From Acidobacteriaceae bacterium (GTDB taxonomy: Bacteria > Acidobacteriota > Terriglobia > Terriglobales > Acidobacteriaceae): a stretch of 62,461 nucleotides of DNA. Each line of letters opens with the position of its first letter. Within the stretch, counting starts at the first letter, position 1. The notes beneath the pieces are model-generated. The model had not been told where the DNA came from and searched no databases. It was given only the letters and a program-made list of their open reading frames with translations. Location: contig DAHXOQ010000002.1 of NCBI GenBank assembly GCA_027364815.1, forward strand, positions 1 through 62,461, in the 5' to 3' direction. The position numbers and the translations under genes are program-made. Shown here one piece after another: positions 1-62,461 of this stretch.

Positions 1-16
1 AATCCGCTGTAGGGGA

Positions 17-109
<93 letters not shown>

Positions 110-341
110 GACCTTCTAGCCGCAGCGGCTGGCTTATTGCACGCAAAGTATTCCTCATCAAAATAAGTGACAGCTTTCAAGCAGAGTGCGTTCACGAGCA
201 TAATTTGATTCTTTTGAGATATTCGATACTGCATCCGGAAACTACATTTGAATAAATTCGCAACTACTGAGTATTTGAGTTCAGGAGATATTTGGCGAAT
301 ATAATCGCAGCACAAAGCAGATGTCCGTGGCTTAGAGTGAT

Positions 342-494
342 ATGGACTTTTACAATAAGAAGTTCAATGAGACTGAAAAATACGACCTTGTGATCACGGT
401 GAAAGGCAAGGAAGATTGCTCAATCCTGAAACCTGACACACTGGTAGCACTCTACTCCAGTCTCGCCGACTGTGGTGCCCTGACACGAGCCTAA
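342..494 (+). CDS. possible 50-aa small ORF (MDFYNKKFNETEKYDLVITVKGKEDCSILKPDTLVALYSSLADCGALTRA)
   Basis: ATG-to-TAA ORF of 51 codons read manually (below the ORF-track length cutoff); no recognisable family. Confidence 0.22.
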   Translation: MDFYNKKFNETEKYDLVITVKGKEDCSILKPDTLVALYSSLADCGALTRA

Positions 495-970
495 TTTTTC
501 TTCAGCACTCGAGTTCGCTTTCATCTGCCTGCATTGCCTGATAATGTCACAACCGCATGTTCATTGCTAAATTATTAATTAAAAAGAAGTTATGCTGAGA
601 AGCTGGAGCTATTCAGGGTGTGTCTGCAATTTAAATTAATATAATTACTAAAGTACTTGACCGTGTGATTGTATCCCTTATAATTGTAGGCTCCTGCGTA
701 CTTCCCCAATGAAAAAGCCAATAGAGGATACCGCAGGCTTCGACATCCCGGCTGATAGCAAATATGTGTGAACTTTGGAGTGCATAAGCGATAGCAACAT
801 TGCGTTAGATTGGATTGACGGCGTTGCGAAAGAGACATCAAGGCAATCGGGCTCTTTTAAGTTGAAACTGGTTGACCGAAAACTGAAAAGGTCAAAACCA
901 GCCAATTTCCCAGATAGTGCTGTTGGTTCCTCGCGGAAGGCGCTTGAACCGTGAAAGAGAGCGGTGATCG

Positions 971-1663
971 ATGAAGACTGGTGGAGACCAGCACAATGGA
1001 CAGATTCAGATCCTAATCGCCGAAGAACAAAGGATTTACGGCGATGGCTTACGTGCGTTGCTGGAAAAAGAGCGAGACTTCAAGGTAGTAGGCATTGCGC
1101 CCGATGGGGCAGCTGCTGTCCAGATGTCACAGAAGCAAAAGCCTGATATCTTGCTGCTCAACGTAGCCAAGATATCGGGCAGTGATGGAATGGAAGTTCT
1201 AGACGAACTTCATAAGCTGAACATTCCAGTTCGTTCGCTTCTACTTGCAACATCCCTTTCAGGGCCGGATCTCAGACGCGCATTGCTCCTTGGGGCACGT
1301 GGCGTTGTGCTCAAGACATCTTCCACGCAAACGCTTCTTGACGGCATTCGGGGAGTCATGGAAGGTCAGTACTGGATTAGTGCGGATATAAGCGCCAGCA
1401 TGTTGGGAGCCCTGCGCGACAATACACCTTCAACAAATGGCAACGGTTCTAAAGGTGCCTTCGGCCTGACGGCCCGCGAGATGGAGATAATCAGCACCGT
1501 GGTTGCGGGTTACTCCAATGCAGAAATGGCCAAGAAGTACGGAATCAGCGAGCAAACCGTGAAGCACCATCTGAGCAACATATTTGACAGGGTGGGTGTT
1601 TCGAACCGCCTCGAGCTCGCACTTTTTGCCGTTCATCACCGGCTAGTGGTCGTTGATAGCTAA
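971..1663 (+). CDS. NarL/LuxR-family response regulator with degenerate receiver
   Basis: Receiver-like N-terminus (ILIAEEQRIYGDGLRALLE...PDILLLNVAKISG...GVVLKTSS) and LuxR HTH (LTAREMEIISTVVAGYSNAEMAKKYGISEQTVKHHLSNIFDRVGVSNRLELA). Confidence 0.9.
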   Translation: MKTGGDQHNGQIQILIAEEQRIYGDGLRALLEKERDFKVVGIAPDGAAAVQMSQKQKPDILLLNVAKISGSDGMEVLDELHKLNIPVRSLLLATSLSGPDLRRALLLGARGVVLKTSSTQTLLDGIRGVMEGQYWISADISASMLGALRDNTPSTNGNGSKGAFGLTAREMEIISTVVAGYSNAEMAKKYGISEQTVKHHLSNIFDRVGVSNRLELALFAVHHRLVVVDS

Positions 1664-2543
1664 GGTCAAGCCGGGACGGAGTCCAAGCGGTAATAGCATG
1701 CGCTGGGCACTCTTATTCAAGGTTATATGCAGATCGGTTTCTGGCAACTCCGGATCGCTAGTCGCTATAAAAATGCTGAAACTAAGTTATGAAAGCTAGA
1801 GTTTCATATTGAGAAATGATGGGGGTCTGCGCTGAATAAAAGCTTTCAGGCTCATTCAGATAGATACAATGCATTGATAGTTTGAACGTAGATAGTACCC
1901 TGGCTCTCAATGCTGCTGCTTCTAGTAACATTGCAAATAGTTACTACTTCTGCGGTATACCATGTGCCATCCCTGATCGAGCCTGGATTTCCACAACACA
2001 ATTCAAAAGTAGTACTGCAACGTGAACCTGAGGCAGACGAGATAGTAGAAGTCTCAATCTTGCGCTACATGATGACAGAGGCGCGCACCCTGATTCACCT
2101 CAGCGTAAGTGATTGATTTGAGCGAATCCATTGACCAAATACGCTCCAGGAAAATGAGAGTACGGCTGAGTTGCTTACAAAGCATCTCATATTCTGCGTT
2201 GTTTGATTTCAATGTAGGACATTTCGGTGTATCGACCGAGGTTACTAGAGAACGTTTCTTTGGCCGCTTGCAGATTACCCTAGGGACTATCAATTGTTCT
2301 ATAGATAGCCCTTAGCATAGCTATACCAAGTGAACCCAAGTACATAAAGGATGGCACTATCTATCCATTGTGAATAAGAATTTTCCAAGATAGTGTTAAC
2401 GCTCAGCTAAGGGATTGCGCGATCGGCGGCACAGAAATTGACCGACATGCCGGTGGCGCTTTTTAAATTCCTGTTGGAGTCTCAACAATCATTCATCGCG
2501 GAATGGAACATTTGTTCTATTGCGACGAAACTAGCGGAGCAAA

Positions 2544-2852
2544 ATGGTCACGCGCGCTCATCGGTATCCCATTGGAGCCATTATGCGGTATCGCGTTATT
2601 GGCGAGAAGCATTGGCATGTGGGCACGGTAGAGAACATAAGCGCTACCGGTGTGCTTTTCCGCGGAGAACACGTAGTGCAAGTCAATTCTTCGATAGAGG
2701 TTGCAGTCAATATGTCGAGGAGTTTAGCTGAGGGGCATAGCAGCAAAATTGTCAGCCAGGGGAAGATCGTTCGGGTTGCGCCTGACGAAACTGATCCTGA
2801 AAATGCCGTAATGGCTGCAGCACTCAGTCGCTTGCGAATACTCAGGGACTAA
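2544..2852 (+). CDS. PilZ domain-like protein
   Basis: RAHRYPIG...VGTVENISATGVLFRGE resembles the PilZ R-rich N-terminus and (D/N)xSxxG motif; about 100 aa. Confidence 0.7.
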   Translation: MVTRAHRYPIGAIMRYRVIGEKHWHVGTVENISATGVLFRGEHVVQVNSSIEVAVNMSRSLAEGHSSKIVSQGKIVRVAPDETDPENAVMAAALSRLRILRD

Positions 2853-3022
2853 TGTAGAACGTGGGCCGGGAAGCAAATGGCCCGCCAGGAAGCCAAGGAG
2901 TAATGGAGAACGTAGAAGGTCACTTTCATGCGGAGTTAGTAAAGTGCTGTTCCGGCAGGAAGTGAAGATTAGGAACTGGTGTTCATAGCCAATCGGATAT
3001 AGGTTCCGTCAACGGGTCACGC

Positions 3023-3793
3023 TTGTGGTATGTGGATACACGGGCTGTAACTCACAGGGCGAAGCTATGCTCAGAGTGCGGTGCAATGGAAGAAAGGGAA
3101 ATAATGGAAATGTTGGGCGGTGGAATTACATCGGTCATTACAGCAGAGATAACGCCATGGTGGGCGCTGTATACCAAGCATCAGCATGAGAAGACAGTTG
3201 CAGATGGACTTATAGCGAAGGGGTTTGAGGTGTTTCTTCCGGTGTATAACTCGGTCCGGCACTGGAAGGACAGGAAGAAGACAATTTCCATACCGCTTTT
3301 CCCCTGTTACGTATTCGTTCACGGTGGGCTCTACAGGCGACACCAGGCGGTGACTACTCCCGGAGTGTATGCAATCTTGAGTAGCGGTGGCCAGATCGCA
3401 ACGATACCGGAAATAGAAATTACGGCAATTCAAAGAAGCATCTCGGGAAGTCTACAAGTTGAACCGCACCCATTTCTTAATTGCGGTGACCGGGTGAGAG
3501 TAGTGCGTGGTCTGCTTTAAGGAGTCTCAGGAATTCTGCTGCGAAAGAAGGGGCAATGCAGGCTCATCCTTTCCGTCGATACGTTGGCTCGTTCAATCGC
3601 AGTAGAGATTAACGCTTCAGATGTTGAAGCAGATGTCTACAGCGCGTCGGAGTCATTAATCTCCGGACAAGTAACAGGATCTCTCGCGGAGGGCCTGGGG
3701 CATGGTCGACAAGTAGAAGTTCACGAATATAGGAAGCAACCGCACTCGACCGGGGTCGGTGACAAGCCCGATGACATTCCAATCTCTGCATGA
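3023..3793 (+). pseudogene. NusG/RfaH-like (UpxY-type) transcription antiterminator, interrupted by an in-frame TAA at 3518-3520
   Basis: NGN domain WWALYTKHQHEKTVADGLIAKGFEVFLPVY...PLFPCYVFVH; after VRVVRGLL*, the same frame continues GVSGILLRKKGQCRLILSVDTLARSIAVEINASDVE, a KOW-type C-terminus. True start may be 3086 or 3104. Confidence 0.8.
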
Positions 3794-3851
3794 AGTGGCT
3801 GCGTTGAACCTGGGAAAGCGAAGTTTTACGAATTCAGTGGGGAAAGTAGAA

Positions 3852-4511
3852 ATGCGTAACAGGACAAGAGCTGTGATCCAATTTAGTTGTTTGGTGCCTG
3901 TTCTCTTCGTTTTTCTGCCAGCTTACACTCAGGCTGGAACGAAGAGTGACGGCGAGCACCAGGATAAAGCAGTTGAGGTAACACCCGCACGCAGCGAAGA
4001 AGCGCCGAGCAATACACAGCACAACGGGAGCTACATTATCGGCGCAGATGACGTTCTCGCAATCAATGTATGGAATGAAAAGGATATATCTAAATCGGTA
4101 CCGGTGAGGTCCGACGGGAATATATCACTACCGCTCGTTGGAGAAATACAAGCAGCCGGGCGAACGCCATACGAATTGGAGCAGGAGATTACTGCGAGGC
4201 TTCGCAACTTCATTACAGCGCCGACGGTTGCGGTAATGGTAGAGAAGATCAACAGCAAGAAATTCAACATTCTAGGCGAGGTTGTGAGGCCAGGATCGTA
4301 CTCGACCGCACTGGCAAACACGGTTGTGGATGCAATTGCGCTTGCGGGCGGTTTCAGGGATTTTGCGAAGAAGAAAAATATTTACATACTGCGCCGGAGT
4401 GCAGATGGCAAGCAAGCGCGCATTCACTTCAACTACAAGGAGTTCATCGCAGGCAAGAACGTCGCCCAGAATATCAACCTTGAGCCGAACGATACGATCA
4501 TAGTGCCATGA
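3852..4511 (+). CDS. polysaccharide biosynthesis/export protein (Wza-like, SLBB)
   Basis: Signal peptide MRNRTRAVIQFSCLVPVLFVFLPAYTQAG; YIIGADDVLAINVWNEKDISKSVPVRSDGNISLPLVGEIQAAGRTPYELEQEI; SLBB-like FNILGEVVRPGSY. ORF opens at 3759. Confidence 0.93.
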   Translation: MRNRTRAVIQFSCLVPVLFVFLPAYTQAGTKSDGEHQDKAVEVTPARSEEAPSNTQHNGSYIIGADDVLAINVWNEKDISKSVPVRSDGNISLPLVGEIQAAGRTPYELEQEITARLRNFITAPTVAVMVEKINSKKFNILGEVVRPGSYSTALANTVVDAIALAGGFRDFAKKKNIYILRRSADGKQARIHFNYKEFIAGKNVAQNINLEPNDTIIVP

Positions 4512-5851
4512 AGGTTTTTATGTTCAGGATAGCTTGTGCCTTGATTTCGGTCATGATCTCAGCGCCGATCTTCTCTCAAGTGGAACCCAGCACTGCAGTG
4601 GACTTGACGGCGCCGGATCAAGAGACACGCATGATAACTCCACCAGCAGTAAGTGGCGCTCTTCTACCGCTGGATGATGAACTCGACCAACGGTCCAATT
4701 ACTTGAGTGGCGGTGTCACCTTTAACTGGGCGTACATCTCGAACGTGCAGCCCGGGGCAACTTCCGCATCGATCAATGATGAAAGCTACTCGATATGGCC
4801 AATCCTGACTCTTGACCAACGAACACCACACTCGACGCGGATGCTGAGTTACAGTTCAGGATTTACCTTTTATAAACAAACAAGCGCGCTTGATTCAATT
4901 AACCAAAACATGGACGCGAGATTTGATTATGGATTCAGCCCTCGGTTCATTGTGAGTATACGAGACTCACTCCGTCAAAATTCGAACGTATTTAATCAGC
5001 CGCTAGTCACAAGCGGAGGAACGAGTTCCCCGCCAGTGGGAGTACAAAGTCCGGGCGTGGTTATTCCGTTTGAAGATGAAGTGAAAAACGACCTCAGCGC
5101 GATATTCAGCTATCAGTTTGACGAATTTTCAATGTTTGGAGGAAAGGTTGGATATGAAACGCTTAACTTCCCTAATCTTACCAAAGGATCTGGACTCTTT
5201 AATTCGGTAGCGGAGTCGGAGTTGGGATTCTACAGCTGGCGAGTATCGCGTGCGCAATATTTCGGCGCAATGTACCAGGGCGCCCGGGTAGTCACATCCG
5301 GGCAGAAGTCCACAACGCAGACGCAGACTCTTTCATTCTTCTACACTCTCTATTCGGGCAAAGGCTTCACCATGACGCTTTCGACCGGACCACAGTACAT
5401 GAGCTTCACGGAGCCCGGCACTCCTTCGTATCACGAGTGGACGCCATCGGTCAGAGCCAGCATCGGTTGGCAGACGCCCCGCATTCGACTTACCTCTGAC
5501 TATTCGAGAGATATTACGGCAGGGCAAGGAATTCTAGGAGCTTATGCTTCCAACAGCGCAGATGCTTCTTTTCGCTTCCAACTGACGCATAACTGGGCAG
5601 TCAACTCAGTTGTGGTATACGAAAACGACAAAAATAGTGTGCCAGCATTTCAGCAAGGATATCCGGGTGGGAACTCCCTGTCGTGGACCGCTTCGGCCGG
5701 ATATAACATACGTGAATATCTGGTGGCGGGGTTTGGTTATACACGTCTTCATCAGAACTACAGCGGAGTTACTGCGATAGCTCTCACACCAGACAGCGAT
5801 CGTGCCTACTTTTCCCTTTCCTACTTTTTTCACAGACCACTAGGTAGATAA
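4508..5851 (+). CDS. putative outer-membrane beta-barrel protein of EPS locus
   Basis: Signal peptide, amphipathic strand pattern throughout, ATGA overlap with upstream export gene. Confidence 0.75.
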   Translation: MKVFMFRIACALISVMISAPIFSQVEPSTAVDLTAPDQETRMITPPAVSGALLPLDDELDQRSNYLSGGVTFNWAYISNVQPGATSASINDESYSIWPILTLDQRTPHSTRMLSYSSGFTFYKQTSALDSINQNMDARFDYGFSPRFIVSIRDSLRQNSNVFNQPLVTSGGTSSPPVGVQSPGVVIPFEDEVKNDLSAIFSYQFDEFSMFGGKVGYETLNFPNLTKGSGLFNSVAESELGFYSWRVSRAQYFGAMYQGARVVTSGQKSTTQTQTLSFFYTLYSGKGFTMTLSTGPQYMSFTEPGTPSYHEWTPSVRASIGWQTPRIRLTSDYSRDITAGQGILGAYASNSADASFRFQLTHNWAVNSVVVYENDKNSVPAFQQGYPGGNSLSWTASAGYNIREYLVAGFGYTRLHQNYSGVTAIALTPDSDRAYFSLSYFFHRPLGR

Positions 5852-5853
5852 CC

Positions 5854-7473
5854 ATGAATGAAGAAATGCAAGAAGAGCCGGAACAGCAGCGAGACTTAGA
5901 GTGGTACCTGAGTATTCTGCGCCGCCGTCACATGCACTTCCTGATCACATTGTTGATCGTGTGGGCGGCGGTGTGGGGTGCGAGCTGGGTGATTCCGCCC
6001 ACATATAAGTCAAACACGCTGATTATCGTAGAGCAGCCGACGATGCCCAAGAGCTACGTCGAGCCGAACGTCTCCGGCGATCTGCAGGAGCGCTTGCAGA
6101 GTATCACGGAGCAAATCCTGAGCCGCACGCATTTGATTACGATCATTCAGAAGCTGCAACTATATGAGCATTCGCGTGGAGCCCGCACGGTCGATGACAA
6201 GATTGCGTTGATGAGAAAAGATATCGACATCGAAGTTGTGCGCGATCCGCAGAACGATCAAATTTCTGCATTCCGGATCTTCTACTCTTCACGAGACCCA
6301 CAGGTTGCGCGGAGTGTCACAGGTGAGTTGACGGATCTTTTTATCAAGGAGAACCTTCAATCGCGGCAGCAGGCATCGGAGGACACGACGAAGTTTCTTC
6401 GGTCACAAGTATCGAATGCCCGAGAAAGCCTTTCCGATCAGGAAGCGAAGGTGCGCGAGTTCGAAGCGCAGCATGAAGGGGAGTTGCCGACGCAGCAGGC
6501 CAGCAATCTTCAAATCCTGAGTGGGCTGCAGTCACAATTACAGAATGAGCAAGACTCGCTCAACACGGCACAGCAACAGCGTGTTTATTTTCAGGCGATG
6601 ATCGATCAATACCGCGGATCGCACAATTCAATGCAATCCTCTCTCAAGTCCGGGGAAGGCCTGTCTCCGATCGCCGCACTTGATCAGGAGCTGATGAAGC
6701 TCAGAGCACAACTGGCAGATCTTCGCTCACGATACACAGATCGCTATCCCGATGTGGTGGCGGTACAAGATCAGATAGCAGAAAAGGTGAAGTTGCGGCA
6801 AAAACTAGTCGCCGAAGAAAGGAAAAGCGGTGCCGGCACGAAACAGCCGCTCCAGGCAAGTAATGCGGGAGAAGAGAGCGACCCTCAGATGAACCCAGTG
6901 TTGGCACAACTTCAGGGGCAACTAGAATCGAACCGCCTCGAAATTGAAAACCGGAAAAAGTCGATCGCCAGCTTGCAAGGGAGAATTGGAGAATATCAAT
7001 CCCGACTCAATGCCGAGCCAATAGTGGAGCAAAAGCTGGCAGAGCTAACACGAGGCTATGAACAGTCGAAGGAGAATTACGATGATTTGCTGAAGAAGGA
7101 GAGCGGTTCGGCAATGGCGACGAGCATGGAACAGATGCAGCAAGGTCAGCGTTTTACCATGCTGGATCCGCCTAGCCTGCCGTTAAATCCGGACTTTCCA
7201 AATCGTTTGAAGTTTTGTGCATATGGTCTGGCTGCGGGTCTCTTCCTTGGTCTTGCCGTGGTCGCGGCATTTGAGTTCTTTGATGACCGGGTGCAAACCG
7301 AGCGCCAAATCAGATCGCTTTTGCCTGTCACTTTGATATGGGACATACCGGCCGTGCAGAGCGAGGACGATTTGAGAAAAGCAAAATCAAGACTTGTGAT
7401 GGGAGTAGTAACCAGCGTGTTTGTAATCACGACTATTCTGGCCGGGGCAGTATTCAGCTATCTGCGAGGGTAA
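5854..7473 (+). CDS. Wzc-like chain-length determinant / polysaccharide co-polymerase
   Basis: N-terminal Wzz-type TM region, long coiled coil, GNVR-like region, C-terminal TM; directly upstream of BY-kinase. Confidence 0.9.
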   Translation: MNEEMQEEPEQQRDLEWYLSILRRRHMHFLITLLIVWAAVWGASWVIPPTYKSNTLIIVEQPTMPKSYVEPNVSGDLQERLQSITEQILSRTHLITIIQKLQLYEHSRGARTVDDKIALMRKDIDIEVVRDPQNDQISAFRIFYSSRDPQVARSVTGELTDLFIKENLQSRQQASEDTTKFLRSQVSNARESLSDQEAKVREFEAQHEGELPTQQASNLQILSGLQSQLQNEQDSLNTAQQQRVYFQAMIDQYRGSHNSMQSSLKSGEGLSPIAALDQELMKLRAQLADLRSRYTDRYPDVVAVQDQIAEKVKLRQKLVAEERKSGAGTKQPLQASNAGEESDPQMNPVLAQLQGQLESNRLEIENRKKSIASLQGRIGEYQSRLNAEPIVEQKLAELTRGYEQSKENYDDLLKKESGSAMATSMEQMQQGQRFTMLDPPSLPLNPDFPNRLKFCAYGLAAGLFLGLAVVAAFEFFDDRVQTERQIRSLLPVTLIWDIPAVQSEDDLRKAKSRLVMGVVTSVFVITTILAGAVFSYLRG

Positions 7474-7476
7474 AAA

Positions 7477-8313
7477 ATGGCTATCCAGTTCAAACCCGAG
7501 AATCCGCCCCGCTTTGGCCTGGATGCGCCAAGCCGAGTGCCTTTAGTGCTATCCGCGCAGGCGCACAGCGCACCTGGCGACGAACAAAATCTGCTCCGGC
7601 AAGTTGAAGCGGTGCCGATTACACCTCCGGAATGCGGCAGATTGGTATGTCTAACGGATGAGGAGTCAGCCGTGGCAGAGGCATTCCGGCTCGTCGTCGT
7701 GCGGCTGCGCGATATGCGATATGACCGGCCCTTGAAGAAGCTTCTGATTACCAGCACCATTCCGCAAGAGGGCAAGAGCATGGTAGCTGCAAATTTAGCT
7801 TGCATCCTTGCAGAAGAACGACAGGAGAAGGTGCTGATCGTTGAAGGTGATATCAGACGTCCAACCCTGACACAGACATTTGGCATAGAAGAGCGCGCAG
7901 GGCTTTGTGAATTACTTCGTAAAGAAGTGAGCCTCAGTCAAAGTATTGTGCACCTTCCTGAGGCGAAGATCTGGGCGCTTCCAGCGGGGCAGGTGAATCG
8001 TAATCCTTTAGACCTTCTCCAATCGCAGAAGCTTTCTCCACTTATGGCTCAATTGGAGGAATGGTTCGACTGGATCATTATTGATTCGCCTCCGGTGCTT
8101 CCTATTGCAGACACCAGTGTTTGGTCAGCCCTGGCGGACGGAATTGTTCTCGTGGCGCGTTACGGGATTACACAGAAGAAGGCGCTTCTCAGGGGAGTCA
8201 AGCAGATCGATAGAAAGAAGATAGTTGGAGCAGTTTTGAATTGCTCGCAGAACTTGCCTCACTCCGACTATTACTACAGACGTCCATCAGCTGCGAAAAG
8301 GGTGGAGCGGTGA
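7477..8313 (+). CDS. CpsD/CapB-family tyrosine-protein kinase (BY-kinase)
   Basis: Walker A-like TSTIPQEGKSMVAANLACILAEE, Walker A' VLIVEGDIRRPTL, Walker B WIIIDSPPVLPIAD. Confidence 0.92.
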   Translation: MAIQFKPENPPRFGLDAPSRVPLVLSAQAHSAPGDEQNLLRQVEAVPITPPECGRLVCLTDEESAVAEAFRLVVVRLRDMRYDRPLKKLLITSTIPQEGKSMVAANLACILAEERQEKVLIVEGDIRRPTLTQTFGIEERAGLCELLRKEVSLSQSIVHLPEAKIWALPAGQVNRNPLDLLQSQKLSPLMAQLEEWFDWIIIDSPPVLPIADTSVWSALADGIVLVARYGITQKKALLRGVKQIDRKKIVGAVLNCSQNLPHSDYYYRRPSAAKRVER

Positions 8314-8526
8314 TCTGATCCAATCGAATGGCGTCATGATGGAGCACTAAAGGCCACTGATTTCGATCATTAGTTTTGCATATTCGGGCAGAGAGACGCG
8401 CAGGCAATCGTTTTACGTTGCAATTCGGTTGCAGTGCGAGCCGAGGTTCCACGCGGCTCTGCACCGCACTGACGCATTAAAACTTCCCTAACGAAATGCA
8501 CGGCGGTCGTTATCCGTTGCAAGCTG

Positions 8527-8546
8527 TTGTGTGAAATTTCACACAA
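8527..8546. promoter_or_regulatory. perfect 20-bp palindrome TTGTGTGAAATTTCACACAA, candidate operator
   Basis: Exact self-complementarity; lies 34 nt upstream of the ATG at 8581. Confidence 0.6.
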
Positions 8547-8580
8547 TGGAGTTCACTTTACACAGACGAGGTCGAAAACA

Positions 8581-8856
8581 ATGGTGACATGTTATCTGAC
8601 ATTCGGGAGCATATTTGTACAAGTAGTGGCTGGCGGCGGTGTAGGTCATTTGCCGATAAGCATTCTCTTTGTACTTGGTTCTCTGTTGTTTGTGCTCGGC
8701 ACGATGGTGCGACGGAGCTTGTCTGTGCGAGAGGACTCGTCGAAGCCACCTATCTATCAACCCTGGGCCCGAACTGTCTCTGCAGAGAAAAGTCGCAGGA
8801 GTATGGCGAATGTCAGGAGCCAGGAAACGTCCCGCACAAGTGCTAACGCTGCCTGA
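8581..8856 (+). CDS. small membrane protein, unknown function
   Basis: MVTCYLTFGSIFVQVVAGGGVGHLPISILFVLGSLLFVLGTMVRRSL: two hydrophobic segments, between two EPS genes. Confidence 0.4.
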   Translation: MVTCYLTFGSIFVQVVAGGGVGHLPISILFVLGSLLFVLGTMVRRSLSVREDSSKPPIYQPWARTVSAEKSRRSMANVRSQETSRTSANAA

Positions 8857-8975
8857 TGAACTGCGACCAACATACGCAAGCGAAGACGGGTCTCAAAAGT
8901 GATCCATGGCGGTTGCGATCTGGAAAGACAGAGGATCCATTCTTAAGTTTCTCAATGGAAGGATAAAAGCTGACC

Positions 8976-10343
8976 TTGCATCGCATACTTGACAGTTCGC
9001 TGCCGATGCGCACTACGGTGCTCAAAGTGGCTGAGGTGTCGCTAGTAATAGCGGCCCTAGTGCTAGCTTTGGAGATGTTTGCCGACGAAGAGCTTGGGAT
9101 CATTTCGTCGACCAAGGTTGGTACGGGCCTGGTTGGGGCGCTACTCCTGCTATGCCTCTACTGTGTGGACTTTTATGAGCCGAAGGTAACAACCCTTCGT
9201 ATGCAGAGCGCATCGCGGATAATGCAGGCGCTTGGTTTGACGATGCTGATCATAGCGCCGTTGCTACTAATATGGACGCCCACGCTGGATCCGACGCCGG
9301 CAGTGATTGGAATGCTTTTGGCCGGCGCGTGCCTCGTAACATCACGTTTTCTATTTGCGGAAATCGCGCAACGTTTCGCATTTACTGAAGCGGCGATAGT
9401 ATGGGGATCAGGCGCACTGGCTGCGAATATCATACACGAGCTAGTGAAGCGACCGGATATCGGGATCATTGTCCAGGGCATTGTCGATCAGAGTTATACA
9501 GGAGATTTCTTCGCGGGTGTGCAGTACCTCGGCCCCCCCGAAGTCATGCAGGGAATGAAAGATTCGGGTCAAGTACGCCGGATCATTTTTGCCGTCGAGG
9601 AGAGGCGTGGATCGTTGCCGGTTGAAACGCTGATGGCAATGAGAGCCGCCGGGCTGAGTTTCGAGGATGGCACGGAGTTGTACGAGGAGCTAACTGGCAA
9701 GGTATGGTTAGGTACTTTCAGCGTTAGTGGACTTCTATTTTCCAGGAAGCTCAGGCCTACCTTCGCCAAACTCTTTATCAAACGATTCCTTTCCATATTT
9801 TTCGCAATCATCGGGCTGATAATTACGCTGCCAGTGATGCTAATTACGGCTGTGTGGATACGGGGCGACTCCGCCGGCCCGGCAATTCTCCGGCAGACAC
9901 GTGTGGGTGAGAATGGGCAGCACTTCACCCTTTTCAAATTTCGATCGATGAAAGTTGACTCCGTGGGGTCAGCACCTGCAACGCGTGATGATCCCCGGTG
10001 CACGCGCATCGGGAAATGGATACGGCGGTTTCGAATCGACGAATTACCGCAGTTGGTGAATATATTGAAAGGGGATATGTACTTTATAGGGCCGAGGCCT
10101 TTTGTCCCCGACCAAGAATCCAGTCTCGTTCAAGAAATTCCACACTATCGTCAGCGTTGGACAGTGCGCCCTGGAGCAACGGGTTGGGCGCAAGTACACA
10201 GGGGCTACTGTTCTTCCGTCGCAGACAATGTTGAGAAGCTCTCATACGATTTGTTTTACATAAAGAACCTCTCAATTGGACTGGATATGCTAACGCTATT
10301 GAAAACATTCAAAGTCTTACTGCTGGGCCGAGGTGGTCAATGA
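8976..10343 (+). CDS. undecaprenyl-phosphate sugar phosphotransferase (WbaP/EpsE-like initiating transferase)
   Basis: Polytopic N-terminus; C-terminal bacterial sugar transferase signature (FTLFKFRSMK...RIGKWIRRFRIDELPQLVNILKGDMYFIGPRPF...RQRWTVRPGATGWAQV). TTG start or ATG at 9006. Confidence 0.93.
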   Translation: MHRILDSSLPMRTTVLKVAEVSLVIAALVLALEMFADEELGIISSTKVGTGLVGALLLLCLYCVDFYEPKVTTLRMQSASRIMQALGLTMLIIAPLLLIWTPTLDPTPAVIGMLLAGACLVTSRFLFAEIAQRFAFTEAAIVWGSGALAANIIHELVKRPDIGIIVQGIVDQSYTGDFFAGVQYLGPPEVMQGMKDSGQVRRIIFAVEERRGSLPVETLMAMRAAGLSFEDGTELYEELTGKVWLGTFSVSGLLFSRKLRPTFAKLFIKRFLSIFFAIIGLIITLPVMLITAVWIRGDSAGPAILRQTRVGENGQHFTLFKFRSMKVDSVGSAPATRDDPRCTRIGKWIRRFRIDELPQLVNILKGDMYFIGPRPFVPDQESSLVQEIPHYRQRWTVRPGATGWAQVHRGYCSSVADNVEKLSYDLFYIKNLSIGLDMLTLLKTFKVLLLGRGGQ

Positions 10344-11506
10344 ATGTAGCGCAAGGATTTTTTTGGCTAAGTGTGATTTGGCTGTTCTACGTGTGGATTG
10401 GCTACCCACTGGTACTTGCGATTGTTTCTCTGGTTCACCGCTTTCGCACACTGCCTGCAGACGATTACTTCCCAAAGGTAAGCGTGCTGATCGCCGCGCG
10501 AAATGAAGAAAAGGACATTCGTTGGAAGCTAGCGCAAACCCTGGCGTGGGAATATCCCAAGGATCGGCTGGAGGTGCTGGTCGGCTCCGATGCTTCGACC
10601 GATGGGACAGACGATGCAATCCGCGCAATCCGAGACCCGCGTTTGAGATTCGTGCGCAATGAAGAGAGATCGGGCAAGAACAGAACCTTAAACCGGCTGG
10701 CCCGGATGGCGAATGGCGATTTACTTTTCTTTACTGATGCGAATACGCACATAGAACCGCAATGCCTAAAAAAGATGGTGCGGTATTTTGCAGACACACG
10801 AGTAGGATGCGTTACCGGGCTGGAGCAAAATGTCGGAGGCCGCGACACGTCGACAATAACGATGGGAAGTAATGCATATCTCAGCTACGAAGCCGCGATA
10901 GACATGTTGGAGAGCAAGCTTGGATCGGTATTAGTATGCGATGGTTCAATCTACTGCCTGCGCAGCTCCTTATTTTTTAGTCTTGATCCCGACCTTGCAA
11001 ATGATCTGGAGCACCCGGTCCGTGCCGGCGCTGCGGGAGCGACAATTCTTTACGAGCCTGAAGCGCGATCCTTTGAGCGCTGCAGCAGCTCAGCTCGAGA
11101 AGAGTTTTCACGCAGGAGACGAATCGCCGGGCAGGGAGCGCTTGCAATGTGGAGATTGCGTCATGAACTGAGCGGATTTCGGCTTTGGCAGTTCCTGTCG
11201 CGCAAATGCCTGCGTTGGCTCACGCCGATCCCACTGGTGATGCTTCTAATCAGTACCTTCATGATGCGGAGTAACCCATGGTTCGTTGAACTCTTTGCGG
11301 CACAAATTGCGTTCTACCTGATTGCCCTGCTAGGTGCATGGCAGAAAGGCGAGTCCCGTATGAGTGGAGTACTGCGTTTGCCGTTTGTAGTGGTTCTGGC
11401 TAATGTTGCAGTATTTCTGGGCGTTGTCGATGCCTGTTGTGGCAAAACATTTGCAACGTGGAATATCGCCTCGCTCTCGCGCGGCACCGGAAGGGTATCT
11501 GGCTAA
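10340..11506 (+). CDS. membrane glycosyltransferase family 2
   Basis: PKVSVLIAARNEEKDIRWKL...GSDASTDGTDD...FTDANTHIEP plus C-terminal TM helices; ATGA overlap with previous gene. Confidence 0.9.
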   Translation: MNVAQGFFWLSVIWLFYVWIGYPLVLAIVSLVHRFRTLPADDYFPKVSVLIAARNEEKDIRWKLAQTLAWEYPKDRLEVLVGSDASTDGTDDAIRAIRDPRLRFVRNEERSGKNRTLNRLARMANGDLLFFTDANTHIEPQCLKKMVRYFADTRVGCVTGLEQNVGGRDTSTITMGSNAYLSYEAAIDMLESKLGSVLVCDGSIYCLRSSLFFSLDPDLANDLEHPVRAGAAGATILYEPEARSFERCSSSAREEFSRRRRIAGQGALAMWRLRHELSGFRLWQFLSRKCLRWLTPIPLVMLLISTFMMRSNPWFVELFAAQIAFYLIALLGAWQKGESRMSGVLRLPFVVVLANVAVFLGVVDACCGKTFATWNIASLSRGTGRVSG

Positions 11507-11592
11507 GCAGTTATCACCTGATGAATACACTTAATTCCGGTCGACTATGTGCGGTTGGAACGAACAAGGTAGCAGAAGTGGAAAGGATCTCT

Positions 11593-12528
11593 ATGTCAAA
11601 TCCTCTTGTGAGCATCGTAATACTGAATTACAAGCGCCTGAGCGCCCTCATGCTAACGATAGAGTCAGTTGTTTCCCAGAGATATGCAAATCGAGAGATC
11701 ATCCTAGTGGACAATCACTCTGAGGAAAATGTGGCCGCCGCAGTGCAGAAATTCGGGAGCGAAATACAACTCATTGAACTCGATAAAAATCTCGGCGCTT
11801 GCGGTGGAAGAAACGCCGGCCTGAATGCCGCCCGCGGGGAAATCGTGATCACGCTGGACAATGACATCAGCTTCTTGTCTACCGACGCGCTCGACACAGT
11901 GGTGCGCCTCTTCGATGAGCATCCGGAATATCACGTATTGGCGTTTCAACTCAGGGATCCCGTTACTGGGAAATTGCGCTTAAGGGAATGGTGTCATCCA
12001 AGAGACTGGCGTGAATACTCCGAAGTTCAGTTTCCGACACATTTCTTTGTTGAGGGAGCGGCAGCTTACCGCCGCGAAATATTCGAAAGCGCCGGCGTGT
12101 ACTTTGAGCCTCTCTTTGTATACAACGAAGGCTGGGATCTCGGGCTCCGCATTTTGGATCAGGGCTTTCGCATCCTCTATACCCCTGAGATCAAGGTGCG
12201 TCATTTGATGTCGGCGGAGGCGCGTTCGAGCAGCCGTTCATTTTTTCTGTTTACCCGCAATTACATTTGGATTGCGTACAAAGACTATCCGTTCTGGGCG
12301 GGCGTGCGCTTTGTGATTTTCCGATTGGCGATGATGGCGTACTTTGCATTTCGTGCGGGAGAGTGGGTGAATTACTTTAAGGGCTTGTGGGAAGGAATCC
12401 TGGGTTGCCGGAATATCAAGCGCTCCCCAATAAAGGAGTCTACCGTTAGATACGTGGATGAGCTTGAGAGAGGTCGTCCTAATCTTCTACTGCGGTATTT
12501 GAGACACAGCGCTGTTCCACAGCTTTAA
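11593..12528 (+). CDS. glycosyltransferase family 2 (rhamnosyltransferase-like)
   Basis: PLVSIVILNYKRLSALMLTIESVVSQRYANREIILVDNHS...LDNDISFLS. ORF opens at 11437, but the ATG at 11593 fits the GT start. Confidence 0.88.
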   Translation: MSNPLVSIVILNYKRLSALMLTIESVVSQRYANREIILVDNHSEENVAAAVQKFGSEIQLIELDKNLGACGGRNAGLNAARGEIVITLDNDISFLSTDALDTVVRLFDEHPEYHVLAFQLRDPVTGKLRLREWCHPRDWREYSEVQFPTHFFVEGAAAYRREIFESAGVYFEPLFVYNEGWDLGLRILDQGFRILYTPEIKVRHLMSAEARSSSRSFFLFTRNYIWIAYKDYPFWAGVRFVIFRLAMMAYFAFRAGEWVNYFKGLWEGILGCRNIKRSPIKESTVRYVDELERGRPNLLLRYLRHSAVPQL

Positions 12529-12551
12529 ACCGGAGTGCAACGCAGCAGGCG

Positions 12552-13793
12552 ATGATCTTTTTCTACATATTGGTATTTGCGGCGCCGATGCCGAACCACC
12601 CGCTCTTTGAAGCCCATGTCGCTGGGTTAACGGTCATCAAGTGGATTGGCATAGCCTGTTGCATTTTTGCGTTTCAAGAAATGTCGAAGAGCCGGAGGTC
12701 ACCTGGATTTTTAAGCACTATGGAGGCGCGCGCTTTTCTAGTTCTATTTTGCATCGCGGCACTGTCATCTATGACACTCAGCGAGACCGATAAGATTTCA
12801 TTCAGTCCCATGTCCAGCTATGTCAGTTTTGTCTTGCTGTTTTTTGTAACGATCTCACTTGTGAATTCGTATGAGCGGCTTCATAAGACGCTTCTGGCGG
12901 CGATAGCTGGTGAAGCGGTGACAGGGCTGTATGTCATTCGCGAGCTTCAGGCGTCGGGCGGGACGATTCTGAGGCCGGGGTACATCGCCGGAGACTCGAA
13001 TTATTATGCGACTTGCGCTCTACTGGTGATTCCGTTCGCGATGTACTTTGCGTGGAAAAGCACGTCGAAGAGGGAGCGCTGGTTTTGTGGAATATCGTTA
13101 TTCTTCATCCTGGTCGCATTCACGCTGGCATCCTCTCGCGGGGGATTGATCGGACTCGGCGTAGAAATCGCATACCTGGTGCTTTGCTCAGGCAAGTCGC
13201 GAAAAGCAGCGATTATCGTAGTACTCATATTGCTGCCGTTGCTTTTGTTTGCTCCGGCGTCACCTTTGGAACGGATGCTGCATCCAGATTATGCCGATGA
13301 ACTTGGGTCACGGATTCGATGGGAATTCTGGAAAGCGGGCTGGCGAATGATTCAAAACCATCCGGTGACCGGAATAGGTTTGGGCAACTTTACAGCGTTT
13401 TCAAATATGGTCATCGCCGGTGCGGGCAGAAGGCATGGGATAGCGTGTAACACCTTGCTGGAACTTACTGCCGAACTTGGCATTCCCGGTGTGCTGGCCT
13501 ATTGCATGATTTTATGGGGCGCATTGATGTCGGCAGGGAAACTGCGCGCTGAAGGAAAAAAGAGCAAGAATATGTCGGTACTCTATACCGGCGAGGCGAT
13601 GCAGTCAGGCTTGCTGGGATTCATTGCAGGAGCCATGTTCGTATCTGCGGAGTATCAGAAACCATTCTGGTTAATAGTTGCACTGGCTGCGGCGGTACCA
13701 ACATTGATAAAGCAGCAATCCCGCAAAGGCGGCATCAGTATGGAAAAGCCGAGTAGCCAGGAGAGTCGGGAATACATTGCAACAACAGCATGA
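12552..13793 (+). CDS. O-antigen ligase/polymerase (Wzy-like) family membrane protein
   Basis: Polytopic; ASSRGGLIGLGVEIAYLVL and WRMIQNHPVTGIGLGNF typical of the Wzy_C/O-antigen ligase family. Confidence 0.87.
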   Translation: MIFFYILVFAAPMPNHPLFEAHVAGLTVIKWIGIACCIFAFQEMSKSRRSPGFLSTMEARAFLVLFCIAALSSMTLSETDKISFSPMSSYVSFVLLFFVTISLVNSYERLHKTLLAAIAGEAVTGLYVIRELQASGGTILRPGYIAGDSNYYATCALLVIPFAMYFAWKSTSKRERWFCGISLFFILVAFTLASSRGGLIGLGVEIAYLVLCSGKSRKAAIIVVLILLPLLLFAPASPLERMLHPDYADELGSRIRWEFWKAGWRMIQNHPVTGIGLGNFTAFSNMVIAGAGRRHGIACNTLLELTAELGIPGVLAYCMILWGALMSAGKLRAEGKKSKNMSVLYTGEAMQSGLLGFIAGAMFVSAEYQKPFWLIVALAAAVPTLIKQQSRKGGISMEKPSSQESREYIATTA

Positions 13794-13803
13794 TTGGCGC
13801 AAA

Positions 13804-15012
13804 ATGACAGGCTATCAAGACAACAAGAACGGCACCCGATCCATTCTCTATTTCACGAATTCGACCCTATGGGGCGGAGTGGAAGAGCACATCTGCGGAC
13901 TGCTGCGCAATTTCTCACGGAGCCTGTTTCGCGCACAGTTGGTGTGTTCTCCGGAAAACTTTGAGCGATTCCGCGCAGGCTGCCCAGAAGACGTCGAGGT
14001 AACACCGCTTACGCTTGGCCGTCCGAGTGATGTTGCAGGCGCTGTGCGGTTGGCGAGATTGTTGCATCGAGAGAAGTTCGAGATTGTTCATTCTCATATG
14101 TTCTGGAGCAGCCTATTCGCCAGTCCCATCGCGTGGGCGTGCGGTGTGCCAGTGATCGTTGAGACACTTCACGGAACCGAAGCGTGGCGGACGGGGTGGA
14201 AAGCAAAGTGCAATATAGATCGCGTGATAACGCGGTTCGTATCGAAGTACATTGCGGTATCCGCATCAGACGCACTTTTCCTGGCTCGCAAAAAGCACGT
14301 ACCTACAGACAGGATTGCTCTTATTCACAATGGGATCGATCTTCATCGATTTTCGGTTACTCAAAATGCGCGTAAAGCGATAAGAGAGCGACTTGGATTC
14401 ACGGAAGAAGATCAGGTCCTCATCATGGTAGCGCGCTTTCATCCAGGCAAGGGACATGCGGTGCTTCTGACGGCAATGCGGCATCTTTTGAGTGTATATC
14501 CAAAGCTCAAGTTAATATGCCTGGGAGAAGGCGACGGAGAGACAGAGATACGACGCTTATGTGACGAACTTGACCTGACAAAATATGTCACGTTGACAGG
14601 CTACCAGCCAAATGTTCCGGAATGGCTCAAGGCTGCAGATATCAATGTGCTGCCGAGTTTTTACGAGGGGTTCCCGTTGACAATACTTGAAGCGATGGCG
14701 TCTGGCCTGCCGACGGTGGCATCGAAGGTTGGTGGAATTCCTGAAGCGATTGAAGACGGCGTCAGCGGCTTGCTTGTCCCGCCAGGCAGTGCAGAGAAAC
14801 TTGCAGACGCACTTTCCTTCCTGTTAGGCGAGGTGGAAGCACGTGCATGGATGGGTGAAGCCGCATGCGTGCGCGTTTCGCGATATTTCGGAATCGAGCA
14901 GCAGGTGCGAAACACGGAGAAAATGTATCTTGAGCTGTGCGGCACACCAGTGATTGCCGAAAATGATCGGGAGCGCATTCTGAAACAGCGAGAGCGAAGT
15001 CTGGTTTCGTAG
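13804..15012 (+). CDS. glycosyltransferase family 4
   Basis: IALIHNGIDLHRF, VARFHPGKGHAVLLTAM, EGFPLTILEAMASGLPTVASKVGGIPEAIEDGVSGLLVPPG. Confidence 0.93.
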   Translation: MTGYQDNKNGTRSILYFTNSTLWGGVEEHICGLLRNFSRSLFRAQLVCSPENFERFRAGCPEDVEVTPLTLGRPSDVAGAVRLARLLHREKFEIVHSHMFWSSLFASPIAWACGVPVIVETLHGTEAWRTGWKAKCNIDRVITRFVSKYIAVSASDALFLARKKHVPTDRIALIHNGIDLHRFSVTQNARKAIRERLGFTEEDQVLIMVARFHPGKGHAVLLTAMRHLLSVYPKLKLICLGEGDGETEIRRLCDELDLTKYVTLTGYQPNVPEWLKAADINVLPSFYEGFPLTILEAMASGLPTVASKVGGIPEAIEDGVSGLLVPPGSAEKLADALSFLLGEVEARAWMGEAACVRVSRYFGIEQQVRNTEKMYLELCGTPVIAENDRERILKQRERSLVS

Positions 15013-15077
15013 AAAAATATCACGCCCGTGATTGATTTATTCACCTAACAACAAATCACACACCACACTCATAACCA

Positions 15078-16634
15078 ATGACACGCAGCATATTTTCGAA
15101 CTGGGCCGGATTGGTGGTCATGGCGGTATGTACTGCCGTATTGACTCCGGTGATGATTCACCACCTGGGCGCCGTCGATTATGGTGTATGGATTCTTGCA
15201 AACTCCGTTCTCGACTATTACGGATTGCTTGACATCGGCATGCGCGCCGCGATGTTCAGATATGTAGGGAAGTTCAGGGGAAGCTGTGTCCGCGAGGAAG
15301 TAGACAGGACGTTTTCATCGGCTCTTTTCATCGTCATCGTGACGGCCGTTGTCATCTGTGCTCTTTCAGTTGGGCTGGCAGGGTACCTGCCTCGCGTCAT
15401 GACATTACATGGCACTTCGCCCCTGGTATTTGGTTGGTTGCTGTTGCTGTTGGGGAGCAGTGTCGGGATTACATTTCCGACGCGCATGCTGGCGACATAT
15501 ATTTCGGCGCACCAGCGCTGGGATCTATTTAATGCTGCGGGAATTGTTTCAACACTTGTGCGCAGCGTGGCGATCGTCGTTGTCTTGAAAATGGGGTATG
15601 GACTTCTCGCGGTAGCGGTCACGACATTCGTAGTTGCAATTCTGTCGTTAGGTCAGCACATGCTTTTTGTGCGCATGGCCGACGCGCGAGTGCATGTGTC
15701 GAAGAATCTCATCAGTTGGAAGCGGATCAAGGAACTCTTCGGATTCAGCGTGAAGTCGCTGCTGGTTTCGGTTGGCGATTATCTGCGCTTCTATTCCGAT
15801 TCTGTTGTGATTGCCGCAGTACTTAATGTTGCACTTGTTACACCGTTCAGTGTGGCGACAAGGTTGATAGAGTGTTTTAAATCAGTCGTTGTAGCAGCGG
15901 GAGGTCCGGTCTTTGGCTCAATGACGGAGCTGGACGGAGGAAACCGCCGGGAGGAACAGAAAGAGCTACTACTGAGATCTACGCGACTGCTGTCTCTGCT
16001 TTCGATACTTGGTGGAGTGCTGCTTCTGGTGGATGGGCGAGCGTTGCTGCGAATCTGGGTGGGACCGGAACTCAGTTTGGCTTACCCTTTGCTGGCCGTG
16101 CTCGCGGCAGGATACATAATCAACCTGGCGTTGCACCCGATGCTGCTGATCATCATTGCGCGGGGCCAGCATGGCGGACTTGGCGCATGGACGATTGCCG
16201 AGGGAATTGTCAACATTGGCCTCAGTATAGTTTGGGGAAGATCGTATGGATTACTGGGCGTGGCAATGGGAACAGTTGTCCCAATGCTGCTCATTAAATT
16301 ATTCGTACAGCCGTATTATGCACTCAAGGCCGCCGAGATGAGCGCGTGGACATTTGTGCGCAGAGGTCTGGCGAGACCGTTGATTGTTTGTCCATTGTTC
16401 ATCGTCGCTGCCTGGGTCATCGCCTATCCTGCGAAACCAGAGCTTCCATTATTCACCGCAATAGTTATGGCACAGGTGTTGATCTTCCTCGTGATCACCT
16501 GGGTTCTTGGGCTGACGAAAGTCGAAAGACAATGGTTCATGGAATCTGCACATTTGCGTTTTCGCTCGCCTATGAAGCGAGTGGGCAATTCAGGTTTCAG
16601 GACACAAAAGCCGCTCTTGAATGAGAAGCAATAG
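15078..16634 (+). CDS. oligosaccharide flippase (Wzx/MATE-like)
   Basis: About 500 aa, roughly 12-14 TM segments, FSNWAGLVVMAVCTAVLTPVMIHHLGAVDYGVWILANSVLDYYGLLDIGM. Confidence 0.87.
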   Translation: MTRSIFSNWAGLVVMAVCTAVLTPVMIHHLGAVDYGVWILANSVLDYYGLLDIGMRAAMFRYVGKFRGSCVREEVDRTFSSALFIVIVTAVVICALSVGLAGYLPRVMTLHGTSPLVFGWLLLLLGSSVGITFPTRMLATYISAHQRWDLFNAAGIVSTLVRSVAIVVVLKMGYGLLAVAVTTFVVAILSLGQHMLFVRMADARVHVSKNLISWKRIKELFGFSVKSLLVSVGDYLRFYSDSVVIAAVLNVALVTPFSVATRLIECFKSVVVAAGGPVFGSMTELDGGNRREEQKELLLRSTRLLSLLSILGGVLLLVDGRALLRIWVGPELSLAYPLLAVLAAGYIINLALHPMLLIIIARGQHGGLGAWTIAEGIVNIGLSIVWGRSYGLLGVAMGTVVPMLLIKLFVQPYYALKAAEMSAWTFVRRGLARPLIVCPLFIVAAWVIAYPAKPELPLFTAIVMAQVLIFLVITWVLGLTKVERQWFMESAHLRFRSPMKRVGNSGFRTQKPLLNEKQ

Positions 16635-16765
16635 CGTCTGCCGGATACAGCTTTAAAGAGATGGATTTTGCCGTTTGATGTTGAGCGCATTATCGATTGT
16701 TGGGAGGGTTCATGCAAAGTTCACGATCGGAGTTGTCGGATTTCTCTGGGGGGTATGAAGATTTT

Positions 16766-17686
16766 ATGCGTATCTCTGTCATCATTCCAACGAAGAATCG
16801 CAGAGAAGATTTGCGGAGCACGCTGGAAGATCTGGCTGCGCAGACCCGGAAGCCTGATGAGGTTCTTATCGTGGATCAGAGCGCGGCCCCGTCGTTCGAG
16901 CCGGGCAGTGTTCAGGTAGCTGTCAATTACATCCATGCCCCCAACATCTCAGGAGCAGCAGTTGCACGCAACGTTGCCATGGATCAGGCGACAGGCGACT
17001 TATGGGTCTTTTTGGACGACGACGTGATTTTGGAGCCGCAATACATTGAAGAGATTGTTCGTGCGTATACGCCAGAAATCGCAGGGGTATCAGGAATCAT
17101 CACAAATTATAGTGTTCCGCCATTCACTCGCCGGCTTTTCGACAAGCTGTTTGTGAGAGGAGCGTTCAGCGATGACCGGCAGCCAATCTACTGGCATGCA
17201 AATGAACTGCGGTACAAAGGGCCGCAAAAGGTTCGGCAATTTGGGTGCGGCGTAATGAGTTTTCGTGCGGAGGTAATTCGTAATTTGCGTTTTGATCCGA
17301 AGCTGACGGGAGGCTCATTGGCGGAGGATATCGATTTTTGCGCACATCTGCCACGAGGCAGCAAATTGCTTATTGCGCCAAATGCCCGCTTGATTCACAA
17401 ACTGAGCACGGTGGGGCGCGCAACAGGGCATTGGCTCGAGGCGCATGCGCAATCCAGCTCCTACATGCGCCAACGAAACTGGCACCGGGGTCTGGGCGAC
17501 GACATTAGCTTCACTTGGTTGCGAATCGGGTATACGGTAATGGCGACTATTGGGTCGATCAGGCGAAGGTCACTGGAGCCATTCCGCGCATGGAGAAGGG
17601 GCGCAATGCGCGGTCGCGGCCTTGGTTCGCGCGAGAGAATTTTGACGACTTCCAACCATACAAGAGAGACCGTTACGCAGGTCTAA
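16766..17686 (+). CDS. glycosyltransferase family 2
   Basis: MRISVIIPTKNRREDLRSTLEDLAAQTRKPDEVLIVDQS...WVFLDDDVILEP. ORF opens at 16697. Confidence 0.88.
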   Translation: MRISVIIPTKNRREDLRSTLEDLAAQTRKPDEVLIVDQSAAPSFEPGSVQVAVNYIHAPNISGAAVARNVAMDQATGDLWVFLDDDVILEPQYIEEIVRAYTPEIAGVSGIITNYSVPPFTRRLFDKLFVRGAFSDDRQPIYWHANELRYKGPQKVRQFGCGVMSFRAEVIRNLRFDPKLTGGSLAEDIDFCAHLPRGSKLLIAPNARLIHKLSTVGRATGHWLEAHAQSSSYMRQRNWHRGLGDDISFTWLRIGYTVMATIGSIRRRSLEPFRAWRRGAMRGRGLGSRERILTTSNHTRETVTQV

Positions 17687-17712
17687 CGCCAGCTCTTCGG
17701 GAAAGACAGGAT

Positions 17713-18939
17713 ATGATCATCAGCGCGGAGAACGAAGTAGGGGCGCCCTCACTGCCGGTGGAGAGTGCGGCGCTTGAAAACATAGAAGCTGCAAAAGCAT
17801 TTATTGTCAGCGAAGGTGCGCGGTTATGCGCACGCTTCGTTGGAGATAAGGCTCGCGCCATCATTCTGACAGGAAGCCTCTCCCGAGACGAGGCGACGTT
17901 AAAGAGGGATGGTTCCGGATGGCGTGCTCTTGGTGATGCGACATTTCTGGTTATCTTCGATGAGCCAGCCAATGTCCACACGGCAGAAATAGAAAAGGAG
18001 ATCGAGAGTTATCTAATCTCGCAGAATGTTCAGTGCAAGATCGTCGTGGTGACATCGGCAGCTTCCGAATTAAGCAAGATGAAGCCACATATTTATGCTT
18101 ATGAACTCAGAGAGCGAGGGATTGTTGTGTGGGGCGATCCATTTGTTCTGGACCTAATGCAGCGGTTCACTGCAGCGGAGATTCCCATGGAGGACGGATG
18201 GTGGTTTCTCTGCAACCGCATCATCGAGCAGATTGAGACCGCAGCTAAAGCGAATCAAAGCAACGATACTGACGCGGATGTCCGGTATCGCATTGCAAAG
18301 CTCTATCTCTCTATGGCAGCTTGCTATCTGCTGGCAATCGGGCAATATGAGCCGAGCTATCAGGAGAGGGCGCAACGACTGCGGAAGTTGGCAACTTCTT
18401 CCAACCCTCCGCTGTCTCCCATTTCTCTTGAACGATTTTCTCAGCACGTATCGGAATGCACACTACTGAAAATTCAAGGTGAAACGACCGGCGCATACGG
18501 TCAGTTTCCAAAATGGCGCGATGCGGTGTCTGACGCGGAGTTGGTATGGCGCTGGACACTGAGCCACATGTTGGGCGTCAAGCCAAATAGCAGTAGATCG
18601 GAGTTACTCGTTCTGCTGGCAAAGAAGCAGACGATGCTGGCACGAGCAAAAGGTTGGGTTAGAGCTGCTGCAGTGCACCCGAAGGTGTTCTTCAGGAGCT
18701 GGTTTCGGTGGGCACGGCTTGCATGCAATGGCTCGCCACGTTACTTAGTTTATGGAGCTGCTGCAGATCTATTCTTCAGCGCGCAAGAAAGTGATGAAGT
18801 AACGCCGGATCTATTCCTTGCTATTAAGGCGAATCTCCCGCTCAGTTGTTTCAAAGACGAGGAGCAACTCTCCTGGCGTACGGTGGCAATGATGATTGCC
18901 GATAACTTTCATGGCTTGGTGGAATCAACTCGGACATAG
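17713..18939 (+). CDS. nucleotidyltransferase-like protein in EPS cluster (possibly degenerate active site)
   Basis: ARAIILTGSLSRDEAT...GDATFLVIFDE resembles the MNT-type GS...DxD region; helical C-terminal half. ORF opens at 17515. Confidence 0.5.
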   Translation: MIISAENEVGAPSLPVESAALENIEAAKAFIVSEGARLCARFVGDKARAIILTGSLSRDEATLKRDGSGWRALGDATFLVIFDEPANVHTAEIEKEIESYLISQNVQCKIVVVTSAASELSKMKPHIYAYELRERGIVVWGDPFVLDLMQRFTAAEIPMEDGWWFLCNRIIEQIETAAKANQSNDTDADVRYRIAKLYLSMAACYLLAIGQYEPSYQERAQRLRKLATSSNPPLSPISLERFSQHVSECTLLKIQGETTGAYGQFPKWRDAVSDAELVWRWTLSHMLGVKPNSSRSELLVLLAKKQTMLARAKGWVRAAAVHPKVFFRSWFRWARLACNGSPRYLVYGAAADLFFSAQESDEVTPDLFLAIKANLPLSCFKDEEQLSWRTVAMMIADNFHGLVESTRT

Positions 18940-18947
18940 GAGCGTAA

Positions 18948-20165
18948 ATGATGCTCATTGACAGTATGAAATACCACATAAGCGAAGCCCGCTGGCGGGC
19001 CAAGGAAAGCGTGCGCTCGGTGCTGGCGCGGGTGAATCGTCATGCCAGCTCGCATGTAACAGAGTCCGAACCGCAAACGGAGATCGGTTACTCACACCGG
19101 CATCTAACGCCTGCTCGTGATCAGTTGCTGTTGCGAGAGTATGCGCCTGAAGCAATGGTACGGGTACCAGTGACGGAAGTTCTGCGTGCGCGATTTCCGG
19201 TGATCGATGTGCACTGTCATCTCAACGACGGAATAGTAATGCGCAAAAGCGTCGACCCGTCGCGGTTTATCAGCGTGATGGACGCAACCAACGTGAAGTC
19301 CGCAATCAACCTGACGGGGGGCTGGGATGAAAAGTTGTTGGATTCATTGCGCTCCCTTGCTGAGAGTTTCCCTGGAAGATTTTTCGTCTTTTGCCAAATC
19401 GACTACACACATCTTGACGAACCAAACTATCTCGTCGAGTCACTGGAACGGTCGTGGAAGGCGGGAGCCAAGGGAGTGAAGGTCCTGAAGGATCTGGGCA
19501 TAACACTGCGTGATCGGCAAGGCAAGCGAGTTCGCATTGACGACCCGAGGCTAGACTGCGTGTGGCAGAAAGCCGGGGAGCTTGGGATGCCGGTAGGAAT
19601 TCATACCGCCGATCCAGACGCATTTTTCGCCAGGATGGATAGACACAACGAGCGGTACCAGGAGTTGATTGTGCATCCCGACTGGAGTTATTTCGGCAAA
19701 GGCTTCCCGAGCAAAGCGGAGCTACTGGCTGAGCGAAACCATGTTTTCGAGCGCCATCCTGGTACTCACTTCTGGGGATTGCACATGGCGAACCATTCAG
19801 AAGACCTTGACGAAGTGACGGAATGGATGGAGAAATATCCGAATTTGCGCGTTGAACTCGGAGGAAGAATCGCAGAGCTTGGACGTCAACCCCGCCGTAC
19901 AAACCGATTCCTGCAGCAGTTTCAAGATCGCGTTATGTTCGGCATGGATACCGGCCTGACCACGGAATGTTATCGCACATATTTTCGGTTTCTCGAGACC
20001 GAGGATGATTACTTTGAATATCCAGGATACCCATGGCAGGGCGGGTGGAAGATCTACGGCCTCGGTCTTTCAGACGATATCTTGAGGAAGCTTTACCACG
20101 ATAACGCTGCGCGGGAACTGGGTTTGGAAACACTCGAGTCAACTGATGCGACCGCCGTTCATTGA
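18948..20165 (+). CDS. amidohydrolase-superfamily (TIM-barrel metal-dependent hydrolase) protein
   Basis: PVIDVHCHLNDG (HxH), GVKVLKDLG (Lys), GIHTADP (His), LHMANHSED (His), VMFGMDTG (Asp). ORF opens at 18948. Confidence 0.82.
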   Translation: MMLIDSMKYHISEARWRAKESVRSVLARVNRHASSHVTESEPQTEIGYSHRHLTPARDQLLLREYAPEAMVRVPVTEVLRARFPVIDVHCHLNDGIVMRKSVDPSRFISVMDATNVKSAINLTGGWDEKLLDSLRSLAESFPGRFFVFCQIDYTHLDEPNYLVESLERSWKAGAKGVKVLKDLGITLRDRQGKRVRIDDPRLDCVWQKAGELGMPVGIHTADPDAFFARMDRHNERYQELIVHPDWSYFGKGFPSKAELLAERNHVFERHPGTHFWGLHMANHSEDLDEVTEWMEKYPNLRVELGGRIAELGRQPRRTNRFLQQFQDRVMFGMDTGLTTECYRTYFRFLETEDDYFEYPGYPWQGGWKIYGLGLSDDILRKLYHDNAARELGLETLESTDATAVH

Positions 20166-20195
20166 AGGGTTGTCGATTGGGAAAGGAATTTCAAA

Positions 20196-21410
20196 ATGAT
20201 AGTCGGTGAAAGTAATGCGCCTCCAACTAGAACAGGCAAACGACATATTTCTGTTTGCGTCCTCATCGATGCTTTGGGATGGAAGATTCTTGAAGAGCGG
20301 CAGTTTCTCAATGACCTGCTGGTGTACAGGCAGCCATTAAGGACGGTGTTGGGATTCAGTTCGGGTGCGATTCCAAGCCTGCTAACTGGCAAGACTCCCA
20401 GTCAGCACGGGCACTGGAATCTGTTTTACTACGACCCGTCCGGATCGCCATTTGCCTGGCTCCGTTGGCTGCGTTATTTCCCTGATTGGCTGGTGAACAA
20501 TCGTGTATCTCAGAAATTGATTAAAGAAGCCGGACGCCGCTTTTTTCATATGGGTTCGCAATTCGAATGCTACGTGAAGCCAACACTGATGCCTTATTTC
20601 AATTGGGTTGAACGCCGTTGCATTTACGAGCCCGGCGGCATCTCCGGCGCACGCTCGATCTTTGATGACTTTGTGGCGTGTGGTATCCCTTATCGGGCGT
20701 ATTCTTATCACCACTGGAATGATGAGCAGATACTTGAACTGGCGCAGAATGATTTGGAGAACAGTGATGCGGAGTTCTTCTTTGTATATCTGTGCCAGCT
20801 TGATGCGGAATTGCATTCGTTCTGGGCGCATCCGGAGCGGCTGCAGTCCATGCTCGCTCATTACGAAGAGAAACTACGGGGAATTTTTGAAACTGCATTG
20901 CGCCTGGACCCGAACGCATCCATTGCAAGCTGCTCAGATCATGGGATGGCTCCTGTTACAGATCGATTCGACCTGGTGAAGGAAATCGATGCGCTGGGGT
21001 GGAAGATGCCCGATGATTATCTTGGAGTTTATGATTCGACGATGGCGCGCTTTTGGTTCTTTAATGAGAAGGCGCGTGAAAGTATGAATGCATGCCTGGA
21101 GAAGCAGATGTGCGGGCGTATTCTCAGCGATGAAGAGCTTGAAGAACTGGGTGTGTACTTCCCTGACCGCCGCTTTGGAGAAACAATTTTCCTACTCGAC
21201 AGTGGATGGATGTTCTACCGGAGCGACTTTCATTCAGGAAACTGGCTGCCGAACGGCATGCACGGCTATCATCCGGACGATCCGTATTCCGATGCGGTCT
21301 TCCTCAGCAACCGTCGTCCGGAACCACCTTTAAAAACAATTCGAGATTTACATGGATACATGGAAGATGCGTCTGGCGTTCGTGCCTCGCATCCGGTTGA
21401 GACATTATAA
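20196..21410 (+). CDS. alkaline-phosphatase-superfamily / type I phosphodiesterase-like protein
   Basis: VLIDALGW, GFSSGAIPSLLTGKTPSQHGHWNLF (nucleophile region), CQLDAELHSFW, ASCSDHGMAPV, GMHGYHPDDPYSDAVFL. Confidence 0.8.
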   Translation: MIVGESNAPPTRTGKRHISVCVLIDALGWKILEERQFLNDLLVYRQPLRTVLGFSSGAIPSLLTGKTPSQHGHWNLFYYDPSGSPFAWLRWLRYFPDWLVNNRVSQKLIKEAGRRFFHMGSQFECYVKPTLMPYFNWVERRCIYEPGGISGARSIFDDFVACGIPYRAYSYHHWNDEQILELAQNDLENSDAEFFFVYLCQLDAELHSFWAHPERLQSMLAHYEEKLRGIFETALRLDPNASIASCSDHGMAPVTDRFDLVKEIDALGWKMPDDYLGVYDSTMARFWFFNEKARESMNACLEKQMCGRILSDEELEELGVYFPDRRFGETIFLLDSGWMFYRSDFHSGNWLPNGMHGYHPDDPYSDAVFLSNRRPEPPLKTIRDLHGYMEDASGVRASHPVETL

Positions 21411-21458
21411 ATTTTTTCCTCACGTGATAATTTCCGTTAGAAAGCTTCGGAGGACATT

Positions 21459-22493
21459 GTGGGCGAGATTCGGATTCATACCTGCACCGAGATCGACAGA
21501 GACCGTTGGGACGAATATGTAGATGGCCATTCCGAGTGCACGAGTTATCACCGGTGGTCTTGGAAGCCCTTATTCGAAGATGTGTTTGGGTGGCCGGGGA
21601 TCTATTTGCTCGCGGAGCAACAGGGCGCGGTGCGAGGAATTCTACCGCTGATAAAACAGAAATGCATGATGCGCAGTTATCTCTCGTCGATGCCTCATCT
21701 GAAAGGCGGAGGTATTGTTGCAGATAGCAGCGAGGTCGAGAAATTACTCTTTGAATCTGCAGTTGAGATCGCACGACAATGTGACGCGACATATCTGGAG
21801 CTTCGCCACCTCACACAGCATGATCTGCCGGTGGTAATGCGCCGGGACAAAGTTGGCGCAATTTTACCGATTGAAGCGGATGAGAAAGAGCGTTTACGCA
21901 GACTGGATGGGAAAACCCGCAACCTGGTGCGGAAATCGCTGACGTACGGAATGACTGCGGAATTCGGGGGCGCGGAACTGCTGCCGGAGTTTTACGAAGT
22001 ATACCGGCATAACATGCATGACCTTGGCTCACCAGTTTATTCACGACGGTTCTTCTCAGAGATTCTGAATCGTTTTCCAAATGAGAGCCAAATTTGCATT
22101 ACGAGATTGGACGGCAAAGAAGTTGCGGGAGCGTTCATCATCGGCTTTCGCGGAACATTGGAAGTAGGATGGGCATCGTCCTACCGGAAAGCCCTGAAGT
22201 TGAAACCTAACATGTTCCTCTATTGGAGCATTCTGAGTTTTGCGGCTGACCGGGGCTACAAGTTTCTGGATTTTGGGCGGTCGAGCCGCGACTCAGGCAC
22301 TTACGAATTCAAAATGCAATGGGGCGCAGTGCCGAGTGATTTGTACTGGGGCTACTGGAGAGCTAACGAGGTCGCTACGACCGAAGCACGGGGCGGGGGA
22401 ATGCAATTGGCAAGCCGTATCTGGAGGCGGCTGCCCGTAACATTCACAAACGTACTTGGACCTCAGCTCATCAGACACATCCCCGGTATCTAA
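21459..22493 (+). CDS. FemAB-like GNAT-fold acyl/aminoacyl transferase (EPS/PEP-CTERM-system type)
   Basis: ECTSYHRWSWKPLFEDVFGWPGIYLLAEQQGAVRGILPLIKQKC...VYRHNMHDLGSPVYSRRFF...FLDFGRSSRDSGTYEFKMQWGA. Confidence 0.85.
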   Translation: MGEIRIHTCTEIDRDRWDEYVDGHSECTSYHRWSWKPLFEDVFGWPGIYLLAEQQGAVRGILPLIKQKCMMRSYLSSMPHLKGGGIVADSSEVEKLLFESAVEIARQCDATYLELRHLTQHDLPVVMRRDKVGAILPIEADEKERLRRLDGKTRNLVRKSLTYGMTAEFGGAELLPEFYEVYRHNMHDLGSPVYSRRFFSEILNRFPNESQICITRLDGKEVAGAFIIGFRGTLEVGWASSYRKALKLKPNMFLYWSILSFAADRGYKFLDFGRSSRDSGTYEFKMQWGAVPSDLYWGYWRANEVATTEARGGGMQLASRIWRRLPVTFTNVLGPQLIRHIPGI

Positions 22494-22589
22494 GAACTTG
22501 TCGTAATTCACCCTGATAACTATTAGCAAGCACACCCTTCGCGCAACAAACCGCGCAGCCATTTCAACAAATTCCTCGTGGTGGTTCGC

Positions 22590-23465
22590 ATGCAAAGATC
22601 AGAGAAGTGCATGTTCTCCGTGGACGTGGAGGACTGGTTTCATATTCTTGACGTACCTGCAGCGCCGGAGATTGCGTCATGGCCCGGATTGCCGTCGCAT
22701 GTAGAAGGAAATTTTCGCCGGCTGTTGGATTTATTCAGCGAAGAGGGAAAACAGGTAACCTGTTTCTTCGTTGGGTGGGTTGCGGAACGATTTCCACACC
22801 TGGTTCGTGAAGCCGTTGCAGGTGGCCATGAGATCGCCTCACACGGCTATTCACATCAGCTCGTCTACAGGATGACACAGAAACAATTTCGGGATGATGC
22901 ATTGCGATCACGTTTATTGCTCGAAGAAATTAGCGGAGTCCGAGTTATCGGCTATCGAGCGGCAGGGTTCTCATCAACCGATGCGACGCCGTGGCTTTTC
23001 GACGAGATATGCTCCTGCGGCTATCTTTATGATTCCTCTGTATTCCCTGCGCGACATGGGCACGGCGGAAGCCCACAGAGCCCGCTTCGGCCTTATTTCG
23101 CAGTTGACGAGCGATTGGTGGAGCTACCTGCTAGTGTTGCAGAAATCGGACCGATCAGAATTTGTTTCTTTGGCGGCGGATATTTACGCTTCTTCCACTA
23201 CTCGATCATTCGGCATATGGGGAGGCGCCAGATGGCCAGCGGCGCCCCGTTGATGTTTTACATACATCCGCGCGAGATTGACGTAAATCACCCGCGCATT
23301 CCGATGTCATTGGGACGGCGCTTCAGGTCGTATGTGAATCTGCGTCCAACCGAAATGAAGCTCCGCCGAATCCTGCGTGAATTTCCGGTAACTACCTGCA
23401 GCGATTTTCTTTTTGGAGCCGAGTCGAAAGTGGATCGCATGGAAGCAGTCATGGTCAAACAATGA
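22590..23465 (+). CDS. polysaccharide deacetylase (DUF3473/XrtA-associated type)
   Basis: CMFSVDVEDWFHILDV, VTCFFVGWVAERFPHLVREAVAGGHEIASHGYSHQLVYRM, GYRAAGFSST, YIHPREID. ORF opens at 22578. Confidence 0.92.
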   Translation: MQRSEKCMFSVDVEDWFHILDVPAAPEIASWPGLPSHVEGNFRRLLDLFSEEGKQVTCFFVGWVAERFPHLVREAVAGGHEIASHGYSHQLVYRMTQKQFRDDALRSRLLLEEISGVRVIGYRAAGFSSTDATPWLFDEICSCGYLYDSSVFPARHGHGGSPQSPLRPYFAVDERLVELPASVAEIGPIRICFFGGGYLRFFHYSIIRHMGRRQMASGAPLMFYIHPREIDVNHPRIPMSLGRRFRSYVNLRPTEMKLRRILREFPVTTCSDFLFGAESKVDRMEAVMVKQ

Positions 23466-23718
23466 ACCTGGCCGAAACGATAGATTCAACTTTGGCGGAG
23501 GCAACTGAAAGATCGGCGCCAAATGCAAGATGGTATAGGGTGCTTCCCTCCCGCATCGTGTATGAGAAGTAGCAACATATATTATTGCCCAGCTTATGAA
23601 GAACGAACATTCCAACCGCAAGAGCCCCCCGGTTTCCATTTAGATTATTGGCAATTTTCCCAGCATTATTTGTGGGCAACCATGCAAGACAGGCTCACAT
23701 CGAAGGAGTTTAATTGAG

Positions 23719-26700
23719 ATGAAAATCTTGTCAGGAGTAGTTGTATGCATTGCAATCCTGAGCCTATCCGGCCATTGTTATGCTCAGACTGAACTTGTCA
23801 GCGACAACTTCACAGGCCCCAATGGCACGTATCTTGGGTCTAACTGGACTGGTTGTGGCTATAACAGTGGCGCATACAGCAAGCTCGTCTACGAAAACGG
23901 CTCGGCGGGCGGCAGTGGCTACTGGTCCCAGGACTGTGTGCTTTATACAGGCTACGGCGCTTTTCCGAGCGATCAGTACGTAACCGCAACTATAGTAGCT
24001 CCCACCCCCTCTAGCACCAAGCAAGCGTCAGTTCAGTTGCGGGGTAACGCAACACCAAATACGAACGAGGCCTACATAGCGTGCGGTTGGGATGCCCAGG
24101 ACTTCCCTGCTGATTATCACTACCGCATATGGAGTCTTGCACCTGGAGCACCCGGTGCGGTCAGTCTTTGGTTAAGCACTATTACTCCGGCTACCAATGA
24201 CGTAGTAACCTGCCAAGTACTAGGAAATACCGTTTCCATGAAAATAAATGGTCAGCTAGTAAATGCAGTAACGGATACTTCCGGAAACAACAGCGGTTAT
24301 CCGGGCTTGTATTACACGGACCCAAGTGGAACGGGACCTTCAAGCGCCGACATAATCTTTGCCAATTTCCAGGCAGGAAGCGGCCCGTCCGTGGTTTCGA
24401 CCACAATCACTCCCCAGGATGTAACAGTTCCGGCGGGTTTCTTTGTGCAGTTCATCGGGACAATCACTTATGCAGATGGGAGTGTCGCGACCACTAACAA
24501 TTGGTCCACATCAAACAATTCGATCGCGACAATAGATATAACGGGCACCGCTTACGGAGTTAGTCAAGGAACCGCGCTGCTCACGGGCTCATCGGGACCG
24601 GATGGGGTCACGACAGCAATGAATGTCGAAGCACCTAACGGCTATACGCCGCTGGTCTACGACACTTTCGTTGGAAGCGACGGCTCTTACCTTGGATCAA
24701 ACTGGGCTGGGTGCAGTTTTGATGGAGGCAACTACAGTGAATTGGTTTACCAAAGCAACCATGCTGGCGGTAGCGGATATTGGTCTCAAGATTGCTCTTT
24801 ATATATCGGATATGGAAGTTTTCCCAACGACCAGTACGCCACGGCAATGGTCGTAGCTCCAACTCCTTTCAGCACTCCCGAAGCCTCGGTTGAGTTGCGA
24901 TCCAGCGCAACTCCCGGTCAAGCGGAACGCTACATTGCGTGCGGCTGGGACGCGCAGGACTTTCCCTCTGATCAACATTATCGTATCTGGAGTTTGGCAC
25001 CTAGAGGTACTCCAATCAGCCTCTTCCTGAGCACAATCACTCCGATGACAAATGACGTGATCTGGTGCCAGGTACTTGGTAGTGAAGTCACCATGATGGT
25101 GAATGGAACATTGGTCGCGGTTGTGAATGATACCTCAGGCCTGACCAGCGGATACCCGGGCATGTTCTATATTGACCCCAATGGAAATCCTCCGATGCCT
25201 ACGGACGTGATCTTTGATAATTTCGGAGCGGGGCAAATCGACAATGCGGTTGTGGCATCAATTACAGTCAGCCCAAGTTCATCAACGATTACAGGTAATT
25301 CGACACAACAATACACTGCTACAGGAACCTTTACCGATGGGACAGTTTCGAACATCACCAATACATCAAGTTGGTCATCATCCAGCAATTTGGTAGCAAC
25401 AGTCAATTCGAGCGGGCTTGCAACAGGAGTAGGCCCTGGCATAGTGACGATCACTGTGACAAACGGAACAGCTAAAGGCACAGCGAGTTTAACGGTGCAA
25501 TATATAACTCCGACTGTGACCTTTACCGGCGCGCCGGCGAGTGCAGCATACGGCACCAGTTTCACCGTGACAGCCACAACTAATGCCAGCACGATGCCGC
25601 AAATCACGGGGAGTACAGGTGTCTGCACGGTTGGCACAGTCGGCGGAACTCCAGCAAATGCCAGCGCACTTGTGACGATGACTAGTGGCACAGGGAGTTG
25701 TACGCTGACTGCGAGTTGGGCTGCAGATTCGAAATACTCTTCGCCCACGCCTTTGACTCAAATCACCTCTGCAGTAAAGGTCAATGCTACGCTCACACTA
25801 ACCACTACAAGCGTCGGTCTGTCATATGGCTCTACCATTCCAAATATCCAATCGGATTACATATTGACCGGCTTCCTCGGCGGCGACACGCAAGCAACTG
25901 TTTGCGCCGGCTTGCCGAGCCTCTCAACTACAGCGACGAACACATCGTTGGTAGGAGCTTATCCAATCACGGCTGTGATCGGAACTTTGGTTTGCACGAG
26001 TGCGAATGCGAACTACACGATAACAATCATCAACAGCGGCAACGTGAACATCACACAGGCAACAACAACCATTACCTGGGTGCCGGCGCCAATTGTCTAT
26101 GGTCAGGGTTTGACCACCGCACAGTTGGATGCGCAAGCATTTGATGGCGGAAACAACGTCAGCGCTGATGGAAGCTTTGCCTATACCTACCTGGGCAACG
26201 CCATCACTATAGGCACGGTCCTGCCATTCGGCAATGACCTGATCTGCGCGGTCTTTACGCCAAGCGCGGGGTACACAGCAGATCTGACAACGTCAGCTCA
26301 AGTCTGTGTGACTGAGAGCGTGACAGCAGCGCCGTTGACGATCACCGCAACGCATAATGCGACAGCGGTATACAATACGCCGCTGCCGAACTCAACATTC
26401 ACTTACACAGTCACTGGTTGGATTAACCCGGGCGATCAGGCGTTGTGCTCGGGCACAGTGGTTCTGAGCACGCCAGCAACGCAGGGTTCATCAGTTGGCA
26501 TATACACGATTAATGTGGGCGGCAATTACTCCTGCCCAGAGTACTACCTCGTCGTCAACACGGGCGAACTTCACATTACGCCCGCCACGCTGACGATAAT
26601 ACCGCTCGCAATTTCATTGCCATACAACTCGCAGGTTCCGGCGTACAACTACAACTGCTACTTTGGTGCAACGCTGGAAGGCACTAACAACTGCGGCAGT

Positions 26701-27180
26701 TACGGAATCACGGGTACTCCAACAATCACGACCACGGCAACTAAGCGCGCGTCAAACATACCAGGCGTTGTGTATTACACCGCGAATGTAGGAACATACG
26801 CGTTGAACTCAACATGGGGCAGCTTGAAGTCGACATCTGGTAACTATACATTTACCTTCTCGCCGAGCACATTGACGTTGACAACCTCTCCGCAGTACTT
26901 GACCGTGCAGCCAAACAATATCACGGTCAAGCAGTCAACATGCTTGTCGACAGGCGTGCCTAAGCTTACTTACAAGATCACGGGCTTGATCAACTGGGAT
27001 ACACAGGCCTCCACAACCACGGGCGCGCCGACTCTGTCGGATCCGAGCTATGGCGGTACCTGCGTCAAGGGTAAGTACACGATCCAGTCGGCTGCTGGAA
27101 CGCTGCAGCTGGATCAGTACAGCGGCCAGACTGATTACAGCGGCATCAAATATGGAACAGCTACTTTGACGATTGATTAA
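23719..27180 (+). CDS. large secreted protein: two tandem approx. 200-aa modules, BIG2-like Ig domains and MBG-like domains
   Basis: Signal peptide MKILSGVVVCIAILSLSGHCYAQ; duplicated YLGSNW(T/A)GC...GGSGYWSQDC...YIACGWDAQDFP(A/S)D(Y/Q)HYRIWSLAP; VASITVSPSSSTITGNSTQQYTATGTFTDGT (BIG2); repeats YGSTIPNIQSDYILTGFLGGD (MBG-like). Confidence 0.85.
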   Translation: MKILSGVVVCIAILSLSGHCYAQTELVSDNFTGPNGTYLGSNWTGCGYNSGAYSKLVYENGSAGGSGYWSQDCVLYTGYGAFPSDQYVTATIVAPTPSSTKQASVQLRGNATPNTNEAYIACGWDAQDFPADYHYRIWSLAPGAPGAVSLWLSTITPATNDVVTCQVLGNTVSMKINGQLVNAVTDTSGNNSGYPGLYYTDPSGTGPSSADIIFANFQAGSGPSVVSTTITPQDVTVPAGFFVQFIGTITYADGSVATTNNWSTSNNSIATIDITGTAYGVSQGTALLTGSSGPDGVTTAMNVEAPNGYTPLVYDTFVGSDGSYLGSNWAGCSFDGGNYSELVYQSNHAGGSGYWSQDCSLYIGYGSFPNDQYATAMVVAPTPFSTPEASVELRSSATPGQAERYIACGWDAQDFPSDQHYRIWSLAPRGTPISLFLSTITPMTNDVIWCQVLGSEVTMMVNGTLVAVVNDTSGLTSGYPGMFYIDPNGNPPMPTDVIFDNFGAGQIDNAVVASITVSPSSSTITGNSTQQYTATGTFTDGTVSNITNTSSWSSSSNLVATVNSSGLATGVGPGIVTITVTNGTAKGTASLTVQYITPTVTFTGAPASAAYGTSFTVTATTNASTMPQITGSTGVCTVGTVGGTPANASALVTMTSGTGSCTLTASWAADSKYSSPTPLTQITSAVKVNATLTLTTTSVGLSYGSTIPNIQSDYILTGFLGGDTQATVCAGLPSLSTTATNTSLVGAYPITAVIGTLVCTSANANYTITIINSGNVNITQATTTITWVPAPIVYGQGLTTAQLDAQAFDGGNNVSADGSFAYTYLGNAITIGTVLPFGNDLICAVFTPSAGYTADLTTSAQVCVTESVTAAPLTITATHNATAVYNTPLPNSTFTYTVTGWINPGDQALCSGTVVLSTPATQGSSVGIYTINVGGNYSCPEYYLVVNTGELHITPATLTIIPLAISLPYNSQVPAYNYNCYFGATLEGTNNCGSYGITGTPTITTTATKRASNIPGVVYYTANVGTYALNSTWGSLKSTSGNYTFTFSPSTLTLTTSPQYLTVQPNNITVKQSTCLSTGVPKLTYKITGLINWDTQASTTTGAPTLSDPSYGGTCVKGKYTIQSAAGTLQLDQYSGQTDYSGIKYGTATLTID

Positions 27181-27472
27181 ATTGAACGAGTGAACTCATC
27201 AACTTCTATAGGGCTATCACCGAAACCAACGCGAACACGTTCCCGGCTGCGCACGCATTAACTGTTGTGAGTCTGCTCGAGCTTTCGGACACAACTTGTG
27301 GCACATTGAACGCAGATGGATACCCTGGAGCATAAGGATATTGACACTCGTAGCTCCGAGAATATTGGGTTGACCGGTACAGAAAAATAAAAGCTAATCA
27401 ACTACTGTGCCCAATGAAAGGTGGTGGGAGTATTTTTTCTTGCGGTTGCTTTAGAACGATTCCAGAATTCAC

Positions 27473-27510
27473 GTGCCTCTTTCAAGATATTGAAAGGGGC
27501 ACTTTTTTTT
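27473..27510 (+). terminator. rho-independent terminator
   Basis: GTGCCTCTTTCAA-gata-TTGAAAGGGGCAC followed by TTTTTTTT; one G-T wobble in a 13-bp stem. Confidence 0.85.
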
Positions 27511-27622
27511 GGAAAATTCCCCTTAGCAGATGCTTTTCGGAAATATTGCAATTCTGGAACCGCTGCTGATGCGTCTGGCATAACCAGGGTTGTGCTAAGC
27601 CAAATCATCACAAGGGAACCAC

Positions 27623-28597
27623 TTAGTCGGAGGTCAGCAACTTTGGCGGCGTAGGCGACAAAGGCGGCTGTGTACTCACCAAGGTTTGTTCGATCTCGAA
27701 CTTGCTAAGCGTTAGCGTATAGGACTGTGTAGAGCTCGCTCCGAACTCAGTTCCTAGTTCTATTCCTGCCGCATATTGATAAGAGCTATTTCCATAAGCG
27801 GATACGCCCTCCTTAAGGAAGTCGAGAAAATTGAATTTAAATTCTCCCGACGGTAACCCCGGCTTCTTATGAGGATAAAAGAGAACGTTGGTCCCTCCTA
27901 TATACTCATCAAAGCTAAAGATCGTCGTATTGCCGTTCAGCGTAACCGGCTCATTGATGGTCTTGATGAAGGTTCCGCCACCAAAGTAGATAAAGCTGTA
28001 ATAAGGCAAGACCTCAACTTCAAGGCACTGCGAAGAATCCGATGGAGTACTTGAATTACACACCCATTCATCGAAAAGTAAATCTATGTCGCTTCCTGTG
28101 ATGGTGCCAGTCATTGCATATTTGATGTCGATAACCAAGGAAGACATGGCGGAAAGTTTCTTCGGGAATTGTGGCGGCTGATTCTGGAAACAGTCCATCC
28201 ACGGATCACATCCATAGAGTACAAATGGAAAGGCGTCCACTCCCGCTCTTGGCAATCCAGTCAGGTTAATGGTGGTAGTGATCGACCCGCGCCCACTATA
28301 AGTCTGCGTCATGTTGCCTTTACCTTTGCTTATTCCCCACGGATCGTTGTTCATCAGCCATAAATTTTTGGAGGAGTTCGTGGCCAGACGTACCGCAGTA
28401 CTAGATCCGCCTGTGCCCGGGGCAGTGTAGGAAGTCAAAGCAGCGGCGCCGGTGTTAAGCTCGGAATCCGACGTGATTAAAGTTTGAGCGCATGCCGCCG
28501 GCAACAATATTGTCGCACTGATCGAGGCCGCTAAAAGCACTTTTGACGTGATACAAAAGCACGTAATAGACAGATGATGCATTCGTTGCACCTCCAA
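27623..28597 (-). CDS. secreted GH12-like (divergent endoglucanase-fold) protein
   Basis: Signal peptide; NNDPWG, AFPFVLYGCDPWMDC, IDLLFDEWVC...CLEVEVLP, YAAGIELGTEFGASSTQSYTLTLSKFEI line up by eye with GH12 YPSVFNGCHYTNC, YDIWLDP...EIMIW and GFEPW...LAVNSF. Confidence 0.6.
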   Translation of the reverse strand: MEVQRMHHLSITCFCITSKVLLAASISATILLPAACAQTLITSDSELNTGAAALTSYTAPGTGGSSTAVRLATNSSKNLWLMNNDPWGISKGKGNMTQTYSGRGSITTTINLTGLPRAGVDAFPFVLYGCDPWMDCFQNQPPQFPKKLSAMSSLVIDIKYAMTGTITGSDIDLLFDEWVCNSSTPSDSSQCLEVEVLPYYSFIYFGGGTFIKTINEPVTLNGNTTIFSFDEYIGGTNVLFYPHKKPGLPSGEFKFNFLDFLKEGVSAYGNSSYQYAAGIELGTEFGASSTQSYTLTLSKFEIEQTLVSTQPPLSPTPPKLLTSD

Positions 28598-28664
28598 CTC
28601 AGATTAGAGCCGTTGATACCCGAGCGCAAGGGATAAGAGTGAGATTCGTTGAGTGCAGGAGTCT

Positions 28665-30179
28665 CTAACTGTTCTTCTTGATATTTTCGTCGTGCAACGC
28701 GGCTTCCTCCACACTTGATTTGCCTGTGTGCACAGGAAGGCCGCTAATGAGACCTTGGTAGTTTGTAAGGCGCGTATTGAGGATCACCATGCCTTTGGAT
28801 GTGATTTCATACTCGCGAATATCCTTGGCATGGTTTCCACCACGCATTTTGATGACAGTCATAATCTTGCGCAACTGACCATCGATAGAGACATATCTCA
28901 GCCGGATGATGTCATCTGTCAGGAAGGAAATTGAGTAAGTGCTGAAGGGAAATTCGATGAAAGATTCATCGACTTCAACCGTACTCAAGATAGTGACACC
29001 GATGCCGGTCAAGGCGAAGATCATGCGGTAAAGCGACTCGCGAAAATCGGCGCGGAAACCAGGTGAAAGAGCCATTTCAAAGCCAGCCAGGGAATCGATG
29101 ACCAAACGCTTGGCGCCAATTTTTTGTACGGCAGTGAGAATCGAATGCATGGTTTCGTCGACAGAAAGATCGAGAGGGCGGAGGTAGAGAATTTCGAGTT
29201 TGCCATCGGTTTGAGGCTTCTCGAGGTCCAAACCTAAAGTAGCCGCTCGTTCCGCATACGCTTGCGGACGCTCTTCAAAGACAGCGACAATGCCGGACTC
29301 ACCCTGACGGATGCCCTCGGCGATAAATTGGGTTGCGAGCACTGATTTTCCTGTTCCGGAAGAACCAGCCACAAGAACGCTATCCCCTTCTCGCACGCCA
29401 CCATCAAGCATCTTGTCCAACTCTTGAATGCCGAAGGATAGCCTCTTCTGTCCCAGTGCGTCTCTTCTGCCCGCCGTTAATCCGAAGGTGCGTGAGAAGG
29501 CCTGGACGCCAGCGTTGGTGATTCGGAAGGTATGTAATCCGGGTACAGATGCCTGACCGCGCAGTTTGACGATTTGCAACTTGCGCACAATGGAGTTACG
29601 TTCAGTTGTTTGACGCAGCCAGAGTAGCCCGTCAGCGACGGTAAAGATGGGGTTGTCTCGTAGTTCGTCCTCAGCATATTCACCGATCAGAAATGTAGTT
29701 GCCTGCCAGCTTGCCAGGAAGAGCGCCAAGCGCTGGATAAACGTTTGCAGTTCCATTCCATCGTGCGGCTTGCGAACCATGGTGCGGAAAGAGTCAACGA
29801 CCACAACAGCAGGGTTGAACTTTGTAACTTCATTGGTGATCTCATCCAGAACTGCGTCCAACTCATTCTCCAACACGATCTGGCTCAGATTGACGAAGCG
29901 AATGGCATCGGGCAACAATGCCGGATTAAAGAAGGTGTATTGTTGCTGATAGCGCAACATCTTGATAGCTGACTCGCCGAGGACAGTGAAATAGAGAGCA
30001 GGTCTCTCCGGGGTTGCATTGGCAAAGACAAACTGATGCGCCAGCGTAGTTTTGCCGCTGCCGGGAGCGCCGGCAATGATGTTGAACGAGAATTCAGGTA
30101 ATCCGCCGCCGACAATTTCATCGAGGCCCGGAACACCAGTCGGCAATTTGTTAATTTTTACCTTATCATCAGCGGTCAT
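28665..30179 (-). CDS. KaiC-like double RecA/RAD55-family ATPase
   Basis: Two P-loops (GAPGSGKTTLAHQF; AGSSGTGKSVLATQF), LPTGVPGLDEIVGGGLPE, FGIQELDKMLDGGVREG, FEERPQAYAERAATLGLDL, C-terminal DDIIRLRYVSIDGQLRKIMTVIKMRGGNHAKDIREYEIT. ORF opens at 30233. Confidence 0.93.
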   Translation of the reverse strand: MTADDKVKINKLPTGVPGLDEIVGGGLPEFSFNIIAGAPGSGKTTLAHQFVFANATPERPALYFTVLGESAIKMLRYQQQYTFFNPALLPDAIRFVNLSQIVLENELDAVLDEITNEVTKFNPAVVVVDSFRTMVRKPHDGMELQTFIQRLALFLASWQATTFLIGEYAEDELRDNPIFTVADGLLWLRQTTERNSIVRKLQIVKLRGQASVPGLHTFRITNAGVQAFSRTFGLTAGRRDALGQKRLSFGIQELDKMLDGGVREGDSVLVAGSSGTGKSVLATQFIAEGIRQGESGIVAVFEERPQAYAERAATLGLDLEKPQTDGKLEILYLRPLDLSVDETMHSILTAVQKIGAKRLVIDSLAGFEMALSPGFRADFRESLYRMIFALTGIGVTILSTVEVDESFIEFPFSTYSISFLTDDIIRLRYVSIDGQLRKIMTVIKMRGGNHAKDIREYEITSKGMVILNTRLTNYQGLISGLPVHTGKSSVEEAALHDENIKKNS

Positions 30180-30630
30180 ACTTTTCTCCCGTTCCCGAAT
30201 TGCGAACATCGAAGGTTGCATCCGGCCACGCATTGCGCAGCAGGCGTAATGTTAAGGCTTCGCCAAGGAAGATATGAAGCAAGTTGAGTAAGCGGGCGAT
30301 AAGCATGCTTCCCCGCTCGCTGGACTGATATTCCTTGGTTCGGCCTTTGTGAGTTTCAATTTGCAGATCATAGTCGTTAAAGCCCAGTAAGGACCCATCC
30401 TCCGCTATTTGTACAGCGGCAAGACTATAATCTTCCAACTTGGCCATCACCAAGGCGCGACAAGCAAGTGACTGAAAACTAGTAACTCCAGTTATTGCAG
30501 TAAGGCTGTGGCGCAATTTCTCATAAACACGCAGAGTTGCAGACTCCATTGACATGGAACTGTCGTCCAATGCGGCTTCACTAGCAAGGAGCCGTCGGGC
30601 CAAATCTCGTATCTCTGGTGAAATCGTCAT
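30169..30630 (-). CDS. uncharacterised KaiC-linked protein A (paralogue of 30784-31479)
   Basis: MTISPEIRDLARRLLASE...VYEKLRHSLTAITGVTSFQSLACRALVMAK...MLIARLLNLLHIFLGEALTLRLLRNA; overlaps the kaiC-like start by 11 nt. ORF opens at 30687. Confidence 0.75.
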   Translation of the reverse strand: MTISPEIRDLARRLLASEAALDDSSMSMESATLRVYEKLRHSLTAITGVTSFQSLACRALVMAKLEDYSLAAVQIAEDGSLLGFNDYDLQIETHKGRTKEYQSSERGSMLIARLLNLLHIFLGEALTLRLLRNAWPDATFDVRNSGTGEKYDR

Positions 30631-30783
30631 CGTTAAGACCGCATCATACGCTGTTGAAATTACCAACTTTCTCTCATTTGAGTACATTTCCGGAGATATT
30701 CATCTTCACATAAAATACAGTGCGATTGGATTTTCTGCCTGCAGATCACAATGCAGGTGAATAAAGACATTGGAGGATATGCA

Positions 30784-31479
30784 TCAATTCATATAACCAT
30801 TCGTCGGTGGCAGTGATATGTCTTGTTGCATGTCACCAGCTTTGCTTCTGATGAGTGTAAAAACATCCAGGACAGTAGCAATATTGCGAATATTGCCTAC
30901 AATAGATGTGAGCCCTTGCTCCATATCTGAATGAACGGCAATCAAAGCTTCGATATGATCACTCACACTTCTCAATCGATCGATTTCCCGCAGCAGTTTC
31001 TCGAATATCACGGCAGTTTCGGGTGCAACTGCTGTTGAAGTTGCTGCCATATCTGGGGTTGCAGCAAACTTTTTCTCGACATCAACCTGCATACGCAAAT
31101 CTTCAATCAAACGCAAAGTTGTTGCTTCGCCGAGGAAGGTAAGAAACAGCCCCAGCAGCTGCGCGATCATAATGACGCCGGCGTCGTCATCTGCATCATG
31201 ATTTGCGCCAATTTGAAATTCAACTCCGTCAAGACCGTACAACTCGCCGTTAGCCGTAACACGCACGGCTCCAAGTTTAGGCGACTGCGACTTGGCAAGA
31301 GCCAGGGCACGAGAGGCGAATACCTGAAATCCTTCGACACCAACAGGAGCGCCAAGTTGTCGACGCAGCTTCTCATAGACACGCACACTAGCAGGCTTGG
31401 TTTTAGGGGCAGTGCTTGCATCAACTTCACTTGCAATCAGGCTGCGAGCCAAATCACACATCTTGTGGGTAGGAGCCAT
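30784..31479 (-). CDS. uncharacterised KaiC-linked protein B with C-terminal coiled-coil-like extension
   Basis: DLARSLIASE...VYEKLRRQLGAPVGVEGFQVFASRALALAK...MIAQLLGLFLTFLGEATTLRLIEDL shared with protein A; helical C-terminus. Confidence 0.8.
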   Translation of the reverse strand: MAPTHKMCDLARSLIASEVDASTAPKTKPASVRVYEKLRRQLGAPVGVEGFQVFASRALALAKSQSPKLGAVRVTANGELYGLDGVEFQIGANHDADDDAGVIMIAQLLGLFLTFLGEATTLRLIEDLRMQVDVEKKFAATPDMAATSTAVAPETAVIFEKLLREIDRLRSVSDHIEALIAVHSDMEQGLTSIVGNIRNIATVLDVFTLIRSKAGDMQQDISLPPTNGYMN

Positions 31480-31888
31480 CGATTCAACTCTTTCTTCGGA
31501 GACAATACCTCATCATAAATGTGAGGCTCATCCTGCAATAATACAATTTTTACACTATTGTTATGGTGATGAGATGCTTAATGCGTTTCACATGCCTTGA
31601 TTGCATGGTAAATATTTAAATTACCGGGAAAATATTATAAAGTGTGAGCAATTTTGAACAATTAGCACTCTATTCAGTTGTAATACTTTGCTAGAGTTCA
31701 GGATGAAGTGTTGAGCCAAACGAATTTCAACGGATGCGTGGTGGACCTGGGACACCCGAATGACTGAGTAGAGCAAACAGTTGAGAATTCTTTGCGTATC
31801 ACGCGAGTGCCTTATCTTATATGGCAATGAAATAGAATTCCTGCCATTCACCGACCTGTTAGATCTGCATCTTGAAGGAGGCTGTCCG

Positions 31889-32602
31889 ATGGCTGACCGC
31901 GATAAAGACGGAATGGATATTCTTAAATTGCTTGCGAGCGCTGGTATAGTTCGTAGAATCATGCAATTTGAGCCGAAGGCAGCATTCTTTTCACAGGGAG
32001 ATCTTGCGGACTCGGTCTTCTATCTTCAAAAGGGTCGAGCTAAAATCACGGTCGTCTCGATTTCGGGAAAAGAAGCAACAATCAGATTGATTTCAGCGGG
32101 AGATTTTGTTGGTGAGGGAGCACTTGCGGCGGTTTCCGGGCTACGTTTATCAACTGCCAAAGCCGTCTCAGCCTGCACAGCGCTGAAAATTAAGCGCAGC
32201 GAGATGATCCGTCTGATGCACGATGAACGCGGATTCTCAGAGTTATTCATGAAGTACCTAATCGAAAACAGCATGCGCGTCCAAGCTGACCTGGTCGCCC
32301 AACTTTTCAACTCAAGCGAGAAGCGGTTGGCTCGAATCCTGCTGATGATGGCCGAATACGGAGAGCCGGGCGAGCCGATAGAGTTCATTCCAAGGATTTC
32401 TCAAGAGACGCTGGCAGAGATGATCGGGACTACCCGGTCGCGAGTGAGCTTCTTTATGAATCGCTTTCGCAAACTTGGGTTTATCGAATATAAAGACCGC
32501 ATCCGCGTTCACAAATCGCTGTTGAACGTGATTCTGCTTGATCAAACCAGCGAGCGTCATGCAAAAATACCTTCTCTTGCGGCAACGACGCGACGCATCT
32601 GA
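31889..32602 (+). CDS. Crp/Fnr-family transcriptional regulator
   Basis: cNMP-binding-like FSQGDLADSVFYLQKGRAKITVVSISGKEATIRLISAGDFVGEGAL; HTH RISQETLAEMIGTTRSRVSFFMNRFRKLGFIEY. ORF opens at 31781. Confidence 0.92.
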   Translation: MADRDKDGMDILKLLASAGIVRRIMQFEPKAAFFSQGDLADSVFYLQKGRAKITVVSISGKEATIRLISAGDFVGEGALAAVSGLRLSTAKAVSACTALKIKRSEMIRLMHDERGFSELFMKYLIENSMRVQADLVAQLFNSSEKRLARILLMMAEYGEPGEPIEFIPRISQETLAEMIGTTRSRVSFFMNRFRKLGFIEYKDRIRVHKSLLNVILLDQTSERHAKIPSLAATTRRI

Positions 32603-32700
32603 CAAGCGGAGTGGTACTGGTCACATCAACATTATTATGCCGGGTTATTCCGGATCAGCGAATAGCCAACTGGCGTAGTTGCTTCACTAGCCATTAAAGT

Positions 32701-33582
32701 TCACTCTGTGCCAATTGCACTCGCAACATAGCGCTGGCCATCGTAATCAGCTTTCACCTTGACCACATCTCCCACGTGGAGATTCTGGGTTGCAGGAAGT
32801 TGTGCGGAATCAAAAAAGATTCTGTAATCCTTACCGTCGCGCGGATCAATCAAGACGAAGTAGCCAGTATGCATGTCGAGGAAAGAAAGATTTCCATTGA
32901 ATAAAAATTCTGTCCCAGGAGTTGCGAGGATTGTGACTTTGCTTGCGATACTTTTCTCCTGCTTGCCGGATTTGAATTTGATTTCAACCTGACTGCCGTT
33001 TTTCAGATCAGAGGGTCCGAGTTGCGGCAATGCACTTGTACTCTGCCCTTCCTGAAGTACCGGCGTATTAGCCGGCAACAATATGTTGATGGGCTTGGGA
33101 GACAAAGTGGAACTGAGTGTCAACTCACTGGTGCTGGGATTGAAGTTCAACACGCGGCCCTGGTACTCGCCTTCGGGCACTTGCGACAACATATGAATGC
33201 TAAGTGCGAAGATGTTTGTTTTGTCCAAAACTGTCTGGACCGACGCATGGCTACCGGTATGCAAATCGCGCAGTTTAATCTTTTTGCCGTCCAGAAAGAC
33301 TTGAGTGCGTTCGTCAAAGAGAATTTTCAGCGGGCCTTGTCCGTAGACTTTCAACATAAATTGATCGCGTACAAAATCGATTTTGCGGATCTCACCACCC
33401 ATGATCGTGCTCTTTCCTGGAGGCACAGCCGGCAGCGCAATCAATGCGACCTGCGCACTTTCAGTTAGATCAGCGGTTTGCGGGAGCGTGTTTTGCGCTG
33501 GCGCAGCACCAGCAACCAATATTTGTCCGATTGTTAAACTACCAATCATCATTATTGAAAGAACATGGTCCATACAGTACAC
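32701..33582 (-). CDS. secreted protein with DUF5666-like repeats
   Basis: N-terminal signal-like region; repeating small beta-barrel pattern (GGEIRKIDFVRDQFMLKV...; GEYQGRVLNFNPSTSELTLSS...; GNLSFLDMHTGYFVLIDPRDGK). Confidence 0.5.
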   Translation of the reverse strand: MYCMDHVLSIMMIGSLTIGQILVAGAAPAQNTLPQTADLTESAQVALIALPAVPPGKSTIMGGEIRKIDFVRDQFMLKVYGQGPLKILFDERTQVFLDGKKIKLRDLHTGSHASVQTVLDKTNIFALSIHMLSQVPEGEYQGRVLNFNPSTSELTLSSTLSPKPINILLPANTPVLQEGQSTSALPQLGPSDLKNGSQVEIKFKSGKQEKSIASKVTILATPGTEFLFNGNLSFLDMHTGYFVLIDPRDGKDYRIFFDSAQLPATQNLHVGDVVKVKADYDGQRYVASAIGTE

Positions 33583-33750
33583 ACCTTATCCATTACAAAT
33601 GCTAAGTTGTTAAACAGTAGACTGACGATCTTGAGTCAATCCAGCTTATCTGTGGGTGCAGAAACAATAGTTTTCATGCAACCCGGAATAAATGGTCATT
33701 TTTGTACATTCTGATTCATGAGCGCAACTGATCTTAACCAATTCTGAGAC

Positions 33751-34926
33751 ATGCAGAAAGGTCAAAAGAGCACAATGTTTAGCAAGCTACTAACATTCAC
33801 CGCAGTTATTACGGTCTTCGGATCTTTGGGAACTCATGTATCGTGGGCGAAAGATAAGATAACGATCACAATTCCCAAGCGCAGCGAATTAACTCCGGTA
33901 CAGCGCCTGAATCGCGCCGGCGTAGATGCTACCAAGAAACACGAGTACAACAAGGCGGCCACGCTTTTTTACAAGGCATATCTTTACGATCCTTCCGATC
34001 CCTTCACGCTGAACAACCTCGGCTACATCAGCGAAGTGCAAGGGGAATTAGAGCGTGCGCGCAAATTTTATGCGCTTGCATCGGAACAAGGCAGCAATGT
34101 AAACATCGACCGGAGCAGCGCAAAGCAGCTTGAAGGCAAGTCGATGAAATTCGCTTTCACTTCGCTTCAAGACATCCCGATGCGCGTAAACCGCATGAAC
34201 GTGGATGCCATAGTGCTTCTCTCAGAGAATCGTGCATTCGAATCTGTTGCCACACTGGAGAGCGCCATCAAGCTCGATCCTCTAAATCCTTTTACACTAA
34301 ATAATCTCGGTGTGGCCTATGAAGCGATAGGAGACTACGACAACGCAATGAAAAATTATATTACCGTCGCGGAATTGCATTCATTGGAGCCAGTAGTAGT
34401 GACGATTGACCGCGCATGGCGAGGACGGCCGATCAGCAGCATGGCAGCGCAGAGCGCGAAGCAATTGGAAGAGCGCATGGCAAAAATGGAACCATCGCAA
34501 TCACATGCGGAGATGTTTGCCGTGCGTGGAGTCGAAGCGGAGAATCAAAATGATTGGAACTCAGCAAGGGAAGCATTCATCCACGCTTACATGCTTGATC
34601 CAAATAACGCTTTTTCATTGAATAACCGCGGCTATGTAGCGGAGAGAGATGGCGATCCTGAGACAGCGAAGTTCTTTTATGACAAGGCAAGGAAAGCCGA
34701 CGACTCAAGCAAACGTGTGGGTCTAGCAACACAGGTTTCGGCAGAAGGCAAAAAGCTTACAACAGTTGCAATCGATAGCACCCAGCAGGTCGCTGTTGAG
34801 CTTAACAAGAACAGGGAGGATCGGCATCGGCAAACTGGACCGATTGAGCTGACTCATCGAGATCCGCTGCCAACAGGAACTTCGCTGGTAGATCCGGACA
34901 ATCATTCGCCGTCGGTCACGCCATAA
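33751..34926 (+). CDS. secreted TPR-repeat protein with three long internal repeats
   Basis: Three units DP.(D/N)PFTLNNLGY..E..GE...A..FY....; signal-like N-terminus MFSKLLTFTAVITVFGSLGTHVSWA. Confidence 0.8.
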   Translation: MQKGQKSTMFSKLLTFTAVITVFGSLGTHVSWAKDKITITIPKRSELTPVQRLNRAGVDATKKHEYNKAATLFYKAYLYDPSDPFTLNNLGYISEVQGELERARKFYALASEQGSNVNIDRSSAKQLEGKSMKFAFTSLQDIPMRVNRMNVDAIVLLSENRAFESVATLESAIKLDPLNPFTLNNLGVAYEAIGDYDNAMKNYITVAELHSLEPVVVTIDRAWRGRPISSMAAQSAKQLEERMAKMEPSQSHAEMFAVRGVEAENQNDWNSAREAFIHAYMLDPNNAFSLNNRGYVAERDGDPETAKFFYDKARKADDSSKRVGLATQVSAEGKKLTTVAIDSTQQVAVELNKNREDRHRQTGPIELTHRDPLPTGTSLVDPDNHSPSVTP

Positions 34927-34980
34927 GTATCGCCATAGGATATAGCGCAGTATCCACAAAATTAAAAAGGAAACCGTCAC

Positions 34981-36096
34981 ATGACCCAATCAGTCGCACA
35001 AACACAATCTGAAAATTCCATGACGTTGCTTTCACGCTTGCTCTTGATGGTAGTGGATGGCAGTATGACATCTGCAAACGCTATGGATAATCTGGACTCG
35101 GCAGTACTAAATATCAGCGGCGAGCAGTTTGACAGTTTGCTTGAGGTTGCCAGTTCTAACCACGTGTTGGTGCGCGGATTGGAACTGATGCTGGAGAAAT
35201 TCCGCTATGCAAATGACTTAATACGTTCTGAGTGGGTGCAAACGGCACTTGATATCGAGTATTCACGCATCATGACGGCGATACCCTTTCTGCATAACAT
35301 CTCTACGGCCTTCAAAAACGAAGGATATGAAATTACAGTTATCAAATCGCTTGACCACTGGCCTGATCTCGGCAGCGATCTGGATCTTTATACCGGAACT
35401 CAACCAGAGGATGCGATCAAGCTGATGCAGATGCGCTTCGACGCTCAAACAGCACCGCGCAGTTGGGGAGACCGCCTGGCCGGAAAATGGAATTTCCTTA
35501 TTGCCGGACTTCCTGAGTCAGTGGAGATACACATGGGCCGCCTGGGACAGACAGGGGAACAGATGGTCATCGCATCAAATCTGGCAAAACGCAGCCGGCT
35601 GGTCTTGATTGGTGACTACATGTTTTCAGTTCCATCAGCCTCTGATCGCCTGATAATTTCAACTTTGCAAAGAATGTACCGTCATTTTTATTTCAGATTA
35701 TGCGACATAGTTGATAGCGCAGCGCTGGTGGAATCCGGCCAGGTTGATTACGAGGATCTCCGTTCCTGCGCGACATCTGCGGGAATTTGGGAGGGTGTTG
35801 CGAGCTATCTTGTGATTGTGTCTGACTACGTTAGAAAGTATCGAGGCTGGGGTCTTGATTTGCCGCAGTTCGTGCTGGCCTCCGCCCGATTTTGCGACAA
35901 TGATGTTTATTTTGGCAATGGTTTTCTGCGTGTGCCAATCATACCTAAATCTGCCAAGCTTTACGCGTCGCAGCTTGCCGGATTGTTGCGGAAGCGCGAC
36001 TTGAGCAATAGCGCACGTCTCAGCATTTTGCCATGGCTTGCCACTGCAGCTTTAGTGGGGCAAAAAATTACCGGTAGCGATAAGGGGATTTGGTAA
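34981..36096 (+). CDS. nucleotidyltransferase family protein (NTP_transf_5-like)
   Basis: YEITVIKSLDHWPDLGSDLDLYTGTQPEDAIKLM (DxD); overall size and helical N-terminus fit the family. Confidence 0.7.
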   Translation: MTQSVAQTQSENSMTLLSRLLLMVVDGSMTSANAMDNLDSAVLNISGEQFDSLLEVASSNHVLVRGLELMLEKFRYANDLIRSEWVQTALDIEYSRIMTAIPFLHNISTAFKNEGYEITVIKSLDHWPDLGSDLDLYTGTQPEDAIKLMQMRFDAQTAPRSWGDRLAGKWNFLIAGLPESVEIHMGRLGQTGEQMVIASNLAKRSRLVLIGDYMFSVPSASDRLIISTLQRMYRHFYFRLCDIVDSAALVESGQVDYEDLRSCATSAGIWEGVASYLVIVSDYVRKYRGWGLDLPQFVLASARFCDNDVYFGNGFLRVPIIPKSAKLYASQLAGLLRKRDLSNSARLSILPWLATAALVGQKITGSDKGIW

Positions 36097-36164
36097 TCCA
36101 CTGATGGAGGTTTGAACTGCGTGAACCGAGAGCGGCAAGTCAGTGTGCTCTCGTTGGTATTAAA

Positions 36165-37088
36165 TTGACGATCAACCAAGTATTGAAATGCCTAGAGGCG
36201 AGACTAACGACTATGAATAATCCAGTATTAACGACTTCCAATCCGACTACATGGTCGAATCGCCGACCTATATTCGCTGACTATCAGCGTCCAATAAAGC
36301 GCCAAAGAAATTCGAGTACCATGATTTCATTTATTTTTCATGTGGTTTTGATCTCCCTGATATTGGTGCTCGCATTTAAAGCTCACGATATAGTTCCAGT
36401 GTTAGAGACAACCACTGTTACCCCGATAGATTTTAAGAGTTATATGCCTCCAATCATAGTGCCGACTCCCGGGCCGGTGAACGGTGGAGGCGGCGGTGGC
36501 GCACATGAAATGGTTGAGGTCAGCAAGGGTCATATACCGCTGGTAGCGAATACGCAATTCGCTCCTCTTCAGGTTAGTAAAATTGATCGACCTAAGCTTG
36601 AGATCGAACCGAATGAACAGGTAAAACTTCCCGACAATAGCAATCGACTCAATATTGGTGTATCCCAATCGCCGCAGATCAGACTAGTCTCACAAGGAAG
36701 CGGTGGCGGTGGTGGATTCGGGCAGGGTCAAGGCGGAGGAATTGGTTCAGGCCACGGCAATGGTTTTGGGCCCGGCAGCGGGGGCGGTTATGGTGGCGGC
36801 GTTATGACGGTGGGTGGAGGAGTAGAAGCTCCGCGAATTACGCATTCCGTAGAACCAGAGTTTACGCAGGCTGCCCGCGAAGCAAATTTTCAGGGGAGTG
36901 TATTGATTCATCTCATTGTTGATTCGCAAGGGAACCCGCAAGATATCCGGGTGACACGTCATCTGGGTATGGGACTTGATGAAAAAGCAATTGCAGCAGT
37001 GGGACAATACAGATTCGCACCGGCCATGTATCAGGGCCATCCGGTCTCGGTGCAGATGGTTATCGATGTTGAATTCCACCTGCACTAA
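36165..37088 (+). CDS. TonB-family protein with glycine-rich linker
   Basis: Single TM near N-terminus (MISFIFHVVLISLILVLAF), Gly-rich linker, C-terminal GGGVEAPRITHSVEPEFTQAAREANFQGSVLIHLIVDSQGNPQDIRV. Confidence 0.88.
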   Translation: MTINQVLKCLEARLTTMNNPVLTTSNPTTWSNRRPIFADYQRPIKRQRNSSTMISFIFHVVLISLILVLAFKAHDIVPVLETTTVTPIDFKSYMPPIIVPTPGPVNGGGGGGAHEMVEVSKGHIPLVANTQFAPLQVSKIDRPKLEIEPNEQVKLPDNSNRLNIGVSQSPQIRLVSQGSGGGGGFGQGQGGGIGSGHGNGFGPGSGGGYGGGVMTVGGGVEAPRITHSVEPEFTQAAREANFQGSVLIHLIVDSQGNPQDIRVTRHLGMGLDEKAIAAVGQYRFAPAMYQGHPVSVQMVIDVEFHLH

Positions 37089-37137
37089 TCAACAGAAACG
37101 CACATTAATCAATTTGTATCCATTTGGTTATCACACA

Positions 37138-38307
37138 ATGCTCAGCAAATTCTCCACTATCTCGCGTATGTTGCAGCCTGCACAGTTTGTGGTCGTGACT
37201 CTGCTATGTTGCATTGGAACGCTTTCCTTAAGCCAGAGTCAGACTTTACCGTCAGCGCAAACACAACCCGATACAAGAGTTGACAATCTTGATCCAACGC
37301 GCCCACAACTTCAACCGCGTCTGGATGTGGATCGTGATCCTGTTCTTTCAGTTGATCCGGAAATCATAGTGCCTACAAGTTCGGAACAAACTGTCATCGA
37401 TCACTCCAAAGATCTGAATAAGCGCGAGGATGGTGTGTACACTGTGCACGCGGACGCAGATGAAGTGTTGTTGAACTGTGTTGTAGTCGACGAAAACGGC
37501 AAATCAATTAGAGATTTGAGCAGTAGCGATTTTCGCATCTGGGAAGACGGCGTACTGCAGACTACCCGATCATTTCTACACCAGGAACAGCCAGTTTCCC
37601 TCGGCATCCTCATTGATAATTCAGGATCAATGCGCGATAAGCGAGCGGCAGTCAATGCAACTGCATTGCATTTGCTAAGGGCATCAAATCCGCTGGACAC
37701 AACATTCATCGTAAACTTCTCCGATCATGCGATTCTCGACCAGGGCTTCACGTCTGATATCGACGCACTGAACCGTGGGCTCTCGCACATAGATTCGAAG
37801 GGCAGTACGGCGTTGTACGACGCGGTTGCCGCCTCAGCGGACGAGTTGGCCGTTCATGCGAAGTTTCCCAGACAAGCGCTTTTGGTCATTACAGATGGCG
37901 CGGACAATGCATCAAGGTTGGATTTGGACGAGACCGTGCATCGCATCCAGCGCTTGGGTGGACCCGTGGTTTACACTATCGGACTTTTATTCGGGATCGA
38001 TAAAGAGGAAGCGAAACGAGCGAGACAGTCACTCGAAGAGATTGCGCAGCAGACGGGCGGGGTTGCATTTTTCCCCAAATCTATTGAGGAGGTGGACAGC
38101 ATAGCGACCGAAGTGGCGCGCGACATTCGAAACCAATACACAGTCGGCTATCACTCCACCAAGCCAGCCAGCATGGGAGGCTTCCGTGTAGTACATGTTG
38201 AGGCAAGAGAGCTGCACAAGGGAAAGTTGGTTGTGAGGACACGTAATGGCTACTATGCCAACAAGCTGGCGGAACAGCAAAATCAAAGGACTCAGGCAGC
38301 TAAATAG
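37138..38307 (+). CDS. VWA-domain secreted protein (VWFA-related acidobacterial type)
   Basis: SLGILIDNSGSMRDKRAAVNATALHLLRASNPLDTTFIVNFSDHA (MIDAS DxSxS), LLVITDGADNASR. ORF opens at 36976. Confidence 0.88.
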   Translation: MLSKFSTISRMLQPAQFVVVTLLCCIGTLSLSQSQTLPSAQTQPDTRVDNLDPTRPQLQPRLDVDRDPVLSVDPEIIVPTSSEQTVIDHSKDLNKREDGVYTVHADADEVLLNCVVVDENGKSIRDLSSSDFRIWEDGVLQTTRSFLHQEQPVSLGILIDNSGSMRDKRAAVNATALHLLRASNPLDTTFIVNFSDHAILDQGFTSDIDALNRGLSHIDSKGSTALYDAVAASADELAVHAKFPRQALLVITDGADNASRLDLDETVHRIQRLGGPVVYTIGLLFGIDKEEAKRARQSLEEIAQQTGGVAFFPKSIEEVDSIATEVARDIRNQYTVGYHSTKPASMGGFRVVHVEARELHKGKLVVRTRNGYYANKLAEQQNQRTQAAK

Positions 38308-38748
38308 TGAATGGTTATTCTGCGAGTGTCTACATAGTGGTTGACGGCGATTCCATGATGTTATTCAGATTTATTGCTGTATTCATTATTGCTCAATGAA
38401 AAATCATGAATGCGTTGAGCTTTGTTGCTCAGCAACAGACTCGAAATTCTGGAAGAATTAAAAATGAAGAATCTTATAATGCAGAGCATTTGAGTCAAAG
38501 CAGGTTGCCTCACATGAACTCAACGCAGCTCTTTGTACAGGATACAGAGTTAGGACTAGCTGCAAAGATCGCGTATACCCTGAACGAGCGTGCAGACCCG
38601 ACTCCACGCCGGATCTACAATTCGAACATCATTAGCGAATCACCAGCATGTACTCCCATGAGGATGCAATCTGCCAGTCATGCAGCAAATCGCCCCATCA
38701 ACAGACAGCCAATTCAACGCAACGAGGAAGAATCTCTCAGGAGGTCTT

Positions 38749-40299
38749 ATGAAATCTAAACTTTTATCCGTAATTGGATATGCATTCAGTTTAAGCATAA
38801 TTGCACAAGCCAACTCGCAGGCACCAGTGACTGTGCAAGCGGCATGCAACACAATGTCTAACGTGACTGAAACGAGTCGCACGACTCAAGCAGTCAATTA
38901 TCTGCATGAGAAAGGTATTACGAAAATTGGCTTTGCCGGTACCTCATTGATGCCTAACTCTACAGGTACTGCCAAAATTCAAATCAATCGCGGCACTATG
39001 GAAGTGGATGCTGAATTCATAAATCTGACAAGCCCTACAACCTTTGGCAGCGAATACCTAACTTATGTTATGTGGGCAATTCCTGAGGAAGGTCGGGCAG
39101 TGAACCTAGGAGAAGTGCTGTTGAATCATAATGGTCGGAGCAAGCTGACAGGAACCACCGACTTGCATGCATTCGCTCTGATTGTCACTGCAGAACCGTA
39201 TTATGCCGTCCACCTGCCTAGCAGTATGGTCGTACTTGAGAATGTAATTCGCGCAAATTCCAAGGAAGCCAGCGGAGAAGTCGAGGTAAAGTATGAAGTC
39301 GTTGGAGGTGAAAAATATAGGAGCACGGGCAGCTCGCTTGAGCCTGGTGTAATGAAGGCCGGCCTGCCGCTCTCATACTACGAAGCGCGAAACGCGATGC
39401 AAATTGCAAAATCAGAAGGAGCAGAGCAGTATAACGATGACACCTATCAGCATGCTGTGCTTTTGATGCAGACAACGAATGATTACGCAACAGGAGCGCA
39501 ATTGAGAACGAACCATCTGAACGCTTCCGCGCGGGCGACGGTACAGATGGCTGAGGATGCGCGCGAGATGGCCGAGCTAAGAACTGTGGGAGCTCACAGA
39601 ACGGATGAACGTCAAGTTGCTAACGAAGCAAAAGCAAAATCGCTGGTCAATGACTCTGAAAAGACTCTAGTGGCAGAACAAGCACTTGTAGATGCATCGA
39701 AGGCGCAGGTTGAATTGGCGTCATACCTTATGACATCAGCAGAAGTGACTATTCTGGCACGTGCTGAAACAGAGAAGACAAACATGACGGCAGCATTGAC
39801 TCAGAAATCTGCAAACCAGTTTCTCGGTCAAGCTGGCAGCGACAAGGTCATAATTCGCGCCAGACTGTCATTACAACTTAACCTGCTTTTTGCCACGCGC
39901 GACAGTGAACGAGGGCTTATTCTCAACATCTCCGATAAGGATTTCAACACGGGGCAGAATTCCCTAACGTCTGATGCAAGAGTGACGCTGGCCAAAGTTG
40001 CGGGCATTCTGGCTGCGTATCCGAGTCTGACTATTTCGATTGGCGGGCTCACTGGCAACTCAGGTGGTGATGCAATGAATCGCTCATTCTATGAGAATCG
40101 AGCAGATTCAGTGCGAGATTATCTGGTTAAGGCTGGCATTGGCGCACAATTAGTGAGTGCGCAGGACGTTAGAAATTCTACGCCAATTGTTACAAGCGAA
40201 AATTCCATTGATCGCGAGGAAAATCGGAGAGTAGAACTCGTAGTCGCTGGCGAAATGATTGGCGGAACTGCCAATACAACGGTCGGAAGTCTACGGTAA
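38749..40299 (+). CDS. OmpA-family protein
   Basis: C-terminal NISDKDFNTGQNSLTSDARVTLAKVAGILAAYPSLTISIGGLTGNSGG...NRSFYENRADSVRDYLVKAGI...REENRRVELVV; signal peptide MKSKLLSVIGYAFSLSIIAQANSQA. Confidence 0.85.
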   Translation: MKSKLLSVIGYAFSLSIIAQANSQAPVTVQAACNTMSNVTETSRTTQAVNYLHEKGITKIGFAGTSLMPNSTGTAKIQINRGTMEVDAEFINLTSPTTFGSEYLTYVMWAIPEEGRAVNLGEVLLNHNGRSKLTGTTDLHAFALIVTAEPYYAVHLPSSMVVLENVIRANSKEASGEVEVKYEVVGGEKYRSTGSSLEPGVMKAGLPLSYYEARNAMQIAKSEGAEQYNDDTYQHAVLLMQTTNDYATGAQLRTNHLNASARATVQMAEDAREMAELRTVGAHRTDERQVANEAKAKSLVNDSEKTLVAEQALVDASKAQVELASYLMTSAEVTILARAETEKTNMTAALTQKSANQFLGQAGSDKVIIRARLSLQLNLLFATRDSERGLILNISDKDFNTGQNSLTSDARVTLAKVAGILAAYPSLTISIGGLTGNSGGDAMNRSFYENRADSVRDYLVKAGIGAQLVSAQDVRNSTPIVTSENSIDREENRRVELVVAGEMIGGTANTTVGSLR

Positions 40300-40339
40300 C
40301 AGGGTGTAGTCTGGTGCGACTTTTGAAAGATGAAAGATA

Positions 40340-40368
40340 AAGAGGGTGGGTCCTTGACTCACCCTCTT
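40340..40368. terminator. strong hairpin downstream of OmpA-family gene
   Basis: AAGAGGGTGGGTC-ctt-GACTCACCCTCTT, 13-bp stem with one G-T; no strong U tract. Confidence 0.55.
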
Positions 40369-40483
40369 AACTAATGTGTAATCAGAATAAACCGTTCTAC
40401 TTTCAACGCTAAACTAATTGCTTCGTTTCACCATATTGAACCAGATATCCTGGAATAAATTATCCTGCGTTAGAAGAGAGTGT

Positions 40484-40515
40484 CTCCCAGGAATATGAAA
40501 GATGCTTCCTGGGAG
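40484..40515. terminator. hairpin near 3' end of the minus-strand gene 40557-41858
   Basis: CTCCCAGGAA-N12-TTCCTGGGAG perfect 10-bp stem between convergent genes. Confidence 0.5.
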
Positions 40516-40556
40516 TTATAAAAGTCGAATCAATATGAATTCACCACATCGCGGCT

Positions 40557-41858
40557 CTACCAATAAGTAAGACTGAAATTGTCCAAATAGGTAGTGTATG
40601 GCGATTGCTTATCATTGCCATCCATTTGGTAATTGACAGTGAGTCCGTACCAATTGGACGCTACGCTGAATGGAGGGTATCTGCGGTTCACGGTATTGGT
40701 CGCGCCATTCAATGTTATTGTCTGATACAGCAGCGAATTGTCGCTTTCACGCTGCACTTCAATGGTGACATGGTTCCAGCCATCGTTGATGAGATTACAA
40801 GCGATGCCTGTAGAAACCCAATGAGCATTTGCGTTGTCCCAGATATCCCATACATTGCCACCAAGGTTATTACATTGTGTTCCCCATATCTGCCCAACAC
40901 CATTCATGTACATGTTGATGTCGAACTCCAGCACCTGCGTAATAGCGGAATTAGTTACGTAGAAATCCGCATCATAAGTGAAGTTGTGCAGAGTCGGAAG
41001 CAGCGTGTGAGCAGTATCAGGAATACCCTGGGTTGAATAAGCTCCGATCAACGGGAGTGAAAACAACACATCACCCCACGGAGCAGTTCCATTTGCACCT
41101 CCGAGGGAAAATTGCGTTGCATTACCACTCAATGAGGGTGAAGAGATGTTGAGTTTATGCGAGTATTGAAATCCATTGCAAGGTGAAGGTGAACAATCAA
41201 CATAATTAGGTGGCCCCTGGCCCCAACTGTTCCATCCTGTGCTTCTTTGAAGGTTGGAAAGTTTTGTCCCATCTTGCACAACATTGAGATTTACTGACAC
41301 ATAGGAAGCTCCCCCGCATTTATCCCATTCTTCAACCACCGTACTTTGGGAGCCTGAAGTAAGGTCAAGTTGCGTATTAAGGATGGGGCCAGTCTGCGTG
41401 ACGATGAGTTTGTTGTTCACATAAACGCCCATGGAGGCTACGCCTTTTGAACAGCTAGTCGTCGCTGACGCGACATAATCAACGGGCGAAGTTACTTTGC
41501 TACCGGTTACCGGTTCGGATACAACAACACCGACTTTGCCTGAAACGGTAATTGCTACCGGTGTGTAGGTAGCGCCGCCGCAATAATCCCATTCCTCGAC
41601 GACGGTGTTGTAACCCCCGGGCTCTAGGGCAACAGACGTATTCAGACTGTGTCCATTCTGTACTACGATCAGTTTGTTGTTCACATAGACGCCCATGGAA
41701 GCTACGCCTTTTGCACAAGTAGTCGTGGAAGTTGCAATGTATTGCACGGGCGAGCTGACAGTCGCACCGTTTGAAGGAGCACTAACAGTAACTGTTGCAG
41801 AGGCTGACGCCGCGAATGCAAGAAAAATCAGCGAAGAATAATAAAGCCGTTTCATCAT
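40557..41858 (-). CDS. secreted protein with two tandem Ig-like repeats and a LamG/concanavalin-like C-terminal domain
   Basis: Repeats VSAPSNGATVSSPVQYIATSTTTCAKGVASMGVYVNNKLIVVQNG... and VSEPVTGSKVTSPVDYVASATTSCSKGVASMGVYVNNKLIVTQTG...; signal peptide MMKRLYYSSLIFLAFAASASA. Confidence 0.78.
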   Translation of the reverse strand: MMKRLYYSSLIFLAFAASASATVTVSAPSNGATVSSPVQYIATSTTTCAKGVASMGVYVNNKLIVVQNGHSLNTSVALEPGGYNTVVEEWDYCGGATYTPVAITVSGKVGVVVSEPVTGSKVTSPVDYVASATTSCSKGVASMGVYVNNKLIVTQTGPILNTQLDLTSGSQSTVVEEWDKCGGASYVSVNLNVVQDGTKLSNLQRSTGWNSWGQGPPNYVDCSPSPCNGFQYSHKLNISSPSLSGNATQFSLGGANGTAPWGDVLFSLPLIGAYSTQGIPDTAHTLLPTLHNFTYDADFYVTNSAITQVLEFDINMYMNGVGQIWGTQCNNLGGNVWDIWDNANAHWVSTGIACNLINDGWNHVTIEVQRESDNSLLYQTITLNGATNTVNRRYPPFSVASNWYGLTVNYQMDGNDKQSPYTTYLDNFSLTYW

Positions 41859-42519
41859 GTTTGGGCCCTCAGGTACTAGATTGATTCGCAGCTTTATCGT
41901 GGGAAAGATGTTCATGAAAGACTTGCCGCAATGCAGTCGGAGACTGTCATATGCTCGCTGATCAACGCGAACCGATGGTAGAGATTACGTCTTCCGCTGC
42001 GTCGAATATTAGATTCCTGCCAATGCTCAGTCTCAATGTGGGCTTTGCGTTCTACCACACCACCATCTGGCTTGAATGTATATTCCTATACACTTCGACG
42101 AATTACTTTATTAATTGTAACCCGCGACAACAAAAATAAGTAAATATCTTAAGAACTGATATATATATGCGAGCAAGCAGCATGAAATCAGCAACATATC
42201 GTTTTATAGTGCTGCATTCCCATACAAATTTCAATCGACGAGTATTTATCAACAATTCTCGTCTCGCTCAATCTTATTTACACTTTAATATTAGTCCTAT
42301 ATATGCGATCTGTATAGTTCAGCTCACATTCCATTAATCACTGGAAAAAATATTTGTGAGGTTAAGTATCTCTGATATAAGGCCTAACGGGATAATTGGT
42401 TGGAAACTACAAACTGCCGCAACAACAGAGTAAATCTACGTATAAGATGGCTATACATAACTCTAAGTTGATAGATCTAAAGGGAATTATCCTTGCGCCT
42501 GTTACCGGCATCGCTCCGT

Positions 42520-43572
42520 TTAGTCTATTTGTGCTGAAGTTGTTTGAGTCCCTGGAGCCTTAAGCGCCGCTTGGTCAATTGGCAACTCTAACGAAAAAAT
42601 TGTTCCGCTGGCATCGTCAGCATATAACCAGATGCCATGAAATGCCTTTTGCAATTCTGGGTGTTGCTCACATAGGGCCATCATCAACTTGGTCACCTGC
42701 TTCCGCGCACTCAGGGGATCGCGTAACTCATGCGTCTGCGCCGCGTCTGGAATATAGTGAACTTCCAGATCCAGTGGTCCAAGTAGATCTGTGGCGTCAA
42801 TCGCTGTGATTTTAAAAACAGTTCCCTCTGAATTCAGTATCATTGCCTGTTCACCAGAGAGAATTTCAGGTCGAATGTGGGCTTCCTCACCACGTAGTTT
42901 CTCAATATTCGGACTGGTCAGGAACTGCACGGGTTCAAGAAGGTAGTCTGCAACGCGGTAATAGAGCAATGCATTCCAATTCATTTTCTTTTGCGTGTAA
43001 TCCCGTGCTGAAGTCCAATACCAGAGACCATCATGCCCTGCCTCGATCATGGGCCTGATAAATAAGCCGGCCAGCATCCACCTATTGTCAGATGCTCGAG
43101 ACAAAATCAAGGATATTTGTTGCGGCTTGGGTACGCCAGTTGCATGAAGTATCGCCAGTGCATAGATTCCTGACGGCAGGTCGGTAAAATTCAAAGTTAC
43201 TATCGGAGTGCCGCAATAGAAATCTGTTCGCGCAACGCTAGCACTATCCATTGATGCGTCCAAAAAATAGAGGCTATCAACTGTAATGGTAGCTCCCTGC
43301 ATGAATGGCTTTAACTTTTCAACTGAGCCTGCAATGGTGGTGAAATTCGATGCTACCGAAGGAATCGTGTTTGCACGAAGAGCGTCTACGTCACCCTGCT
43401 GCAATTCGCCAGCCATTGTGCGTGCAGCAGTCGTGAGCGCGGTGCGCTCGGCAACCGTCATTTGAGACTGAGTTTTGCATGTAGCAGCTCCTGATCTCAT
43501 CGGAAATAAAATAATCGCGAATGCAAAATGCAGGAGCAGTATTGGTAGAGTATTTAGAAATCTTAGTCGCAT
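42520..43572 (-). CDS. secreted protein of unknown function
   Basis: Signal-like N-terminus LPILLLHFAFAIILFPMRSGAA; long ORF in an operon-like run with downstream genes. Confidence 0.65.
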   Translation of the reverse strand: MRLRFLNTLPILLLHFAFAIILFPMRSGAATCKTQSQMTVAERTALTTAARTMAGELQQGDVDALRANTIPSVASNFTTIAGSVEKLKPFMQGATITVDSLYFLDASMDSASVARTDFYCGTPIVTLNFTDLPSGIYALAILHATGVPKPQQISLILSRASDNRWMLAGLFIRPMIEAGHDGLWYWTSARDYTQKKMNWNALLYYRVADYLLEPVQFLTSPNIEKLRGEEAHIRPEILSGEQAMILNSEGTVFKITAIDATDLLGPLDLEVHYIPDAAQTHELRDPLSARKQVTKLMMALCEQHPELQKAFHGIWLYADDASGTIFSLELPIDQAALKAPGTQTTSAQID

Positions 43573-43597
43573 AGTTAATACCTTTCATTGAGTAAGT

Positions 43598-44359
43598 TCA
43601 AAGGGAGACGGTAGCGGATTGCGGCTTGTCCAGTCGTGCTGTTTTATTGTCATGATCTTCTGAACTCGTGCCATCACTTTGATGTGGATGGTTTTTGAAG
43701 GTCAACATAGTCATAGCGTGCTGGAGTATCGCTTGCTTTACATTCTGAACTGACATCGGAGCGATAGTGGTCATTCCACCGACCAATTCACTCAGATCCA
43801 GATAAGACTTTCGATTGATAAGAAGGAATGCAATGGGGTACTCGGGCTTTCGTGCGCGTGCTTCAATTGGATTTGCGTCAAGCAAATAACTGATATTCGG
43901 TTTTGGAACAATTTTCATAATCAGCCCGACATACGCCCGAATAAGCGGATTGCTCAGCTCCAGATTGGCGAGTTCGTCATAAGCATAGCGGTCAAATACA
44001 ACAAGGTCGGCGTCTGAGCGCAATTCCTTTTTCAAGACAAGCCGGAGTGAGATTGCATCAACGAAGTAGAGAAACAACCGTACTCCCGTCATAAACCATG
44101 ACGTTATATTCTTGTCCCGCCGGTTGATCGGTGCGGAAACAGTTCCAATGCCCTTGTCGCCTCTGAATATGGTGTGACCGGCATTTTCTCGGATACTTTT
44201 AAGTCGCGCAACATCATCCCAAAATCGGATTAATACCACCCGCCGCCCATCCTGCACCATGCGCGCACAAAGCGCCTCAATTTGCGTGCTCTTTCCAGCA
44301 CCGTCAATCCCTGAAAAGCTTATAAAGTTAGGGACATTATCGCTTATGATTTCACGCAT
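43598..44359 (-). CDS. thymidylate-kinase-like P-loop kinase
   Basis: FISFSGIDGAGKSTQIEALCARM (Walker A), ADLVVFDRYAYDELANL (DRY-like). ORF opens at 44392. Confidence 0.75.
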   Translation of the reverse strand: MREIISDNVPNFISFSGIDGAGKSTQIEALCARMVQDGRRVVLIRFWDDVARLKSIRENAGHTIFRGDKGIGTVSAPINRRDKNITSWFMTGVRLFLYFVDAISLRLVLKKELRSDADLVVFDRYAYDELANLELSNPLIRAYVGLIMKIVPKPNISYLLDANPIEARARKPEYPIAFLLINRKSYLDLSELVGGMTTIAPMSVQNVKQAILQHAMTMLTFKNHPHQSDGTSSEDHDNKTARLDKPQSATVSL

Positions 44360-44404
44360 TGCGCAACTCCAATACTTCTTCCAGTGATGCAAGAGAAAAT
44401 CTCT

Positions 44405-44917
44405 TCATGGCCTGCCCGGGCTAGCATGAGTAAGCACTAATACAGTTCCGATCGCAACTGCAGCACCAACCACGAGACTTACCTTGAAGAACAAGGACCG
44501 TGCTCGCCGTTGCTTTGCTGGCGCAATCACCGCACCGGATGGCCTGGAAGCTGTTACGCCGGTGGGATTTTCAAGTGGAGCAGCGGCTGTGCCTAGTGGC
44601 TTTTGAGCATCGTTTTGCTGTGCAATCATCGCAAATTCAGGTGCACTTTGTGATTCGTCTTGATTTAAATTTTGTTGAGGCATTGCGTTTGAATTATCAG
44701 GAATGGTGATGTCTGATTGAGTTGTTCGCGCCACAGACTTAGCACTCTGGATGCCGGACGCCTGGGACTGACCTTGAACGGTCGGCACATTTGCCGGTGA
44801 CTGGCTTTGCTGAGTTTCTTGTGCTGATATCGCCGCCGTAGCGACAATCTGCATTGCAAACAATAACGCGATTCCAATTATTATGATTCTTTCAGACCTA
44901 TGCACTGATATTTTCAT
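44405..44917 (-). CDS. secreted/membrane protein of unknown function, Gln/Ser-rich with C-terminal TM
   Basis: N-terminal signal-like IIIIGIALLFAMQIVATAAISA, low-complexity middle, C-terminal FKVSLVVGAAVAIGTVLVLTHA. Confidence 0.55.
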   Translation of the reverse strand: MKISVHRSERIIIIGIALLFAMQIVATAAISAQETQQSQSPANVPTVQGQSQASGIQSAKSVARTTQSDITIPDNSNAMPQQNLNQDESQSAPEFAMIAQQNDAQKPLGTAAAPLENPTGVTASRPSGAVIAPAKQRRARSLFFKVSLVVGAAVAIGTVLVLTHASPGRP

Positions 44918-45030
44918 TTTTCACCTCTACGCGGTTCTCCCCCGCGATCAGGATGGCCGACTGGAAACAATTATGCATTGTCCGCGAGCCACAGAAATGT
45001 GCAGTCTCGAACACTTTCGCAAAAAAACAA

Positions 45031-45369
45031 CTACAACACAGGGTTGCGAAAACTCTTCAGAGCATCGTCATTCGTCTGGAAAGTCTCAAAGAGCCGGCTC
45101 ACACCTGTGGTCTTTAAGATATCTAATACTTCATCTGGAGTAGATGCAATCTTGATGTCGCCATTGTGCTTCATGGCTTCTTCCAGACAGCTTAGCAATA
45201 GTAGAGTTGCGTACTTGTTCATCTCACGCACCTTGGAAAAGTCCAGCACGATTCGAGTGTGCTTAAGATACATCAACTGCTTCATATCCTCCAGGAATAG
45301 CCGCTCATGTTTCGAATTTACCACCTCAGGAAACTGCATCACTTTTACTGCGGATATTTGATCGCTCAT
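45031..45369 (-). CDS. STAS-domain (anti-anti-sigma-like) protein, degenerate phospho-site
   Basis: TRIVLDFSKVREMNKYATLLLLSCLEEAMKHNGDIKIASTPDEVLDILKTTGVSRLFETFQTNDDAL. ORF opens at 45420. Confidence 0.8.
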   Translation of the reverse strand: MSDQISAVKVMQFPEVVNSKHERLFLEDMKQLMYLKHTRIVLDFSKVREMNKYATLLLLSCLEEAMKHNGDIKIASTPDEVLDILKTTGVSRLFETFQTNDDALKSFRNPVL

Positions 45370-45478
45370 GTCGCCTCTTCTGAACTCCCGTTTTCGTTCT
45401 ACTTGCAAAGTAAAAATCAACTAGAGCTGTAAATGGATTCACTTCAGCCTCAACCGCTCAATAAGTTTACGACTTTAG

Positions 45479-47443
45479 TTATCCAGGGTCGTGCAAAAGA
45501 TTCGATAGCTCTGCCTCTGATTTAGTTAGCACTCGTGCCAACCTATTTCGCCCATATCGAATCAGAGTCGCGAGGTTCGTGTTGTACCAGCAGCATTCCG
45601 ACATGCGCGGAGAAAGCCCGCATAGAAATCGGAGCTTCTTTAATTTACTTGGAGACGAGAGCACAGCCGCTGCCAGACGATGATTACCATCCAGTACCGT
45701 CAATGGCTCTCTTTCGTTAAGGCCGATCAGGATTACAGCATTGAATCCGGGATCCTCAAGATGAAGCTGATTGTCAATTGACGCAATTTTCGAGTGAAAT
45801 GAGGCATCAACCAGGTGCTCACCTATGCGCATGCGCTCTGCGACTTCAGTGATAGTAAAATTTCCTTTTGCAAGTTTTCGCCAGTGGGCTCTCGGAAATA
45901 CACGAATCTGACAGAGGTCCGCATCAACTATTTCTACTTCAAACCATTCCGTACCGGAAGGAATTTCCTTCCACAAGGAACGGTGCCGCATGAACAACAA
46001 CGCACGCCGCTTGGCATTCTCGCTTTCATCATCGAGATTCGGCCTACTGACAATTTCACTTAATATCTCGCGGTAATCCTGAAATTCTGGCGAGTCGAAG
46101 TCGCTCTTCAAGAACTCCGCAATGACTTCATTCTCCGATGTACGCCGAATCAGTTTGATTGCTCTAGTACTGACCACTGTAATCAGCTTCTTCGAATTAG
46201 CAAGCAAGTTGATGAAGAACGGCAATGCGACAGCTGCAAGTAGAACAGTCATCAGTACCATCTGCACGAATACTACAGCCCTAAGCGTTGAGTGGTAACG
46301 GTATATGCATGCAATTACCGCAACACTGAAAGCCAATTGTACCCAGCTCGTATTTGCAATCTTGTAAGACATTTCATAAGTGATAATCACAACACAGAGC
46401 GAATAAATGATCGTCGTTACAGCATACAAGGCCATCAGATAAGGAAGATTGTAATTTCCCGCAATCTCGAACCCTGGCCCAAAGAGCGATGTCCAGATTC
46501 TGGCGGGCGCAAGGATAAGGCCGAAAGCCAGTAATGCGCCAGTGATCAACACGAGCGATAACGAGATTGCGATAACCGTCAGATCTTTTCTTTCTTCATC
46601 CCGGGTGCCTGCGACGATAGGGAACATGGAATTCACAACTGCTGAAGAGAAGGAGAAAATCACTCTGCCAACCATGGCGACAGCGGCATAAAGCCCTGCG
46701 TCTTTAGCAGAAAAAAAGTGTATGACCAAGACGATGTCACAATTGTTGATGAGAACCTGGCCAGAGAAAAAGATTAGCGCCTGAGTTGCCTCACGAGCCG
46801 CAAAGGAAATGCCGATCGGGCTAGCAATCCTACCTTCATGCTTGGGCATAGCGGCAAGATACGCCACTGCAACAGCGGCTGCATTTGCAACGATTACGCC
46901 TGTTACACCGTATCCCATAAGAATCAAAAGCAAAGATCCGCCGAGTCGAAACGCACCTTCTACAACTAGATTTGTTGCGAGATGTTTGAATCCATAGGTG
47001 CCCTGGATATAGCCGCGTCGGCAACCCAAAGGAACATAGAACGCAACGCCAATTGCCAGCAGTGCGATAAGTCCATGGTCGGGAAGATTCAGATAATCTG
47101 AAATTACTCCTTTGAATGAAAGCAATACAAGGGCAGCGAGGATGCCGCATATCCACGCGCCCCGATGGAACCCTTTATAAACCGCATACCTCAACTCTGG
47201 AGTATTTTGCTTTGCAACCATTTTGGCAGAAATTATTTGGAAAGATAGCGTAACGGCAGATACCAGCGTGAGGATCGTGTAGATAACTGCTGCCTGCCCA
47301 AATCCCTTCGGTCCAAGGAATCGCGCCAGAACAATATTGTAAGTAAGGTTGATAGCGGTTGTAAGGCCTGAGCCCGTAAGCAGCACAATACTTCCGGCAA
47401 CTATGCGGGCATGAAGGGTATTCGAATTTTGGGTTAGCCCCAT
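45479..47443 (-). CDS. polysaccharide flippase (Wzx-like) fused to a C-terminal ParB-like (DGNHRLAAA) domain
   Basis: N-terminal approx. 430 aa polytopic flippase (YNIVLARFLGPKGFGQAAVIYTILTLVSAV); C-terminal approx. 220 aa soluble with EPLTVLDGNHRLAAAVLSSPSKLKKLRFL. Confidence 0.8.
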   Translation of the reverse strand: MGLTQNSNTLHARIVAGSIVLLTGSGLTTAINLTYNIVLARFLGPKGFGQAAVIYTILTLVSAVTLSFQIISAKMVAKQNTPELRYAVYKGFHRGAWICGILAALVLLSFKGVISDYLNLPDHGLIALLAIGVAFYVPLGCRRGYIQGTYGFKHLATNLVVEGAFRLGGSLLLILMGYGVTGVIVANAAAVAVAYLAAMPKHEGRIASPIGISFAAREATQALIFFSGQVLINNCDIVLVIHFFSAKDAGLYAAVAMVGRVIFSFSSAVVNSMFPIVAGTRDEERKDLTVIAISLSLVLITGALLAFGLILAPARIWTSLFGPGFEIAGNYNLPYLMALYAVTTIIYSLCVVIITYEMSYKIANTSWVQLAFSVAVIACIYRYHSTLRAVVFVQMVLMTVLLAAVALPFFINLLANSKKLITVVSTRAIKLIRRTSENEVIAEFLKSDFDSPEFQDYREILSEIVSRPNLDDESENAKRRALLFMRHRSLWKEIPSGTEWFEVEIVDADLCQIRVFPRAHWRKLAKGNFTITEVAERMRIGEHLVDASFHSKIASIDNQLHLEDPGFNAVILIGLNEREPLTVLDGNHRLAAAVLSSPSKLKKLRFLCGLSPRMSECCWYNTNLATLIRYGRNRLARVLTKSEAELSNLLHDPG

Positions 47444-47638
47444 TGCACTCCAGTATCCCGGTTCATTTGCAGGTAGGAATATACGTCACGAGTAGAAGAC
47501 AACTCAGCCCATTCAGATACAGTTCTGCCAGTACTAATACTTATCAAGTATGATTTGCCACGCAGCAGTTTGACTGGTCAATAGCTAACAGTATTAGAGT
47601 TTTCTGCTGTGATAATTTGAACTCAGTAATTTCCCGGA

Positions 47639-48664
47639 GTGACTAATAAAACGCCAATGATTAATGGTATAAGAATCACCTGCCTGTGCCTTTTCCTTTT
47701 GCCCCACGGATGCTCTGCTCCCGGGTCAAGTCAGAATTCGCAATTAAAGCATTCGGCGGTCGGCCACTCACCGCAGACCATAGCCTTGTACGAAGCGTGG
47801 TTTGGACACCCTCACCATATTTCTGTCGGATACTCTTCGCAAGATACCGCGGTTATTACAAGCCAGATTCGTCGAGCAAAGACTATGGGAATATCTGCTT
47901 TTGTAGTGGACTGGTATGGCGACCGTGAGCCTTTCATTGACCGCAGTTACGCGCTTATGCAGACAATCGCAGCCCGCGAAAACTTCCAGGTTGCGATGAT
48001 GTATGACGAATCAAATTCGGACGATGGGGCGACCGACGAAGCAATTGCTGATTTCACCATGTTCCATGACGTTTATTTGTCGCAAAAGGCTTCAGGACAT
48101 CAAGCCTACCTCACTTATGAAGGCCGCCCGGTGATCTTTATCTTTCCTAAAGGCGGTCATACGGACTGGAGTAAAGTGCGCGCTCTCGTGAATAAGTGGA
48201 GCACACCTCCACTATTGATTACTGAGAACTTGCCCGGTCAAGATGCGGGGTCATTCGATGGCTTCTATGCTTGGATCAATCCTGGCGAAAATGGTTGGTC
48301 AACTGACGGTAGCAACTGGGGCGAGCAATATTTGAATGAGTTCTATCAAACTATGAAGTCAAAGTATTCTGACAAGATTATTGTCGGAGGCGTGTGGGCG
48401 AGCTTTGACGATCACAAGGCTTCGTGGAGTTTGAACAGAAAAATATTACCCCGATGCGGACAGACATTTTCTGACACTACAAACCTGTGGCACAAGTATT
48501 TTCCGCCGGATAATCTTTTGCCTTTCGTAATGATTGAGACGTGGAATGATCACGAAGAGGGGACGGCGATTGAAAACGGCATCCCGACCTGCGAATCAGT
48601 AGCTCCGGCTTCTCCTCCAGTACCACCTGCGGGAACTTACTCAACACACAACAACAAACGATAG
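47639..48664 (+). CDS. GH99/GH71-like glycoside hydrolase (endo-mannanase-fold) lipoprotein-like
   Basis: IALYEAWFGHPHH...RAKTMGISAFVVDWYGDREPFIDRSYALMQTIAARENFQVAMMYD...PVIFIFP...VMIETWNDHEEGTAIENG; N-terminal CLFLLPHGCSAPG possible lipobox. Confidence 0.8.
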   Translation: MTNKTPMINGIRITCLCLFLLPHGCSAPGSSQNSQLKHSAVGHSPQTIALYEAWFGHPHHISVGYSSQDTAVITSQIRRAKTMGISAFVVDWYGDREPFIDRSYALMQTIAARENFQVAMMYDESNSDDGATDEAIADFTMFHDVYLSQKASGHQAYLTYEGRPVIFIFPKGGHTDWSKVRALVNKWSTPPLLITENLPGQDAGSFDGFYAWINPGENGWSTDGSNWGEQYLNEFYQTMKSKYSDKIIVGGVWASFDDHKASWSLNRKILPRCGQTFSDTTNLWHKYFPPDNLLPFVMIETWNDHEEGTAIENGIPTCESVAPASPPVPPAGTYSTHNNKR

Positions 48665-48666
48665 GT

Positions 48667-48697
48667 AGCTTTGAAATTGTGATTCAATTTCAAAGCT
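48667..48697. terminator. perfect 13-bp hairpin between convergent genes (bidirectional terminator candidate)
   Basis: AGCTTTGAAATTG-tgatt-CAATTTCAAAGCT. Confidence 0.65.
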
Positions 48698-48717
48698 GTG
48701 TATTGCTTTTTCTTGAA

Positions 48718-49713
48718 TCACATTGCAGCTTCTATCCGCCGAGGTTGCTCATCATCAGTGGAATGCGCAGCAACAATACCGATCTGCGGAATACCGTGTG
48801 CTTGCGAGCGGCGCACATCGTTAATGATGGAAAGCGGGCGATTTCTTACCTCATCGTAAACGCGCCCGATATATTCACCCAGCATGCCAAGGCAGAGGAA
48901 GAGCAACCCTCCCATGAAGAAAACGGAGGCTGCAACGGCAAAGCCGGTAGTTTCCATCATGTTTTTTGAGAAAAGCATAAAGAGCGCCATGAGCATTGCG
49001 AGAGAGGACGCAAAAACAAACAGAGCAAAACTAAGCCGCAACGGTTTGTAGCTAAAACTGGTTATTGCATCCATTGCGTACTTGATTCGGCTAATGAATG
49101 AGAGCTTGCCTTCGCCGGCGGCCCGGTCTTGACGATCGTAATAGACTACTTGATTCCTGTAGCCAACCCAAGCTCTGAGCCCAGGCAAGTAGCGGTTTTT
49201 CTCTTCCATGGCATTGACCGAGTCAACAACTTTGCGATCCATGAGACTGAATATTCCGGCATTGAGAGGAATTGGATAATCGGAGAGAGCGCCCAAAACG
49301 CGATAGAAGAGAGGAAATAGTTTGGCAAGAATCTTGCGCCGTTCTTTGCGGCTCGTTCTAACTGCGACTACTACCTGAGCACCACCGCGCCATGCATCTA
49401 TCAATTTTGGCAGAACTTCCGGTGGATCCTGAAAGTCGCCATCCATCAGGATCACAGCGTTACCGCGCGCCGTTTTAATACCAGCAGTGATCGCACCCAT
49501 ATGCCCCCAATTACGTGAGAGTTCAACGACAACAATATGCGGGTCAGTAGACTGCATATCTCTCAGCAATTCAAGAGATACATCCGTTGAACCATCGTTA
49601 ATATACACAACTTCCCAGTCGATGTGAACGCTATTCATTACACATTTCACAGCCGCGTGAAATTGCACTATTAGTTCTTCTTCGTTATAGATTGGCACGA
49701 CAACTGAAATCAT
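48718..49713 (-). CDS. glycosyltransferase family 2, GtrB/DPM1-like with C-terminal TM pair
   Basis: MISVVVPIYNEEELIVQFHAAV...YINDGSTDVSLELL...VVELSRNWGHMGAITAGIKTARGNAVILMDGDFQDPPEVLP...GEGKLSFISRIKYAMDAITSFS. ORF opens at 49770. Confidence 0.93.
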   Translation of the reverse strand: MISVVVPIYNEEELIVQFHAAVKCVMNSVHIDWEVVYINDGSTDVSLELLRDMQSTDPHIVVVELSRNWGHMGAITAGIKTARGNAVILMDGDFQDPPEVLPKLIDAWRGGAQVVVAVRTSRKERRKILAKLFPLFYRVLGALSDYPIPLNAGIFSLMDRKVVDSVNAMEEKNRYLPGLRAWVGYRNQVVYYDRQDRAAGEGKLSFISRIKYAMDAITSFSYKPLRLSFALFVFASSLAMLMALFMLFSKNMMETTGFAVAASVFFMGGLLFLCLGMLGEYIGRVYDEVRNRPLSIINDVRRSQAHGIPQIGIVAAHSTDDEQPRRIEAAM

Positions 49714-49827
49714 ATTGAACTCCTTGAAGCGGGGATTATTGTTGTTGCAAAGAGTTCCTGGTCTCTCCATGCACTCGTACGAAATATGACCGTACTTATC
49801 AAACTCGGAATTTGAGGACTGGGAGAA

Positions 49828-50322
49828 TTATGGTACAGCCTGAAAAACGCGCACTCTCCACCTTACTTCTGCAGGTGTTACGACTATAAGATAACGAGTT
49901 GTTACATGCTGTGTCGTTTTGACCTTGCCGTGATCGATTATCTGCATTTCGTAATCAACCCTATCTGTCATTTCAACCGATAATCCTTCAGGTGAATAGA
50001 AGACAATCTGGATGTCGTGTGTACGGTCCTGATAGCGCGTTTGAATGCCCATGACTATCTGCTGTTGGATTGTCGATTTCAGATTATCTTTGGCAACGCC
50101 TACAAAATCTGAGTCGAGCAAAGCTGGACGATTCTCTTCGAGCGCCGATGCCAGACTCTGCCATGCTTGCAAATAATCACGAACGACTGCTTTGCTGGTT
50201 TGCTCAGATAGAGCTCTTGGACCTTGCAGGTTTGCTGGCTCTACGCGCACTGTTACTTGGCCAATACAATTTAGAGAACCAGAAGCAAAGCAGGCCAAAA
50301 CAATCAGAAGTGATTTAAACAT
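49828..50322 (-). CDS. small secreted protein (NTF2-like by pattern), unknown function
   Basis: Signal peptide MFKSLLIVLACFASGSLNCIGQ; adjacent to upstream gene (2 nt gap). Confidence 0.6.
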   Translation of the reverse strand: MFKSLLIVLACFASGSLNCIGQVTVRVEPANLQGPRALSEQTSKAVVRDYLQAWQSLASALEENRPALLDSDFVGVAKDNLKSTIQQQIVMGIQTRYQDRTHDIQIVFYSPEGLSVEMTDRVDYEMQIIDHGKVKTTQHVTTRYLIVVTPAEVRWRVRVFQAVP

Positions 50323-50324
50323 GG

Positions 50325-51191
50325 CTACTTCTCCCAGCGAATCTGATTTCCCAACACAACTCCACTTGCTACGGTAATCATTGCTCCTGCATGGGAGGGC
50401 ATTTGCGCTTCAGCAATTCCGTGCTTGATAGGTACATCAACTGTTGATTGAGAGCCAGTATACGTTTCAGTAAATGTGACAATGGTTCCGTCTGGTACAG
50501 CGTTGCCGTTGCAATCACGAATCTGATCGGTTGCCAGTTCAACTTGCTGACCAGACTGCCGCGCCGTCATCTTCAATCCACATGGATCACCGGGAACCTG
50601 GCCCACAATGCGTGTACTGGAGATATCGCCCATCCGAGCGCTGAACTTGTCAATTCCCTGCTGAGCTGTAGAGTCCATTGCCGTCCATGCAGAGCCATTA
50701 CGCGTGGCGACGACGTGCTTCTGCACCGCGCCGGATGGCGTAGTCAATTCGAATGAGACTGGCAATGCAGTGTCGATGAGATTGTGATACACATCGAAAA
50801 CATATACAGAACCGGTGATGCCGTCATGCAGCCCAACCTGAAGACGTGATGGTTTGGCGAGGAAACTAAGTTCTGCAGGTTTTTGCAAAGGCAGCACATC
50901 GAGTGAGCCGTCCTGCGTGGAATTGTCCGTTGCAAGCACAACCACAAAGTGACCGGCAATATAGAGTGATCCGGCAGAAAAATTGATCGGCGCCCCGAGC
51001 TGTACTTCGCGTTTCAATACTTGACCGGGGCCAACAATGTAGAGGGTTGCTTTCCCGGTTCCGCTGCATTGAATTGAGAATGCAGCGCCGGCTTCTATAG
51101 TCTTGGGTAAAACCATGCCGCCCTGAGCAATGGCCACTTGCAGCGTCGCTGCGGCAATGCTGCCAATGAGAGATATCAATCTGAATCTCAC
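50325..51191 (-). CDS. secreted Ig-like (BIG1-type) protein, unknown function
   Basis: Signal-like N-terminus; beta-rich LQVGLHDGITGSVYVFDVYHNLIDTALPVSFELTTPSGA and CNGNAVPDGTIVTFTETYTG; GTGA overlap with upstream gene. Confidence 0.65.
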   Translation of the reverse strand: MRFRLISLIGSIAAATLQVAIAQGGMVLPKTIEAGAAFSIQCSGTGKATLYIVGPGQVLKREVQLGAPINFSAGSLYIAGHFVVVLATDNSTQDGSLDVLPLQKPAELSFLAKPSRLQVGLHDGITGSVYVFDVYHNLIDTALPVSFELTTPSGAVQKHVVATRNGSAWTAMDSTAQQGIDKFSARMGDISSTRIVGQVPGDPCGLKMTARQSGQQVELATDQIRDCNGNAVPDGTIVTFTETYTGSQSTVDVPIKHGIAEAQMPSHAGAMITVASGVVLGNQIRWEK

Positions 51192-52315
51192 TGGGAGCCT
51201 CCGATACTGAATGTCGCGATGACCGCACGTTCACTACTCACTTTCCCTGCAAGATCTTCCGGAATATGAATCTCAAATGGAACTGGTATCTGCGAGAGAA
51301 GTGGGGTGTTGATGTACTCATCTGCAACCCACACCAGCTGGCCACTCTTGTCGTAGAAGGTTCCAAGAACATGCGCCACGTTGACAACTCGTCCACTTTG
51401 ATTCGTGAGTTGGCCGGTTAATGAAGCAGCTGGAGATGGATTCAAGTGCTCGTTGTCAATCTCGATAACAGGATCTGCCGAAGCTGAAACAAGAGCTGAC
51501 GTGGGCGTCATACGCACACTGCCAACATCAGAGAGCGTACGATTGGGAAACTTGATGAGGAATGGAGTGACTTGCTTCGGCAGCAGAAGATGCGAGATTT
51601 TATCGAAACTGCTTTCGGTCGCCATCGGTACCTGCGTCTTCGACATTAAGGTTGCAGTGACGGAAACATAAGCCGGCACAACATCCTCATTCAGAAGCTC
51701 GCCCATGATGATCACTCCATCCGCTCGTTCCACTGGGTGCATATCCACGATGCGTACATGCGGCGCTTCCACATCCTGATCTCCCCAGTCATCACCCGAA
51801 CCACGATAGATCACATCCCAGCGCAGATAATTGACGGGAATTACTTGTGGTGGCACCCTGGCTTGTTTGACAATAGGCCACTCAGCTTCCCAATGATCTC
51901 CATTTTTTACGATGTGCAAATCACGCGTAGTAATTGAAGTGCCAACCACAGTAGCCCAGTACAATTTGAGCCGAATCTGCGCGTCATCGGCAGTGGCATG
52001 AAGCGGCAAGACATCAAACTTGTCCAGCGTCGCATAAGTCAGAAGGCCGGGGTATGTTCCCGTCATGTCATGCACAAAATCAGACTCTGTGAATTGCGCC
52101 TTATTGGCGAAATTGGAATAGGCCTCTTGCCATGCCTGCCTGCGAATTTCTTCGCCCAGATTTCGCACTGCTGCTTCCGGTGTTGAAGATGAACTCAGCA
52201 GAGTTCTTTGTCCTGCATAGACAACCGCGGATGCTCCTGGCCAAAGGGTTCCTGCCACCACGAGCACAATGGTCAACACGCCAAGAAGTAAAGCAATCAT
52301 TGTTCCTTTTTTCAC
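51188..52315 (-). CDS. membrane-anchored protein of unknown function
   Basis: GTG start in a GTGA overlap with the upstream stop; single N-terminal TM MIALLLGVLTIVLVVAGTLWPGASAVVYA then large extracytoplasmic domain. ORF opens at 52525. Confidence 0.65.
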   Translation of the reverse strand: MKKGTMIALLLGVLTIVLVVAGTLWPGASAVVYAGQRTLLSSSSTPEAAVRNLGEEIRRQAWQEAYSNFANKAQFTESDFVHDMTGTYPGLLTYATLDKFDVLPLHATADDAQIRLKLYWATVVGTSITTRDLHIVKNGDHWEAEWPIVKQARVPPQVIPVNYLRWDVIYRGSGDDWGDQDVEAPHVRIVDMHPVERADGVIIMGELLNEDVVPAYVSVTATLMSKTQVPMATESSFDKISHLLLPKQVTPFLIKFPNRTLSDVGSVRMTPTSALVSASADPVIEIDNEHLNPSPAASLTGQLTNQSGRVVNVAHVLGTFYDKSGQLVWVADEYINTPLLSQIPVPFEIHIPEDLAGKVSSERAVIATFSIGGSQ

Positions 52316-54063
52316 GAGGCCATCCTTTCCTGCATGGGAGTCACCTCGGTGATCGAATGCCGCTCCTCCAGATATTTGCGCTCTCTCTTTCCTGGAATCA
52401 GAAGTACGAGAATCGCCAGGATACTGCTTCCGAAGGGAAGAATACCCCACATCAGACCTTGCCACTTGGGCGGCATTTGTGGTGCGTTCACTGGCATTGC
52501 CGGTGGCACTCCATCTTTGCTCCAAACCGCAATGGTCTTATCTTCCAGGCTGTCAACTTGACGCCAACCGGCAAACGACAGGAGCGGATCATAATATGGA
52601 TCGCGCACAAGAACCCATTTCAATCCATAGTTATCGGCATGAGTGAGCATTGCCCGAAGCGCATCGAGGCCCGGCTTGCCGAAATATTTTGAACTCGTGA
52701 GCGCACCAGCTCCATAAAGATTCAACTCTGGCAGAGTTCGTCCGGAATTCCACTCGCCATCAACGCTTCCGGCATTTGTCATTATCGCCAGTCGTGAGAT
52801 TTTGTTGCCGAAGCCAAGAGTTATATAACGATACTGATCATGTCCGTCACGGTTGAGCCAGTCGGCTACCGAATCTACCTTGAAGCTTGATGCATCAGCT
52901 GGTCGATAAGTTGACCAACCCACGGCCAGCGCACAGGTGCATGCTGCCAGAGTTGTCAAACCGATAACAGCGCGCAATTTAAATCGATCTACGAGTTCGA
53001 CTGCCAGAAGTCCTACAAACGGCAGCGCAAGCAATGTTGCCCAATAGCTGAAACGCTCCATGGTAAGCACACCAAAGGCGCGGCCCAAAAGCAGATGGCC
53101 TACCGGTGTCGTTCCTCCAAGCCCGACCATAAATGCTACCCAAAATCCGATCAGCAAGGGGCGTAGACGAGCAACTAATGCACCTCTCATGAAGATGAAT
53201 GGCAGAGCAAGTATCAATGCGCCATAAGGAACAACAAAATAATTGAGACCCCAAATGGGATTCAGAATATAATTCGCACGGCTTGGGTGCGGGATAGGAG
53301 TTTGCGTGACAGGGTTGTGAATCAGTGCGATCCAAAACGGCAGGAGCACAACTGCAATCCCTGCACACACTACGCCGGCGATGGCAACAGAGCGACCTAG
53401 AAACGCCGAGATCGAGATTCGCTCACCATTCCGTCGATCGAAATACGTCAGAGCCAGAACAGGTACAGCAAAAAGAAATGAGCCGAAGAGCAGCGTCGCA
53501 TGGTGAGCCGCAGCCGCTGCAACAAGCAGTACGCTTGCCTTGAGAAATGATTTCCAGTTGCCGTACCGGACCCATTCATACAAAAAAGGAAGGCCTATCA
53601 AATAGATGGGTGCAGCGGTCGTAGTTCCCAACTGTCCCGCAGAATAGACCAGAAAACTCTCCGAGCCTAGAAACACACTCGCCAGTGCTGCTATCGATGC
53701 AGCGCGCGGGCTGACCCAAAGCAACGAAAATCTATAGACGCCGACTACGAGAAGCAGAATGGCGACAAGTTGCACCGCCATATATGCCATATCCAGGCCA
53801 AGTATCCAGGACAACAATGCAACCCACTGTTGCGGCAGAGGAGGATATGTGGTCTGTGAAAAACCCGCATACCATTTTGCATTCCATGGGTCAAACCAAT
53901 GGTGGACATAATGCGACGCAAAGAAAATATGAAAATTGGCATCGTACGATTTCAACGGCAACTTCATCAGCAACAGCGGCAAATGAATCACCACGGCCAT
54001 CATTAAAAGAAGGCTGAGTGATATGGGCCGTGTTGACGGGGCAATTGATTCAGTATTCTGCAC
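52312..54063 (-). CDS. polytopic membrane protein (PTPS-related / GT-C-like)
   Basis: Multiple TM segments; LKSYDANFHIFFASHYVHHWFDPWNAKWYAGFSQTTYPPLPQQWVALLSWILG typical of PTPS-related/GT-C N-terminal loop. Confidence 0.7.
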   Translation of the reverse strand: MQNTESIAPSTRPISLSLLLMMAVVIHLPLLLMKLPLKSYDANFHIFFASHYVHHWFDPWNAKWYAGFSQTTYPPLPQQWVALLSWILGLDMAYMAVQLVAILLLVVGVYRFSLLWVSPRAASIAALASVFLGSESFLVYSAGQLGTTTAAPIYLIGLPFLYEWVRYGNWKSFLKASVLLVAAAAAHHATLLFGSFLFAVPVLALTYFDRRNGERISISAFLGRSVAIAGVVCAGIAVVLLPFWIALIHNPVTQTPIPHPSRANYILNPIWGLNYFVVPYGALILALPFIFMRGALVARLRPLLIGFWVAFMVGLGGTTPVGHLLLGRAFGVLTMERFSYWATLLALPFVGLLAVELVDRFKLRAVIGLTTLAACTCALAVGWSTYRPADASSFKVDSVADWLNRDGHDQYRYITLGFGNKISRLAIMTNAGSVDGEWNSGRTLPELNLYGAGALTSSKYFGKPGLDALRAMLTHADNYGLKWVLVRDPYYDPLLSFAGWRQVDSLEDKTIAVWSKDGVPPAMPVNAPQMPPKWQGLMWGILPFGSSILAILVLLIPGKRERKYLEERHSITEVTPMQERMAS

Positions 54064-54678
54064 AGTTGCCTCTCAGTAAAGGAATGGAATCCGGTGAATG
54101 CGCCTTTTGACGGCATACTTTCCGCCGTACGCGTGACCGCTCGACAATACGCTGAGTCTCTCAACATGAAGGCTTTAAAACTGGCCAATATAGTACATGT
54201 AGACAAATAAACCTCTCTACAAAATGGTTATAGTTTCACGATTATATTTTCCTTGCGAATTATTGTCTTTGCTCCCGATTATTTACATTTACGGCTATCG
54301 CAATTTTATGCACATGGCTCAGTGCTGTTAATGAGCATTGGAATCATAGGGCCCGAGGTCAATATTGAACAGGATTCACAATCCTACTAATGTACGGTTG
54401 CTTAAAGCATGTGTCTATTCTTCATGTGCCTATTTTTTGAGAACAGTATGTCCGTTGCTTGAGCGCAGGCAGAGGAATACACATACATCAATATGCTGAT
54501 CATGCCAGGCCCATAATGAGACGCCGAATGCAGGCGTACAGAATGTGATGAATCAAGTGAATCGTGTTGGAGTAACAACTGAGAGGCATTGGAGGTCGTC
54601 CGTGAGTATACCGTCAAATTCCAATCGACTCTTCATGGTGTTTCACCACCTCTTTGACATTATTACCGGCTGCCTGTC

Positions 54679-57600
54679 ATGACTCAACACATCTATGGAA
54701 GAGAAAAGTTCGAAAACAGGACAAGCGGCGCTGACAAGGCAGTCCATTTTGGACGGCAACGGGCAACGAGAGCACTACGATTGGGAAATGTACTCAAGGT
54801 GATTCAACTCAACTTGACAAAGGCTCATGCAATTTCGCTCGCTGGATTTACATTTCTTAAATTAGGATCGGCACTCGCGTTACTTGTAATGGCCTGTGTT
54901 ACAAATGCGCAAGTTTACAATTTGGGAGCTGGCTCAGAAATGAATCCCCAGACACAGGCAAAGCAAACAAAAACCCCAGGTAGTTCGCTTGGTTGGGGAT
55001 CGAATATTCAGAATGCACGCCTTGCACGCGCCGCGGAGCTTGCTCTGCAGCAAGGCGACCATGTGCGTGCGCTCGACTTTGCACGGCGCGCTTCACAAGC
55101 GGCTCCAGGCGACCCGCAGTTATGCTTTCTACATGGTTACGCGGCACGGCTCAACGGTAAGTTCCAGGAATCTACTGATGCGTATAGTCGCGGACTTCGT
55201 TTGTCCCCTGCATCACTCGACGGACTCTCTGGTCTTGCGCAAACGTATAGCGAGATGGGACGAACCGAAGATGCCGAACATCTTCTTAAGCAAGTGATCA
55301 CTGCATCACCAACGCGTAGAAACGACACATTATTGCTCGGTGAGCTCTATCTGAAAACGGCAAACTATGCCGATGCAATCGATTGGCTTGGCAAAGCAGA
55401 ACGCATCTCACCTGATGCGCGAGCAGAGTTGCTGATGGCAAGTGCGTACCAGCACCTCAAACAAATGGATAAGGCAAATCAATTTTTGGATTTGGCTAAA
55501 AAGCATGCGCCGGACAATCCTGAAGTTCAACGATCAATGGCAGGATATTACCGCACCATCGGAAACTATTCAGATGCAATTACTGCGCTCAAATCGATTC
55601 GCAATCCTAAACCAGACGTAACCGCTGAGCTTGCGTACACCTACCAGCTCAATGGTCAGCTGGATGAATCTGCCAGCATCTATGCGCAGGCAGCCAATAC
55701 CGCACCCAAGGATTTGCAGCTGCAACTCTCCGCGGCTCAGGCAGCAGTTGCCACTGGATCCATTGAAAGCTCAAAACCTTTTCTCGAACGTGCTGCGGCA
55801 ATCGATGGCAACAATTATCGGCTTCACTCGATCCGAGGCGAGATTGCAAAAATTGAGGATCACGAAGAGGATGCCGTTCGTGAATACACGGTGGCTCTGG
55901 CAAACTTGCCCGCAACTCCAGCCGAGGGTCCGCTCTATAGCATCCAGTTGCACATGGATCTCGTCGGCATTTACAAGGGTGCGGATGATGAAGTCTCTGC
56001 CCATCAGCAGCTCGAGATTGCGCAACATGAAATCGACGCGCTCAGCGATGTGGGCTCAAGCAGACCGCAATTCCTGCGTCTCAGAGCGTTGATCAAGATG
56101 AACGCTGGTGATCTGGAAGGCGCACTGAGAGACATGAAGGAAGCGCTTGCGATCAACACTCATGATCGCGAAGCATTGCAACTCGACGGCGACATTCTTG
56201 TAAAACTCGGGCGCGCAGAAGATGCGATCACTGAATTCAAACAAATTCTCGTCATCGATCCCAACAACAGATCGGCCCTTATCGCACTGGGCTATGCCTC
56301 GCGTGCAGCGGGCCATGATCAAGATGCTGAAGCCTATTTTCAGCAACTGGCTAACGCCGATCCTACTTTGTATATTCCGTATCTTGCACTTGGCGATCTT
56401 TATACCGCTAATCACAAATACGACAAAGCACAAGATTCTTATACAAAGGCGTACGCACTTGCTCCCGCCAAAGCTCTGATTGTAGCGGGCGGAATCAATG
56501 CCGCAATTGAAGCGCACAATCTGCCTCTTGCAGCAGAGTGGATGACGCATGCCTCAACACAAATGAAACGGCAACCACAAGTGATGCGGGAACAAGAGAG
56601 ATACCTGAGCTTAAGCGGAAACTACGCGGAGTCAGGCGCAGTTGGCCAAGAAGCAATCAAGTTGCTGCCTCGAGACAGGGATGTGGTGGTCTATCTCGGC
56701 TACGATCTGCTTCATCTTGAAAAGTACGATGAGCTGCTCGCACTGACAACTCAATATTTGACGATCTTTCCTAAAGAGCCGGATATCCCGCTGCTGGAAG
56801 GCTATGTGCACAAGCATCAGGGCCTGCAAGATCAGGCACGGTTAGACTTTACCGAAGCGCTGAATCGCGATCCGAAAGTTGTTACGGCATACGTGAATCG
56901 CGGCTTCATTCTGAACGATCTTCATCAAGCAAAGCCAGCCGCTGCAGATTTTGCATCAGCACTGAAGCTTGAGCCGGATAACGGTGAAGCACACTTGGGA
57001 CTTGCCTTTGTAAGCCTTGATCTTCAAAATCTTCAGACTGCCATTCGTCAAGCTGATTTGGCAGAACGCGCTCTCGGCGATTCAAAAGATATTCACGTCA
57101 TTCGAGCAACTGCATTCGAGCGCGAAAGCCGCCCCGCTGAAGCTGCTAATGAATATAGAGCTGCGCTCAAATTTACTCCGAATGATGGCGCGCTCTACCT
57201 GGGGCTTGCCAACACGTTGTTTGCCGAGCGTAAATACAATGACACGCTGGGACAGTTGACGATTGCAGATAAGCTTTCACCGGAGAGCGCGAGCATCTAC
57301 GCATTGATGGCGCGCACCTATGCGAAGCTGCAAAACAAGGATCAAACATTACGCTATGTGGAACTGGCAGAGCAGCGAATCCAAGCGGACCCGGCACATG
57401 CAGGCCACAACGGAGAAAGCGATCTCCTGGTTGCAACTGGTCAGGCTTTAAGCACTCTCGGCGACCAGCGAGGCGCCATGTTGCGTTTTCAAAAATCCCT
57501 CACAATACCGAACAGCAATCGTATCGAAATTCGTCTGGCTATCGCACAACTGATGGCGCAACAAGGTCACTCTGAAGATGCGCGGCGACAGATAGCGCTG

Positions 57601-59052
57601 GCTCAGATGGAAGCCGATGCGGGAGAAACCGTTCCCGTTGTTGGTAACCAATTGATAGCCGCTGCAGATATTTTTCGTGTGATGCATGATTATCAGCTCT
57701 CGCTAACATACCTTGAACGCGCCAAGGCCGCTGGAGCATCGGATGCAAGAGTCAGAGTTGGAATGGCAGAAAACTATCTTGCACTGGGAGAGACGCTCCG
57801 CGCAGAAGCTGAGCTAGCAGCAGTAAAAGCCAGTGAAGACAGCGCCTTCGATTATGAATATTTGCTTGCCGAAGCCAATATGTATCGACAGCAGCACAAC
57901 GGAGCCCAGGCGCTCACTTCGTTTGCACAGGCATCCGATGCGTCAGGAGATGACCAGGCCGCGCAACGGGATTTGCTTCAAGCAGGAGCGGACGAAGGAT
58001 TGCGCGTATCACATGTATTGAGTCTTCTTCAAGACATCTCAGTTTCACCAATCTTTGAAGATACGACGGTTTATGTTTTAGATGCCAAGCTGGATGCATC
58101 CTTTCCTGTCTCGAGTACAAATCCTTCCTTACTCCCGCCCCCACGCTCATCAATCGAGTCACAAGAGACAAGCGCTTTTCATCTTCATTTCAATCGACTC
58201 CCTACCACAAGCGGATTCTTACAAGTGCGCAACACACAGGGACAGATTTCAGTTCCCGCTACTAACTCCGTCGTCAATCGCAACACAACTGATTACATCT
58301 TGAATCTCGGATTGAATCCGACCATCAACATTGGGCACAACGTGCTGTCATTCGACAGCGGCATTCAAGGAACCATCCGTCGCGATTCTGAGTCTCCCGT
58401 CGCCATGAACCAGAACCTCTTTCGAGCGTTTACATATCTGTCCACAAGTACATTTTTCAACGCGGTTTCTGTGAAAGGGTATGCCATTTGGGAAACGGGA
58501 CCCTATACGGAAAGCAATCAGCACTCGCGAACCCTGGCCGCCGCAATAGATTTTCGCGTTGGCACACCATGGGGCAAAACCGCACTGGTTACTGGATGGG
58601 GTTATGACGATCAGAATTTCACTCCAATGAAAAACGAGGATTTTTTCACTGGTTCCTATGTGGGGCTTGAGCACAAGTTTTCTGACCGGCTCAACGTCAG
58701 GGCAGTAGTGGAAGATCTGCGGGCATGGCGTGTTGTGGGTGCAAATTCAGGCATTGCGCAGAATCTGCGTCCTGCTGGAACGGTTGAATTTACACCCAGG
58801 CGCAACTGGAACCTTCTGCTCTCAAGCGCTTACTCGAGCACCAGGAGTTTCCATGTTTACGATGCAATTCAGAATGGCCTTGTCATCTCCTACGCGAAAC
58901 CCATCCACCGCAAATTCAATGACGATTCTGGAGTTGTTGTTCTGCAATATCCAATTCGCTTCTCAGCAGGAGTGCAAGCAGAGACGTTTATTAACTTCAC
59001 GGGTGCTCAATCTACGCAATTGAGACCCTATGTGCGCATCAGTCTTTTTTAA
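54679..59052 (+). CDS. giant TPR scaffold fused to C-terminal outer-membrane beta-barrel (BcsC/PgaA-like architecture)
   Basis: More than 20 TPR-like repeats followed by approx. 330 aa beta-rich domain ending in ...TQLRPYVRISLF (terminal Phe). First ATG at 54679; a later start is possible. Confidence 0.85.
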   Translation: MTQHIYGREKFENRTSGADKAVHFGRQRATRALRLGNVLKVIQLNLTKAHAISLAGFTFLKLGSALALLVMACVTNAQVYNLGAGSEMNPQTQAKQTKTPGSSLGWGSNIQNARLARAAELALQQGDHVRALDFARRASQAAPGDPQLCFLHGYAARLNGKFQESTDAYSRGLRLSPASLDGLSGLAQTYSEMGRTEDAEHLLKQVITASPTRRNDTLLLGELYLKTANYADAIDWLGKAERISPDARAELLMASAYQHLKQMDKANQFLDLAKKHAPDNPEVQRSMAGYYRTIGNYSDAITALKSIRNPKPDVTAELAYTYQLNGQLDESASIYAQAANTAPKDLQLQLSAAQAAVATGSIESSKPFLERAAAIDGNNYRLHSIRGEIAKIEDHEEDAVREYTVALANLPATPAEGPLYSIQLHMDLVGIYKGADDEVSAHQQLEIAQHEIDALSDVGSSRPQFLRLRALIKMNAGDLEGALRDMKEALAINTHDREALQLDGDILVKLGRAEDAITEFKQILVIDPNNRSALIALGYASRAAGHDQDAEAYFQQLANADPTLYIPYLALGDLYTANHKYDKAQDSYTKAYALAPAKALIVAGGINAAIEAHNLPLAAEWMTHASTQMKRQPQVMREQERYLSLSGNYAESGAVGQEAIKLLPRDRDVVVYLGYDLLHLEKYDELLALTTQYLTIFPKEPDIPLLEGYVHKHQGLQDQARLDFTEALNRDPKVVTAYVNRGFILNDLHQAKPAAADFASALKLEPDNGEAHLGLAFVSLDLQNLQTAIRQADLAERALGDSKDIHVIRATAFERESRPAEAANEYRAALKFTPNDGALYLGLANTLFAERKYNDTLGQLTIADKLSPESASIYALMARTYAKLQNKDQTLRYVELAEQRIQADPAHAGHNGESDLLVATGQALSTLGDQRGAMLRFQKSLTIPNSNRIEIRLAIAQLMAQQGHSEDARRQIALAQMEADAGETVPVVGNQLIAAADIFRVMHDYQLSLTYLERAKAAGASDARVRVGMAENYLALGETLRAEAELAAVKASEDSAFDYEYLLAEANMYRQQHNGAQALTSFAQASDASGDDQAAQRDLLQAGADEGLRVSHVLSLLQDISVSPIFEDTTVYVLDAKLDASFPVSSTNPSLLPPPRSSIESQETSAFHLHFNRLPTTSGFLQVRNTQGQISVPATNSVVNRNTTDYILNLGLNPTINIGHNVLSFDSGIQGTIRRDSESPVAMNQNLFRAFTYLSTSTFFNAVSVKGYAIWETGPYTESNQHSRTLAAAIDFRVGTPWGKTALVTGWGYDDQNFTPMKNEDFFTGSYVGLEHKFSDRLNVRAVVEDLRAWRVVGANSGIAQNLRPAGTVEFTPRRNWNLLLSSAYSSTRSFHVYDAIQNGLVISYAKPIHRKFNDDSGVVVLQYPIRFSAGVQAETFINFTGAQSTQLRPYVRISLF

Positions 59053-59064
59053 GGGAGATATCCG

Positions 59065-60516
59065 ATGAAAATTTGCATGGTTGCCGCTTTTCCTCCAAGT
59101 GGGAGACAGTTGAATGAGTACGCGTTTCACATCGCGCGCGAATTGCGGAGTCATCCCGGTGTTGAGCTGACCATTCTTGCAGACGAACTGAGCGACTATG
59201 AGTTCGCAACCGATGAAAACGGAAATTCGACAAAAGCCAATCTGCTATCGGAATTGCCCGGCTTCAATGTCATCCGCTGCTGGAAATTTAGTGATCTTGC
59301 GACTCCAGTGCGTCTGTTGAACACCATTCGTCATTTAAAGCCAGATGTTGTGTGGTACAACCTTGTCTTTTCCAGCTTTGCCACACCGCAGAATCCCGTT
59401 GCTGCATTTGCCGGACTTGCGGCTCCAGCGTTGACTCGCGCAGCAGGCTACTTTACGCATATCACACTGCACCATATCATCGAACATGTCGATCTTTCCA
59501 CCGCAGGAGTGCGCAGAGAAAAGTTATTCCAAATAGGCGCTGACCTCGCCACAAGAGCTTTGCTGAAAGCAAATTCCGTGTCCGTACTGCTACCGGCCTA
59601 CCAACGTACACTGCGCGCGAAGTATTCTGCTGAGAATGTTTTGTTGAGTACACACGGTACTTTTGCATCTGTTCCCAGTCCGCCGGATTTTACAAAACGC
59701 GGCGATCCAGATCAGCGGATTCTCGCCATCGGACATTGGGGCACATATAAACGGCTGGAAACTCTGATGGAGGCATTCCCTCTCGTTCTCACGAAAGTCC
59801 CCAACGCTCGCCTGGTTGTGGCCGGCGCCAATCATCATACGAAAATTGGATATTGGGAATCAATTCGTGCATCCCAGCCTGCCAGTCTACCCATCGAGTT
59901 CCTTGGTTACGTCGCTGAAGAAAAAATTCCTGAGCTCTTCCAAACCACCTCTATCCTGGTATTGCCATATGACTCTGCCACCGGATCCAGCGGACCCGCT
60001 CATCAAGCATGCGAGTACGCTCTCCCCATTGTCTGCGCGAATATTGCTGACCTTCGCGAAATGGCTGCCAATGAAGGTATGGATGCAAACTTTTACAAAA
60101 TCAGCGATGCAAATGATCTTGCTGAACAACTCATCAACATTCTTCAATCGCCGGAACTGCAACTCCGCATGGCTGAGAACAATTTTATGGCAGGAGTGCG
60201 CATGACGATTTCAAACGTTGTCCGAAACTACCTTCGCTGGTTTGAACTCCATCAATACAAAAAGGAATTACTTAGTTCGCGTTTTAGTCCGTGGCGCAAG
60301 CGCACGTGGCCCTATCCTCTCAATTCTGGCTTATCAACCTCACAGATCGGACGCGTCTTCCCTTCTGTGGCTCCACCAGATGGCGGAGCTGACTTGAACA
60401 TTTCTCCCAATATTGAATCGGTTGGTGTCATTCGCCATTCCATTGATTTTGCAAACTCTCTTACATGGCCCTCGACCGACTCTTCAAAGGCTTTGCCCGA
60501 TTGTGATGAGTACTAA
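59065..60516 (+). CDS. glycosyltransferase family 4-like
   Basis: MKICMVAAFPPSGRQLNEYAFHIARELRSHPGVELTILADEL; RILAIGHWGTYKRLETLMEAFPLVLTKVPNARLVVAG; VLPYDSATGSSGPAHQACEYALPIVCANI. Confidence 0.88.
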   Translation: MKICMVAAFPPSGRQLNEYAFHIARELRSHPGVELTILADELSDYEFATDENGNSTKANLLSELPGFNVIRCWKFSDLATPVRLLNTIRHLKPDVVWYNLVFSSFATPQNPVAAFAGLAAPALTRAAGYFTHITLHHIIEHVDLSTAGVRREKLFQIGADLATRALLKANSVSVLLPAYQRTLRAKYSAENVLLSTHGTFASVPSPPDFTKRGDPDQRILAIGHWGTYKRLETLMEAFPLVLTKVPNARLVVAGANHHTKIGYWESIRASQPASLPIEFLGYVAEEKIPELFQTTSILVLPYDSATGSSGPAHQACEYALPIVCANIADLREMAANEGMDANFYKISDANDLAEQLINILQSPELQLRMAENNFMAGVRMTISNVVRNYLRWFELHQYKKELLSSRFSPWRKRTWPYPLNSGLSTSQIGRVFPSVAPPDGGADLNISPNIESVGVIRHSIDFANSLTWPSTDSSKALPDCDEY

Positions 60517-60667
60517 AACGAATCCTACGCTCGACCAAGTGATTGTCTCTTAATCTGAAATCATCTTTGCTCGAACATATGTAAGCAATAAATCACTGAT
60601 TGCTTTGTAAATTTTCAGTGCAACCATCAAATCATAATGCGGATTTGAATATGAAAGAGGCAGTTTA

Positions 60668-62461
60668 ATGGATCTTCAAATTTTTTTATCTAACTTTAAG
60701 CGCATCGCAGCATTGCTAATCTATCTTCTCCCGCTGGCCCTTCCTGTAACCGTACTTGAAGCTCAATCCTCGGGCTTAACTGTAGTTGCGCCACCAAGTG
60801 TCACGATCACTGCCATGCCTGCATCTATTCCGTCCGGCGCTTCAACCACTTTAACCGTCGTTGCAGTGAATGCCACTCAGGTAATCGTCACAGGTGCCGA
60901 TGGCAGCAAGTATACGCTTCAAGCAACTGGTGGGAACCAGATTGTTAAACCGACTAAAACAACTATATATTCCGTCACCGCGACTGGATCCGGGGGAAGC
61001 GTAGCTGCTACTACGACTGTGACCGTGACGGCTATTACAAAGCCAACCGTGACTATCACCGCCAAACCTCCATTGATTGTTATAGGGAGTTCATCTACCC
61101 TCACTGTCACTGCGACCAATGCATCACAGGTAATAATCACAGGAACAGATGGCAGCAGATATGTGCTGCCGGTAATCGGTGGAACTCAAGCAGTCAAGCC
61201 CGCTAAAACAACCACTTATACTGCAATCGCAACTGCGCTCGGCTCTGGAATTGGCGGGTATGTAACTGCATCTGTGACCGTGACCGTGACCGTGACCGCT
61301 AATCCTCTGCCAACTGTCAGCATCACAGCCAAACCTACTTCGATCACATCAGGCGCTTCGTCTACTTTGACCGTCGTTGCGGTTAACTCTACACAAGTCA
61401 TCGTCACTGGTACCGATGGCAGCAAATATACGTTGTCTGCAACAGGTGGAACCCAGATTGTCAAGCCCACTAAAACAACTACATACACAGTCACCGCTAC
61501 TGGACTTGGTGGAAGCATAACTGCAACTGCGACCGTGACCGTAACGGCTAATCCACCACCCACCGTCACCATCGCTGCTTTGCCTACCTCAATCACTTCA
61601 GGCGCTTCGTCTACTTTGACTGTCATTGCGGTGAACGCCACGCAAGTTATCGTAACCGGAACCGACGGCAGCAAATATGCGCTTTCAGCGACAGGTGGAA
61701 CGCAAGTTGTCAGCCCAACTACAACAACCACCTATACTGCTACCGCAACCGGCCTCGGTGGAAGCATAACGGCAACTGCGATCGTGACCGTGACGGCTAA
61801 CCCTCCGCCAGCCGTCACCATCAGTGCCATACCTACTTCGATCCCTGTAGGGAGTTCGTCTATCCTGACTATTGTTGCGACGAATGCAACTCAGGTAACC
61901 GTTACAGGGACGGATGGCAGTAAATATACGCTTCAAGCAACAGGTGGAACTCAGGCAGTTACACCAACTGCAACAACTACCTATACTGCCACAGCAACTG
62001 GACCGGGTGGGAGCATAACTGCAACTTCGACCGTGACCGTGACTCCAAATCCACCACCAACTGTCACCATTACTGCCTTGCCCACTTCTATAACTTCCGG
62101 TGGCTCATCAACACTGACCGTCGCTGCAGTAAACGCGACAAAGGTGATAATAACTGGAACCGATGGCAGCTCATATACGTTGTTGGCGAGTGGCGGCACG
62201 CAGTTGGTGAGTCCTACTGTAACGACTACATACACTGCTACAGCGACCGGGCCCGGTGGAACAATTACTGCAAATGTAACAGTAACTGTGACACCGAACC
62301 CAGCGCCGACTGTTAGCATATCGGCAAATCCTACGAACATCATTGCGGGTAATTCATCCATTTTGACCGTAGTTGCGACGAATGCAACCCAGGTGACGGT
62401 GACCGGAAACGACGGGAGCACGTATGACTTGTCAGCGACCGGAGGCACGCAGTCAGTAAGC
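60668..62461 (+). CDS. secreted Ig-like repeat protein, 3'-truncated by the window end
   Basis: Open frame from ATG at 60668 to the window end, absent from ORF track because no stop is present; signal-like N-terminus; repeats PTVTITAxPTSIxSGxSSTLTVxAxNATQVIVTGTDGSKYTLxATGGTQxVxPTxTTTYTATATGxGGSITATxTVTVT. Confidence 0.88.
   Translation, partial: MDLQIFLSNFKRIAALLIYLLPLALPVTVLEAQSSGLTVVAPPSVTITAMPASIPSGASTTLTVVAVNATQVIVTGADGSKYTLQATGGNQIVKPTKTTIYSVTATGSGGSVAATTTVTVTAITKPTVTITAKPPLIVIGSSSTLTVTATNASQVIITGTDGSRYVLPVIGGTQAVKPAKTTTYTAIATALGSGIGGYVTASVTVTVTVTANPLPTVSITAKPTSITSGASSTLTVVAVNSTQVIVTGTDGSKYTLSATGGTQIVKPTKTTTYTVTATGLGGSITATATVTVTANPPPTVTIAALPTSITSGASSTLTVIAVNATQVIVTGTDGSKYALSATGGTQVVSPTTTTTYTATATGLGGSITATAIVTVTANPPPAVTISAIPTSIPVGSSSILTIVATNATQVTVTGTDGSKYTLQATGGTQAVTPTATTTYTATATGPGGSITATSTVTVTPNPPPTVTITALPTSITSGGSSTLTVAAVNATKVIITGTDGSSYTLLASGGTQLVSPTVTTTYTATATGPGGTITANVTVTVTPNPAPTVSISANPTNIIAGNSSILTVVATNATQVTVTGNDGSTYDLSATGGTQSVS
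60789..62461 (+). repeat. seven approx. 249-bp (83-aa) tandem Ig-like repeats
   Basis: Repeat boundaries read near 60789, 61039, 61308, 61556, 61806, 62054, 62303. Confidence 0.85.

Follow-up and report, generated by a model that had tools for sequence, protein, structure and literature searches.

A KaiC clade with a dedicated, undescribed family of probable partner proteins in Acidobacteriota and other bacterial phyla

In the cyanobacterial KaiABC clock, small dedicated partners are encoded alongside a double-domain KaiC ATPase (PF06745). In archaea, KaiC-like ATPases such as ArlH act as signalling hubs with varied partners; these are mostly single-domain proteins, and their partners differ from the two proteins described below. 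A further arrangement is the kaiBC-histidine kinase operon of the Rhodobacter sphaeroides type, which is discussed in PMC5520375. For most non-cyanobacterial bacterial KaiCs, the function is not known and the input and output partners are largely missing; at the two-site phosphorylation motif, the published KaiC variants possess ST, SS or SY (PMC5520375). Here, we describe a KaiC whose gene is preceded by two genes for paralogous proteins, termed P1 and P2. In the open-licence literature, we found no description of the P1/P2-KaiC pairing.

The window (the whole stretch of 62,461 nucleotides that was analysed) belongs to a soil-bacterium genome of 3.06 Mb, which is 80% complete and whose nearest named relatives are Acidobacteriota, for example Silvibacterium. 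The three genes are encoded on the minus strand. P1, the long paralogue of 231 aa (30784-31479), comprises an N-domain paralogous to P2 (aa 1-138; 31066-31479) and a tail (aa 154-219; 30823-31020). P2, the short paralogue of 153 aa (30169-30630), is the universal KaiC neighbour within the P1/P2 family. It should be mentioned that the start of P2 is uncertain: there is an in-frame ATG upstream at 30687, yet the relatives align from around 30630. KaiC (504 aa; 28665-30179) possesses two RecA-like domains, CI (around aa 10-235) and CII (around aa 240-486); it matches PF06745 over two stretches (E 9e-76) and KaiC entries in the PDB (to E 1e-62). As the initial annotation had stated, the stop of P2 and the start of KaiC at 30179 overlap by exactly 11 nt (ATGACCGCTGA, 30169-30179, minus strand). 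The KaiC ATG is preceded by GGGAG, and the overlap may reflect translational coupling. A Crp/Fnr regulator gene (31781-32602, plus strand), which encodes cNMP_binding and HTH_Crp_2 domains, is divergent from P1, and its translation may actually begin at an internal ATG near 31889. Just 3′ of KaiC, a GH12-like secreted protein is encoded (27623-28597, minus strand; PF01670, E 4e-7), and this neighbour is not conserved.

When P1 was used as a query against the whole genome, the only matches were P1 itself and P2, the latter with E 2e-19 and 42% identity over 122 aa. About 50 columns are identical in the common N-terminal region. Thus, P1 and P2 are paralogues, as had been proposed. Neither protein was assigned to a family in Pfam, NCBIfam or PADLOC, and nothing above noise was found when 44 P2 relatives were scanned singly against Pfam and NCBIfam. 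A profile search of the PDB sequences found no relative. In the AlphaFold2 model, which was made with 44 sequences, P2 folds into a domain of helices and a single small beta hairpin (pLDDT 83, pTM 0.77), and Foldseek gave no fold match for it in the PDB (best E 1.6). The model of P1 consists of a P2-like domain followed by a two-helix hairpin (residues 154-182 and 184-219), and its fold also had no match in the PDB. The "coiled-coil-like tail" ascribed to P1 is indeed an extra tail; however, it is modelled as a helical hairpin that forms a separate domain. Weak HMM and Foldseek matches to DASH_Duo1, RGLG1 and VPS34 were below the curated cut-offs or had E values of at least 0.5, and we regard them as chance. 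We rejected the ideas that P1 and P2 are KaiA or KaiB in disguise, for which there was no family, sequence or fold match, and that they belong to a known domain family, for which only sub-threshold noise was obtained.

The distribution of the family was surveyed with a profile of the N-domain. A scan of 84,980 genomes gave 34 loci, to which one Paracoccus plasmid and one further Pseudomonadota-group genome were added. The N-domain loci span five phyla (Acidobacteriota, Planctomycetota, Verrucomicrobiota, Thermodesulfobacteriota and Pseudomonadota); a weak match in one genome (G120, L063) was noise. For co-occurrence, 250 genomes of the window's class were drawn evenly. Strong N-domain matches were present in 11 of them, and exactly those 11 genomes hold the KaiC clade (at least 68% identity), all other KaiCs in the sample being at most 34% identical (Fisher p 1.6e-17; the genomes are related and this value is a guide only). 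Furthermore, a short P2-type gene adjoins KaiC on the same strand in 46 of the 48 loci with enough sequence, or in 43 of 45 after the removal of three duplicates. The spacing of P2 and KaiC, measured by projecting each junction on the KaiC start of the window, was -17 to +59 nt in nearly all loci and -4 nt in 32 of the 46. The two exceptions are an apparently decayed copy (L062:4640-7199, genome G195), in which an N-domain remnant and a KaiC fragment lie ahead of an intact-looking PAS histidine kinase gene, and an orphan second copy in Zavarzinella formosa (L075:5186-5584), a P2-family gene without an adjacent KaiC that is close to two response-regulator genes.

This survey had been set beforehand as the test that could refute the initial annotation, and its outcome was the opposite of refutation: the homologues do co-occur with kaiC. 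The near-exclusive co-occurrence, the adjacency across phyla and the lack of any known-family match all give good support to the claim of a KaiC signalling module with its own adaptors. These proteins are probably dedicated partners; however, a pair of them is not the general state, given that a single P2 is found elsewhere and P1 is an addition seen in Acidobacteriota. Control of EPS or secreted proteins, which had been suggested as the role of the module, is unsupported because the flanking genes in question do not recur as neighbours across the relatives, and we rejected it. Anti-phage defence was also rejected, as KaiC gave generic ATPase matches only. Our search for the family in viruses found none.

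Outside Acidobacteriota, the system is rare: it was found in 1 of 246 Planctomycetota-group genomes and in 2 of 349 Pseudomonadota-group genomes, with the query genomes included. On the Paracoccus liaowanqingii plasmid NZ_CP040765.1 (L074:4109-7227), a cassette of P2, KaiC, HWE histidine kinase and response regulator genes is located between IS elements. The scattered distribution, together with the copy on an IS-rich plasmid, suggests that the P2-KaiC system has moved by horizontal transfer.

In a phylogenetic tree, the KaiCs linked to P2 group together as a clade of their own (support 96/93). Walker A is intact in both CI and CII in all 29 clade members, and the catalytic Glu pair of CII is kept, except that L076, the most distant member, has EQ there. 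The site corresponding to S431-T432 is S-F in 28 of the 29 members and A-F in the most distant one; the comparator KaiCs possess SY at this pair, with one SF. The loss of the first Glu in CI (GE for EE) was rejected as a special mark because it is missing in the comparators too, which have S-E or A-E. KaiA (PF07688) was absent from all 21 genomes with a clade KaiC, while the control search found it in S. elongatus only. The window genome lacks KaiB (PF07689), as do 18 of these 21 genomes; the positive controls worked. Thus, the absence of kaiA and kaiB, initially noted for the neighbourhood of the locus, extends to the entire window genome at its 80% completeness. With Phe in place of T432, the clade KaiC is unable to go through the canonical two-site phosphorylation cycle. 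Taken with the absence of KaiA and KaiB, the S-F site means that the clade KaiC cannot be a canonical KaiABC oscillator. The window system therefore differs from cyanobacterial KaiABC in these respects and in its partners, which belong to another, unmatched family. Other KaiCs of Acidobacteria (L096-L104) come from the same phylum and most of them are followed by a kinase gene; however, these KaiCs are at most 34% identical, the kinase has a different N-terminus and there is no P2-family gene. One KaiC (L095:2252-3874, genome G105), which is 34% identical to the clade, possesses the S-F site and has no detectable P2 gene, may be an outgroup.

The genes downstream of KaiC differ according to the presence of P1. 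In loci without P1, a histidine kinase is encoded directly after KaiC in 11 of 11 cases. The count covers loci that extend far enough downstream and whose upstream ends are intact; ten kinases were recognized by similarity, and the eleventh is the HWE kinase of Paracoccus. In contrast, when P1 is present in the operon, the kinase is retained in only 2 of 19 loci (L026 and L037). A conservative Fisher test, in which Paracoccus and the truncated L046 were scored as kinase-less, gave p 6e-4; most P1 loci come from Acidobacteriota that are related to one another, so that the Fisher tests overstate independence and their values are guides only. For example, among cultured relatives, Zavarzinella formosa possesses P2-KaiC and the kinase, and Silvibacterium bohemicum possesses P1-P2-KaiC and the kinase. 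In the window, there is no histidine kinase gene directly 3′ of KaiC, and no cognate kinase was found elsewhere in the window genome (80% complete) or in G007, G027, G035 and G037. In Pfam scans, the kinases of the relatives are of PAS or HWE types, unlike SasA with its KaiB-like domain in cyanobacteria. The P1-less relatives resemble the Rhodobacter sphaeroides-type operons in that KaiC is followed by a kinase; they differ in that P2 is upstream and kaiB is absent from the operon, and the window type differs further in having no operon kinase. The P2-KaiC-kinase layout is probably ancestral and P1 a later addition. P1 has so far been seen in Acidobacteriota only. Its sequences fall into two clades, which can mean two origins or a single origin followed by gene conversion. 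Three genomes (L053, L055 and L056) combine a main-type P1 with P2-KaiC from another lineage, which suggests that P1 was acquired separately and joined an existing P2-KaiC system.

The exchange of the kinase for P1 is accompanied by a linkage to Crp/Fnr, and both are statistical patterns. Of 30 P1 loci, 18 have a Crp/Fnr gene at a distance of at most 2 kb, compared with 1 of 13 P2-only loci (p 0.002), and the Crp of that sole P2-only locus is only 25% identical. The Crp family is multicopy, with 7 matches in the window genome, and several P1 operons (for example L013-L015, L034 and L037) have no nearby Crp. In other Acidobacteriota, homologues of the P1 tail occur as stand-alone proteins of around 60 aa without the N-domain (L017:7412-7594, L018:9457-9639, L090:4169-4351 and L091-L094), several of them beside Crp/Fnr genes. 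These helical-hairpin proteins are an undescribed small-protein family, and a Crp of this kind is encoded no more than about 1.5 kb from 4 of the 7. The initial annotation had regarded Crp/Fnr as a possible regulator of the module. The link is real; however, it follows P1 and the tail rather than KaiC, so that Crp/Fnr may serve both as a regulator and as an output.

We propose an explanation of the whole pattern, to which we give a little less than an even chance: a KaiC module free of KaiA and KaiB, in which P2 is the dedicated partner and P1 shifts the output to Crp/Fnr. The P2 family, an undescribed all-helical family, would be the dedicated partner of one KaiC clade. P2 would bind the KaiC ring during synthesis, as the overlapping genes suggest, and may control the ATPase activity, phosphorylation or assembly state of KaiC, the task of KaiA and KaiB in cyanobacteria. 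The state of KaiC and P2 would, in the ancestral layout, be read by a PAS histidine kinase whose gene lies immediately after KaiC. P1 may have arisen in the window-type Acidobacteriota by fusion of a P2-domain copy to the helical-hairpin tail, which also exists free beside Crp/Fnr genes. P1 would then enter the P2-KaiC complex via its P2-like domain, and its tail would redirect the output to the neighbouring Crp/Fnr, after which the kinase was presumably lost. The switch from kinase to P1 is not absolute, because several P1 operons have no Crp and two keep the kinase (L026 and L037). The Zavarzinella orphan P2-family gene, which is without KaiC, is evidence against this explanation.

The C-terminal helix of the P2 domain is strongly hydrophobic (maximum KD19 around 2.0), with KD19 above 1.6 in 39 of 44 P2s and in 32 of 33 P1s. 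This part is possibly an oligomer interface or a membrane contact, and the last helix could mean membrane association instead of ring binding. Together with the tight gene overlap and the fixed partner, this property is consistent with P2 and P1 acting not as signalling regulators but as chaperones or capping subunits that serve the assembly or stability of KaiC specifically and aid or anchor the hexamer, perhaps at the membrane via this helix. However, a pure chaperone would explain neither why P1 takes the place of the kinase nor why P1 and the tail are linked to Crp, and the confident model of P2 resembles a compact, soluble domain. We consider this explanation unlikely, although it deserves consideration.

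A slightly less probable view is that Crp/Fnr regulates only transcription of the P1-P2-KaiC operon and that the P1 tail is unrelated to it. The divergent and closely spaced promoters in the window (302 bp) and in many relatives fit this view. In L053, however, P1 is 8 kb from P2-KaiC, and the Crp (66% identical) sits beside P1. Moreover, Crp is also linked to stand-alone tails (L017 and L090) and is co-directional with P1 in L016, L019, L038 and L052. Crp/Fnr could regulate the operon and also have a downstream role. Last, the module might be a reduced but true timing device (an hourglass or a clock), in which P2 replaces KaiA and KaiB. In its favour, the clade KaiC has retained two intact ATP sites, the Glu pair of CII and one Ser at the S431 position; nevertheless, none of the genomes checked has KaiA and few have KaiB, and the Phe at T432 makes the canonical two-site cycle impossible. 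This idea is therefore very improbable.

Returning to P2 as a dedicated KaiC partner, a KaiC-based signalling variant with an undescribed partner family is a real finding, and a new regulator class is plausible. The fuller proposal, that P2 is the founder of a third class of KaiC regulators, unrelated to KaiA and KaiB and with a fold outside the PDB, and that fusion with the Crp/Fnr-linked hairpin into P1 rewired kinase output to direct transcription-factor control, is possible but rather doubtful. The pairing is more general than is visible from the window sequence alone. A partner family tied so closely to one KaiC clade provides a concrete experimental handle on non-cyanobacterial KaiC, and the apparent swap of the kinase for a Crp-linked P1 would amount to a natural experiment on how a signalling pathway is rewired.
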